The notes beneath the pieces are model-generated. The model did not search any database, was not told where the DNA came from, and saw nothing but the letters and a program-made list of their open reading frames with translations. The position numbers and the translations under genes were made by a program. DNA of 42,465 nucleotides from a bacterium (GTDB lineage Bacteria; Sysuimicrobiota; Sysuimicrobiia; Sysuimicrobiales; Segetimicrobiaceae): contig DATGJN010000083.1 of NCBI GenBank assembly GCA_035295165.1, forward strand, positions 1 to 42,465. Reading direction: 5' to 3'. The first letter of the stretch is position 1. Each line of letters starts with the position of its first letter. Below, piece by piece: positions 1 to 42,465 of the stretch.

Positions 1-108
1 TGAGGCCTGGACCTGGCCTAGGGTCACCCGCCGAATGGGAGCCGATGGCTCCGCTCGAGATCCCCTACCTCGTCAACTCGCCCTCAACTACAGGCGAGTT
101 CCGGCGCT
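1..108 (-). ncRNA. glmS ribozyme/riboswitch (3' part cut off by window edge)
   Basis: Read on the minus strand, the segment begins AGCGCC (108-103) and continues with a hairpin whose arms are ACTCGCC and GGCGAGT. It then reads TTGACGAGG, TAGGG, CTCGAG and the core TCGGCGGGTGA (34-24), followed by CCCTA closing P2. This order matches the self-cleaving glmS ribozyme core as I know it from Thermoanaerobacter and Bacillus: cleavage before GCGCC, P1, GACGAGG, P2, and the pseudoknot strand GGCGGGUG. In the family, glucosamine-6-phosphate triggers cleavage and lowers glmS mRNA. The site lies 180 bases downstream of glmM, so glmS is expected just beyond the left edge. P3 onwards is missing or only begun. 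An extra 6-bp hairpin (38-52, GGAGCC/GGCTCC with a 3-base loop) sits between CTCGAG and the core. Confidence 0.88.
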
Positions 109-150
109 TCTGTGAAGACGACGTCCCCCGCCACCCCCTTCCTGCCGTCC

Positions 151-166
151 GGGTGTCGCGACACCC
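151..166. repeat. perfect 16-bp palindrome between glmM and glmS ribozyme
   Basis: GGGTGTCGCGACACCC equals its own reverse complement. As RNA it would be a 6-bp stem with a CGCG loop. It sits in the 180-base spacer between the glmM stop and the ribozyme. It could be a short hairpin in the glmM-glmS transcript or a dimeric protein site. No U-run follows on either strand, so it is not a classical intrinsic terminator. Confidence 0.5.
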
Positions 167-287
167 TGGTGCGGCCGATCAAAGCACGTGCCCATGATAC
201 CGCATCCAGGCCTCGATCACCATTGCCTCAAGGACGATCCCGCAAGGTCGAACTATTCCAGGTCAATATATCGTACGTGTGTTCGTG

Positions 288-1655
288 TCACGCAGACGGA
301 TCACGCGTCGTCACCGTCCCGTCGAGCCGCCGCGCGATGAGGTCGACGAGGCTCCGCGCCGTCTCGTGCGCGAGCGCGGCGACGTCGCATTCGGTCATCA
401 CGCGCACCAACGGCTCGGTGCCGGACGCGCGGACGAGCACGCGCCCACGCCCCGCGAGGCGCCGCTCCGCGTCGGCGACCGCGGCGAGAATCTCGGGGTC
501 GTCCTGCCAGCGCTCCGGAAACTGGACGCGCACGTTGAGCAAGATCTGTGGGAACCGGTGCAGGAACGGTTCGGCGTGTTCCTCCACGGGGCGGCCCGAT
601 TCCAGCAGCACGTTCATGAGCTGCAGCGCGGTCACCAACCCGTCTCCGGTCGTCGCATGGTCGAGAAAGATCACGTGTCCGCTCTGCTCTCCGCCGACGC
701 GCGCGCCGGTTTCGAGCATCCGCTCCAACACATACCGGTCGCCCACGCGCGCGCGCTCGAGACGGACGCCGCGCGCGTGCAGGGCGACCTCGATCCCCAT
801 GTTGGTCATCACCGTCGCCACGAGCAGGTTGCCGGGCAGCGTGCCCCGCGCCGCATGGTGAAGCGCGGTGATGCCCATGATCGTGTCGCCGTCGAGCACG
901 CGGCCGCGGCGATCCGCCGCGATCACGCGGTCGCCGTCCCCGTCGTGCGCAAACCCCAGGTCGGCCTGGTGTTCGAGGACCGCCGCCTGGATCACCTCCG
1001 GATGCGTGGACCCGCAGCCGGCGTTGATGTTCGTGCCGTTGGGGGAGGCGTGCAGGGGAATCACGGTTGCGCCGAGGCGCTCCCACAGCCGCGGCGCGAC
1101 GTGCGCGGTCGCGCCGTTCGCGCAGTCCACCGCGATGCGCCAGCCGTCGAGCCGCGCCCCGGCGAGCCCGACCAAGTAGGCGAGGTACCGCTCCGCTGCG
1201 TCGGCCACATCCTGGATGCGGCCGACGGCCGCCCCGGTCGGCCGCGGCAACGACGGAGCCTCGTCCATCATCACCTCGATCCGCGCCTCCATCTCGTCCG
1301 GGAACTTGAACCCGGTCGGTGCGAACAGCTTGACGCCGTTGTCCTCCATCGGATTGTGCGACGCGGAGATTACGGCCCCGGCGTGCACGTCGAGATCGCG
1401 CGTCAGCAACGCGATCCCCGGCGTCGGCAGGACGCCGAGGCGGAGCACGTCGGCGCCCGCAGAACAACACGCCGCGACGAGCGCGGCCTCGAGCAGGTCA
1501 CCCGAGATGCGCGGATCGCGGCCGACCGCGAACCGTCCCCGGCCGCCGGGCGAGAGCACGTGCACCGCCGCGCGGCCGAGCCGGTCCACGAGGTCGGTGG
1601 ACAGATCGGCGTTGGCGACGCCGCGGATGCCGTCCGTCCCAAAGAACCGCCCCAT
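288..1655 (-). CDS. glmM: phosphoglucosamine mutase GlmM
   Basis: The enzyme interconverts glucosamine-6-phosphate and glucosamine-1-phosphate for UDP-GlcNAc and peptidoglycan precursor synthesis in the cytoplasm. The 455-residue length is normal. All four signature loops of the alpha-D-phosphohexomutase family are visible. They are the phosphoserine loop ISASHNP (catalytic Ser99), the metal loop DGDGDR (238-243), the sugar loop GEQSGH (322-327) and the phosphate-binding loop RASGTEPLVRVM (409-420). It starts five bases after the cdaR stop and is the third gene of cdaA-cdaR-glmM, a widely conserved order that couples c-di-AMP and cell-wall precursor synthesis. A glmS ribozyme follows downstream, so both glucosamine-pathway genes are probably together here. 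Confidence 0.97.
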   Translation of the reverse strand: MGRFFGTDGIRGVANADLSTDLVDRLGRAAVHVLSPGGRGRFAVGRDPRISGDLLEAALVAACCSAGADVLRLGVLPTPGIALLTRDLDVHAGAVISASHNPMEDNGVKLFAPTGFKFPDEMEARIEVMMDEAPSLPRPTGAAVGRIQDVADAAERYLAYLVGLAGARLDGWRIAVDCANGATAHVAPRLWERLGATVIPLHASPNGTNINAGCGSTHPEVIQAAVLEHQADLGFAHDGDGDRVIAADRRGRVLDGDTIMGITALHHAARGTLPGNLLVATVMTNMGIEVALHARGVRLERARVGDRYVLERMLETGARVGGEQSGHVIFLDHATTGDGLVTALQLMNVLLESGRPVEEHAEPFLHRFPQILLNVRVQFPERWQDDPEILAAVADAERRLAGRGRVLVRASGTEPLVRVMTECDVAALAHETARSLVDLIARRLDGTVTTRDPSA

Positions 1656-1660
1656 CGCGG

Positions 1661-2851
1661 CTACGGCGCCACGGTCAGGGTGATCTGGGCCGGCGTGATT
1701 GCGAGCAGCCGGACGCCGTTCGGCAGGACGACGCGCGGCGCCACACGGCGGGCGCCGCGTGCGGGCCCGGAGGCGTCCACCTCGACCATGAGGGCGGACG
1801 GCGCGAGCCGCTGCACGGCGTCCTGCGGGCCCTCAACCTGGACGTCCACGTGGTCTGGCGCCGCCCGCGCGGCCGAGCCCTTGGGCACGCCCGAGATGCG
1901 CACCGGCACCCCCGGGAGGACCCGAGAGAGCAGCATCCGGCCGATGCGCACGACGACCGTGACCTGTTGGGTTTGGGCGGCGCTGCCCTGCGGGAGGGCC
2001 AACGCCACCTTCCGCGTCACGTCGCTGCGCGCGCCGCCGATGTCGATCGGCGCGGTGGTCGCGGTCTGGATCGCCTGCAGCGCGGTCACCGACCCCGACA
2101 CTGCGACGGTCTGCGGCGTGATCGTGACGCCGGTCACGGCGAGCCCCGAGGCCGGCGATCCGACGAGCGCCGGCACCACGGGCACGATCTTGGTGATCGT
2201 CCCCTCGCGCACGGGCAGCGTCGCCTGCACGATCGACGGATCGATCGTCAGGCCGCGCACCTCCTGGCCGGTCGCGTCGAGCAGGTGCACGGGGACCGAG
2301 CTGAAGAGCTGCTGTCGCAGCTGGGAGGTGTCGAGCGTCACGACGACGTGCCGCACCTCCTGCACCTGCGTCGCCGCGCCGCTGATCGCGACGTGATCGG
2401 GCTGGACGCGCGGCGTGCCCAGCGTCACTCCGGGGGGCGGCACGCCGATCAGGCTGACCTCGACCGCGAACCGCTGCCGCATGAGCGCGTCGATCACCAC
2501 GACGGCCTCGGCCGGGGTCCGCTCGACGACGCGCACCTCGGGAGGCGCGGCGATGTAGACCGGCTCCCGGTGCTCGCCGGGGCGGAGCCCGCTGAGATCC
2601 ACGGACGCGTCAAGCAGCGCCGGCGTGAGCAGGGCGAGCGCGGAGCGCGGTCCCTGCAGATGCACCTGCACGCGACTGGGCGCCTGCACCACCACCTCGG
2701 ACGCGCCCAGCCCGCGCACGTGGAGGTCGAGCGTCATGATGCGCTCGACGAGCGGGTTCTGCGCCGTGGCCACATAGAGCCACATCACGGTCGCGATCAC
2801 GACGGAGAGCACCGCGTAGACGAATCGCGTGTTGGCGAACCGCCGCCTCAT
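1661..2851 (-). CDS. cdaR: CdaA regulatory protein CdaR (YbbR-domain protein)
   Basis: The protein has a short basic N-terminus, one membrane helix (about residues 9-27, FVYAVLSVVIATVMWLYVA) and a long extracytoplasmic part made of YbbR-like beta repeats. That is the architecture of CdaR/YbbR, a membrane partner that modulates the diadenylate cyclase CdaA. The ATG at 2851 overlaps the cdaA stop as ATGA and has GGAGG eight bases upstream. A GTG 15 bases earlier is possible but overlaps that ribosome-binding site, so 2851 is preferred (396 residues). It lies between cdaA and glmM. The repeats are divergent, and the exact number of YbbR domains (probably four) is inferred from length. Confidence 0.9.
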   Translation of the reverse strand: MRRRFANTRFVYAVLSVVIATVMWLYVATAQNPLVERIMTLDLHVRGLGASEVVVQAPSRVQVHLQGPRSALALLTPALLDASVDLSGLRPGEHREPVYIAAPPEVRVVERTPAEAVVVIDALMRQRFAVEVSLIGVPPPGVTLGTPRVQPDHVAISGAATQVQEVRHVVVTLDTSQLRQQLFSSVPVHLLDATGQEVRGLTIDPSIVQATLPVREGTITKIVPVVPALVGSPASGLAVTGVTITPQTVAVSGSVTALQAIQTATTAPIDIGGARSDVTRKVALALPQGSAAQTQQVTVVVRIGRMLLSRVLPGVPVRISGVPKGSAARAAPDHVDVQVEGPQDAVQRLAPSALMVEVDASGPARGARRVAPRVVLPNGVRLLAITPAQITLTVAP

Positions 2852-3705
2852 GCCTCCTTCCTCCACGGCCAGAACGCTGGCACGCGGAGCGGCGGCACGC
2901 GCGGCACGTGAAACACGCCGGCTCGCATCGGCGCCGGGCCGGCGAGCGCGAGCAGGGCCACCTTGAGCTCTTCCTCGCTCAGGCCGCGCCGTACGCGTCC
3001 TTCCCGGGCGAGCGAGATCGTCCCGGTTTCCTCAGACACCACGACCGCGACGGCGTCCGTGTCTTCCGTGATGCCCAGCGCCGCGCGGTGGCGCGTGCCC
3101 ATCCCCCTGGCCAGCCCGGGGCGTTCGCTCAGCGGGAGCAGGCAGCCCGCGGCCGCAACGCGGTTTCCCCGCAGGATCAACGCGCCGTCGTGCAGCGGGG
3201 TGTTGGGATAGAAGATGTTGATCAGCAACTGCACCGTCACAACCCCGTCCACACGGATCCCCGTGTCGATCACGTCCTGCAGGCCGACCTGGCGCTCGAG
3301 CACGATGAGCGCGCCGATCTTGCGGGAGCCGAGCACGCGCGCCGCCCGTGTGACGTCGTTGATGAGCCGGATCGCGGCTTCGCGGTCCAGCCCGTGGGGA
3401 CTCAGCCCCACGAGCGAGACGCCGCCCCGGCCGAGCTGCTCGAGCATGCGCCGCAGCTCCGGCTGGAACAGGATCAGCAGCGCGATCGGGACGACCAAAC
3501 CAACGTAGCCCAACAGCCACTGCAGCGTGTACAGGCCCAACCAGCGGCTGACCACGTACACGCCGAACAGGACGGCCAGCCCGCTGACAAGCTGCACCGC
3601 CCGGGTGCCGCGAATCAGCATCAACACCTGGTAGACGATGATCGTGACGACCAGGATGTCGACGAGGTCCCACACGCGAAGCGGAAACGGTACCGGCCAG
3701 GGCAT
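2848..3705 (-). CDS. cdaA: diadenylate cyclase CdaA
   Basis: It makes the second messenger c-di-AMP from two ATP at the inner face of the membrane. Three N-terminal hydrophobic helices (about residues 15-80) precede the DAC (DisA_N) domain. The domain carries the NTPLHDGA motif (DGA 173-175) and the RHR motif (205-207), which bind and position ATP. I chose ATG 3705 because GGAGG (3718-3714) lies eight bases upstream. A GTG nine bases earlier overlaps that site. A CCGGC/GCCGG inverted repeat (3717-3731) overlaps the edge of the ribosome-binding site. The gene begins 48 bases after the argF stop on the same strand, with no obvious promoter between them, so read-through from the argF promoter is plausible. 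Confidence 0.96.
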   Translation of the reverse strand: MPWPVPFPLRVWDLVDILVVTIIVYQVLMLIRGTRAVQLVSGLAVLFGVYVVSRWLGLYTLQWLLGYVGLVVPIALLILFQPELRRMLEQLGRGGVSLVGLSPHGLDREAAIRLINDVTRAARVLGSRKIGALIVLERQVGLQDVIDTGIRVDGVVTVQLLINIFYPNTPLHDGALILRGNRVAAAGCLLPLSERPGLARGMGTRHRAALGITEDTDAVAVVVSEETGTISLAREGRVRRGLSEEELKVALLALAGPAPMRAGVFHVPRVPPLRVPAFWPWRKEA

Positions 3706-3753
3706 CCCGGCCACCTCCGGCGCGGCGCCGGTCGATCGGGGCGCGCAACCCCC

Positions 3754-4710
3754 TTACAACGCCAACGCGAGAAGGGACTTCTGCACGTGCAGGCGGTTTT
3801 CCGCTTCGTCAAACGCCACCGCGCGCGGCCCGTCCAGCAGCTCGTCGGTGATCTCCTCGCCGCGATGGGCGGGGAGGCAGTGCGAGACGACCGCATGGCG
3901 CGGGGCGTGGGCGAGCAGCGCGGCATTGACCTGGTACCGCGAGAACGCGCGGCGCCGGCCCTCGAGCTCGGCCTCCTGCCCCATGCTCGTCCAGACGTCG
4001 GTGTACACGAGATCCGCGTCCCGCACGGCCCACACCGGATCGTCGGTCACGTCGACGGTCGCGCCGTCCGCAGCGCACACCCGCGCATCCCGCAAGGTCT
4101 CCGCGTCGAGCTCGTACCCCGGCGGCGTGGCGATCGCCATCGACGCTCCGAGCCGGACGGCGCCAAGGACGAGCGAGCGAAGCACGTTGTTCCCGTCGCC
4201 GATCCACGCGATCCGGACGCCGCCCACGCGTCCGAAGCGCTCCTCGATCGTCAGCAACGCGGCCAGCGCCTGACACGGGTGCTCCCAGTCCGACAGCGCG
4301 TTGATCACCGGGACGCGGGCGTGCGCGGCCAGCGCCACCACGTTCGCGTGCGCGAAGGTGCGCGCGGCGATCCCGTCCACCCACCGCTCGAGATTGCGGG
4401 CGATGTCGGGGTACGACTCCCGGGTCCCCATGCCGATGCTCCGCGAGTCGAGATAGATCCCGTGGCCGCCGAGGTGCAGCATCGCCGTCTCGAAGGTCAC
4501 GTGGGTGCGAAGCGACGGCTTGGCAAACACGAGCGCCAGCACTTTGCCGGCGAGGAGCGGTGGGCGGTCACCGTGGCGGCCGCGCTGCTTCAGCTCCGCC
4601 GCCACGGCCAGCACGGTGCGCATTTCCTGGACGTCGAGATCGCGGATCGCGAGGAAGTCCCGCCCCCGCAGCTCGACCTGTGCCCGCTCCACCGCGTACG
4701 GCCTCTCCAC
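3754..4710 (-). CDS. argF: ornithine carbamoyltransferase
   Basis: It transfers a carbamoyl group from carbamoyl phosphate to ornithine to give citrulline in arginine biosynthesis. Visible motifs are the carbamoyl-phosphate loop KPSLRT (64-69), HPCQ (144-147), the ornithine-binding DxxxSMG (238-244) and HCLP (277-280). The last Arg of the usual SxRTR loop is His70 here. In-frame ATG codons at 4782 and 4761 fall inside the promoter and operator, so they cannot be the start. GTG 4710 has GGAGGGG ten bases upstream and gives 318 residues, the usual size. Two ARG boxes in the promoter indicate repression by an ArgR-type regulator with arginine. Aspartate carbamoyltransferase is excluded by the SMG motif. 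Confidence 0.94.
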   Translation of the reverse strand: MERPYAVERAQVELRGRDFLAIRDLDVQEMRTVLAVAAELKQRGRHGDRPPLLAGKVLALVFAKPSLRTHVTFETAMLHLGGHGIYLDSRSIGMGTRESYPDIARNLERWVDGIAARTFAHANVVALAAHARVPVINALSDWEHPCQALAALLTIEERFGRVGGVRIAWIGDGNNVLRSLVLGAVRLGASMAIATPPGYELDAETLRDARVCAADGATVDVTDDPVWAVRDADLVYTDVWTSMGQEAELEGRRRAFSRYQVNAALLAHAPRHAVVSHCLPAHRGEEITDELLDGPRAVAFDEAENRLHVQKSLLALAL

Positions 4711-4756
4711 GGTCCGCGCTCCCCTCCGCCGCTTTGGGTTCGAGGCATGTTGGTGA

Positions 4757-4792
4757 TGCATAATTATACATCCTCGGATCATAATAATGCAA
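4757..4792 (-). promoter_or_regulatory. argF promoter overlapped by tandem ARG boxes
   Basis: On the minus strand, TTGCAT (4792-4787) and a perfect TATAAT (4768-4763) are 18 bases apart, a good sigma70-type promoter. Box 1 (4770-4757, TGTATAATTATGCA) and box 2 (4791-4778, TGCATTATTATGAT) fit the ArgR operator pattern TGNAT-W4-ATNCA; box 2 departs at its last two bases. Their centres are 21 bp apart, two helical turns, as for paired ARG boxes of known ArgR hexamers. Box 1 covers the -10 and box 2 the -35, so ArgR would block RNA polymerase directly. This A+T-rich island stands out in GC-rich surroundings. Confidence 0.85.
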
Positions 4793-4943
4793 CACGGAGG
4801 TCGCGTCTACGCGGGCCCATCGCCCCGCGCCGTGGACGCGTGTGCGCGTCGAGCGCGGCGTCGGTCGCCTGCGATCGCGCTCTCGTAGTCACCGGGAACC
4901 CGAGGCAGCGAGCGTCCCTCGAGGACACAGTCGCGCGCCGCAC

Positions 4944-4990
4944 GACGCCGCGGACCGTGGCAACATGTCCCCACGGCGAGAGGCGGCGTC
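4944..4990 (-). terminator. two-part GC hairpin downstream of the NlpC/P60 gene
   Basis: GACGCCGC (4944-4951) pairs perfectly with GCGGCGTC (4983-4990). CCGTGG (4955-4960) pairs perfectly with CCACGG (4971-4976) around a 10-base loop. It lies 43 bases past the stop of the minus-strand NlpC/P60 gene and upstream of the argF promoter. The placement suits a transcription terminator, but no U-run follows. A weaker inverted repeat (4803-4839) lies between it and argF. The rest of 4793-5032 shows nothing else recognisable. Confidence 0.5.
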
Positions 4991-5032
4991 TCGTTCAGGA
5001 TCGGTCCGGGGACCGGGTGCCGCACGCGCGAT

Positions 5033-6172
5033 CTACAGGATGCGGCGGGCCCCCAGGTAGTGCGAGACGTAGTACGATTCGTCGAAGCCGTCGACCACGA
5101 CGCGGTGAGCGGTGCCGGACGCGTGCACGAACCGCCCGTCGCCGATGTAGATGCCGACGTGGGACGCGCCGCTGCCGTCGGTGTCGAAGAACACCAGGTC
5201 TCCAGGGGCCAGGGCGTTCGGGCTAACGGGAACGCCCGTCGCCCACTGATCGTACGACAGGCGCGGGAGACCGGGGACGTAGGGCGCATAGACGAGGTAC
5301 ACCAGACCGGAACAATCCACGCCCGCCCGGCTCGTCCCGCCCCAGACGTAGGGCGTGCCGAGGTACTGCATGGCCGTGGCGACCGTTCGTCGCGCCAGCA
5401 AGGTGGCCCGCATCGACAGCGGCACAGGGGTTCCCATGCCCGGCGTCGCGCGACCGGGAACCGTCAGCGTGTCGCCGTAGCGCCCGACCGCACTCGAGCC
5501 CGCGCCTGGCGCCACTGCGGGCGGCTCCGCGACCGCCACAAGATCGCCCAACGACGCCTGGGGCGTCGACGGCCCCGCGCTGCGGCCGCCTGTGGGAATC
5601 ACGAGCGCCTGTCCCACGTGCAGGGTGCCGGATGCGCCCAAGCGATTGGCGTCCTGCAGCTCGGCGACGGTCAGCCCGTGCATCCGCGCGAGGTGATAGA
5701 GCGTATCCCCCGGCTGCACGATGTACGTCGTCGGGGACGACGCCGGTGGAACGGCGGGAGCGCGGGAGGTCGTCGCCAGCAGCGAGCCGATGGTACTGGG
5801 CGATCCAGACGACTCACCGCCTCCCTCTGAACCGATGGAGCCGGTCGGCGGAACGGTGGCGCCCCAGCCCGCGCCGCGGGACGGTAGTGACGCGGGGCCC
5901 GCTGCGGCGTGACCGGGCGAGGCGGAATCCGGGATCGTGAGCACCTCACCGACGTTGAGCCTCGACGGATCGGCGAGGCCGTTGGCTTCGATCAGCAGTG
6001 ACACGGGCACGCCGAAGTGCCGAGCGATGCTGTAGAGAGTATCGTGCGAAGCGACGGTGTACCGGGTCGTTGCGTCGGCCGGCAATGCGGCCGCGAGCGC
6101 GACGCCCAGCGCGCCTACCCCGATCATGACCCATGCGACGACGCGCATGCTCCGCTTCCCCTTTCGCCCCAT
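5033..6172 (-). CDS. secreted peptidoglycan hydrolase, LysM x2 + NlpC/P60
   Basis: Likely a D,L-endopeptidase acting on peptidoglycan stem peptides outside the cell. A signal peptide (about residues 9-34, ending near ADAT) is followed by LysM 1 (about 36-80), a Ser/Pro/Gly-rich linker, LysM 2 (about 147-192, YIVQPGDTLYHLAR), a second linker and a C-terminal NlpC/P60 domain (about 258-379). The catalytic set is present: Cys287 in DCSG, His338 in SHVG and a third polar residue, His350. The start is either ATG 6172 or ATG 6148. The latter has AAGGGG nine bases upstream and gives a shorter n-region. The gene stands alone between the rpsI terminator hairpin and the argF promoter; I see no convincing promoter of its own. 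Confidence 0.92.
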   Translation of the reverse strand: MGRKGKRSMRVVAWVMIGVGALGVALAAALPADATTRYTVASHDTLYSIARHFGVPVSLLIEANGLADPSRLNVGEVLTIPDSASPGHAAAGPASLPSRGAGWGATVPPTGSIGSEGGGESSGSPSTIGSLLATTSRAPAVPPASSPTTYIVQPGDTLYHLARMHGLTVAELQDANRLGASGTLHVGQALVIPTGGRSAGPSTPQASLGDLVAVAEPPAVAPGAGSSAVGRYGDTLTVPGRATPGMGTPVPLSMRATLLARRTVATAMQYLGTPYVWGGTSRAGVDCSGLVYLVYAPYVPGLPRLSYDQWATGVPVSPNALAPGDLVFFDTDGSGASHVGIYIGDGRFVHASGTAHRVVVDGFDESYYVSHYLGARRIL

Positions 6173-6266
6173 CCCGTTGGTGCCGCTTATTTCGTGCCCG
6201 GGACGGGCGTCCGTTAGACCGGAGCAGCTCAGGCTGCGATGAATGCCGGTATGGCGCGTAGAGCGT

Positions 6267-6299
6267 GCGACGGGCGACGCTCAAAGCGCCGCCCGTCGC
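6267..6299 (-). terminator. strong hairpin after rpsI
   Basis: Read on the minus strand, a 14-base arm (6299-6286) pairs with 6280-6267 over its whole length with a single G-U pair, around a 5-base TTTGA loop. It begins ten bases after the rpsI stop. Position and stability point to the terminator of the rplM-rpsI operon. No U-tract follows, as is frequent in high-GC genomes. Confidence 0.75.
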
Positions 6300-6308
6300 G
6301 ACCTGCCG

Positions 6309-6707
6309 CTACCGCTTCGAGTATTGGAACCCCTTGCGCGCACGCTTGTGGCCGTACTTCTTGCGTTCCTTCTGCCGCGGGTCGCGCGTCAGGAGACCCG
6401 CCTTGCGCAGCGGGGACCGGAGTTCACCGTCGAGCGACAGCAGCGCGCGCGCGATCCCGAGCCGGATCGCGCCCGCCTGGCCCACGACGCCGCCCCCGCG
6501 GACGTCCGCGATCACGTCGAACCGTCCCTCAGCGTTCGACACGACGAACGCCTGGCGAATCGAGGTGAGCAACGGCCCCTTCGGGAAGTGCTGCTCGACC
6601 GCGCGCCCGTTCACCGTGATCGTCCCGCTCCCCGGCACCAACCGAACCCGCGCCGTGGCCTCCTTACGGCCGCCCGCGGCCAACGTCATCACCGGCGCTT
6701 CCATCAC
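6309..6707 (-). CDS. rpsI: 30S ribosomal protein S9
   Basis: Part of the small-subunit head; its C-terminal tail reaches the P-site tRNA. The N-terminal GRKEATARV motif, the central [19 protein letters not shown] block and the basic C-terminus ending FQYSKR are all typical, and 132 residues is the normal length. The start overlaps the rplM stop by ATGA (6704-6707), indicating translational coupling. rplM-rpsI is a near-universal pair. A strong terminator hairpin follows the stop. Confidence 0.98.
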
Positions 6708-7165
6708 TGGTCACGTCCCTTCGTCGAGGTCTCGCCCCGCCGCGGCAGTTCGAGCGCGACGGGCTGCTGGGCCGCGTGCCGGTGCGCATCGCCCCGGTAC
6801 ACGCGCAGCTTCCGCAGGCACTCACGCCCGAGCGGCGTCTTCGGCAGCATGCCGCGCACCGCCTCTTTGAGGACCGTCTCGGGATGCCGCTGCAGCATCT
6901 TGCCCGCCGGCGTCGCCCGAAGTCCGCCCGGGTAGCCGGAGTGTCGATGGTACATCTTCTGCTGCGCCTTGCGTCCGGTCAGGCGGATCTTGTCGGCGTT
7001 GATGATGACGACGTAGTCTCCGCTCACAGACGGCGTGAACGTCGGCCTCGCCTTCCCCCGCAGCACGGCGGCGACGCGGCTGGCCAGACGACCAAGCACC
7101 TGCCCCTTTGCGTCCACGACGTACCACCGCTGGTGTTCGCCCGGCTTTGCCATGATCGTGCGCAT
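6704..7165 (-). CDS. rplM: 50S ribosomal protein L13
   Basis: An early-assembling large-subunit protein. The N-terminal [17 protein letters not shown], the [12 protein letters not shown] block and the RHSGYPGGL and [12 protein letters not shown] motifs identify it. ATG 7165 is chosen because GAGGGGG lies about five bases upstream and it gives [19 protein letters not shown], a normal start (153 residues). A start ten codons earlier would place extra residues in the leader. It is the first gene of the rplM-rpsI operon, with its own promoter (7230-7259) and a GC-rich leader hairpin. Confidence 0.98.
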
Positions 7166-7183
7166 CTGGTCCCCCTCACAGCT

Positions 7184-7214
7184 CGCGCGCGGCACCGGTG
7201 GAGGCCCGCGCGCG
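7184..7214 (-). promoter_or_regulatory. rplM 5' leader hairpin (possible L13 autoregulatory element)
   Basis: CGCGCGCGG (7184-7192) and CCGCGCGCG (7206-7214) form a perfect 9-bp stem with a 13-base loop. The hairpin lies between the expected transcription start (about 7223) and the rplM ribosome-binding site. Ribosomal-protein operons, including rplM-rpsI in Bacillota, often carry leader structures bound by their own product. The location fits, but I cannot match a specific known L13-leader consensus. Confidence 0.45.
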
Positions 7215-7229
7215 TCGACAGCACCCGGG

Positions 7230-7259
7230 ATTGTATCATGCGGCTCTCCAGACCGTCAA
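7230..7259 (-). promoter_or_regulatory. rplM-rpsI promoter
   Basis: Minus-strand TTGACG (7259-7254), an 18-base spacer and TACAAT (7235-7230) form a near-consensus sigma70 promoter. An extended -10 TG lies one base before the -10 hexamer. The distance from the predicted start site to the rplM ATG is about 58 bases. Confidence 0.8.
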
Positions 7260-7358
7260 ACGCGTGCGCTCGCGATGATACCCTTCTCCCGCGCCCCAAG
7301 TGTAGCCTCACAGCGCTCGTCTGTCGATGGCCTGCGCCCGCGGCCCCCATCGGACACA

Positions 7359-7392
7359 CGGGAGGCCGCGGGGAAACGCCCGCGGCCTCCCG
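7359..7392. repeat. perfect 14-bp inverted repeat just upstream of PAP2 gene
   Basis: CGGGAGGCCGCGGG (7359-7372) is exactly complementary to 7379-7392, with a 6-base GAAACG loop. It ends 13 bases before the ATG of the plus-strand PAP2 gene, in the region shared with the divergent rplM promoter. On a plus-strand transcript it would be a very stable hairpin abutting the ribosome-binding region. It may be an attenuator or a transcription insulator. No U-run follows. Confidence 0.6.
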
Positions 7393-7405
7393 AAGAGATC
7401 CGCCC

Positions 7406-8008
7406 ATGCGCGCGTCTCCGGCCCGCCTGATCGCCTCGCTCATTCTGTTCCTGGCACTCGCGGCCGTCGCCGCCCATGAGACCGGCCACCGGTGGGACGT
7501 CGCCGTCACGACCTGGGTGCACCGCGCAGCGCCGGCGCCAGACCTCCCGACCGCGCTCTACGTCTTCGCCGGCAACGCCGAAGTCGTCGTCGCGGGCGCC
7601 GCCCTCGCCGGGCTGCTCCTCCTCCGCCGGGACCGGACGCGGGCCGAGGCGGCGTTCGGGCTCGCGGGGAGCCTCGTCGTGCTGAGCCTGCTCGCCGTGG
7701 CACTGAAACACCTGGTGCCGCATCCCGGGCCGCCGGACGCCCTGCAGCGCCACGTCTTCCGGATGGGGATCAGCGTCCCGACGCCGTTCAGTTTCCCCTC
7801 GGGCCATACGCTGCGGGCGACGTTTATCGCGGGGACGGTGCTGCGCGGCGCGCCCGTCGCCGCGATCGCGGTCGTGGGATCGATGATGGCGTCCCTCGTG
7901 TACCTGGGCGACCACTGGGCGAGCGACGTCCTCGGCGGGCTATGTCTTGGGTGGGCGGCGGTTGAAACCGCACGCGCGGTGTGGTCCCGCCTGCGAGTGG
8001 AGCCGTAG
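7406..8008 (+). CDS. PAP2-family membrane phosphatase
   Basis: A 200-residue integral membrane protein with a signal-anchor-like N-terminus and about five hydrophobic segments. PAP2 motif 2 (PSGH, 131-134) and motif 3 (H170 and D174 within YLGDHWASD) are intact. Motif 1, normally KX6RP, is degenerate: Lys101 is followed by HLVPHPGPP with no Arg. Known members dephosphorylate undecaprenyl diphosphate or other lipid phosphates. A role in recycling the lipid carrier for peptidoglycan or for the adjacent polysaccharide locus is inference from family and position. ATG 7406 gives a normal N-terminus; only a weak GAAGAG precedes it. The 80-base gap to the next, convergent gene holds short GC inverted repeats (for example CCGGC/GCCGG at 8068-8082) that may terminate both. 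Confidence 0.85.
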   Translation: MRASPARLIASLILFLALAAVAAHETGHRWDVAVTTWVHRAAPAPDLPTALYVFAGNAEVVVAGAALAGLLLLRRDRTRAEAAFGLAGSLVVLSLLAVALKHLVPHPGPPDALQRHVFRMGISVPTPFSFPSGHTLRATFIAGTVLRGAPVAAIAVVGSMMASLVYLGDHWASDVLGGLCLGWAAVETARAVWSRLRVEP

Positions 8009-8088
8009 ATCCCCGCCGCACAAGCGCGGCCCGGCGGCGAGGAAGGAGCGGTTGCGCGCCTCCCCGTCCGGCATCGCGCCGGGTCGCG

Positions 8089-9063
8089 TCAGGAGAGCTC
8101 GACTTCTGAACTGTCGCCGAGGTTGATGCGTCCGAGCCGCCCGGTGATCGCGGCGTTTTCCCCGATAATCGAGCGGTCGAGTAGCACGCGTTCCACGCGC
8201 GCGTTCGCGTTGATGATGCTCTCCTGGATCACGGCGTTGACCACGCGCGCACCCTCGGCCACGGTCACGTAGGGCCCGACCACCGATGCCTCCACGACAG
8301 CGGTCTCCGCGACAAACGCCGGCGGGATCACGACCGAGCCGGGCACCTGGATCGGCAGCGGGGCGCGTTCGAGCAGCGCGTGGTTGGCGTGCAGCAGGGC
8401 GGACGGCGTCCCGCAGTCGTACCAGCCGTTCACGGGGAACGTCCGGAGGTGCTCGCCTCCATCGATCATGAGCTGCAGGGCGTCGGCGAGCCAGTACTCA
8501 CCGCGCACGACGTGCCGTTCGTCCACCAGTCGCTCGAGCGCCGCGCGGAACGGCGCCGGGCGCTGAATCATATACACGCCCACGACCGCGAGGTCGCTCG
8601 GCGGTGTCTCTGGCTTCTCCCACAGATGCCGCACGAACCCGTCAGTGTCCAGCTCAACGACGCCGAAGGCGCGCGGATCCTGGACGCGGTGCACACCGAT
8701 CGCCGAGTGCGGCATCCGGACGGCCGCGTGCAGGTCCGCCTCGACGATCGTGTCCCCAAACACGATCAGCGTGGGGCCCGTGAGGTGCTCGCGGGCGAGA
8801 TAGATCGCGTGCCCGTTCCCCTTCGGCTCGTCCTGATAGACGAAGTGCGCCCGGAACGCGTACTGCTCCTTGACGAACTCCTCCACCTTCTCGGCGAGGT
8901 AGCCGACGACAAAGACGATCTCGTCGACGCCGAGATCGCGCAAATCATCGAGGATGTACGCGAGGATGGGCTTACCCGCGACGTTCATCAGGACCTTCGG
9001 CTGCGTGTGCGTATGCGGACGCAACCGCTTCCCCTGGCCGGCGACCGGAATGATGGCGTTCAT
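8089..9063 (-). CDS. sugar-1-phosphate nucleotidyltransferase with beta-helix C-terminus
   Basis: Activates a sugar 1-phosphate to an NDP-sugar. The N-terminal Rossmann-like domain has the signature AGQGKRLRPHTHTQPKVLM (about residues 8-26), GNGHAIYLA and FGDT (metal-binding Asp). The WEKPETPP and DCGTP motifs also match glucose-1-phosphate thymidylyltransferase-like enzymes. From about residue 240 the chain has hexapeptide-like repeats forming a short left-handed beta-helix, as in the long RmlA-type and archaeal bifunctional enzymes. ATG 9063 has GGAGG seven bases upstream. It is distinct from the RmlA at 35072-36133, so the substrate is probably another sugar. It is the last gene of the minus-strand block that starts at 19862. 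Confidence 0.88.
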   Translation of the reverse strand: MNAIIPVAGQGKRLRPHTHTQPKVLMNVAGKPILAYILDDLRDLGVDEIVFVVGYLAEKVEEFVKEQYAFRAHFVYQDEPKGNGHAIYLAREHLTGPTLIVFGDTIVEADLHAAVRMPHSAIGVHRVQDPRAFGVVELDTDGFVRHLWEKPETPPSDLAVVGVYMIQRPAPFRAALERLVDERHVVRGEYWLADALQLMIDGGEHLRTFPVNGWYDCGTPSALLHANHALLERAPLPIQVPGSVVIPPAFVAETAVVEASVVGPYVTVAEGARVVNAVIQESIINANARVERVLLDRSIIGENAAITGRLGRINLGDSSEVELS

Positions 9064-9075
9064 CGCACCGCCTCC

Positions 9076-9786
9076 TCAGCCTTCGCGGAAGAAGCTCAGC
9101 AGCCGACCCTGCAGCTCCGAGCCGACCTCCGTGACGTCCTTGATCGTGTCCACGCCCCGCCAGTACGCCTCGGACCGAAACGCGCCCAGGCGCCGCGCCT
9201 TCGCCAACTCGGGGAACGTCGTCGTCTCGTGATCGCCCCGCTCCGGCAACCGGTCGCGCAGCGAGGGCGAGAGCACGTACACCCCGGCGTTGATCCAGTA
9301 CGGAAGCCGGGGCTTCTCGAGAAACTGCGTGACGAGATCGTCGGCGTCGACGTCCACGATGCCGTAGGGGCTCACGAACGGCGTCAGCACGACCGTCGCC
9401 AGCATCCGCCGAGCGAGGTGCCCCTCGAGCACGGGGGTGAGGCGCAGGTTCGTGATGATGTCGCCGTTGGTCGCGATGACGGCGTCGGCGCCTTCGGGCA
9501 CCTGCGACAGCGCGAGCTTGAGCGCGCCGCCCCGACCGAGCGGTTCCCGCTCGACCGCGTACGCGATCCGAAGCCCGAGACGCGCCCCGTCGCCGAAGTA
9601 GCTTTCGATGACCTCGTGGCGGTACCCGCACGAAATCACCACGTCGGTGACCCCCTGCCCCGCGAGCCACTGCAGCTGATATCCGAGGATCGGGATCCCC
9701 ATGATCTCCACCATGGGCTTCGGCCGGTCCTCGGTGAACGGCCGGAGGCGCTCCCCCTTGCCGCCGGCGAGCACGATCGCATGCAT
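9076..9786 (-). CDS. sugar nucleotidyltransferase, mannose-1-P guanylyltransferase-like
   Basis: A 236-residue single-domain NTP-transferase with LAGGKGERLRPFTEDRPKPM at the N-terminus, the LGRGGALKLA motif, TNGD for metal and sugar binding, and FLEKPRLPYWINAGVYVL. Short enzymes of this type make GDP-mannose or GDP-heptose. It is therefore one of two candidates for the HddC step (GDP transfer to D-glycero-alpha-D-manno-heptose 1-phosphate); the other is at 27682-28479. The start is ATG 9786 with GAGG six bases upstream, and a GTG codon directly precedes it. It lies 12 bases from the downstream nucleotidyltransferase gene. Confidence 0.88.
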   Translation of the reverse strand: MHAIVLAGGKGERLRPFTEDRPKPMVEIMGIPILGYQLQWLAGQGVTDVVISCGYRHEVIESYFGDGARLGLRIAYAVEREPLGRGGALKLALSQVPEGADAVIATNGDIITNLRLTPVLEGHLARRMLATVVLTPFVSPYGIVDVDADDLVTQFLEKPRLPYWINAGVYVLSPSLRDRLPERGDHETTTFPELAKARRLGAFRSEAYWRGVDTIKDVTEVGSELQGRLLSFFREG

Positions 9787-9802
9787 CACCGTCCGTCCTC
9801 CC

Positions 9803-10798
9803 CTAGAACCGCGCGTCCTGGGCGATGCGGTCCCAGTGCGTCATGAACCACTCGCGCGTGCGCCGGACGCCGGCCTCGAAGTCGGTGCCCGGATGATACC
9901 CGAGCAACTGCCCCGCCTTCTCCACCGAGGCGCGCCGCCTCGTGATATGATCCCACGAACGCCGCCCCACGTAGCGCACGCCGGCGGAGTTGTCCGTGAT
10001 CCCGTTGATCAGCGTGGCGAGGGTCTGGACCGTCACCTCCCGCCCCGACGCGAGGTTGACTGCTTCGCCCACCGCGGCCTCCGAGATGCCCGCCGCGAGC
10101 AACCCCTGGACGATGTCGCCCACGTAGGTGAAGTCGCGGGTCTCCTCCCCGGTGCCGGTGATCGGGAGCGCCTCCTTCCGCATCGCCCAGTAGAGGAAAT
10201 TGGGGATGACGTTCCGGTACCGGCCCGGGATCTCGCCGGGGCCGTACACGTTGAAGAACCGCGTCCGCACCACCGGCACCTTGTAGTAGTTCGAGAAGTA
10301 ATTGCAGTAGAGCTCGCCGAGAAGCTTGGTGATCTGGTACGGGGTGTCGAGGTCGAGCGAGACGAAGTCCTCCGTCAGCGGCAGCGGCGCCTTGCTACCG
10401 TACACCGAGCACCCCGACGACGCGTACACGAACCGCCGCACGCCGACGAGCTGCGTGAATTCCAGCATCTTGAGCGTGCCGAGGCCGTTCACCAGCAGGT
10501 CCTGCTCCGGGTGATCGACCGAGTTCTGGTTGGCGAACAGCGCCGCCAGGTGGAACACGTAGTCGGGCCGCTCTGAGAACGCCGAGCGCAGCGTCTCTCC
10601 GTCGAGCACGCTGCCCTCGATGAAGCGCACCGTGGGATGGTCCGGAATGTTCCACCGGCTGGCGGAGGACAGGTCGTCGACCACAAAGACCCGCGCCGCC
10701 CCGGCCTCAGTCAACGCCGAGACAAGGTTGCTCCCAATGCATCCGGCGCCCCCGGTCACCAGGACCGTGCGCCCGTCGTAGCTGTGTTCCGCCGTCAT
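9803..10798 (-). CDS. NAD-dependent epimerase/dehydratase (extended SDR)
   Basis: A nucleotide-sugar modifying enzyme of 331 residues. The Rossmann motif TGGAGCIG, the SSGCSVYG segment, the catalytic YQITK (YxxxK) and the RDFTYVGDIV motif place it with UDP-glucose 4-epimerase/dTDP-glucose 4,6-dehydratase-type extended SDRs. The catalytic Ser/Thr-region sequence SSGCSVYG differs from the STDEVYG of RmlB, so it is more likely an epimerase or decarboxylase-like enzyme than a 4,6-dehydratase. ATG 10798 overlaps the upstream stop as ATGA and has GGAGG eight bases upstream. The substrate is not determinable from sequence. Confidence 0.9.
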   Translation of the reverse strand: MTAEHSYDGRTVLVTGGAGCIGSNLVSALTEAGAARVFVVDDLSSASRWNIPDHPTVRFIEGSVLDGETLRSAFSERPDYVFHLAALFANQNSVDHPEQDLLVNGLGTLKMLEFTQLVGVRRFVYASSGCSVYGSKAPLPLTEDFVSLDLDTPYQITKLLGELYCNYFSNYYKVPVVRTRFFNVYGPGEIPGRYRNVIPNFLYWAMRKEALPITGTGEETRDFTYVGDIVQGLLAAGISEAAVGEAVNLASGREVTVQTLATLINGITDNSAGVRYVGRRSWDHITRRRASVEKAGQLLGYHPGTDFEAGVRRTREWFMTHWDRIAQDARF

Positions 10799-12990
10799 CG
10801 CTGGTCCCTCCCGTCGTCCCCATCCCCGCCGCCCCGGCCCGCCCCCGGCACCTCTACCGCCACGGGCGCCCCGGTGCGCACCGAGTCCAACACCGCGAAG
10901 CAGCACGCCGTGTTCGCCGCGTACGCCGCCATCTCTACCGGCGGCGGCGCCTCGCCCTGCACAGCGGCGACCCACGCGGCCAGCTCCTCGGCGTGGCCGC
11001 GCGCGGCCTCGCGGAGCGTGACCCGGCGCACCCGGCCGCCGCGGGCGAGCGCGGCCCGCCGGAAGTCCTCGAGCGTACACGCGATTCCCCGGCCGAACAC
11101 GTCCAGCCGCTCCCGCCACGCCGCCCGATCGGCCCCGTCGGCGTACACGATCGTCCCGGCCGACCCGTCGCGAAATCCCAACGAGATCACGAATGACACC
11201 CCGGGCTCGCCCTCCGGCGCGCTGGCGCGCGCGAAGACCTGCACAGGGTCCGCGCCGGTCAGGTACTGAAGGAGATCCACGAAGTGGCCGCCCTCGCCCA
11301 GCCAGCGTCCGCCGCCCTCCACCGGATCGTGTACCCAATGATCCGCTTCGACGGCGCCGGCGTTGACGTGGTAGGCGAGCGTCAGGGGATGCTCGTCTCC
11401 CAAGAACGTCTTGATCCGCCGCACGATTGGCGAGTAGCGGCGGTTGAATCCTACCACAAGGACGCGGGGCGATGCCGCGTACGCGGCCAGCACGCGCGTT
11501 AGTTCCTGCGGGGTCAGGGCGAGCGGCTTCTCGACGAAGACGTGCTTGCCGGCGCGCAGCGCGGCCTCCACGAGCGACGCGTGCGTGTCGTTGCGCGTGG
11601 CGATCACAACCGCGCCTGCGTGCGGATCGCCGAGCACCGCGTCCGGATCGGTCGTGCAGAACTCGAAACCCAGCCGATCCGCCGCGGTCCGCGCCGACAG
11701 CCCCGAGGTGGCGGCGACCCCCCGCAGCCGGACACCGGGGATCTGCCGCAGCGCGGGCAGCAGCACCGTCTGTGCGAACAGCCCGCTGCCGATCACCCCG
11801 ATGCCGACGCCCGCGCCCGGCTCGCGCGACGCGACCGCACGCGGAAGCGGGATCGTGCGGTCCCGGGGCGTCTCCTCAGGATAGAGCAGGACGACGCCGA
11901 GATGCGGGGCGCCGCTTTGGATCAGCGCGTACGCATCGGCCGCGCGGTCGATCGAGAACCGGTGGGTGATCAACGGCTCCGTCCGCACGGTCCCCCGCGC
12001 GAGTCCGCCGACGAACGCGGCCATGTTGCGGCCGGCGGTCCACCGGACATACCCCGGCGGATACGCCACGCCGCGGCGCTCGTACGCCGCCTCCTCCGCG
12101 CCGGGGCCGGAGGCGCGCGAGAGTACGAACGCGAGCTCCTTCTTCCAGAACGGACGGCGCGGAATCTCCATGCCAGTCACGCCAACCATCACGACCGTGC
12201 CCCGCACGCGCGCGAGCTCGGCGGCGAACTCGATCGGACCGTTGCCGGCGGTGGACGCGGTGATGATCACCGCGTCGGCGCCGATCCCGCCCGACAGTCG
12301 GAGCGTCGCCGCGGAGGCAGCGGCCGCCTCCACCGTCGCCGCATCCGCCCCGAGGCGCTCCGCGAGCGCGACGCGTTCGGCGTCGACGTCGTGCGCCACG
12401 ACGCGGCACCCGGCGCCGCGAAGCAGCTGGACCGTGAGCTGCCCGAGGATCCCGAGGCCGAGCACCGCGACGACCTCGCCGAGACCGACCCCGGCGCGGC
12501 GCACACCGTGCAGCGCGATCGCGCCGAGCATCGCGAACGCCCCGGCTTCCGCCGACACCTCCGGCGGGAGCGGCACGCACAACTGCGCCGGCACGACGAC
12601 GATCTCGGCGTGGTTGGCCCAGCCCGCACCCGCGCAGACAACCCGGTCGCCGGGAGTCATCCCCTCGACCCCGGCCCCGACGGCGAGCACCGTGCCCGCG
12701 CTGCTGTAGCCGAGCGGTTGCGACATCTCGAGGCGCCGGAACGACTCGCGGACCGTGGCGCGGAGCCCGTCCCGGCGCATCTTATTGAGCGCCTCCCGGA
12801 CGAGGTCCGGCCTCGCCCGCGCCTTCCCGACCAGGCTCTTGCCCGCCAGCGCGATCACCGATCGCTCCGTCCCGGCGCTCACCACGGACGCCGCGTTGTG
12901 CACGAGCACCGCGCCGGGCCGGCCCTGCGGCACCGGTACGTCCGCGACGCTCAGCGCCCCGGTCCGGGGACTGAGGACGACCTGTTTCAT
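10795..12990 (-). CDS. bi-domain oxidoreductase: zinc-type alcohol dehydrogenase fused to Gfo/Idh/MocA
   Basis: One 731-residue chain with two NAD(P)-dependent oxidoreductase modules. Residues about 1-375 are a medium-chain dehydrogenase with a GLGILG cofactor loop (178-183). Residues about 394-731 are a Gfo/Idh/MocA enzyme with GSGLFAQ at about 401-407, the EKP motif (487-489) and a GGHFVD segment. The join (PEETPRDRTIPLPRAVA) shows no stop or frameshift, so this is a true fusion. The architecture is known as bi-domain-containing oxidoreductase in polysaccharide loci. Paired modules suggest sequential oxidation and reduction of one sugar without release, but the substrate is unknown. Zinc-ligand cysteines of classical alcohol dehydrogenases are not evident. 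It overlaps both neighbours by ATGA. Confidence 0.9.
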   Translation of the reverse strand: MKQVVLSPRTGALSVADVPVPQGRPGAVLVHNAASVVSAGTERSVIALAGKSLVGKARARPDLVREALNKMRRDGLRATVRESFRRLEMSQPLGYSSAGTVLAVGAGVEGMTPGDRVVCAGAGWANHAEIVVVPAQLCVPLPPEVSAEAGAFAMLGAIALHGVRRAGVGLGEVVAVLGLGILGQLTVQLLRGAGCRVVAHDVDAERVALAERLGADAATVEAAAASAATLRLSGGIGADAVIITASTAGNGPIEFAAELARVRGTVVMVGVTGMEIPRRPFWKKELAFVLSRASGPGAEEAAYERRGVAYPPGYVRWTAGRNMAAFVGGLARGTVRTEPLITHRFSIDRAADAYALIQSGAPHLGVVLLYPEETPRDRTIPLPRAVASREPGAGVGIGVIGSGLFAQTVLLPALRQIPGVRLRGVAATSGLSARTAADRLGFEFCTTDPDAVLGDPHAGAVVIATRNDTHASLVEAALRAGKHVFVEKPLALTPQELTRVLAAYAASPRVLVVGFNRRYSPIVRRIKTFLGDEHPLTLAYHVNAGAVEADHWVHDPVEGGGRWLGEGGHFVDLLQYLTGADPVQVFARASAPEGEPGVSFVISLGFRDGSAGTIVYADGADRAAWRERLDVFGRGIACTLEDFRRAALARGGRVRRVTLREAARGHAEELAAWVAAVQGEAPPPVEMAAYAANTACCFAVLDSVRTGAPVAVEVPGAGRGGGDGDDGRDQR

Positions 12991-13937
12991 GGCTCCGCCG
13001 AGGGACCGACCCGCGAGGGCGCGGGTGCGCTCGCGGGCTTCTCGGGCGCCCCGGCCCGGCGCGCTTCCAGCACGTGCGCATCGACCAAGACGCGGTACCA
13101 GAGCGCCTGCAGCACGTAGTAGATAAATCCCTCCCGGCCGTCGAGAAAACCGCCGCGCAGCACGTATCGGTACGTGAAGTACGCGAGCGCGCGCACCCCG
13201 AGCGGCGTGCGGCGGTAGACGCGCTCGTACCACCACCGCGACCGTTCGGCGGGATCCCCGCCCCGCAGACGCGGCGTGACCGCCTCCGCGGGCGCCCGGC
13301 GCACGAGATCGGCGGCGGCGAGCGCCGCGTACCGCGTGTGCCGCTCCACCCACCGCGCGAGCGGACGGCGGTCCTCGTGGAGCAGATCGTGCTCGAGCCT
13401 CGCGGTCGGACCGTCCACGAGCAGGTGCTCGTCGACCCCGCGCTCCTCGCAGCGGGCCAGGCGGTGCCGCATGATCCGCAGCAGCCACACGGGATAGTAT
13501 CCGCCGTGACGGAGCCAGCGCCCCAGGAAGATGAACCGGCGCTTCACATAGAATCCCGCGACGTCCCCGAGCGGCGCGGACAACCGGCGGCGGAGTTCGT
13601 CGCGGAGCTCGGGGGTGACGCTCTCGTCCGCATCGAGGAACAGCACCCACTCGTGCCGAAACGGCAGCGTCCGGAGCGCCCACGTCCGCTGCGCCGCGTA
13701 GCCGCTGAACGCGTGGGTGACCACCTGCGCACCCCAGGCCCGTGCCACCGCCACCGTTTGGTCGGTGCTGTTGGAGTCCACGACCCAGACGTCCGCGGCC
13801 CAGCCGGTGACGCTCGCGAGCGCGTTCGGCAGGTTCAGTTCCTCGTCGTGGGTCAGGATGATGACGGCGAGGGGGACGTCGCCGCCGCGCGCCGGGTGCT
13901 CGGGAACGTACGTCCGGTCGACCCCGGAGCCGGTCAC
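12987..13937 (-). CDS. glycosyltransferase family 2, WaaE/KdtX-like
   Basis: An inverting GT-A glycosyltransferase. The N-terminal VIILTHDEELNLPNALASV, then VVDSNSTDQT, and DADE (metal/nucleotide-sugar binding) match the WaaE/KdtX subgroup, which in LPS core synthesis adds glucose. The RHGGYYPVWLLRIMRH and GVDEHL segments also fit. GTG 13937 overlaps the stop of the upstream sugar-transferase gene as GTGA, the arrangement seen repeatedly in this block, so it is preferred over ATG 13955 (316 against 322 residues). The C-terminus is Ala/Pro-rich and the acceptor is unknown. It may act early on the lipid-linked glycan because it adjoins the initiating enzyme. Confidence 0.88.
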   Translation of the reverse strand: MTGSGVDRTYVPEHPARGGDVPLAVIILTHDEELNLPNALASVTGWAADVWVVDSNSTDQTVAVARAWGAQVVTHAFSGYAAQRTWALRTLPFRHEWVLFLDADESVTPELRDELRRRLSAPLGDVAGFYVKRRFIFLGRWLRHGGYYPVWLLRIMRHRLARCEERGVDEHLLVDGPTARLEHDLLHEDRRPLARWVERHTRYAALAAADLVRRAPAEAVTPRLRGGDPAERSRWWYERVYRRTPLGVRALAYFTYRYVLRGGFLDGREGFIYYVLQALWYRVLVDAHVLEARRAGAPEKPASAPAPSRVGPSAEP

Positions 13938-14665
13938 CCGATCGTGCGATGCCATTCTGGGCGGCCCCGCCGGGGCCAGCGCCCGGTGACGCTGATGAAG
14001 ACGGAGAGCGCGAACAAGCGCAGGTCCAGCCCCAGGCTCATCCGGCGCACGTAGAGGGCATCGTACTTGAACTTCCGCTGACGGCTGATGTCCCGGGGCG
14101 CGTAGACCTGCGCCAACCCCGTGAGGCCAGGCCGCACGGAGATGCGCACGTGATAGTTGGGGACGTCCTCGATGCGGTGATACTGGCGGCGGCGCGGGTC
14201 GACTTCGATCTCCTGCGGCAGCAGCGCGCGGGGCCCCACGAAGCTCATGTCACCCCGCAAGACGTTCAACAGCTGCGGGATCTCGTCGAGCGCCGCCGCC
14301 CTCAGGATCCTCCCGACCGGCGTGATCCGGCTGTCGTTGACCGTCGCCTGCCGGTGGACTCCACCGACCGCGTGTTCCCGCATCGTCCGGAACTTGATCA
14401 CGTGGAACGGCACCCCGTCGCGCCCGACGCGGACCTGGTGAATGAACACGGGACCCCGGTCGCCCACCCACACCAAAAAGGCGACCACGAGGCACACCGG
14501 CAGCAGCAGGACGAGACCGGCCAGCGCGAGGGCGATCTCGATCGGCCGCTTGAGCGCATACCCCTCCGGCGCGCGCTGAACCCGCGCTGCTTCTGTGCTG
14601 GAGTCGCCCATCGGGAACGCGCCGATCTTCTCCTCCGGGGCGTGGCGGACAGAACTCATGTTCAT
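13934..14665 (-). CDS. initiating undecaprenyl-phosphate sugar-1-phosphate transferase (monotopic PGT)
   Basis: Starts the glycan by moving a sugar 1-phosphate from an NDP-sugar to the lipid carrier at the cytoplasmic membrane face. One hydrophobic re-entrant helix (about residues 44-67) is followed by the conserved core: KFRTM (91-95), the catalytic Asp-Glu pair (127-128 in LDEIPQLLNVL), DMSFVGPRAL and RPGLTGLAQV. At 243 residues it is the short PglC/WecP-like catalytic form without the four-helix N-terminal domain of WbaP/WcaJ. Start sites ATG 14665 and ATG 14659 are adjacent and neither has a strong ribosome-binding site. The choice of sugar cannot be read from the sequence. Confidence 0.93.
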   Translation of the reverse strand: MNMSSVRHAPEEKIGAFPMGDSSTEAARVQRAPEGYALKRPIEIALALAGLVLLLPVCLVVAFLVWVGDRGPVFIHQVRVGRDGVPFHVIKFRTMREHAVGGVHRQATVNDSRITPVGRILRAAALDEIPQLLNVLRGDMSFVGPRALLPQEIEVDPRRRQYHRIEDVPNYHVRISVRPGLTGLAQVYAPRDISRQRKFKYDALYVRRMSLGLDLRLFALSVFISVTGRWPRRGRPEWHRTIG

Positions 14666-14678
14666 ATCTTAACCGATT

Positions 14679-15929
14679 TTAGCCTCGCTCGAGAGAATCT
14701 CCTGCGGTGGGACGCGTGCGCTTCACGACGTCGGTGATCAAACGGTCGTACGCGCCCGTCGCGCTGCTCCGCGAGTAGTGGGCCTCCACGTACGCCCGTC
14801 CCGCCTGGCCCATCGAACGGCCCAGCGCGGGGTCCCGCGCGAGCCGCCGGATCGCCGCAGCCAGCGCCGCCGCGTCGCCCGGCGCGACGCACACGCCGCC
14901 GCCCGAGGCCTCGACGAGCCCGCGGGCATCGCCTTCGGGGAACGCCGCGACAACCGGGCGCGCGGCGGCGAGAATGCCGGCGATCTTCGACGGAACCACC
15001 GGTGTCGCCACCGACGCCTGGAGCGTCGCGAGACAGCAGTCGGCCGCGTTCAACAACAGCGGATACCGCTCCACCGGTTGGAACGGCGCGAACCGGACGT
15101 TCTGGAGGCCGCGGGCGCGCACGAGCCCCTCGGCCTCCTGCCGCCGCACCCCATCGCCGACGAGCAGGAACACCACGTCGCGCTCGTCTCGCAGCTGCGA
15201 GGCGGCCTCGACGATCACCGCCAGATCCTGTGCGTACCCCATCACGCCGGCGAACAGCACGACGAAGGCGTCCCGGAGACCGAACTCGGCACGGTACTGG
15301 TTGTCGCGCGGGCCCGGGGCCGTTTCGGTCGTATCGATCCAGTTGTGCACGACAGTGATCTTCCCGTCGGGAACCCCACGCGCCGCAACGAGCGTGTGAT
15401 TTCCCTCCGAGTGGACCGTGATCGCCGCCGCGTGCCGGTACGCGCGGCGCTCGAGCCAGCGGAGGACCGCAACCACGACGCGGTTCCGGGCCAGCCCGAG
15501 GTCGATCAGGGTCTGCGGGTACACGTCCTGCACGTTCAGCACGTACGGGGCGCGCCACCAGCGTCCCAGGATCTCGCACGCGAGTGCCAGGGTCAGCGGC
15601 GGCGAGTACGCGATCATCACGTCGTGCCGCCCTTCGCGAAGCCCGGCGGCCGCCATCGCCCCCGCGAGCGTGAAGTGGGTGAGCGCCCGCACCACCGGCG
15701 CGACCTTCACAAACGGGAGCACCTGGATGCGCAGCACGCGGACCCCGTTGCGCGCTTCGCGCGCGGGAACCGACACCGCCTCGACTTCGGCCATGTTGGC
15801 GGGTGGGTACGGCGTCAACACGGTAACCGTGTGCCCGGCCGCAGCGAGATCGTCCGCGAGCTGCGACATCAACACGGACACGCTGCGGATCTCAGGAAGA
15901 TAGTGCGGGGTCAAGAGAAGAACGCGCAT
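14679..15929 (-). CDS. glycosyltransferase family 4, WbuB-like
   Basis: A GT-B fold retaining glycosyltransferase of 416 residues. The N-terminus MRVLLLTPHYLPEIRSVSVLM and the TPYPPAN segment resemble WbuB-like fucosamine transferases. The donor-binding region contains GVMGYAQDL, then FAPFQP and PSKIAGILAAARPVVA. ATG 15929 overlaps the preceding stop by one base (TAATG). It sits directly upstream of the initiating phosphoglycosyl transferase in the same transcript, so it is a candidate for the second sugar. Donor identity is uncertain. Confidence 0.9.
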   Translation of the reverse strand: MRVLLLTPHYLPEIRSVSVLMSQLADDLAAAGHTVTVLTPYPPANMAEVEAVSVPAREARNGVRVLRIQVLPFVKVAPVVRALTHFTLAGAMAAAGLREGRHDVMIAYSPPLTLALACEILGRWWRAPYVLNVQDVYPQTLIDLGLARNRVVVAVLRWLERRAYRHAAAITVHSEGNHTLVAARGVPDGKITVVHNWIDTTETAPGPRDNQYRAEFGLRDAFVVLFAGVMGYAQDLAVIVEAASQLRDERDVVFLLVGDGVRRQEAEGLVRARGLQNVRFAPFQPVERYPLLLNAADCCLATLQASVATPVVPSKIAGILAAARPVVAAFPEGDARGLVEASGGGVCVAPGDAAALAAAIRRLARDPALGRSMGQAGRAYVEAHYSRSSATGAYDRLITDVVKRTRPTAGDSLERG

Positions 15930-17089
15930 TACGGCCGGGTGCCGGGCGACGGTTGTCGCGCAACGACGCGGGCGTAGGCGACGGCGATGCGATCCCCGTA
16001 GGCGTCCCAACTCCACCCGGCGGCCGTCGCGACCGCGGCCTCGCTCATCGCGGCCCGCCGGTCCTCGTTCTCGTACAGGGACAGCAACGCGCGGGCCAGC
16101 GCGTCCGGGTCTGCTGCCGGCACCACGAGCCCCTCGCGGCCGTCCGTGATAATGTCCTCGGCGCCGGTGTTCGGGGTGACCACGACCGGCAGGCCGCTCG
16201 CCATCGCCTCAAGGATTACCAGGGCCAATCCCTCCTCGACCGATGGTAGCACAAAGACCGAGGCGCCTCGATACGCCTCAGCCAGTGCCGCCTGGGAGAG
16301 CTTGCCGAGATGGCGGAACGGCGTACGCGACCGGCCGAGGATCCCGCGCAGGTCGGGCGTGCTCTCGCCGGCGAGCCAGAGCTCGACGCCGGGAACGCGC
16401 AGCCGCGAGACGGCGTCGAGCAGATGGGGCGTCCCCTTCCGGATCCCCAGCCCCGTCGCGATGATCCGAAACGGCCGGCCACGTGTCCGGGCCGGTGAAA
16501 AATTCGTGAGGTCCACCCCGTAGGGCACGTGCAGCAGGCGGTCGCGGGGCACGCCGTGGTCGAGAAAGCTCCGCACCGTGAACTGGCTCGGTACGCAGAT
16601 GAAATCGGCCTCGTCGTACTCCAGCAACTGTCGGGCCACTAGGCGGGGATCCATCGGCGGCCCCGCCACCCCCCAGCGCCGGTACTCCTCGACCAGGAGC
16701 GCGCGTTGGGTCAGGACGTGCGTGGAGCCGCGGTCCAGGATCGTGCACGCGCCGCGGGCGCGCGCGACCCGGCCGGAGACCACGGAGAAGAGCGAGAAGC
16801 CCACGAACAGGTCGCAGCCGCCGACGTGCCGCGCCGCCCATCGATCGAACGTGACCGCCTTCCAATAGTCGAACCGGTCGCCGCCGCTGCCCCGGGTAAG
16901 GCGGAGCTTGCGGGGACCCCGCAGCAGAAGCTCCGGGACGGGATTGAACCTAACGCGTTCCCGCGGAATACGCTCGCCGCGCATCGGGGGGTGTGTGCTG
17001 ATCAACCGGTGGAGCAATCCCCGGCGTTCGAGCTGCTCGGCGAGGCGAAACGCGTGAAACGTCCCCCCGGCGGAGACCGTCACCTTCAT
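15929..17089 (-). CDS. glycosyltransferase family 4
   Basis: A 386-residue GT-B enzyme. The C-terminal Rossmann domain has ATGLGIRKGTPHLLDAV, then HLGKLSQAALAEAYRGASVFVLPS and the E-x7-E nucleotide-sugar motif in EEGLALVILEAMASGLPVV. The N-terminal acceptor domain starts MKVTVSAGGTFHAFRLA. ATG 17089 overlaps the flippase stop by ATGA. Donor and acceptor cannot be named. The gene is fully embedded in the minus-strand polysaccharide operon. Confidence 0.9.
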   Translation of the reverse strand: MKVTVSAGGTFHAFRLAEQLERRGLLHRLISTHPPMRGERIPRERVRFNPVPELLLRGPRKLRLTRGSGGDRFDYWKAVTFDRWAARHVGGCDLFVGFSLFSVVSGRVARARGACTILDRGSTHVLTQRALLVEEYRRWGVAGPPMDPRLVARQLLEYDEADFICVPSQFTVRSFLDHGVPRDRLLHVPYGVDLTNFSPARTRGRPFRIIATGLGIRKGTPHLLDAVSRLRVPGVELWLAGESTPDLRGILGRSRTPFRHLGKLSQAALAEAYRGASVFVLPSVEEGLALVILEAMASGLPVVVTPNTGAEDIITDGREGLVVPAADPDALARALLSLYENEDRRAAMSEAAVATAAGWSWDAYGDRIAVAYARVVARQPSPGTRP

Positions 17090-18627
17090 CGCGGGTCGTC
17101 GGAGCCCACTGGGTCGGCGGCCGCGTCCGGCACCTGGCCGTTCGACGCGCCCGGTTCTGCCGCGCGCGTCGGCAACGCCTCCCCTTGAAAGGCCGCAACC
17201 AGCGCCAGCAGGTGCTCCTGCAGCTGTTGGCGGTCGAAGATGAGCAGGCACACCACGTAGAGGGCGCCCGATGCGGCGAGGCTGGCGGCAAACCCCGCGC
17301 GCCCGGTCCACGGCAACACGTGCCACGTCCGGCTCAGGGCGATCGCCCCACCGGCCACGACCGCGGCCACGGCCGGCCGCACGTAGCCGCCGAGCGCCAG
17401 GGAGCCGATCTCCCTCCGGAGCGACAGGTAGCTGGAGCCGAGCCCGACGACCTCGCTGAGCGTCATCACCCCCGCCGCCCCCGTCGCGCCCCACTGATGG
17501 ATCGCCGGTACCAGGAGCGGGAGCGACACGGCGAGCTGGACGACGCGGAACCGCACCGCCTGCTCGATCCGGCCGATCCCGGTCAGCAGCACCTTGACGT
17601 TCTCGGCCACGGGGTACACGAAGCCGAAGATCGCGAGCCACGGGAGGATCGTCGCGGTTTCGTCCCACCGTGTGCCGGCGCCGTACAACAGCCCGACGAG
17701 TTCGTGCGGGAAGAGCGCGAGCCAGATCAACACCGGGAACATCAGCCGCACGAGGAGACCATGGGTCAACCGGTACGCGTAGGCCACGGCGTCGGCGCGT
17801 CCCTGCAGCCTGGCGTAGACCGGGTACGCGACCTGGACCGCACCGAACGAGACGATGTAGTGGCCGAACTCGGCCAGATAGCGCGCGCGGTCGTAGAATC
17901 CGAGCACGACGGTGCCGGAGAGCACCCCGAGGAGCGCCGTGTCGGCCCGGTACCACAGCGTCTCGAGCCCCCGCGTCACGAACATCTGCCACCCGAACTG
18001 CCACAACCGGCGCGCGGTCTCGTGGTTGTACCCGCCTCGGTAGCGCCAGCGGCTCGCGATGCGGTTGCCGATGAGCGCCACCCCGGAGAGCATGACCTCG
18101 CGCCCGAGCAGGCTCCACACGCCGGCGCCGGCGCGTGCGAGGCCCAGCGCGACGATGATTGACAGGAGTGAGGTGACGAGACGCACGATCGAGACTGGGT
18201 TGTACGCGAACTCCTTTTCCAGTTGCGCCTGGTACACGTAGGAGAACAGCGTGAGGTTGCGGACGGCAAACAAGGAGAAGAACAGCGGGATGAACGGCCC
18301 CGGGTAGTGCCGGCTCAACACGCCGCACAGCACGACCCCCCCGGCAAGCATCCACCAGTACAACCGCCGGCTGAGCACGTACGCCGTTTCGGAGACGTTC
18401 GGGGCGTCCCGCATCTGGATGATGCCCTGAGAGAAGCTGAACGCGGTGACGATCGACAGCAGGTCCACCAGCGAGCTCGCCAGCGCAAACTGTCCGAAGT
18501 CCTTGGGAAACAGGAACCGGACGAGCACGAGGGTGACGCCGAAGTTGAGGGCAAACGTCATGTAGCCAGTCGTGCTCAGCCACAGGGCGCCGAGGAGCGC
18601 GCGCCGGGCTCCGGAGGCGGCTCTCAC
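17086..18627 (-). CDS. Wzx-type oligosaccharide flippase
   Basis: A 513-residue polytopic membrane protein with the number and spacing of hydrophobic segments of the MOP/polysaccharide-synthase superfamily (about 12-14 helices). It would flip undecaprenyl-diphosphate-linked repeat units across the membrane. Supporting motifs include the N-terminal LVRFLFPKDFGQFALASSLVD, a typical lipopolysaccharide-exporter segment, and WYRADTALLGVLSG. The GTG start overlaps the previous stop by GTGA, and its stop overlaps the next gene by ATGA. Together with the polymerase at 22068-23531 and the initiating transferase, it defines a Wzx/Wzy-dependent route. The C-terminal 30 residues are hydrophilic. Confidence 0.92.
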   Translation of the reverse strand: MRAASGARRALLGALWLSTTGYMTFALNFGVTLVLVRFLFPKDFGQFALASSLVDLLSIVTAFSFSQGIIQMRDAPNVSETAYVLSRRLYWWMLAGGVVLCGVLSRHYPGPFIPLFFSLFAVRNLTLFSYVYQAQLEKEFAYNPVSIVRLVTSLLSIIVALGLARAGAGVWSLLGREVMLSGVALIGNRIASRWRYRGGYNHETARRLWQFGWQMFVTRGLETLWYRADTALLGVLSGTVVLGFYDRARYLAEFGHYIVSFGAVQVAYPVYARLQGRADAVAYAYRLTHGLLVRLMFPVLIWLALFPHELVGLLYGAGTRWDETATILPWLAIFGFVYPVAENVKVLLTGIGRIEQAVRFRVVQLAVSLPLLVPAIHQWGATGAAGVMTLSEVVGLGSSYLSLRREIGSLALGGYVRPAVAAVVAGGAIALSRTWHVLPWTGRAGFAASLAASGALYVVCLLIFDRQQLQEHLLALVAAFQGEALPTRAAEPGASNGQVPDAAADPVGSDDPR

Positions 18628-19862
18628 GGGCGGTCGGCCACCCCGGCGCTGCGGTCGGCGGTAGGCGCGACCGCCGCACGATCCGGATGCAGGGAACGAA
18701 GTGCCTCGAGGATGCCGCGGAGGTCGGCGTCGTACGAGTACCCGGACACGATCTCACGCGACCGGGCGCCCATCCGCGCGCGCCGTTCCGGATCGCGCAA
18801 CACCCGGCGCAGCGCGTCGGCGAGCGTGGCCGTGTCGCCCGCGGGGTAGACGAACCCGTTTTCGCCGTTTCGCACGAGGTCCGGGGCCGCACCGACCGCG
18901 TCGCTCGCGACGACCGGCAGGCTGAAGCACATCCCCTCGTTGAGGGCGAGCCCCCACGGCTCGTATCCTGACGGCAGCACCAGCACGTCCGCGGCAGCGT
19001 AGTACGGTGAGACCTCACCCTGGTTAACGAACCCGGTGACGCGGACGTGGGCGAGGCCGCGCCGCGCCGCTTCGGCCTCCATCTCCCCTCGCAGCGGGCC
19101 GTCCCCCATGAGCACGAACAGCGGGGCGTTGTCCGCCGCGAGCCGTGCCGCCGCCTCGACCAGATCCATGGGGCGCTTCTTGGCGATCAATTTTCCGGAG
19201 TACAGAATTACCGGACGATCGGCCGCCCATCCCAGCTGCCGCCGCAGCGCCGCACGTTCAGGGCGCAGGCGGTCGGCGTCGGCCATGAACCGCTCGTTGT
19301 CGACGGCGTACGGGACGGAGAAGATGCGGTCCTCGGGCACGCCGTAGGCCCGGTAGAACGCGCGGTTACGCTCGCCGATCGCCAGCATCCCCCGCATCCG
19401 CCGCAGCACCGGCCCGAGCAACACGCGCTTCCCGGCGCGCACCCAGGGGCGGCGCCGGCCGAGCAGCGTGGACTCGCCGCGCAGGAACAAGGGCGTCCGG
19501 CTCGCCCACGCCCCGAGAAACGCGAGCCACTCGGTCGCGTGCGCGTACCCGTGCACGATCACCGCGTCGTAGCGTTCCCGGCGCAGCACGCCGATCACGG
19601 ACGGGTGGACGTACCGCAGAAAGTGGTCGGCGGCGGGAATCGGCGACCGGTTGGGCAGGACCCGCCACGCATACCCGTCCAGCATGGGGAGATCCCAGCG
19701 CACCGCGACGTCGAACTCCGGGTCGTGGTACTCTCGTGCCCCGACGTCGTCCATGTAGTAGACGGTGAGGTCGAGCTCCGGGTGGGCTGTGAGGCGGCGA
19801 ATCAACGGCACCTGGTACTGGATCGGATGCGAGATGAGGTACGCAACGCGGAAGGCCGTCAT
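18624..19862 (-). CDS. glycosyltransferase family 4
   Basis: A GT-B enzyme of 412 residues beginning MTAFRVAYLISHPIQYQVPL, an N-terminus typical of one GT4 subgroup. The C-terminal domain carries YSGKLIAKKRPMDLVEAA and the E-x7-E motif in EPWGLALNEGM. ATG 19862 is used; the frame is open further upstream, but that stretch is Arg-rich and unlike the family. It is the first gene of the minus-strand block running to 8089 and faces the plus-strand hddA across 172 bases. I see no convincing promoter in that gap. Confidence 0.9.
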   Translation of the reverse strand: MTAFRVAYLISHPIQYQVPLIRRLTAHPELDLTVYYMDDVGAREYHDPEFDVAVRWDLPMLDGYAWRVLPNRSPIPAADHFLRYVHPSVIGVLRRERYDAVIVHGYAHATEWLAFLGAWASRTPLFLRGESTLLGRRRPWVRAGKRVLLGPVLRRMRGMLAIGERNRAFYRAYGVPEDRIFSVPYAVDNERFMADADRLRPERAALRRQLGWAADRPVILYSGKLIAKKRPMDLVEAAARLAADNAPLFVLMGDGPLRGEMEAEAARRGLAHVRVTGFVNQGEVSPYYAAADVLVLPSGYEPWGLALNEGMCFSLPVVASDAVGAAPDLVRNGENGFVYPAGDTATLADALRRVLRDPERRARMGARSREIVSGYSYDADLRGILEALRSLHPDRAAVAPTADRSAGVADRP

Positions 19863-20014
19863 GCGCGCCCGTCCACGGCGTTCTCGCGCCCGAAAGCAGA
19901 AGAGAGGGTCACCACGTCGCCGTCTGAGCGTACCACGACGCGCCCCCGGGCGTCGAGGTGCCCGGCACCGCGCCGCGGCGCTGTCGTGCCCGCATCGGGA
20001 GGATCTCCTAACGA

Positions 20015-20029
20015 CGGGGCGAAGCCCCG
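20015..20029 (+). promoter_or_regulatory. hairpin between ribosome-binding site and hddA start
   Basis: CGGGGC (20015-20020) and GCCCCG (20024-20029) form a perfect 6-bp stem with a GAA triloop, ending five bases before the hddA ATG. The only good ribosome-binding sequence, GGGAGG (19997-20002), is on the far side and can itself pair weakly with CTCC (20005-20008). Folding would bring the site to about 14 bases from the ATG. Confidence 0.4.
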
Positions 20030-20034
20030 AGCAT

Positions 20035-21018
20035 ATGATCATCACCCGCAGCCCACTCCGCATCACGCTCGGCGGCGGCGGCACCGATCTCCCTTCGTAC
20101 TATCGCGAGCACGGGGGCTTCGTGATCGGCGGCGCCATCGACAAATACGTGTACATCACCCTGCACCGCACGTTCGTCCCGCACCTGATCATCAAGTACT
20201 CCAAGACCGAGCGCGTCACGGCCCTCGAGGACATCCAGCATCCGATCATCCGAGAGGCGCTGCGGCTGACGGAGGTCGCGATCGCCAGCTTGGAGTTGAC
20301 GAGCATGGCGGACATCCCCGCCGGCACCGGGCTCGGCTCGTCCGGCAGCTTCACGACCGGCCTCCTCAAGGCGCTCCACACGTTCAAGAAGAACCTGGTC
20401 CATCCGGAGGAACTGGCCGAGCAGGCGTGCCGCATCGAGATCGACATCCTCGGCGAACCCGTCGGGAAACAGGATCAGTACGTCTCGGCGTACGGCGGGG
20501 TCGCCTGCTTCCGCTTCCTGCCGAACGGGCGCGTCGAGGCGGAACCGCTCAAGACCGATCCCGACACGCTCTCCACCCTCGAGGACAACCTGGTCTTGTT
20601 CTTCACGGGCTACTCTCGGGCGGCCTCGGAGATCCTGCGGGACCAGGACGACCGGAGCAAGTCCCGCGATGCGACGATGCTGGACGAGCTGCACTTCGTG
20701 AAAGATCTCGGTCTGAAGAGCCGAGACGCTCTCGAGCAGGGAGATCTGGGACGGTTTGCGGAGCTGTTGAACGTTCACTGGGAGCACAAGCGGCGCCGCT
20801 CCCGCGGCATGTCGAACAGCCAGATCGACGATTGGTACGCGCTAGGGATGCGCCACGGTGCGCTCGGGGGCAAGCTGATCGGCGCCGGCGGCGGCGGGTT
20901 TTTGATGTTCTACGCCGAGGACAAGGTCCATCTCCGCCGCGCGATGCGCCAGGCCGGCCTCCCCGAGGTCAGGTTCCGCTTCGACTTCGAGGGCACGAAG
21001 ATCATCACCCAGTCGTAG
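20035..21018 (+). CDS. hddA: D-glycero-alpha-D-manno-heptose 7-phosphate kinase (GHMP family)
   Basis: Phosphorylates heptose 7-phosphate at C1 in the alpha configuration, the second step toward GDP-heptose. The N-terminus MIITRSPLRITLGGGGTDLPSYY is characteristic of HddA. The GHMP ATP loop is present as PAGTGLGSSGSF, and the C-terminal GHMP motif as KLIGAGGGGFLMF. The 327-residue length is normal. The frame is open upstream, but the family start is clearly ATG 20035. It is on the opposite strand from gmhA and gmhB (24383-25545), yet completes their pathway. Fucokinase-type GHMP enzymes are an alternative, but the N-terminus favours HddA. Confidence 0.9.
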   Translation: MIITRSPLRITLGGGGTDLPSYYREHGGFVIGGAIDKYVYITLHRTFVPHLIIKYSKTERVTALEDIQHPIIREALRLTEVAIASLELTSMADIPAGTGLGSSGSFTTGLLKALHTFKKNLVHPEELAEQACRIEIDILGEPVGKQDQYVSAYGGVACFRFLPNGRVEAEPLKTDPDTLSTLEDNLVLFFTGYSRAASEILRDQDDRSKSRDATMLDELHFVKDLGLKSRDALEQGDLGRFAELLNVHWEHKRRRSRGMSNSQIDDWYALGMRHGALGGKLIGAGGGGFLMFYAEDKVHLRRAMRQAGLPEVRFRFDFEGTKIITQS

Positions 21019-21045
21019 CCCGGCGAGAGACGCCCCGGCGCGCCG

Positions 21046-22071
21046 ATGCGGATCCTGCTGGTGGACACCACGCTGTACCGTCCCACCACGCCGCTGTTCC
21101 TGGACGCGCTCGCCGCGTCCGGCCACCCCTACCGGTTCGTCGACGAGGGAACGTTCCTGGCCCCGCTCGAGCACTCCCTGATCCACAAGGTCGCCTACCG
21201 CCTGCTGCACCGCCGCCCGTTGAGCTACTGGCGGTTCAATCGCACGCTCCGCCGCGAGGCCTGGAGGTTCCGCCCGGACGTGGTCCTGATCGTGAAGGGC
21301 ACGTACGTGGCGCCCGGCACGCTCCGCGCGATCAAGCGCGAGACGGGCGCGTTCCTCGTGAACTACGCGACCGACGATCCGTTCAACCCGGCGCACTCGA
21401 CCCCGGACCTGCTCGCCTCGATCCCCAGGTATGACCTGTACTGCTCGACGAAGCACGCGATCCTGGGTGATCTGCGGGAGGCGGGCGCGCGCCGTGTCGC
21501 CCATCTCTTCTTTGCGTACCGGCCCGACTTGCACTTCCCCGAACCGCCCGCAAGCGACGAGGAGCGGCGGCGGTTCTCGTCGGACGTGGCGTTCATCGGC
21601 GGCGCCGATCGGGACCGCCTGCCCTACGCGAGCGTGATCGCGGGCATCCCCGGCGTGACGCTGGCCTTGTACGGCGGGTATTGGGACCAGTACCCGGACC
21701 TGCGACCATACGCGCGGGGATTTGTGGTTGGGCGGGACTATCGGCTGGCGCTCGGAGGTTCCAAGATCGCGCTGTGCCTGGTACGGCGAGCCAACCGCGA
21801 CGGACACGTCATGCGGACCTTTGAAATCCCCGCATGCGGTGCGTTCATGCTGGCCGAGGACACGGAAGAACACCGCCGGCTCTTCACGGAGGGGGTCGAC
21901 GCGGCGTTCTTCGAGTCACCGGAAGATCTCGCCGCGCAGGTGCGCCACTACCTCGCGCACGACTCGGATCGGCGTCGGATCGCGATCGCCGGGCACCAGC
22001 ACATCACAGAGGGCGGCCACACCTATCGGGACCGACTTGCGGAGATCCTCGCGCTGGTCAGTGCGCGCTAG
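21046..22071 (+). CDS. CgeB-like glycosyltransferase (glycosyl transferase group 1_2)
   Basis: A 341-residue protein with an N-terminal segment MRILLVDTTLYRPTTPLF, a central VVLIVKGTYV stretch and the C-terminal GT-B module typical of CgeB-like proteins, with the signature MRTFEIPACGAFMLAEDTEEHRRLF at about residues 251-275. CgeB proteins act in spore or surface glycosylation. The gene is 27 bases after hddA and probably co-transcribed, so it may add the heptose, but this is only inference. Its stop codon overlaps the stop of the opposite-strand polymerase within one CTAG. Confidence 0.85.
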   Translation: MRILLVDTTLYRPTTPLFLDALAASGHPYRFVDEGTFLAPLEHSLIHKVAYRLLHRRPLSYWRFNRTLRREAWRFRPDVVLIVKGTYVAPGTLRAIKRETGAFLVNYATDDPFNPAHSTPDLLASIPRYDLYCSTKHAILGDLREAGARRVAHLFFAYRPDLHFPEPPASDEERRRFSSDVAFIGGADRDRLPYASVIAGIPGVTLALYGGYWDQYPDLRPYARGFVVGRDYRLALGGSKIALCLVRRANRDGHVMRTFEIPACGAFMLAEDTEEHRRLFTEGVDAAFFESPEDLAAQVRHYLAHDSDRRRIAIAGHQHITEGGHTYRDRLAEILALVSAR

Positions 22072-23531
22072 ACTCGCGGCTTGCCGTCCTCGACCAGATG
22101 TGCGCCCGCGGCGGACACCTCGCCCAGCCGGCCGAAGGCCCGCTCCTGCGCGTACACCAGCAGTAACGTGAACCAGAACCCCACCGCGCCGAAGTAGTTC
22201 CCGCGGACCGACATGAACAAACCCATGGTCACGAGGGCCAGCGCCTGGGTATCCGCCAGTCTCGCGTTATCCCGCGCGCGCAAGAACACCCACTGCGCCC
22301 CCGCGCCCATGAAGGCGCTCAGAATCAACGCCCCAGCGAGCCCGAAGTCCGAGTAGAAGATGGCGATGTAGTCGGTGGTGTTGAATACACCGACTCCGAC
22401 AATGTTCGCGTAGAAGCGAGGGTCCGGTGAAGCCGACATCGCCGATCCGTCACGACCGACGAACCGGTGGAAGAGCGTATAGAAACCACTAAGCGTGTTG
22501 GCACCCGGGACCGGGCTCGGCAGAGGCTTGGCGATGAACCAACTCGATGAAACATAGTTTCCCACAATATCGCCATCCACGTGCCGGAACGTGGCATTGA
22601 ACACTCGATCCTCGAGCCATCTCCGCGGCTGTGGGCCGTTCGTTACGAGTCTGGAATCAATCTGATTTGTCGTCGACGGTGGTGCCGCGAGGACGCCAAC
22701 CACGCAGCCGCTGCCGGAACGTAGCGCGACGACGGGCTTCCCGAAGAATCTGGCCACCGGAACAGCACGAAGAACGCCGACGAGCAGGAACAGACAGAAC
22801 ACTCCGGCAAGCGCGGTCGCCCACGTCGCGTACTGCACCGGCGAAAGTCTCGATCCCCAGTATATAGTCGCAGCATAGTATACGGCGCACGCTAGGAGCA
22901 CGACGAGACGTAACCCCTCCTGATCGGCGGTCGCAAGATCGTTCAGAAAGGCCAGCACCAACAGCGCCACAACCATCGCGATGCTTACCATGTCTTGGCG
23001 GCGGGCCAACCACACCCCGAGATTCAAGAGCGCAAGGTTCGTCAACAGGGTTGTAAGACTGGCAGGCAACGGATAGTGAAAGCTCCCGTGAACTAAGTCG
23101 TAACGGACCTGGCATAGCGCGGCAAACGGGTCCCCGTACCTGTGGAGGACCATGCCCACTTTGTACGCGACCACACAAGCCAGCACCACAATGATCGACG
23201 CCGTAGCGGCGCGAAATACGAATGAGAACTGCGCAATGGAGCGCCGTCGATCAGGACGCGCGGCGGCGAGCGGCCGATGGGAGCGGAACAGCGTGGCAAG
23301 ACCGGCACCTGCAAGGACCATGAGCAGGCTCGCCAGGTGAAGCGCCGCTGCGAATCCCGTAACCGGAACGGAGAACAAGTGCAACAGGAAAGGGTCTAGT
23401 GCGTAGAGGACAAAGATCACAAACCACACGCCAACGAACACGGTGGATGGAGTGAGCAAGTACCGAAAGCGCCGGACAGAGCACCACGCGGCGAGCAGCA
23501 GCAAGACGCCGCTGCCGACTATCTCTCCCAT
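22068..23531 (-). CDS. Wzy-type oligosaccharide repeat-unit polymerase
   Basis: A 487-residue polytopic protein with about 11-12 hydrophobic segments and a large non-cytoplasmic loop (about residues 280-375, containing YTLFHRF). That is the topology of O-antigen/capsule polymerases of the oligosaccharide repeat-unit polymerase family. Such proteins join flipped repeat units in the periplasm or at the outer membrane face. Sequence identity in this family is always low, so the call rests on topology and context. Base composition is visibly lower in GC than in flanking genes, common for Wzy genes and a sign of transfer. The gene stands alone; 117 bases with no clear signal separate it from the transaldolase stop. 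Confidence 0.8.
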   Translation of the reverse strand: MGEIVGSGVLLLLAAWCSVRRFRYLLTPSTVFVGVWFVIFVLYALDPFLLHLFSVPVTGFAAALHLASLLMVLAGAGLATLFRSHRPLAAARPDRRRSIAQFSFVFRAATASIIVVLACVVAYKVGMVLHRYGDPFAALCQVRYDLVHGSFHYPLPASLTTLLTNLALLNLGVWLARRQDMVSIAMVVALLVLAFLNDLATADQEGLRLVVLLACAVYYAATIYWGSRLSPVQYATWATALAGVFCLFLLVGVLRAVPVARFFGKPVVALRSGSGCVVGVLAAPPSTTNQIDSRLVTNGPQPRRWLEDRVFNATFRHVDGDIVGNYVSSSWFIAKPLPSPVPGANTLSGFYTLFHRFVGRDGSAMSASPDPRFYANIVGVGVFNTTDYIAIFYSDFGLAGALILSAFMGAGAQWVFLRARDNARLADTQALALVTMGLFMSVRGNYFGAVGFWFTLLLVYAQERAFGRLGEVSAAGAHLVEDGKPRV

Positions 23532-23648
23532 GGGGGAACACGATTCACGGGGTCCGATCGCTTAGCACGGCGCCTGATCGCATCTACCGTCACGGCCTGC
23601 TCCGTCGAGCCGTCGAGTCGGGATCTCGAGGACCCCTGCGATCGATCC

Positions 23649-24386
23649 TCAAACCCTCGGTCGGGCAGACGCATCGAGCGAATACCCGGCCTTCACGGCG
23701 TCCCCGCGGAACATGCGGACTGTGTCGAGGGAGAACTCGTGAAGATCCTTGCCGAGCTGCCCGATCTTCGCCAGGATGTCGGGCGTGACCGTGATCACAT
23801 GACATCCGATCGCGTCGGCCTGCACGACGTTGAGCACCTCGCGCGGGCTTGCCCAGATCAGCTCGGCGTTCGGCGCCAGCGCCAGCAGCTCCAACGCGGC
23901 CGCCATGAGCGGCACCGGATCGCGCCCCGTGTCGGCGACCCGCCCCGCGAACACTGAGACGAACGCCGGGGCGCCGCCGGCCACGGCGGCGGCGACATCC
24001 CGCACGTGGTCGAGCGCGAGAAGCGCCGTCACGTTGACCTTCACGCCCGCGCTCGTAAGATCTCGCACCAGTGGAATCGACGACTCGCCGCGGGTGTTTG
24101 TGATCGGGATCTTGACGTAGACTTGCTCGCCCCACCCCGCGATCTCGCGTGCTTGCCGACGCATCTCGGCGAACTCGTCGGCGAACACCTCGAACGAGAT
24201 CGGACGATCGGGAATGTGCTCGAGCACGTCCAGGGCGAACGCTCGGTAGTCTGCGACCCCGGCCTTGCGCATCAACGTCGGGTTTGTCGTAAAGCCGCGG
24301 ACCAGTGGGTTCCGATAGAGTTCGAGCATCGCGGCCTTGTCGGCTCCGTCGGCGAACACCTTCACGTTGAGCACCGGTGCCGTCAT
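23649..24386 (-). CDS. transaldolase-family aldolase
   Basis: A 245-residue (beta/alpha)8 protein of the small TalC/FSA-like transaldolase group. The motifs are FTTNPTLMRKAG (about 32-43), VKIPIT with the probable Schiff-base Lys92, and FAGRVADTGRDP. Transaldolase interconverts sedoheptulose 7-phosphate plus glyceraldehyde 3-phosphate with erythrose 4-phosphate plus fructose 6-phosphate. The start overlaps the gmhB stop by ATGA, so it is in one operon with gmhA-gmhB, whose substrate is sedoheptulose 7-phosphate. A dedicated role in precursor supply is inferred from this linkage. A fructose-6-phosphate aldolase or a related dihydroxyacetone-using activity cannot be excluded. Confidence 0.88.
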   Translation of the reverse strand: MTAPVLNVKVFADGADKAAMLELYRNPLVRGFTTNPTLMRKAGVADYRAFALDVLEHIPDRPISFEVFADEFAEMRRQAREIAGWGEQVYVKIPITNTRGESSIPLVRDLTSAGVKVNVTALLALDHVRDVAAAVAGGAPAFVSVFAGRVADTGRDPVPLMAAALELLALAPNAELIWASPREVLNVVQADAIGCHVITVTPDILAKIGQLGKDLHEFSLDTVRMFRGDAVKAGYSLDASARPRV

Positions 24387-24952
24387 CGCGCTCCCTCCTC
24401 CGCTCGCGCCGCGCGTTGCCGGACGATCCAGTCGGCGGCGTCGCGCAGCGTTCCCGTGGTGTGATCAGCGGGGAAACCGTACGACGGCTCGCCCCACCCG
24501 GACCCGAGCAGTACCGTAATGCATCCCGCGCGACGACCGGCCTCGACGTCCTTCCACCGATCGCCGACCATGAAGCTTCCGGCAAAACTGATTCTATATC
24601 GCTCGGCCGCCTGGAACAAGAGCCCGGGGCGCGGCTTGCGGCACTCGCACCCGTCACGATCGTCGTGATAGCAGACGAACATCTCCGTCAACGGCAACCT
24701 CGCGAGTAGCGCCGCGTTGATCGCCTCGACCACCTCGCGGCGTTGTGCGCCTCGGGCGACGTCGGGCTGGTTCGTCACGCCGATCAGAAGAAACCCTGCG
24801 CGCGCAAGCGTGGCGAGCGCGTCCGGGACGTCGTCGGGGATCTCGAGCTCCGCGAGGCTCTGCGGAGGATGTGGACGGCCCGCGCGCACGATCGCGCGGT
24901 TCACCACACCGTCGCGGTCGAGGAACACGGCGGGACAAGCCCCGTGGTTCAC
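24383..24952 (-). CDS. gmhB: D-glycero-D-manno-heptose 1,7-bisphosphate 7-phosphatase
   Basis: A HAD-superfamily phosphatase removing the 7-phosphate from heptose 1,7-bisphosphate. Motif I is FLDRDGVVN (Asp12 nucleophile, Asp14). The histidinol-phosphatase/GmhB-type zinc loop is present as Cys94, His96, Cys102 and Cys104 in CYHDDRDGCECRKP. GVTNQ (motif II) and MVGDRWKDVEAGRRAG (motif IV) follow. GTG 24952 overlaps the gmhA stop as GTGA and gives 189 residues, the family size. The long open frame upstream of it runs through gmhA and is not coding. Order gmhA-gmhB-transaldolase. Confidence 0.93.
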   Translation of the reverse strand: MNHGACPAVFLDRDGVVNRAIVRAGRPHPPQSLAELEIPDDVPDALATLARAGFLLIGVTNQPDVARGAQRREVVEAINAALLARLPLTEMFVCYHDDRDGCECRKPRPGLLFQAAERYRISFAGSFMVGDRWKDVEAGRRAGCITVLLGSGWGEPSYGFPADHTTGTLRDAADWIVRQRAARAEEGAR

Positions 24953-25545
24953 CGCACGGACTCCCACTTCGTGGTCGCGCGCTTCAGATCCGGGTGCGAC
25001 ACCAGCAGATGCCAAACGACCGCCTGAAACGCCTCCGCGTGGGGAGTGACGCGGTCCGGACTCACCGTAGGGATAAGGACGCACGCATTGGCCACCTGCG
25101 CAGTGTACCCGCCAGTCCGTCCGACGATGCCGACCACGCGAGCGCCGATTTGTTTCGCGTACTGGAGCGCCCGCACGAGGTTCGGACTTACGTTCTTCTC
25201 GAGATCCCCTCCGCCAACCGAGAACACAAGCACCAGGTCCCGGGGCTGCAGCCTGCTGGTTCGGAGCCACGCCTCGAAGACCGTCGGCCACCCCTCGTCG
25301 TTGGTCCTCGCCGTCAGCTCAGAGACGTTGTCCGTCGGGGCGTAGGCCTCGATCTCCGCGATCTTCCGGAAGTCGTTGACGGCGTGGGACGCGTTCGCGG
25401 CGCTCCCACCGACCCCGAGGATGAACAGCCGTCCCCCCTGCGCCCGCGTCTCTGCCAGCAGGGCGACGGCCCGGTCGATCGCGGCGACGTCGAGTTGCCG
25501 CACGATCTTGGCCGTCTCATCAAGATAATGCCGCGTGAAGCTCAT
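24949..25545 (-). CDS. gmhA: phosphoheptose isomerase GmhA (SIS domain)
   Basis: Converts sedoheptulose 7-phosphate to D-glycero-D-manno-heptose 7-phosphate, the committed step of ADP- or GDP-heptose synthesis. The single SIS domain has GVGGSAANASHAVNDFRK (about 44-61), FSVGGGDLEKN and the C-terminal TPHAEAFQAVVWHLL, matching the GmhA layout. The length of 198 residues is typical. ATG 25545 has GAGGAGG about eight bases upstream, the best ribosome-binding site in this part. It is the first gene of the gmhA-gmhB-transaldolase unit. Another SIS isomerase is possible, but adjacent gmhB and nearby hddA strongly support GmhA. Confidence 0.92.
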   Translation of the reverse strand: MSFTRHYLDETAKIVRQLDVAAIDRAVALLAETRAQGGRLFILGVGGSAANASHAVNDFRKIAEIEAYAPTDNVSELTARTNDEGWPTVFEAWLRTSRLQPRDLVLVFSVGGGDLEKNVSPNLVRALQYAKQIGARVVGIVGRTGGYTAQVANACVLIPTVSPDRVTPHAEAFQAVVWHLLVSHPDLKRATTKWESVR

Positions 25546-25634
25546 CTCAACGCCTCCTCAATCCCCCGGAGAGCCGGCGGCACGGTTTGTCGCGGAACCA
25601 CAGCGCGCCCGACGACGCGTGCCGACCCGAGCGG

Positions 25635-26666
25635 TTACCGCTCCGTCCACGCCCACGATGCGCGGCCGGCGCGTCGATCGCACAGCCGCCTGAAGAACCC
25701 GGCCGCCCACGCGAAGTGCATGCTGGGAAACGCCGCCGCGAGCCACGGCCACAGCGCCCATTTTCGTGATCCGACGCAGATGGACGCCGCGACCGCCGCG
25801 TCACACACGAGATACAGCCCAACGAGCGCACCGAAGCCGGCAAGCGCCCACCGGTTGGCAATCGACAGCAGCGCGAGGACCACGAGCATCGCCACAAACG
25901 CCGCGGGCACCACTTGACGCCACGAGGTCAGGTTCCCGTGCTTTAACAGGTTTCCGGCCCGGGCTCCGCCGTACCGGAAGTACAGCCGCCAGAGCTCCCC
26001 CAGGCGTTCGCGAGGGTAGTAGCCGACGACCGTCCCCGCATCCAGGTACACGCGGCCTCCGCCTTCGCGGATCCGCTGGTTGATATCGGAGTCCTCGCTC
26101 AAGAGCGGCGACTCCTCGTCGAACATCCCCACCCGCTCGAACACCTCGCGTCTGAAGCAGCCAAGGTACACGGTGTCGACGAAGCCGCTTCGTTTACCGA
26201 GCCGGAACTGGGCGTTGCCCGCGCCGAAGGGGTGCGACATCGCCAGTCCGATCGCTTCCTGAGGGGTGCCTGACGCGACGGCGCGCTGCACCCCGCCAAC
26301 GTTGTCCGCACCGCTCTCCTGCAGCGCTCGAACGCAGCGTTCGAGGTAGTCGCGCGGCAGTATCGTCCGGGCGTCCACACGCGCGATCACCTCGCCCTGC
26401 GCCGCGCGGATCCCGATGTTCATCGCCGCCGGTCGCTGCCGTCCCGGGTTGTCGAGCACGCGAATCTCCGGCGCCGGCAGCGCTTGCACGCGTTCGAGCG
26501 CCTCCCGCGTTCCGTCGTCGCTCATCCCGTCCACAACCAGAATCTCCATGTGGTCGTGCGGATATGTCTGCTCGAGCAACCGCCGCACACAGCCTTCGAT
26601 GTGCCGCGCGTCGTTTCGGACGGGCACCACGACGGACACGAACGCGTGGCTCGCGTCCACGGTCAT
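25635..26666 (-). CDS. glycosyltransferase family 2, ExoA-like
   Basis: A membrane-associated GT-A enzyme of 343 residues. The N-terminal catalytic domain has VSVVVPVRNDARHIEGCVRRLL, then DGMSDDGT, the ARVDAR metal site and the acceptor motif SEDSDINQRIR. The C-terminal quarter has two or three hydrophobic helices (about 245-325), as in ExoA of succinoglycan synthesis. ATG 26666 overlaps the upstream stop by ATGA. The donor is unknown. An 89-base gap without a clear terminator separates it from gmhA downstream. Confidence 0.88.
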   Translation of the reverse strand: MTVDASHAFVSVVVPVRNDARHIEGCVRRLLEQTYPHDHMEILVVDGMSDDGTREALERVQALPAPEIRVLDNPGRQRPAAMNIGIRAAQGEVIARVDARTILPRDYLERCVRALQESGADNVGGVQRAVASGTPQEAIGLAMSHPFGAGNAQFRLGKRSGFVDTVYLGCFRREVFERVGMFDEESPLLSEDSDINQRIREGGGRVYLDAGTVVGYYPRERLGELWRLYFRYGGARAGNLLKHGNLTSWRQVVPAAFVAMLVVLALLSIANRWALAGFGALVGLYLVCDAAVAASICVGSRKWALWPWLAAAFPSMHFAWAAGFFRRLCDRRAGRASWAWTER

Positions 26667-27676
26667 CCGCGCGCCGCGCTCGGGGCGCTTCCCGGAGCGC
26701 CCGTCCGCTCCGCGGGCCGGATCCGGCGCGAGAACGACCGGCGCTGACGCCACCGCCAGATCTTGATCGCCAACGTGCGGAGCGCCGGCTCCGGGATCGC
26801 TGCCACGGCCGCGCGGGCCAAGAGCGCGCGCGGCCCTGGCAGCGCGTCTGCAACGATGCGCCCGAACCCGCGCTTGTCACCTTTCGCGAGATACGCCGCC
26901 GCCAAATTGGCCCGGCACCGCCGTAGTACCTCGTCGGCGCCGAACGCCGTGCGTTCTTCTTCGCTCATCTGCGCGAACAGCCGCTCGAACATCTCCAACG
27001 CGTTCCGCTTCAGGATCCATTGGATGTCCATGGTCGTGTTGCTGTTCTCGCGGATCTCCACGACGACCAGATCCTCCGGTTGGTACCCGAACCGCACGCC
27101 GGCGCGCATCAGCCGCAGGCACAGGTCCCATTCCTCGGGATAGTAACGATCCTCACAGAAGAAGAACCCGCCGCGCAGGATGTCCCCGCGGACCATCAGC
27201 GTATTCGGGTTGACGAGCGAGGACCGAAGTAGCGCGCGGAACACATCGCCGTCCGGGATATTGGCTCGGCGGCCGTAGAATTGGTGCGGAGCGTCGCTGA
27301 AGAAGTGCAGCGCGTCACAGAACACGGCGCCGCAATCGGGGCGGGTCTCGAGGAACGCGACCTGGCGACCGACCTTCTCGGGCAGGTAGTAGTCGTCGGC
27401 ATCAAGCAGCGTGACGTACGCGCCGGTGCTCGCACGGATCCCGTTGTTGCGGGCCGGACCCTGCCCCCGGTTCGGTTGCGACAGGTAGTGCACGCGCGGG
27501 TCGCCGGAGCCGCGGGCGATCCCGGCGGTACGGTCGCTGGAACCGTCGTCGACGACGATGATCTCAAGATTCCGGTACGTCTGGGTGAGCGCGCTCCGCA
27601 GGGAACGCTCGAGGAACCGCTCGGCATTGTACGCGGGAACGATCACGGACACCAGCGGTGAGGAGGCCCTTTCCAT
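26663..27676 (-). CDS. glycosyltransferase family 2
   Basis: A GT-A enzyme of 337 residues with VSVIVPAYNAERFLERSLRSAL, then VVDDGSSDRT, the DxD-type motif LLDADDYYLP and the C-terminal catalytic-base region PEEWDLCLRL. No membrane helix is apparent. The C-terminal 60 residues are basic (WRWRQRRSFSRR), possibly a membrane-contact surface. ATG 27676 is taken as the start because it precedes the family N-terminus, although the ribosome-binding site is weak. It follows the nucleotidyltransferase stop by five bases, so the genes are co-transcribed. Donor unknown. Confidence 0.88.
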   Translation of the reverse strand: MERASSPLVSVIVPAYNAERFLERSLRSALTQTYRNLEIIVVDDGSSDRTAGIARGSGDPRVHYLSQPNRGQGPARNNGIRASTGAYVTLLDADDYYLPEKVGRQVAFLETRPDCGAVFCDALHFFSDAPHQFYGRRANIPDGDVFRALLRSSLVNPNTLMVRGDILRGGFFFCEDRYYPEEWDLCLRLMRAGVRFGYQPEDLVVVEIRENSNTTMDIQWILKRNALEMFERLFAQMSEEERTAFGADEVLRRCRANLAAAYLAKGDKRGFGRIVADALPGPRALLARAAVAAIPEPALRTLAIKIWRWRQRRSFSRRIRPAERTGAPGSAPSAARG

Positions 27677-27681
27677 CGTCT

Positions 27682-28479
27682 TCAGCCTTCGTGTGCGGCC
27701 GCGTCTCCGGGACAACGCGACACGGTTGGCCAGATCCGCTCCAGCAGGGCGAGGTCCTGGGGGCGGTCGATCCACCAGAGCCCCTCGTCGTGGGACATCC
27801 GGTAGCCGTACAGCGCTTCCCCACGCGCGAGCAGCGCCGGAAACACGTCCCGGCCGAAATCCACGAGACCGGTCGCCGGGATCTCGTCAAGCACACCTGG
27901 CTCGAGCACCAGGATGCCTGCGTTCACCCAGTGGCTGAAAATCTCGCCCGGCCGCGGTTTCTCGACGAAACGGCGGATTCGCCCGTCGTCGTCCACCGCG
28001 ACGATGCCGCTGTGCGCGGGATCCTCCCGGTGAAACAGCGCGACCGTACCCAACCCGCGTCGCGCGCGGTGGAACTCCCAGAGACGGTCGAGCCGGCACG
28101 TGCTCAGGTTGTCGCCGTACCAGACGAAAAAGGGACCGTCGAAACACGACGCTACGCGCTTGACGGCGCCGGCAGTGCCCAACAGCTCCGCCTCGTACGA
28201 GTAGGTGATCCGCACGCCGTAGGCGCCTCCGTCGCCGAAGTAATCGCGCACGACGTCCGGCAAATGGTGCAGGTTGATCACGACATCGCGAACACCGTAC
28301 GACCGCAGCCACGAGAGGGTGTGCTCGAGCAACGGGCGCCCGTCCACGCGGACCATGCACTTGGGGATCCGGTCGGTCAGCGGCCGCAGGCGTGTGCCGA
28401 GCCCTGCGGCTAGGAGCATCGCCCGCGTCGGGCTCGCGAGCGCGCCGTGTGAGGCGCCAGACTCAGGGGTCGCCCGCAT
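27682..28479 (-). CDS. sugar nucleotidyltransferase, candidate heptose-1-P guanylyltransferase (HddC role)
   Basis: A single-domain NTP-transferase of up to 265 residues with MLLAAGLGTRLRPLTDRIPKCM, GTAGAV, the YGDN metal site, FVEKPRPGEIFSHWVNAGILVLEP and a C-terminal WIDRPQDL motif. Such enzymes near gmhA/gmhB/hddA commonly activate D-glycero-alpha-D-manno-heptose 1-phosphate with GTP, so this is the better-placed of two HddC candidates. ATG 28479 overlaps the upstream stop by 17 bases; an internal ATG at 28419 begins exactly at the family N-terminus and may be the real start. Neither has a good ribosome-binding site. The nucleotide and sugar are not readable from sequence. Confidence 0.83.
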   Translation of the reverse strand: MRATPESGASHGALASPTRAMLLAAGLGTRLRPLTDRIPKCMVRVDGRPLLEHTLSWLRSYGVRDVVINLHHLPDVVRDYFGDGGAYGVRITYSYEAELLGTAGAVKRVASCFDGPFFVWYGDNLSTCRLDRLWEFHRARRGLGTVALFHREDPAHSGIVAVDDDGRIRRFVEKPRPGEIFSHWVNAGILVLEPGVLDEIPATGLVDFGRDVFPALLARGEALYGYRMSHDEGLWWIDRPQDLALLERIWPTVSRCPGDAAAHEG

Positions 28480-29539
28480 TCAACCGCACCACAGCGCCCG
28501 TTCGCGCCGATTCGTAGAGGGCGTGGGCCGCGCGCAACGCCTGCCAGCCGTCGTAGCCGCTCGCGAGCGGCTCGCGACGCTCGCGAATCGCGCTGGTGAA
28601 CTCGGCCCACTCCGCAGCCCACGAGATGTCCTCTTCGGGGAACTCGAAGTGCCGCTCGTCCGGCGGCCCAGATTCCGGACGACGGCGCCCGAGCGTGAGC
28701 CGCTCCGGCCCGTAGCTCCGGCCCAGCCCTTCCGCGATCAGGTAGCCGTCGCGTCCGAAGACCTCAAATGAGAAGAGATTCTTCCACTGCGTCCAGCTCG
28801 CATGCACGGACGCAACGCGCCCCTCGGACGTGCGGAACAGGCCGAACGCGTTGTCCTCAACGGGAGCCGTCCCGGGCGGCACCGGTGGGGGTGTCCAGAA
28901 GTACGTGGGAACGAACCCCACGCCCTCAGCGAATTCGCCAAGGAACCATCGGCACAGATCGATCGCATGGATGCCCTGATCGAGCAGTTCCCCCCCGCCT
29001 GCCTTCTCGCGATCGGCGCGCCACTCGACCGCGTAGCCAGGCCGTCCGCCGTGGCCGTACCGGCATCTGATGAAACACGGCACGCCGATTTCGCCCTGTC
29101 GGACCAGCACGTGTGCCTGCCACACCGCGGGGTGGTGGCGATGATTGAAGCCGACCTTGATCACCGGCCCGCCGCCCCCTCGAGGTCCGGCGGCATCGAG
29201 GATCGTGCGGGCCTCCTCCGGGGTGCGCGCCATCGGCTTCTCCACCAGCACGTGCTTGCCGGATCGAGCCGCTTCCGCGGCCACGGGGGCGAGCCAGTCA
29301 TGGGTGGTCGCGACGACCACGGCGTCGACATCGGCCCGGCGCACGGCGGCTCGCCACGACGTCGTCGCCTCACAACCGAGAAGGCGTGCCGTCTCCCCCG
29401 CGCGCGCGGCGTCGAGGTCTGCGACGACCACCACCTGCCCTGTTGCGGCCGACCGCACGATGGCGGCGCGGCGCCGGCCGATTACACCACACCCCACGAT
29501 CGCCACCCGAAGCCTGGCCGGCGAGCTCACGCTGGACAT
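28463..29539 (-). CDS. Gfo/Idh/MocA-family oxidoreductase
   Basis: A 358-residue NAD(P)-dependent sugar oxidoreductase. The N-terminal Rossmann fold has VAIVGCGVIGRRRA, the EKPMARTPEE motif holds the catalytic Lys, and the C-terminal domain has GGGELLDQGIHAIDLCRWFLG with the conserved Asp/His pair. Members oxidise or reduce sugars or nucleotide-sugars at C2-C4. It is separate from, and not closely similar to, the Gfo domain of the fusion at 10795-12990. It starts 34 bases after the SDR gene stop. Start ATG 29539 is supported by the family N-terminus rather than by a ribosome-binding site. Confidence 0.89.
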   Translation of the reverse strand: MSSVSSPARLRVAIVGCGVIGRRRAAIVRSAATGQVVVVADLDAARAGETARLLGCEATTSWRAAVRRADVDAVVVATTHDWLAPVAAEAARSGKHVLVEKPMARTPEEARTILDAAGPRGGGGPVIKVGFNHRHHPAVWQAHVLVRQGEIGVPCFIRCRYGHGGRPGYAVEWRADREKAGGGELLDQGIHAIDLCRWFLGEFAEGVGFVPTYFWTPPPVPPGTAPVEDNAFGLFRTSEGRVASVHASWTQWKNLFSFEVFGRDGYLIAEGLGRSYGPERLTLGRRRPESGPPDERHFEFPEEDISWAAEWAEFTSAIRERREPLASGYDGWQALRAAHALYESARTGAVVRLNAGDP

Positions 29540-29573
29540 GGACAGTACCAAGACCGCGGGGAGATGCCCCCGG

Positions 29574-30449
29574 TCACCCTTGCTCCTCCTGCGCCTTCTT
29601 AACCAACGGCAGCAGCGTATGGCGATCGAGCCGCCGCAGCGTGAACCAGGCGCTGTCGCGCAGTTCGGTGATCCGCGCGGCGTCCCAGGACTGCCATCCG
29701 TCATGCGGCGCGGCGATCAGCTTGCCCGTCAGCCCGTCGGCCCGCTCTGACACGAGGAAGGCGACGAGGTCCGCCGCAAGCTCCGGGGGGACGCCGCCCT
29801 GACCGGTAGTGCGCAGCGCACGGATCCGTTCCAGCAGCGGCCCGGCGCGCTCACCCGCCGCGAGGACCTCATCCTGCAGGGCGGTATCGACCGCGCCTGG
29901 CGCGATTGCGTTCACCTGCACGTTAAACTCCCGCGTTTCTTCCGCGAGCGTCTCGGTCAGTCGCACCACGGCCGCCTTGGACGTACCGTAGGCCGAGAAC
30001 CGCGGAAGCGGCGCAGTGGCCCCACCGCCCGACAGGTTGACGATCTTCCCACGTCGGCGTTCGATCATGTGCGGGAGGACGGCGCGGCAGCACAGGAACG
30101 TACCGATCAGGTTGACGTGGATCGCCCGCACCCAGGCGTTCTGGTCAACGTCCCACATCGGCCCGATCGGACCGTACACGCCGGCCGCATTGACGAGGAC
30201 GTCGATACCGCCGTACGTGTCGAGGGCCGCGCGCGCGATCCGGGAGGCGTCCTCGGGATGCGACACATCGGCCGACACCGTGTGTGCCGCGCCGCCGAGG
30301 CGCCGGATCTCGCCGGCGACGCGCTCCAGCTCGGCCGCCGTACGCGCCACAAGCACGAGGCGAAATCCGTCGCGCGCAAGCGCGTGCGCGACCGCCCGGC
30401 CGATCCCCCGGCCGCCGCCTGTGACGATCGCCGCCTGTGTTTCAGGCAT
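29574..30449 (-). CDS. short-chain dehydrogenase/reductase
   Basis: A classical SDR of 291 residues. The cofactor motif TGGGRGIG lies near residues 10-17. The NAAG motif and the catalytic Ser/Tyr/Lys (NLSGGG and SAYGTSKAA) are intact. ATG 30449 has GGAGG seven bases upstream and is preferred over an ATG 48 bases earlier. The C-terminal extension of about 40 residues (DAARITELRDSAWFTLRRLD) is longer than in minimal SDRs. Together with the neighbouring Gfo/Idh/MocA enzyme it may carry out two-step redox editing of a nucleotide-sugar. The substrate is unknown. Confidence 0.88.
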   Translation of the reverse strand: MPETQAAIVTGGGRGIGRAVAHALARDGFRLVLVARTAAELERVAGEIRRLGGAAHTVSADVSHPEDASRIARAALDTYGGIDVLVNAAGVYGPIGPMWDVDQNAWVRAIHVNLIGTFLCCRAVLPHMIERRRGKIVNLSGGGATAPLPRFSAYGTSKAAVVRLTETLAEETREFNVQVNAIAPGAVDTALQDEVLAAGERAGPLLERIRALRTTGQGGVPPELAADLVAFLVSERADGLTGKLIAAPHDGWQSWDAARITELRDSAWFTLRRLDRHTLLPLVKKAQEEQG

Positions 30450-30503
30450 GCGCGCGCCTCCGAGCGCAGCGACCGAGCCGAGCCGGGATCGACGCATGTT
30501 GCG

Positions 30504-31703
30504 TCATCGCCGCGCCCGTTGCAACACGCCCTGCTCCCGCATCACGCGCTCCGCCTCCTCGAGGTATTCACGGCTTCCGGTCTGCGTTGTGATCCACGCC
30601 ACGTACTCGGTGACGCTCCGCTCCACGGGAACGGTCGGCTCCCATCCGAGCGCCCTGAGCCGGGAAATGTCCGAGATCGTGTGGCGGGTGTCGCCCAACC
30701 GGAAGTCCCCGGCGATCTCCGGTGTAAGCGGACTCTTGAACGCACCGAGCATCAACGCGGCCAACTCGAGCACCGTGACCGCGCGTCCGCCGCCGACGTT
30801 GAAGACCCCGAAGTCCGCCCTGGAGTCCTCCATGACAAGGACGTTGGCGCGTGCGACGTCCCGCACGTTCACATAGTCGCGCAGTTGCCGACCATCTTCG
30901 TAAACCACGGGCGGCAGCCCGTGCATGAGGCGCAGGGCAAACCGCCGGGTGATCCCCGAGTAGGCGTTGTAGAACGAGTTTTGCGGCCCCTGCACGTACG
31001 TGTAGCGCATGCACGCCGTGGGAATACCGTACCGCCGTCCCAGGCGGTCGGCCAGCAACTCGATCGCGTACTTCGAGACCCCATACGTCGTTCCGGGGCT
31101 GATCGTCGCCTCATCGATGAGGAGCGGCTGCATCTCGCCCCCGCACGCCGGGCAGTGGATCTCCCAATCACCGCGGCGAAGCTGCTCCAGCGGACGCGGG
31201 CCCGGCACCCGTATGCCAGACGCGGGCAGGTTCAAGAGCACGCCGGGCCCTGCCCGGAGTTGCTCGTGGATCGAGGGCGCCATGTGGCCTTCGGCGCACC
31301 GCGTGCAGAAGTACCGACCTTCTCCGCTCACCGCCTGCGACGACGCGAACACGATCTTCCGCACGGGATACCGCCCGCGGTCTGCGACGATCAATTCGAA
31401 CAGCAGCGCGGAACTCTCCGTGTTCGTGTGAATGAACTGTGAGAACTCCGGCAGGTAGTCCTGGTACGCGGCCAAGTGAATAACGTAGTCCGCGCCAACG
31501 AGCGCCCGCTGCATCGACGCCCTATCCACGACGTCGCCCTGAACGAACTCCGCCGCCGCGGGCACCCAGGGCGGCTTGCCTCGCGGATGCACGCGGGGTT
31601 GAAGGGAGTCCAGAATGCGAACGTCGTAACCCTTCGCAAGAAGCACGTTTGCGGTGTGAGAGCCGATGAACCCGGCTCCGCCGGTTACGACGCACAACGC
31701 CAT
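30504..31703 (-). CDS. NAD-dependent epimerase with zinc-ribbon insertion, dTDP-L-rhamnose 4-epimerase-like
   Basis: An extended SDR of 399 residues: VTGGAGFIGSH, catalytic Tyr207 and Lys211 (YGVSK), and the late GVFNVGGGRAVTV motif. Between beta strands it carries an insertion with two Cys pairs, CTRC (133-136) and CPAC (184-187), a likely zinc knuckle. A similar insertion and the NSFYNAYSGITRRFALRL-type segment occur in the dTDP-L-rhamnose 4-epimerase family, which makes dTDP-6-deoxy-L-talose. The complete rmlABCD set just upstream would supply the substrate. ATG 31703 has GGAGG ten bases upstream. UDP-glucose-type epimerase activity cannot be excluded. Confidence 0.85.
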   Translation of the reverse strand: MALCVVTGGAGFIGSHTANVLLAKGYDVRILDSLQPRVHPRGKPPWVPAAAEFVQGDVVDRASMQRALVGADYVIHLAAYQDYLPEFSQFIHTNTESSALLFELIVADRGRYPVRKIVFASSQAVSGEGRYFCTRCAEGHMAPSIHEQLRAGPGVLLNLPASGIRVPGPRPLEQLRRGDWEIHCPACGGEMQPLLIDEATISPGTTYGVSKYAIELLADRLGRRYGIPTACMRYTYVQGPQNSFYNAYSGITRRFALRLMHGLPPVVYEDGRQLRDYVNVRDVARANVLVMEDSRADFGVFNVGGGRAVTVLELAALMLGAFKSPLTPEIAGDFRLGDTRHTISDISRLRALGWEPTVPVERSVTEYVAWITTQTGSREYLEEAERVMREQGVLQRARR

Positions 31704-31745
31704 GAGCAGCTGACCTCCGCCCGCGTGCGCCGCGGTGACGCCGCC

Positions 31746-32567
31746 CTAGCGGACAGGGTCCGAGGGCCTCCGTGACGTGGCATAAAGAATACACGGGTGC
31801 GGAGAGACCTCGACGTGGAACCCCGCACCCCTCAGCAATTGTACAATCTCGGCGACGTCCCCGTTGGGATGGTACTCCATGATGAGCGTCCGCACCCGAC
31901 GCAGCACCGCCGGGTCGGCACCGCGCAGAATGTCGTACTCCGCGCCCTCGCAATCCAGCTTCACATATTCGCACACCGTCTTGCCGCATTCCGCGACGAG
32001 ATCGTCGAGCGTGACGCATTCCACGGATAGCGATCGCATTCGTCCGTTCTGCAGCCAGTCCGGGTGGATGGATGGAAAGAACGTCGATCCCCCGGTATCG
32101 TCCTCAACGGTGTACAAGGTCTTCGTTCCGCGCGTGCCCGCCACTGCGACGTTGCGCGTCGTGACCTGCATCTCGTACCCATTCAGGCGCGCGTTGTCCA
32201 GCAGTCGCTCGACGTTTTCGCCGATCGGCTCATAGCAGCGCACGGACGCCCCGCGCACGGCCGCCGCCAGCGCAAAGATCCCGCACTGGGACCCAACGTC
32301 GATCACGGTCTCGCCCGGCCGAATCTGGCGCAGCACCCGATCGTACACACCGTGGGCAAACACTTCGTCGACGATGCCAAGATCGCTCGTCCCGAGCCGA
32401 ACCCGGAACCGAAGGCCGTTCCACAGCTTGATCTCGCGAACGTCGCCGCGCCGACCGCGGCCCAGGTAGTCGAGGAAACGCGCGAGCGGATCGCGGTAAA
32501 CGCGACACACGTCCGCCGCGTGGCGTGCCCGAGTTAGCCAGCGCCGCGACGCGTTGATCCCGCTCAC
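31746..32567 (-). CDS. FkbM-family SAM methyltransferase
   Basis: A 273-residue protein with the FkbM layout: the SAM motif VIDVGSQCGIFALAAA, then CYEPIGENVERLLDNARLNGY, and the late motifs EYVKLDCEGAEYDIL and LIMEYHP. FkbM-type enzymes O-methylate hydroxyls of sugars and polyketides, so it probably decorates a glycan residue. GTG 32567 overlaps the rmlD stop as GTGA, which decides the start over a GTG-rich frame extending further upstream. It lies between rmlD and the zinc-ribbon epimerase, so methylation of a deoxyhexose is plausible. Confidence 0.88.
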   Translation of the reverse strand: MSGINASRRWLTRARHAADVCRVYRDPLARFLDYLGRGRRGDVREIKLWNGLRFRVRLGTSDLGIVDEVFAHGVYDRVLRQIRPGETVIDVGSQCGIFALAAAVRGASVRCYEPIGENVERLLDNARLNGYEMQVTTRNVAVAGTRGTKTLYTVEDDTGGSTFFPSIHPDWLQNGRMRSLSVECVTLDDLVAECGKTVCEYVKLDCEGAEYDILRGADPAVLRRVRTLIMEYHPNGDVAEIVQLLRGAGFHVEVSPHPCILYATSRRPSDPVR

Positions 32568-33445
32568 GCGTCCCCCACGAGTACGAGGTGGCCCTTTTCG
32601 ATCAAATAGGCCCTCAGTGCTTCCTGCCACGGGCGTCCCCACGACCCACTGGTCTCGCGCCGAACGCTCGCAAGGGACGAGTCACGCGGCCGCCGGGCCT
32701 TCGCCGGATACTCGGCCGAACGAATCGGCTCCAAGCGGGCTGGAACCTGCGCGAGCTCGAGGATCTGCCGCGCGAACTCGTACCAGCTGCAGTGGCCGGC
32801 GTTGGCAACGTGCACGACCCCGTCCGCGCGTTGGCGGATGAGCGCCTCAAGGGCGCGTGCAGCGTCCACAGCGTACATCGGCGACATCCGGATATCGGCC
32901 ACCACGCGGAGCGTGTCCCCGCGCGCCGCTTTGGCCAGGATCGTCTCGATGAAGTTGCCGCCCTTTCCTCTGGCGCCCGCCGCTCCGTACAGACTGGCCA
33001 AACGCACGACAAGCCACCGCGTACTCGCCTGGCGAACGAGATCCTCGCCAGCGAGCTTCGACTCGCCGTACACGTTGATCGGGCGGGGCGCGTCGTCCTC
33101 CGTGTAGGAACGACCGAGCTCGCCGTCAAACACGTAGTCCGTGCTCACGTAGACGCACGCCGCCCCGATCGTTTCGCAGGCCCGCGCGATATAGAACCCC
33201 CCGCACGCGTTGATTCGAAACGCCGTTTCTGCTTGATCTTCGCAGTCGTCGACTCGGACATATCCGGCGCAGTTCACCACGACGTCCGGCCTCGACGCTC
33301 TCAACACGTCTTCGACGCCAACGCGATCCGTGCATTCGATGCGCGTGTGATCGAGCGGCGTCACCTCGTAGGCCCCAGCCTCGGTCAAGGCGCGTATGAC
33401 TTCGGTACCCAGTTGGCCGGCGCTGCCGACCACCGCCACGCGCAT
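32564..33445 (-). CDS. rmlD: dTDP-4-dehydrorhamnose reductase
   Basis: Final step to dTDP-L-rhamnose. A 293-residue SDR-like enzyme with VVGSAGQLGTEV, then DVVVNCAGYVRVDDCE, YVSTDYVFDGE and catalytic YGESKLAGE. ATG 33445 overlaps the rmlB stop by one base (TGATG), preferred over a start six codons earlier. The C-terminal RRPRDSSLASVRR resembles the substrate-contact region of RmlD. It is in the operon rmlA-rmlC-rmlB-rmlD. Confidence 0.95.
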   Translation of the reverse strand: MRVAVVGSAGQLGTEVIRALTEAGAYEVTPLDHTRIECTDRVGVEDVLRASRPDVVVNCAGYVRVDDCEDQAETAFRINACGGFYIARACETIGAACVYVSTDYVFDGELGRSYTEDDAPRPINVYGESKLAGEDLVRQASTRWLVVRLASLYGAAGARGKGGNFIETILAKAARGDTLRVVADIRMSPMYAVDAARALEALIRQRADGVVHVANAGHCSWYEFARQILELAQVPARLEPIRSAEYPAKARRPRDSSLASVRRETSGSWGRPWQEALRAYLIEKGHLVLVGDA

Positions 33446-34494
33446 CAGGGTAACCGCTGCCACGAGCGCGAGTAGACCGCGTCGTAGTAGGTATCGTAGT
33501 CAACCGCGAGTACCTTGCCGATCCACTCTTGATGTGACACGTACCACTCGAGCGTCTCCCTCAGGCCCTCATCGAACGTAACGCGCGGACGCCAGTCGAG
33601 CTCGTCCCGGATGCGGCCCGCGTCCATCGCATACCGGCGATCGTGACCCGGCCGGTCGGGGACGAGTTGGATCCGATCGAGCAACCGCTGCGGCGCCTCT
33701 CCCGCGCGGGCCGCGAGCCCGCGGCACACCGCCCGCGCGACCTCCAGGTTCGTGCGCTCCTGGCCCGCCGAGACGTTGTAGACGGCCCCGGGGCGGCCAC
33801 GCTCCAGGATCGCGAGCAGCGCACTCACGTTGTCGCCGACGTAGAGCCAGTCCCGACGTTGCAACCCGTCGCCGTAGACCGGAAGCGTCTCCCCTCGCAG
33901 GGCGTTGCGGCACAGTACGGGGATGAGCTTCTCAGGGTACTGAAACGGCCCGAAGTTGTTCGACGATCGCGCGATCATCACCGGCAACCCACGAGTCCGC
34001 ACGAAGGCCAGACAGAGGAGATCCGCCGCCGCTTTGCTCGCCGCGTACGGACTGCTGGGGCGAAGCGGACTCTGTTCGTCGCTCGGCAAGCCCTTGTCGG
34101 TGTCTCCGTAGACCTCATCTGTCGAGATGTGCAGGAAACGCTCAGGTCCGTACGTGGCGGCCGCTTCCAGCAGGACGTGCGCGCCGATCACGTTCGTCTG
34201 GAGAAACGGAGCGGCGTCCAGAATACTCCGATCGACGTGTGACTCCGCGGCGATATTGATCACGCCCCACGGCCGCTCCTCGCGGAATACCTCCGCCACT
34301 AGCGCGCTGTCGACGATGTCGCCCTTCACAAAGCGATACGCCGGCCCCTCGGTGACGCCTGGGAGATTCTCCACGTGTCCGGCGTAGGTGAGCTTGTCCA
34401 CGTTTACCACGCGCCAGCCGCTCTGTGCCAGCAACGACCTCACACAGTGGCTGCCGATGAACCCGCAGCCTCCGGTGACAAGCACCGTCCTCAC
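33445..34494 (-). CDS. rmlB: dTDP-glucose 4,6-dehydratase
   Basis: Converts dTDP-glucose to dTDP-4-keto-6-deoxyglucose with tightly bound NAD. The Rossmann motif is TGGCGFIGSH. The active site is STDEVYG (124-130, with the Asp-Glu acid/base pair), Tyr150 and Lys154 (SSPYAASKA). RSSNNFGPFQYPEKLIP and RDWLYVGDN are classic RmlB sequences. The 349-residue length is typical. The start overlaps the rmlC stop by ATGA. Confidence 0.97.
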   Translation of the reverse strand: MRTVLVTGGCGFIGSHCVRSLLAQSGWRVVNVDKLTYAGHVENLPGVTEGPAYRFVKGDIVDSALVAEVFREERPWGVINIAAESHVDRSILDAAPFLQTNVIGAHVLLEAAATYGPERFLHISTDEVYGDTDKGLPSDEQSPLRPSSPYAASKAAADLLCLAFVRTRGLPVMIARSSNNFGPFQYPEKLIPVLCRNALRGETLPVYGDGLQRRDWLYVGDNVSALLAILERGRPGAVYNVSAGQERTNLEVARAVCRGLAARAGEAPQRLLDRIQLVPDRPGHDRRYAMDAGRIRDELDWRPRVTFDEGLRETLEWYVSHQEWIGKVLAVDYDTYYDAVYSRSWQRLP

Positions 34495-35060
34495 CGCGGC
34501 ACCTCGATACCGGGGAAGTCGTCGCCAAGCCCAGAGAGCGGAGGCAGCGCGACGTCCCTCGCAGAAACGATGGGGTTCTTCACCGGCCAGTGCACCCCGA
34601 TTTTCGGATCGCTCCAGATCACGCCCCGCTCGTGTTCGGGCGAATATTCATCGGAGGTCTTGTAGTGGACGTCTGCTTCCGTGCTGAGCACGCAGAACCC
34701 ATGCGCGAACCCGGCAGGTACGAACAGCATCCGGTGGTTCCGATCGGAGAGCGTCACGCCGACCCACCTGCCGTAGGTAGCGGACCCGTGCCGCAGGTCC
34801 ACGGCGACATCAAAAATCTCGCCGCGCACCACACCTACCAACTTCGCCTGCGCCCGCGGCGACGCTTGGTAGTGGAGGCCGCGAAGCACGTGCTGGCCCG
34901 ATCGAGAAACGTTGTCTTGCACGAACACGGCCGCGATGCCGGCTGCCTCGAAGGTCGAACGCCTGTACGTCTCCTTCAAGAATCCGCGACGGTCTTCGAA
35001 TCGCTCAGCCTCCACGAGGACGAGGCCGGCAATCTCGAGTGGGGTGAATCGAAATGGCAT
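34491..35060 (-). CDS. rmlC: dTDP-4-dehydrorhamnose 3,5-epimerase
   Basis: A cupin-fold epimerase of 189 residues. The catalytic His63 lies in LRGLHYQ, FAHGFCVLS follows, and the conserved Tyr lies in the YKTSDEYSPEHERGV region. ATG 35060 has GGAGG seven bases upstream. It is between rmlA and rmlB in one operon; its stop overlaps the rmlB start. Confidence 0.97.
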   Translation of the reverse strand: MPFRFTPLEIAGLVLVEAERFEDRRGFLKETYRRSTFEAAGIAAVFVQDNVSRSGQHVLRGLHYQASPRAQAKLVGVVRGEIFDVAVDLRHGSATYGRWVGVTLSDRNHRMLFVPAGFAHGFCVLSTEADVHYKTSDEYSPEHERGVIWSDPKIGVHWPVKNPIVSARDVALPPLSGLGDDFPGIEVPR

Positions 35061-35071
35061 CCAGCGTCCTC

Positions 35072-36133
35072 CTACAATAATAGCTCGGCGTCGTCTCCGA
35101 TCATCAGGCGCACCGCGCGACGCTCATCCGAGTGCGTAACAATGGCGTTGCGACCGACGATGCTGTCCTCAACGCGCGCAACGCCATCCAACGTCGCGCC
35201 GTCAAGGAGCACAGAGTGCTGGACCGATGAACGCCTGATCACGCAACCGTGACCGACGCTCGTGTACGGGCCGACGGACGAGTCCTCTATAAGAACGTTC
35301 GCTCCGATCACCGACGGCCCGCGCACCTCGCTACCGCGCACACGCGCGCCGGGGTCGAGGGTCACTCGACCAGACACGCGGCTGTCCTCGCAGACCTCGC
35401 CGCGAACGGAGCGGAGGCACCACTCCTCGAGCACGACGCGGTTCGCCGCAAGCAGGTCGTCCTTCTTGCCGGTGTCCAACCACCAACTTTCGAGTCGAAT
35501 GCTCCGCACTTGTCGTCCCGTATCGAGGAGTTGCTGGATCGCATCTGTGATCTCCAACTCGCCGCGCTTCGACGGAGTGATGGCAGCGATCGCCGTGTGA
35601 ATCGCGGGGCCGAAAATGTACACTCCGACGAGGGCGAGGTTGCTCGGTGGCTCGTGAGGCTTCTCGATTAGGCGCACGACGTGCCCGTCTTCGTTCACCT
35701 GCGCCACGCCGAACATCCGAGGGTCCGGCACGTCCTTTAGGAGGATCATCGCATCGGGGCCAACTTCCTGGAATTCTCGGAGCAGGCCGACGAGCCCGTC
35801 GCCAATCAAGTTGTCCCCCAAGTACATGACGAACGGCTCGTCCTTCAGGTACGGCCGCGCGACCCGAACGGCATCTGCGAGACCGAGCGGCTGCTCCTGG
35901 ACGATGAAGGTCAGGTCGAGATCCAGCGACTCCTTCGTGAGTGCCGCACGGACCTGCGCACCCGTTTCTGGCGAGATCACGACGCCGACGTCGCGAATGC
36001 CGGCATCTCGAATGTGCCGCAGGCCGTAGTGAATAATGGGTCGATTGGCCACGGGAATGAGCTGCTTTGGCATCGTGTACGTGAGGGGTCGTAACCGCGT
36101 GCCCCGACCGCCGGAGAGTACCAGCGCCCTCAT
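35072..36133 (-). CDS. rmlA: glucose-1-phosphate thymidylyltransferase, long form
   Basis: Makes dTDP-glucose. The N-terminal domain has LSGGRGTRLRPLTYTMPKQLIP, then QPLGLADAV, YLGDN and LIEKPHEPPSNLALVGVYIF. At 353 residues it is the long form with a left-handed beta-helix C-terminus (about 245-353), as in actinobacterial and archaeal-type RmlA rather than the 290-residue enterobacterial form. ATG 36133 has AAGGAGG seven bases upstream. It is the first rml gene, 11 bases before rmlC and 12 bases after the upstream GT2 stop. Confidence 0.95.
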   Translation of the reverse strand: MRALVLSGGRGTRLRPLTYTMPKQLIPVANRPIIHYGLRHIRDAGIRDVGVVISPETGAQVRAALTKESLDLDLTFIVQEQPLGLADAVRVARPYLKDEPFVMYLGDNLIGDGLVGLLREFQEVGPDAMILLKDVPDPRMFGVAQVNEDGHVVRLIEKPHEPPSNLALVGVYIFGPAIHTAIAAITPSKRGELEITDAIQQLLDTGRQVRSIRLESWWLDTGKKDDLLAANRVVLEEWCLRSVRGEVCEDSRVSGRVTLDPGARVRGSEVRGPSVIGANVLIEDSSVGPYTSVGHGCVIRRSSVQHSVLLDGATLDGVARVEDSIVGRNAIVTHSDERRAVRLMIGDDAELLL

Positions 36134-36145
36134 TGACCGGCCTCC

Positions 36146-37090
36146 TTACGAATCACTCGGGAGAAACCGGTTGCGACGTGATCCGATCATCGCGTCCCAC
36201 ACGCCGATCGTGACACACGCCAGTTTGGCCAGACGACGATCCTCAAATACCACCATCTTGACGAGTGTCTTGCCCAAATTGATCAGTGCAGCGACCACCC
36301 ACATCGGTTCGTAGAAAAAATAGGCTGCAAAGATACGCAGCAGGTTCCGGGTAACGTAATAGTAGCGCCACGGCTCGTGGTTTGGAACCACAACAATCCG
36401 GCGCCCGAACCGGCGCTCCTCCATCTTACCCGCGGCATGCGTCATGAGGGGTCGACAGGAGACCAGGATCCGAAACCCATGTCTACGCAATCGCAGACAA
36501 TACTCGAGGTCCACACCTTCGATAAAAAAGTCGTCTCGAAATGGTCCCGCCGCTGCATAGGCCGCGATCGACAGCGCGCTACCCGAGGTGATCGCGGCCT
36601 TCGCCTCAAGAAATCGCTGCGCCGAGGACGCGCACCGCACTGCGATCTGCCCGCTGTGTCTGCTGCGCGCGTTGGCGTTAAGCAGGCCGACCGTCTCACC
36701 AAACGGACACGAGTCGTACAGCCCGCCAAGCGACGCCACGAGGTCAGAATCGACCTCCGAGTCTTGGTCCAGGGTGAGCACCCATGAATAACCGAGCGCT
36801 TCGGCGCGACGAAGCCCTTGGTTTAGGGCGGTCCCGATGCCAAGGTTCCTAGAGTTTTCGATAAGCTCGACGCGCGCGCTCGTGGAGGAGCGCAGCATCT
36901 CTCGAGCATGCCACGGAGAATGATTGTCCACCAGGACGACATGACCCACCTGTGCTGTCGTTCGAGCAAGTCGAGTTGGAAAATCGCCGTCCGGGCCGTA
37001 CGTCACGATCACAGCAGCCACGCTCGCAGCCGAGACCGCACCCGTATCGCGCTCACCCGCAGTTCGCGAGACGCGATCAACTTCCGCCAT
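36146..37090 (-). CDS. glycosyltransferase family 2, rhamnosyltransferase-like
   Basis: A 314-residue GT-A enzyme with AAVIVTYGPDGDFPTRL, then LVDNHSP, ENSRNLGIGTALNQGL and the DxD-like TLDQDSEV. FFIEGVDLEYCLRLRRHGF supplies the catalytic base region. This pattern is that of RfbF/WbbL-type rhamnosyltransferases, and the gene sits immediately upstream of rmlACBD, so dTDP-rhamnose is the likely donor. The C-terminus has hydrophobic helices near RIFAAYFFYEPMWVVAALI. ATG 37090 overlaps the GT10 stop by 14 bases and lacks a clear ribosome-binding site. Lower GC than the rml genes. Confidence 0.85.
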   Translation of the reverse strand: MAEVDRVSRTAGERDTGAVSAASVAAVIVTYGPDGDFPTRLARTTAQVGHVVLVDNHSPWHAREMLRSSTSARVELIENSRNLGIGTALNQGLRRAEALGYSWVLTLDQDSEVDSDLVASLGGLYDSCPFGETVGLLNANARSRHSGQIAVRCASSAQRFLEAKAAITSGSALSIAAYAAAGPFRDDFFIEGVDLEYCLRLRRHGFRILVSCRPLMTHAAGKMEERRFGRRIVVVPNHEPWRYYYVTRNLLRIFAAYFFYEPMWVVAALINLGKTLVKMVVFEDRRLAKLACVTIGVWDAMIGSRRNRFLPSDS

Positions 37091-38219
37091 CGCCACGCGA
37101 ATCACCCAAACGGAGGACCTTGGTAACGGTGTCGACAAAGTGCTCGGCGAGGAAGGGCTTGAACCGGTCGCTGCACAGGTATCGCTCGCCCGCATCAAGA
37201 TACCGCTGGTACTCGCGCTCCCCCAGTCCCGCGAGGTACTTCGCCATCTCCGCGTCGGACGTGAACTGCCGCCTGTCGACAAACGCCTCCGAATCGACAT
37301 AGTCCGTGATGTCCGGCGCGCCTAAGTATATTGGAACGCAACGGGCGCGCATGCAGTCGAAGATCTTGATCGACACATAGCCCGGTTGATCGATCATGTT
37401 CTCATAACACACTCCAAACCGATAGTGCGGATAGATCTCCCACTTGTGGCGAACGGTCCCGCGATACGAGGGGTAGAACTCGCGAAGCACCTTCGGATCG
37501 CGTATGCGACGCCAGAGGTATGCGCGCAACCTTGGATTCCACCCCTCTCCGTACAGATCGAATGCATCCGGATAGTTCGATTCGAAGAACCGAACAAGAC
37601 GTCTCCGCTCAGTATACAGTTCGCGGGGATGGCGCGAGAACTTGTACCCCGAGATGTCGACGAAGAGCTTCCGTTCCGGGAAGGGTGCCGGCGTAACGAC
37701 CGGAAACGTGGTCGGATTTGGGATGTAGATCCGATGGTACCGTTTCCCGTCCGCAAGGGTCGGGTCCCAAGTGAAGACGACCGGAAAATGCGCGTGAAGA
37801 CCGCGATCGTAATTCCTCGGGAACACGCATGGCGGTTCATACATGAACAAGACTAACTTGTGCTCCATGCCGGCGCGGAGTACTTCCTGAAAGAGATCCC
37901 GAGATGACTCCCCGCATGCGCGAGCTTTGGCCGCTTCCACCAGTCGCGTCGGGAGAGAACCAGACCCCACTCGCCACGTGTCCCAAAACACCACCCATCG
38001 GCACTCGTCCAACAACTGATCACGGGCACCTTCGAAACGATAGCCGGATGCGACACAGCGCTGCTGCAACTTGATATAAGGCTCGGTGATGTGGTCGCGG
38101 GCATCGGGGTCGAGAAGCGTGTGTTCCGCGGAACCCCGCACGTGGTTGATGATGAGCCGAGCGGCGGTCCCCGGCCGGAGTAGGGTCCGACTCGTTTTCG
38201 CCGCGTGAACCCGCAGCAT
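37077..38219 (-). CDS. glycosyltransferase family 10, fucosyltransferase-like
   Basis: A 380-residue GT-B enzyme. The C-terminal half has the GT10 donor-binding signature: HYRFGVCYENMIDQPGYVSIK followed by IFDCMRARCVPIYLGAPDI (about residues 268-307). KLFVDISGYKF precedes it. GT10 enzymes transfer L-fucose from GDP-fucose in alpha-1,3/1,4 linkage. The GDP-L-fucose-synthase-like gene at 41783-42465 would supply the donor. ATG 38219 has GGAGG nine bases upstream. Base composition is clearly lower in GC than the housekeeping genes. Donor specificity in bacterial GT10 can vary, so fucose is inferred. The 114 bases upstream to the next stop show no clear promoter. Confidence 0.86.
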   Translation of the reverse strand: MLRVHAAKTSRTLLRPGTAARLIINHVRGSAEHTLLDPDARDHITEPYIKLQQRCVASGYRFEGARDQLLDECRWVVFWDTWRVGSGSLPTRLVEAAKARACGESSRDLFQEVLRAGMEHKLVLFMYEPPCVFPRNYDRGLHAHFPVVFTWDPTLADGKRYHRIYIPNPTTFPVVTPAPFPERKLFVDISGYKFSRHPRELYTERRRLVRFFESNYPDAFDLYGEGWNPRLRAYLWRRIRDPKVLREFYPSYRGTVRHKWEIYPHYRFGVCYENMIDQPGYVSIKIFDCMRARCVPIYLGAPDITDYVDSEAFVDRRQFTSDAEMAKYLAGLGEREYQRYLDAGERYLCSDRFKPFLAEHFVDTVTKVLRLGDSRGDGGS

Positions 38220-38333
38220 CAGGCTCCACCTCCGCTCAGGGGTTTGTTCAGGCGGCGTAAGAACCCTCCTGCCGTTTCTCCGACACCTGAGCGATGCCGA
38301 ATCGGACGAAGTTCCAACGGCACTCCCATCAAG

Positions 38334-39797
38334 TTACGCCGTGCACGGAATATTGCGCGCCGCTGTGGGTTCCGTCGACGAACCGACGAGCATCAGCACC
38401 AGTAAGAGGGAATGCAGATAGTCCCCAACCGGAGTCCCCGACGCGAACGACACAGCCCAGACCAAAAGGAATGCCAACACGACCCCAAGGTACGTCACGT
38501 AGTCCATCAGGCTTCGGGCGCGCCGGAACCCGGCTGGAACCGCCCATAACGACCCACCTAGGACCCCCAACAGGCTCGCTGCGGACAGAACGCCGCCGTA
38601 CATCCACGCCGCCAAGACGTTATTCTGTGCGTTCACGTGGGTCTGGAAGGGGTTCTTGAACGAGTATCGTTGTTCGTAGTTGAACCCGACTCCGAACGGG
38701 TGGGCAAGCGCGACTCCCAGAAAGTAGCGCCAGATCTGCGGTCTGCCGAGCGACTCGTCGCCCGCGGAGGATTGCGCCATCGGCCGCAAGTCGCTCGCCT
38801 GCATCCGGCTACCAAACGTGGCAACCGCATGCGGCGGCGGCACAAGCACGATGAGCACACCGATCAGCGCGAGGACAAGCGCCGCGCCAGCATAGTGCCC
38901 CGGTCCGCCGAGTACCTTACGGCACAGCACCGCGGCACCGCCGACCAGCAGCAACATCAATACGATCAGCACGCTTCGCGAAACCGACCAGAACGTGATG
39001 AACACCAAGCCCCAAAGATAGATCAGCGCGGCGACCGCACCGCCGGCGCGACGAGCAAAGATTCCCAACAACGAGATCGGCCAGATCATGGCCGCCGCAA
39101 CGCCGCCACTCACCCCCAGTTGGGTGGGATTGGACGTAAGGCCCTGGAAGCGATATCCGTCGGGTTCCATGAGCCGGAGACTTCCGAAGGCCGCATGGTA
39201 CACGTCGGGCCTGGCGAGGAGCAACACACCCAACACCAACGGGATCATCGGGGATGCCCACAACGTGACGTTGAGCCAACGCCGGAAACCCTCGTCGCTC
39301 TTCGCAAGGACGTACGTGATGGGGACGAGGATGATGCCCAAGCACGCCTTCAGCGTTTCTGCGAGACCGAGAGCGTCGAACCCCAGATGATACCGGATCG
39401 CAGATAGCCCGGTGGCGACGAGGGCGGAGGCCAAGTACAAAGCGAGCGCTGCGGCCACGACTCTCTCCGGGACCGACAGACTCCCCCACCGTGGGAGGCG
39501 CGCGCTGACGGCAAAAAGCGCCACGACCGCCGCCGCCGCAAAGAGAAAGTCGGACCGATAACTAATCGTGTGAAGCGTCATGATCCCGTGCTGGCTGACC
39601 GGTCGGTAGTAGATGAGGGACGCCGCACCGCACAGAATGAGAACCTTGATGGCGCCGGCCGTCACCGAACCGGGCGCATGACGACGCGCCCTCGCGGTGG
39701 CCGGGAATTCCGGTGCCGCCTGCTGGCTATCCTGCACTGCGAACCCTCTTGCACTGGAAGCCACGCGCCGAGCGCGGAGAGAACGTCTTGCGGGCAC
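38334..39797 (-). CDS. O-antigen ligase/polymerase-family membrane protein (paralog A)
   Basis: A polytopic protein of up to 487 residues with about 11-12 hydrophobic segments and the Wzy_C/WaaL-type extracytoplasmic loop. The loop contains IWRYFLGVALAHPFGVGFNYEQ and ends NNVLAAWMYGG. It aligns along its length with the divergent gene at 40193-41770 (GAASLIYY/GAASLVYF, YRSDF, ERFQGLTS-type segment, MYGGV). At the position of the H[NSQ] motif of ligases it has Gln391. Proteins of this fold either ligate or polymerise glycans. The start is GTG 39797, but the first 45 residues are basic and unlike the family, so translation may begin later. Confidence 0.83.
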   Translation of the reverse strand: MPARRSLRARRVASSARGFAVQDSQQAAPEFPATARARRHAPGSVTAGAIKVLILCGAASLIYYRPVSQHGIMTLHTISYRSDFLFAAAAVVALFAVSARLPRWGSLSVPERVVAAALALYLASALVATGLSAIRYHLGFDALGLAETLKACLGIILVPITYVLAKSDEGFRRWLNVTLWASPMIPLVLGVLLLARPDVYHAAFGSLRLMEPDGYRFQGLTSNPTQLGVSGGVAAAMIWPISLLGIFARRAGGAVAALIYLWGLVFITFWSVSRSVLIVLMLLLVGGAAVLCRKVLGGPGHYAGAALVLALIGVLIVLVPPPHAVATFGSRMQASDLRPMAQSSAGDESLGRPQIWRYFLGVALAHPFGVGFNYEQRYSFKNPFQTHVNAQNNVLAAWMYGGVLSAASLLGVLGGSLWAVPAGFRRARSLMDYVTYLGVVLAFLLVWAVSFASGTPVGDYLHSLLLVLMLVGSSTEPTAARNIPCTA

Positions 39798-40192
39798 CCA
39801 TCGTAGTACGCGCGCAGATCACGATACCATTCTAACACGGAAGCGCACGACAAGTGCCACGCGTCGCGAGCGGGCCAGGGGGTGCACACACCATGCGGCC
39901 GTCTCGAACGTGGAGGCGGGCTCCACGACGGCGCCGCGTCGACCGGCAACACCGACGCGGGCGGACCGATCCCGAGCCGACAGTGGAGCAAGAATGAGAC
40001 CACGAGACACTTCCGAGCGCGCGCGGGCGAACGAGTCAACTGCAGCGCCGCGTGCACATCCGACCGCCCAAAGCTGCCGTGGACACGGAACTGTTACAGT
40101 TGCAGGGAGGACGGAACCTGGAGCGGTACGAACCGAACGTTTGCACCAACGACAGCGGCGAGGCCTGCGATGATACCGCGACGGAGACTTTG
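39798..40192. other. divergent intergenic region between the two ligase-like paralogs
   Basis: A 395-base gap between head-to-head genes, presumably holding both promoters. Minus-strand TAGAAT (39834-39829) is a possible -10, but no -35 fits well. A 7-bp inverted repeat CGTGGAG/CTCCACG with a GCGGG loop lies at 39909-39927. The plus-strand frame is open from 40052 (GTG), but the part before 40193 is hydrophilic and has no family similarity. No RNA gene or known operator recognised. Confidence 0.5.
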
Positions 40193-41770
40193 ATGCTGGC
40201 TAAGCTTCTCGAACGCGCCGTCGGATGGGGCCTCGTGATCGGCGCCGCCTCGCTCGTGTATTTCACGCCCGTCACGACCCAGCGAGTGTTCACGCTGCGT
40301 TCGCTGCAGTATCGTTCTGACTTTGTGTTCCTGTTTGTGGTAATCGGTGCAATCGCCCTCGGGATTCGCAGCGTCATGCGTCACAGGAGGATCGAATCGC
40401 CCCGGGAGGATTTGACGCTCTACCTTGCCCTGGCCCTGTACCTCGCGGCGTCGTTGGCGGCGACCGGTTTCTCGCTGCACCTCCGAGGGTTGGGCTTCGA
40501 CCTCACCGGCGTAGCCAATCTGACGAAGACGGTGCTAACCGTGGGCCTGTTCGTCACGGTGTATAGTCTCACGAAAGACAACGACCGGCTGTACAGAAAC
40601 GTCGCAATGGCGCTCTTCGTGTCTCCGTTGATCCCGCTCGCGGCCGGCGTGCTTTTTGTGGCCGGCCCGTTGGCGCGGTTTGCCACGTTCCGCTGCACGG
40701 GCAATCACGCGCTGTTCTCGTGGGGCGAGCGATTCCAGGGTCTGACCTCGGATCCGTTGCAGTTCTTTGTCAATGCTTGTGTTGCGCTTGCCTTTGTGTG
40801 GGTGTTGTGCCTCAATAGCCTGGAACGGCGACGTGCGACAGCTAGCGCTGCGAGTCTGATCTACGCGGGCGCTCTCATTTACTTCGCCCTGTGGACGCAG
40901 GCAAGAGGGGGCGTGATTGCGATCGCGGCGAGCCTGGTCGTCGGCGCCGTGGCGACGAGTTCGTATTGGCGGCAGGTGCGCTGGCGCTACGTTCCGAGCG
41001 GGGCGCTGGCGATTGCTTTGGTGCTCTTGGCATGGTTGTGTCTTCCCCCGGATGTACGACAAGCGGTCGTCGCTCGATTCCATGCGGGGGAGGCCCCGGT
41101 GCTTGCGACGCCTGCGACAGTTCCGACGGGCGGCGTGGGCCCGACCTCGCACGCAATCGCTACGCGGCGTCCGATAGACCCCTGCGGCACCGACGCCGGG
41201 CGGGGTCTCCAGTCGACCGCCGGATCCACAGGCAGGACAACGCAGGATTCCCTCGGCGCCGAGGAAGCGCAGCAGTCAGCCGACGCGCCCGTGCACTCGA
41301 CGCCCGCCGCGAAGAGCGGCGCCGCCTCGGGCCAGAACACGCCGATCTTGCTCGCGCCGGGCGAGGACGAGAGACTGAGCATCTGGCGATACTACGCGGG
41401 CGTGGCGCTGGCTCATCCGCTTGGCATCGGGTTCAACTACGCGCGCGAATTCTACTACAGCACACCGCACGAACCGCAGGTCACAGTGCACAATCCGTTC
41501 TTGCTCGTGTGGATGTACGGAGGCGTGTTCGCGGAAGCTGGCCTGCTGGTGCTCCTGTGGATCGTGTGCCGATCAGCGTGGACCAACATTGCGGGCCGGC
41601 GTGTTCGTGGTTCGTCCCTGTACTACGTCGGCGCCGTCACGGCACTAGTTGGGCTGTTCGTTTTCGCGGCACTCGGAGATCTCTCATTCATGGACTTCAC
41701 CATCTGGATACTGATGGCGATGGTCGTCGCCAAGCGCGCGCCCGCGACCCCAGGCGAGAAGAATCCATAG
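40193..41770 (+). CDS. O-antigen ligase/polymerase-family membrane protein (paralog B) with loop insertion
   Basis: A 525-residue polytopic protein, a divergent paralog of the product of 38334-39797. The shared extracytoplasmic loop is IWRYYAGVALAHPLGIGFNYA, followed by His433-Asn434 in TVHNPFLLVWMYGG, matching the H[NSQ] ligase motif. Between the last helix before the loop and IWRYY, about residues 295-393 form a Ser/Thr/Ala/Gly/Pro-rich low-complexity stretch, some 70 residues longer than in paralog A. ATG 40193 has GGAG six bases upstream. It is alone on the plus strand, with a 12-base gap to the convergent fucose-synthase-like gene. Ligase or polymerase: unresolved. Confidence 0.85.
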   Translation: MLAKLLERAVGWGLVIGAASLVYFTPVTTQRVFTLRSLQYRSDFVFLFVVIGAIALGIRSVMRHRRIESPREDLTLYLALALYLAASLAATGFSLHLRGLGFDLTGVANLTKTVLTVGLFVTVYSLTKDNDRLYRNVAMALFVSPLIPLAAGVLFVAGPLARFATFRCTGNHALFSWGERFQGLTSDPLQFFVNACVALAFVWVLCLNSLERRRATASAASLIYAGALIYFALWTQARGGVIAIAASLVVGAVATSSYWRQVRWRYVPSGALAIALVLLAWLCLPPDVRQAVVARFHAGEAPVLATPATVPTGGVGPTSHAIATRRPIDPCGTDAGRGLQSTAGSTGRTTQDSLGAEEAQQSADAPVHSTPAAKSGAASGQNTPILLAPGEDERLSIWRYYAGVALAHPLGIGFNYAREFYYSTPHEPQVTVHNPFLLVWMYGGVFAEAGLLVLLWIVCRSAWTNIAGRRVRGSSLYYVGAVTALVGLFVFAALGDLSFMDFTIWILMAMVVAKRAPATPGEKNP

Positions 41771-41782
41771 CGTCCAGCGATC

Positions 41783-42465
41783 TCATCCGCGCTCCGGCCG
41801 CGCAGGTTGGGCGCACTCAAGATACCATCGGATCGTGCGGGCGACCCCTTCGCGCAACGAGGTCCGTGGCCGCCAGCGAAACACCGCCGCACATCGGTCC
41901 ACGTTCATCACCTTGTACGGCGCGCCGTCGGGGTATGAAGTGTCATACCGAAGAGTTCCGCGGTAACCGACTTCCTCCGCGATCATCTCCGCCAATTCGC
42001 GGATTGACACGCCGGTGCCGACACCGATGTTGATCGGCTCGACGGTGTGCGGGATCGTTACCGCCCGGAGCATCGCCTCCACGCAGTCGTCGACGTAAAG
42101 CCATTCGCGCACCGGATTCCCGGAGCCCCACACCACCACTTCGGGCCGACCCAAGCGATGGGCGCTCGCGATCTTCATCACAAGCGCTCCAAGCGCGTGC
42201 GAACGGACTTCGTCGAAATGGTCCTGAGGCCCGTACATGTTGGGCACCACTAAGTTAATTGTCTCGACTCCGTACTGCCGGTAGTACCCCCAACTCTGCA
42301 CGTAGCTCGCCTTCCTGACGAAGCCGTACACAAACACGGACTCGTCGAGTGGGCCGTTCCACCAGGCGTCCTCGCGAAACTCCCGATCCAGATCGCGGGG
42401 GTACGAACAGTTGGAAATCGGGTTCACGATACGCCGCACCCCGAACTCGCGCGCCAACTCGAACA
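41783..42465 (-). CDS. GDP-L-fucose synthase-like NAD-dependent epimerase (5' end outside window)
   Basis: The C-terminal part of an extended SDR, open to the right edge; a TTG at 42457 is in frame but internal. NPISNCSYP aligns with the region before the catalytic Tyr. The catalytic YGFVRKAS (YxxxK-like), PNMYGPQDHFDEVRSHALGALV and GSGNPVREWLYVDDCVEAM are strongly reminiscent of GDP-L-fucose synthase (Fcl/WcaG). The enzyme makes GDP-L-fucose from GDP-4-keto-6-deoxymannose, fitting the GT10 gene 3.6 kb away. The partner GDP-mannose 4,6-dehydratase is not in the window. Other GDP-sugar 3,5-epimerase/4-reductases remain possible. Confidence 0.86.
   Translation of the reverse strand, partial: FELAREFGVRRIVNPISNCSYPRDLDREFREDAWWNGPLDESVFVYGFVRKASYVQSWGYYRQYGVETINLVVPNMYGPQDHFDEVRSHALGALVMKIASAHRLGRPEVVVWGSGNPVREWLYVDDCVEAMLRAVTIPHTVEPINIGVGTGVSIRELAEMIAEEVGYRGTLRYDTSYPDGAPYKVMNVDRCAAVFRWRPRTSLREGVARTIRWYLECAQPARPERG

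Follow-up and report, generated by a model that had tools for sequence, protein, structure and literature searches.

The glmS ribozyme is a model of ligand-dependent RNA catalysis. Glucosamine-6-phosphate (GlcN6P), held in a preformed pocket, acts as the acid when the RNA is cut 5' of G1, and degradation of the glmS mRNA follows. The types that make up Rfam RF00234, such as those of Thermoanaerobacter tengcongensis, Bacillus anthracis and B. subtilis, have the same cleavage site and the same P1, P2, P2.1 and P2.2 as the ribozyme described here. They also share with it the GACGAGG and UCGGCGG core, the P3 and P4 domain and the downstream glmS gene. In Bacillota, a cdaA-cdaR-glmM(-glmS) arrangement is known. 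The gene content and order at our locus are the same as in this cluster, but the host belongs to Candidatus Sysuimicrobiota and about 0.6 kb containing the ribozyme lies between glmM and glmS.

The window, a stretch of 42,465 nucleotides, spans all of contig C83 in a draft assembly of 121 contigs from a member of Candidatus Sysuimicrobiota, probably of the family Segetimicrobiaceae. The original prediction had read its first 108 bases as a glmS ribozyme core running from AGCGCC through P1, GACGAGG and P2 to TCGGCGGGTG, and had proposed a search with the Rfam covariance model on the minus strand. All of these elements are present on that strand, and cmscan returned a significant RF00234 match at 119..1 (42.7 bits, E 8.3e-7), somewhat longer than the predicted extent. 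The match covers model positions 1-108 of 167 and, despite the loss of its 3' end at the contig edge, clears the gathering score of 37. Bases 1..119 thus hold the 5' two thirds of the ribozyme (P1, P2, P2.1, P2.2 and P3), ending at base 1. The core motifs A^GCGCC, GACGAGG, UCGA and UCGGCGG are all found, together with pairing potential for P2.1 and P2.2. From the RF00234 alignment and the established cleavage position of glmS ribozymes, the predicted cut falls between A(-1) (base 108) and G1 (base 107). The P1 hairpin, AACUCGCC...GGCGAGUU, occupies 75..100 (core residues 8 to 25) according to the cmscan structure line and the predicted fold. The conserved GACGAGG at 68..74 supplies P2.1 with its first strand, which includes the catalytic guanine, and also the start of P2, while UCGA at 55..58 (residues 43-46) provides the second strand of P2.1 (43-45) and A46; UCGGCGG at 28..34 (U51 to G57) pairs with the cleavage-site strand in P2.2 (roles and numbering after PMC7125110). 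Residue 6 is G, where A is common. The folding energy of the whole domain carries no information here (z -0.88). Judged by motifs and covariance-model score, the element is a glmS ribozyme of the known class in a little-studied phylum.

Upstream of the ribozyme, all on the minus strand, are glmM, encoding phosphoglucosamine mutase (288..1655; Pfam PGM_PMM I-IV), which is directly adjacent, cdaR, encoding a YbbR-domain protein (1661..2866; PF07949, E 2.8e-29), and cdaA, encoding a membrane diadenylate cyclase (2848..3714; Pfam DAC, E 1.3e-42, and CdaA_N). Since the window is the whole of C83, this contig holds no sequence past its left edge. The genome carries one full-length glmS (788 bits), on the minus strand of contig C114, the end of which lies 303 nt from the glmS start codon. 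Alignment with two congeneric genomes indicates that C83 stops after P3 and that C114 begins inside the P4 region (GGGCGACCGCGGGGACAAAAGGCGUC...), with about 21 nt missing in between; by the same alignment the P3/P4 3' domain of the ribozyme is found at the end of C114. No overlap was found between the two contig ends, which points to a gap rather than an overlap. The end of C114, searched against Rfam by itself, gave no match, and the short length of the fragment is the probable reason. The assembly apparently broke the ribozyme in its GC-rich 3' domain, and the left end of C83 (window base 1) probably joins the right end of C114 across the missing nucleotides. We infer this join and the adjacency to glmS from relatives rather than from one continuous sequence. 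In most relatives whose loci extend far enough the ribozyme is flanked by glmM and glmS, and contiguous, complete glmM-ribozyme-glmS arrangements exist among them. The order cdaA-cdaR-glmM-ribozyme-glmS is therefore likely here also. Thus, a covariance-model match was obtained and the gene placed downstream is glmS, as had been expected, and not another gene.

The main departure from the common form lies in the loop of the P2.1-P2.2 pseudoknot, residues 47-50 (PMC7125110). This loop is usually about 4 nt long, but it is expanded here to 20 nt (35..54), GC-[GGAGCC AUC GGCUCC]-CAU, and its last nucleotide, U50, is base 35. The predicted 6-bp hairpin at 38..52 on the minus strand, GGAGCC-AUC-GGCUCC with a 3-nt loop, is real: the 20-nt loop folds at -10.3 kcal/mol (z -3.2), only 0.4% of shuffles are as stable, and its stem shows compensatory changes among relatives. 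Among loops with an insert, most are more stable than almost every one of their own shuffles, though a few of the longest are not significant. Covariation in the helix was scored over its six pairs in 16 insert-bearing sequences, against 500 shuffles and controls in which the partner strand was slid; one sequence (G003) is off by one base in this alignment, an error that counts against the helix. The pairs form in 90.6% of cells, compared with 72.6% after shuffling. The covariation score is 0.461 versus 0.160 for shuffled alignments, a value reached in 0/500 shuffles, and it falls to 0.154 or less in every slid version. Both sides have changed at four of the six pairs. The position of the insertion next to the GlcN6P pocket is likewise borne out, since the hairpin closely follows residues 43-45, a strand that forms part of this pocket (PMC7125110).

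To place the hairpin in a wider context, we counted patterns over 43 genomes of the phylum and over Rfam loci. The insertion is present in all 12 genomes of the window's family (f1), with loops of 20-54 nt, and in all seven genomes of family f4, with loops of 19-21 nt; it is absent from 11 ribozymes of families f2 and f6, where the loop has 3-6 nt. An insertion at this very site also occurs outside the phylum, in ten glmS-associated ribozymes that belong to Oscillospiraceae or Actinomycetota, Aquicultor among them (L041, L046, L047, L051, L053, L055, L064, L068, L071 and L077), and Rfam confirmed the three that were tested. The alignment across homologs therefore changes one part of the original prediction. 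Though truly inserted, the hairpin is not unique to this ribozyme: it is family-wide and covarying, has counterparts in other phyla, and sits in a loop that tolerates most single mutations. On the GlmS tree, one change of state inside the phylum (support 80/85) could account for the distribution, be it a gain or a loss.

The same survey gave several further observations. Families f3 and f7 gave no glmS ribozyme match, nor did several genomes of f6, from genus g9 and elsewhere in that family, so the ribozyme seems to be patchy within the order. The glmS ribozyme of one f5 genome (G015, L022:1381-1732) has a very long P1 insertion, AGCGCC being some 180 nt ahead of GACGAGG. Its extra hairpin is a different one and lies between the 5' strand of P2 and UCGA. 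Carriage by viruses was rejected, as none of six glmS-like pattern matches in viral contigs is an Rfam ribozyme or lies near glmS or glmM. About half of the pattern matches in genome contigs (Demequina, Mycobacterium, Nocardioides, Chloroflexi and others) are chance matches with no AGCGCC upstream. A literature search returned no paper naming both the glmS ribozyme and Armatimonadetes.

The loop also contains a residue for which a tertiary contact has been described. A hydrogen bond links residue 50 to residue 8, at the foot of P1, on the evidence of crystal structures and mutational rescue (PMC7125110). At these two residues (window bases 35 and 100), 22 of 40 sequences have A8-U50, six have G8-C50 and one has C8-G50, while the remaining 11 do not form a Watson-Crick combination. 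The pair is uniformly A/U in f1 and is G/C in four f4 ribozymes. The shuffle test of this pair takes no account of relatedness and therefore gives an overly optimistic p value. This natural covariation supports the published contact. The contact appears to be retained in ribozymes with the hairpin, which suggests a hairpin that points out of the loop without disturbing the core.

Given the intact core and the covariation of residue 50 with residue 8, the most likely reading is that the ribozyme works and has accommodated the hairpin as a peripheral extension. Very probably, then, the locus encodes a functional glmS ribozyme in the glmS leader, downstream of cdaA-cdaR-glmM, in which the hairpin is a stable extension of the loop. 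Since the catalytic core is unchanged, the standard glmS mechanism should apply. Accumulated GlcN6P would bind the core pocket and serve as the acid catalyst, and the cut at A(-1)/G1 would lower glmS expression. The hairpin would be looped out of the core in place of a few weakly constrained nucleotides, with U50 remaining docked on A8 at the foot of P1. The likeliest effect of the hairpin would be structural, pre-organising or rigidifying the loop in a GC-rich RNA. The analysis demonstrates the identity of the ribozyme, its unchanged core sequence, the order of genes among relatives and a hairpin that is conserved and covaries; cleavage activity, the docking of U50 and any kinetic role of the hairpin are proposed here from sequence comparison.

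A different reading is that the element is a degenerate or inactive remnant. Though C83 contains only part of the ribozyme and residue 6 is G, we regard this as highly improbable: every core motif is intact, the missing third is found at the end of C114, f1 relatives have complete RF00234 matches of 50-89 bits, and the bulge at residue 6 tolerates substitutions (PMC7125110). The harder question is what the hairpin does. It could be a neutral insertion that is merely tolerated, a plausible reading to which we give somewhat less than an even chance, given its variable length, its presence in unrelated phyla and the permissive site. The compensatory changes in the stem and its presence in all sampled f1 and f4 genomes argue for some selection on pairing, but selection merely against misfolding would give a similar pattern.

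The hairpin could instead be a regulatory or kinetic element that folds during transcription and changes the rate of P2.1-P2.2 pseudoknot formation or the response to GlcN6P. It is kept and compensated across the whole family, it lies close to the pocket strand, and pseudoknot formation in the glmS ribozyme has been described as delicate (PMC11602151). However, sister families do without it, its length (19-54 nt across Sysuimicrobiota) and its loop and stem sequences vary freely, and single mutations at residues 47-50 are mostly tolerated in a mutational map (PMC7125110). An altered folding rate or ligand response is thus possible, but on balance we consider a regulatory role unlikely. We favor the stable loop extension.

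In family f4, the first gene after the ribozyme is not glmS but one for a fructose-1,6-bisphosphatase/aldolase (PF01950, E 3.6e-159). In each of the seven f4 genomes, this gene maps by its coordinates immediately downstream of the ribozyme. In other families it maps away from the ribozyme, and the three genomes of the window's genus gave no match to it. For the four loci that were read completely (L054:1577-3067, L067:1645-3166, L074:2779-4286 and L060, reverse complement, 4140-5655), glmS follows after 43-63 nt. With this arrangement, the ribozyme may control both genes. A simple consensus scan of L054 from the ribozyme to glmS found no promoter- or terminator-like site. We suggest that the f4 ribozyme also controls the enzyme supplying the GlmS substrate, fructose-6-phosphate, and thus acts on a step of this pathway that precedes GlmS. 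If so, GlcN6P would feed back on fructose-6-phosphate production as well as on GlmS in this family. The papers retrieved for the glmS ribozyme together with fructose bisphosphatase were, by title and abstract, on other subjects. A broader proposal, that the loop hairpin is a selected module tuning co-transcriptional folding or ligand response in the glmS ribozymes of Sysuimicrobiota and that hairpin-bearing f4 ribozymes control a joint bisphosphatase/aldolase-glmS transcript, is speculative and we hold it to be distinctly doubtful.

The ribozymes of this family are a known class with a conserved peripheral variant. Unlike the RF00234 types, the window ribozyme has a 6-bp hairpin within its P2.1-P2.2 loop, G rather than A at residue 6, GC-rich helices and a host in Candidatus Sysuimicrobiota. 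The family shows that the connecting loop of the double pseudoknot can take up a whole helix, giving loops of 19-54 nt, with the core and the 8-50 contact kept in step. Hairpin-bearing ribozymes are therefore natural test cases for work on core and periphery, and the loop is a candidate site for engineered hairpins. The closest parallels in form are the ribozymes of Aquicultor, other Actinomycetota metagenome-assembled genomes and Oscillospiraceae, which have a hairpin-capable insertion at the identical site and glmS downstream. They differ in that the hairpin sequence is unrelated and the loops are 16-39 nt long, and several of them have a longer stretch from GACGAGG to UCGA than the window ribozyme.
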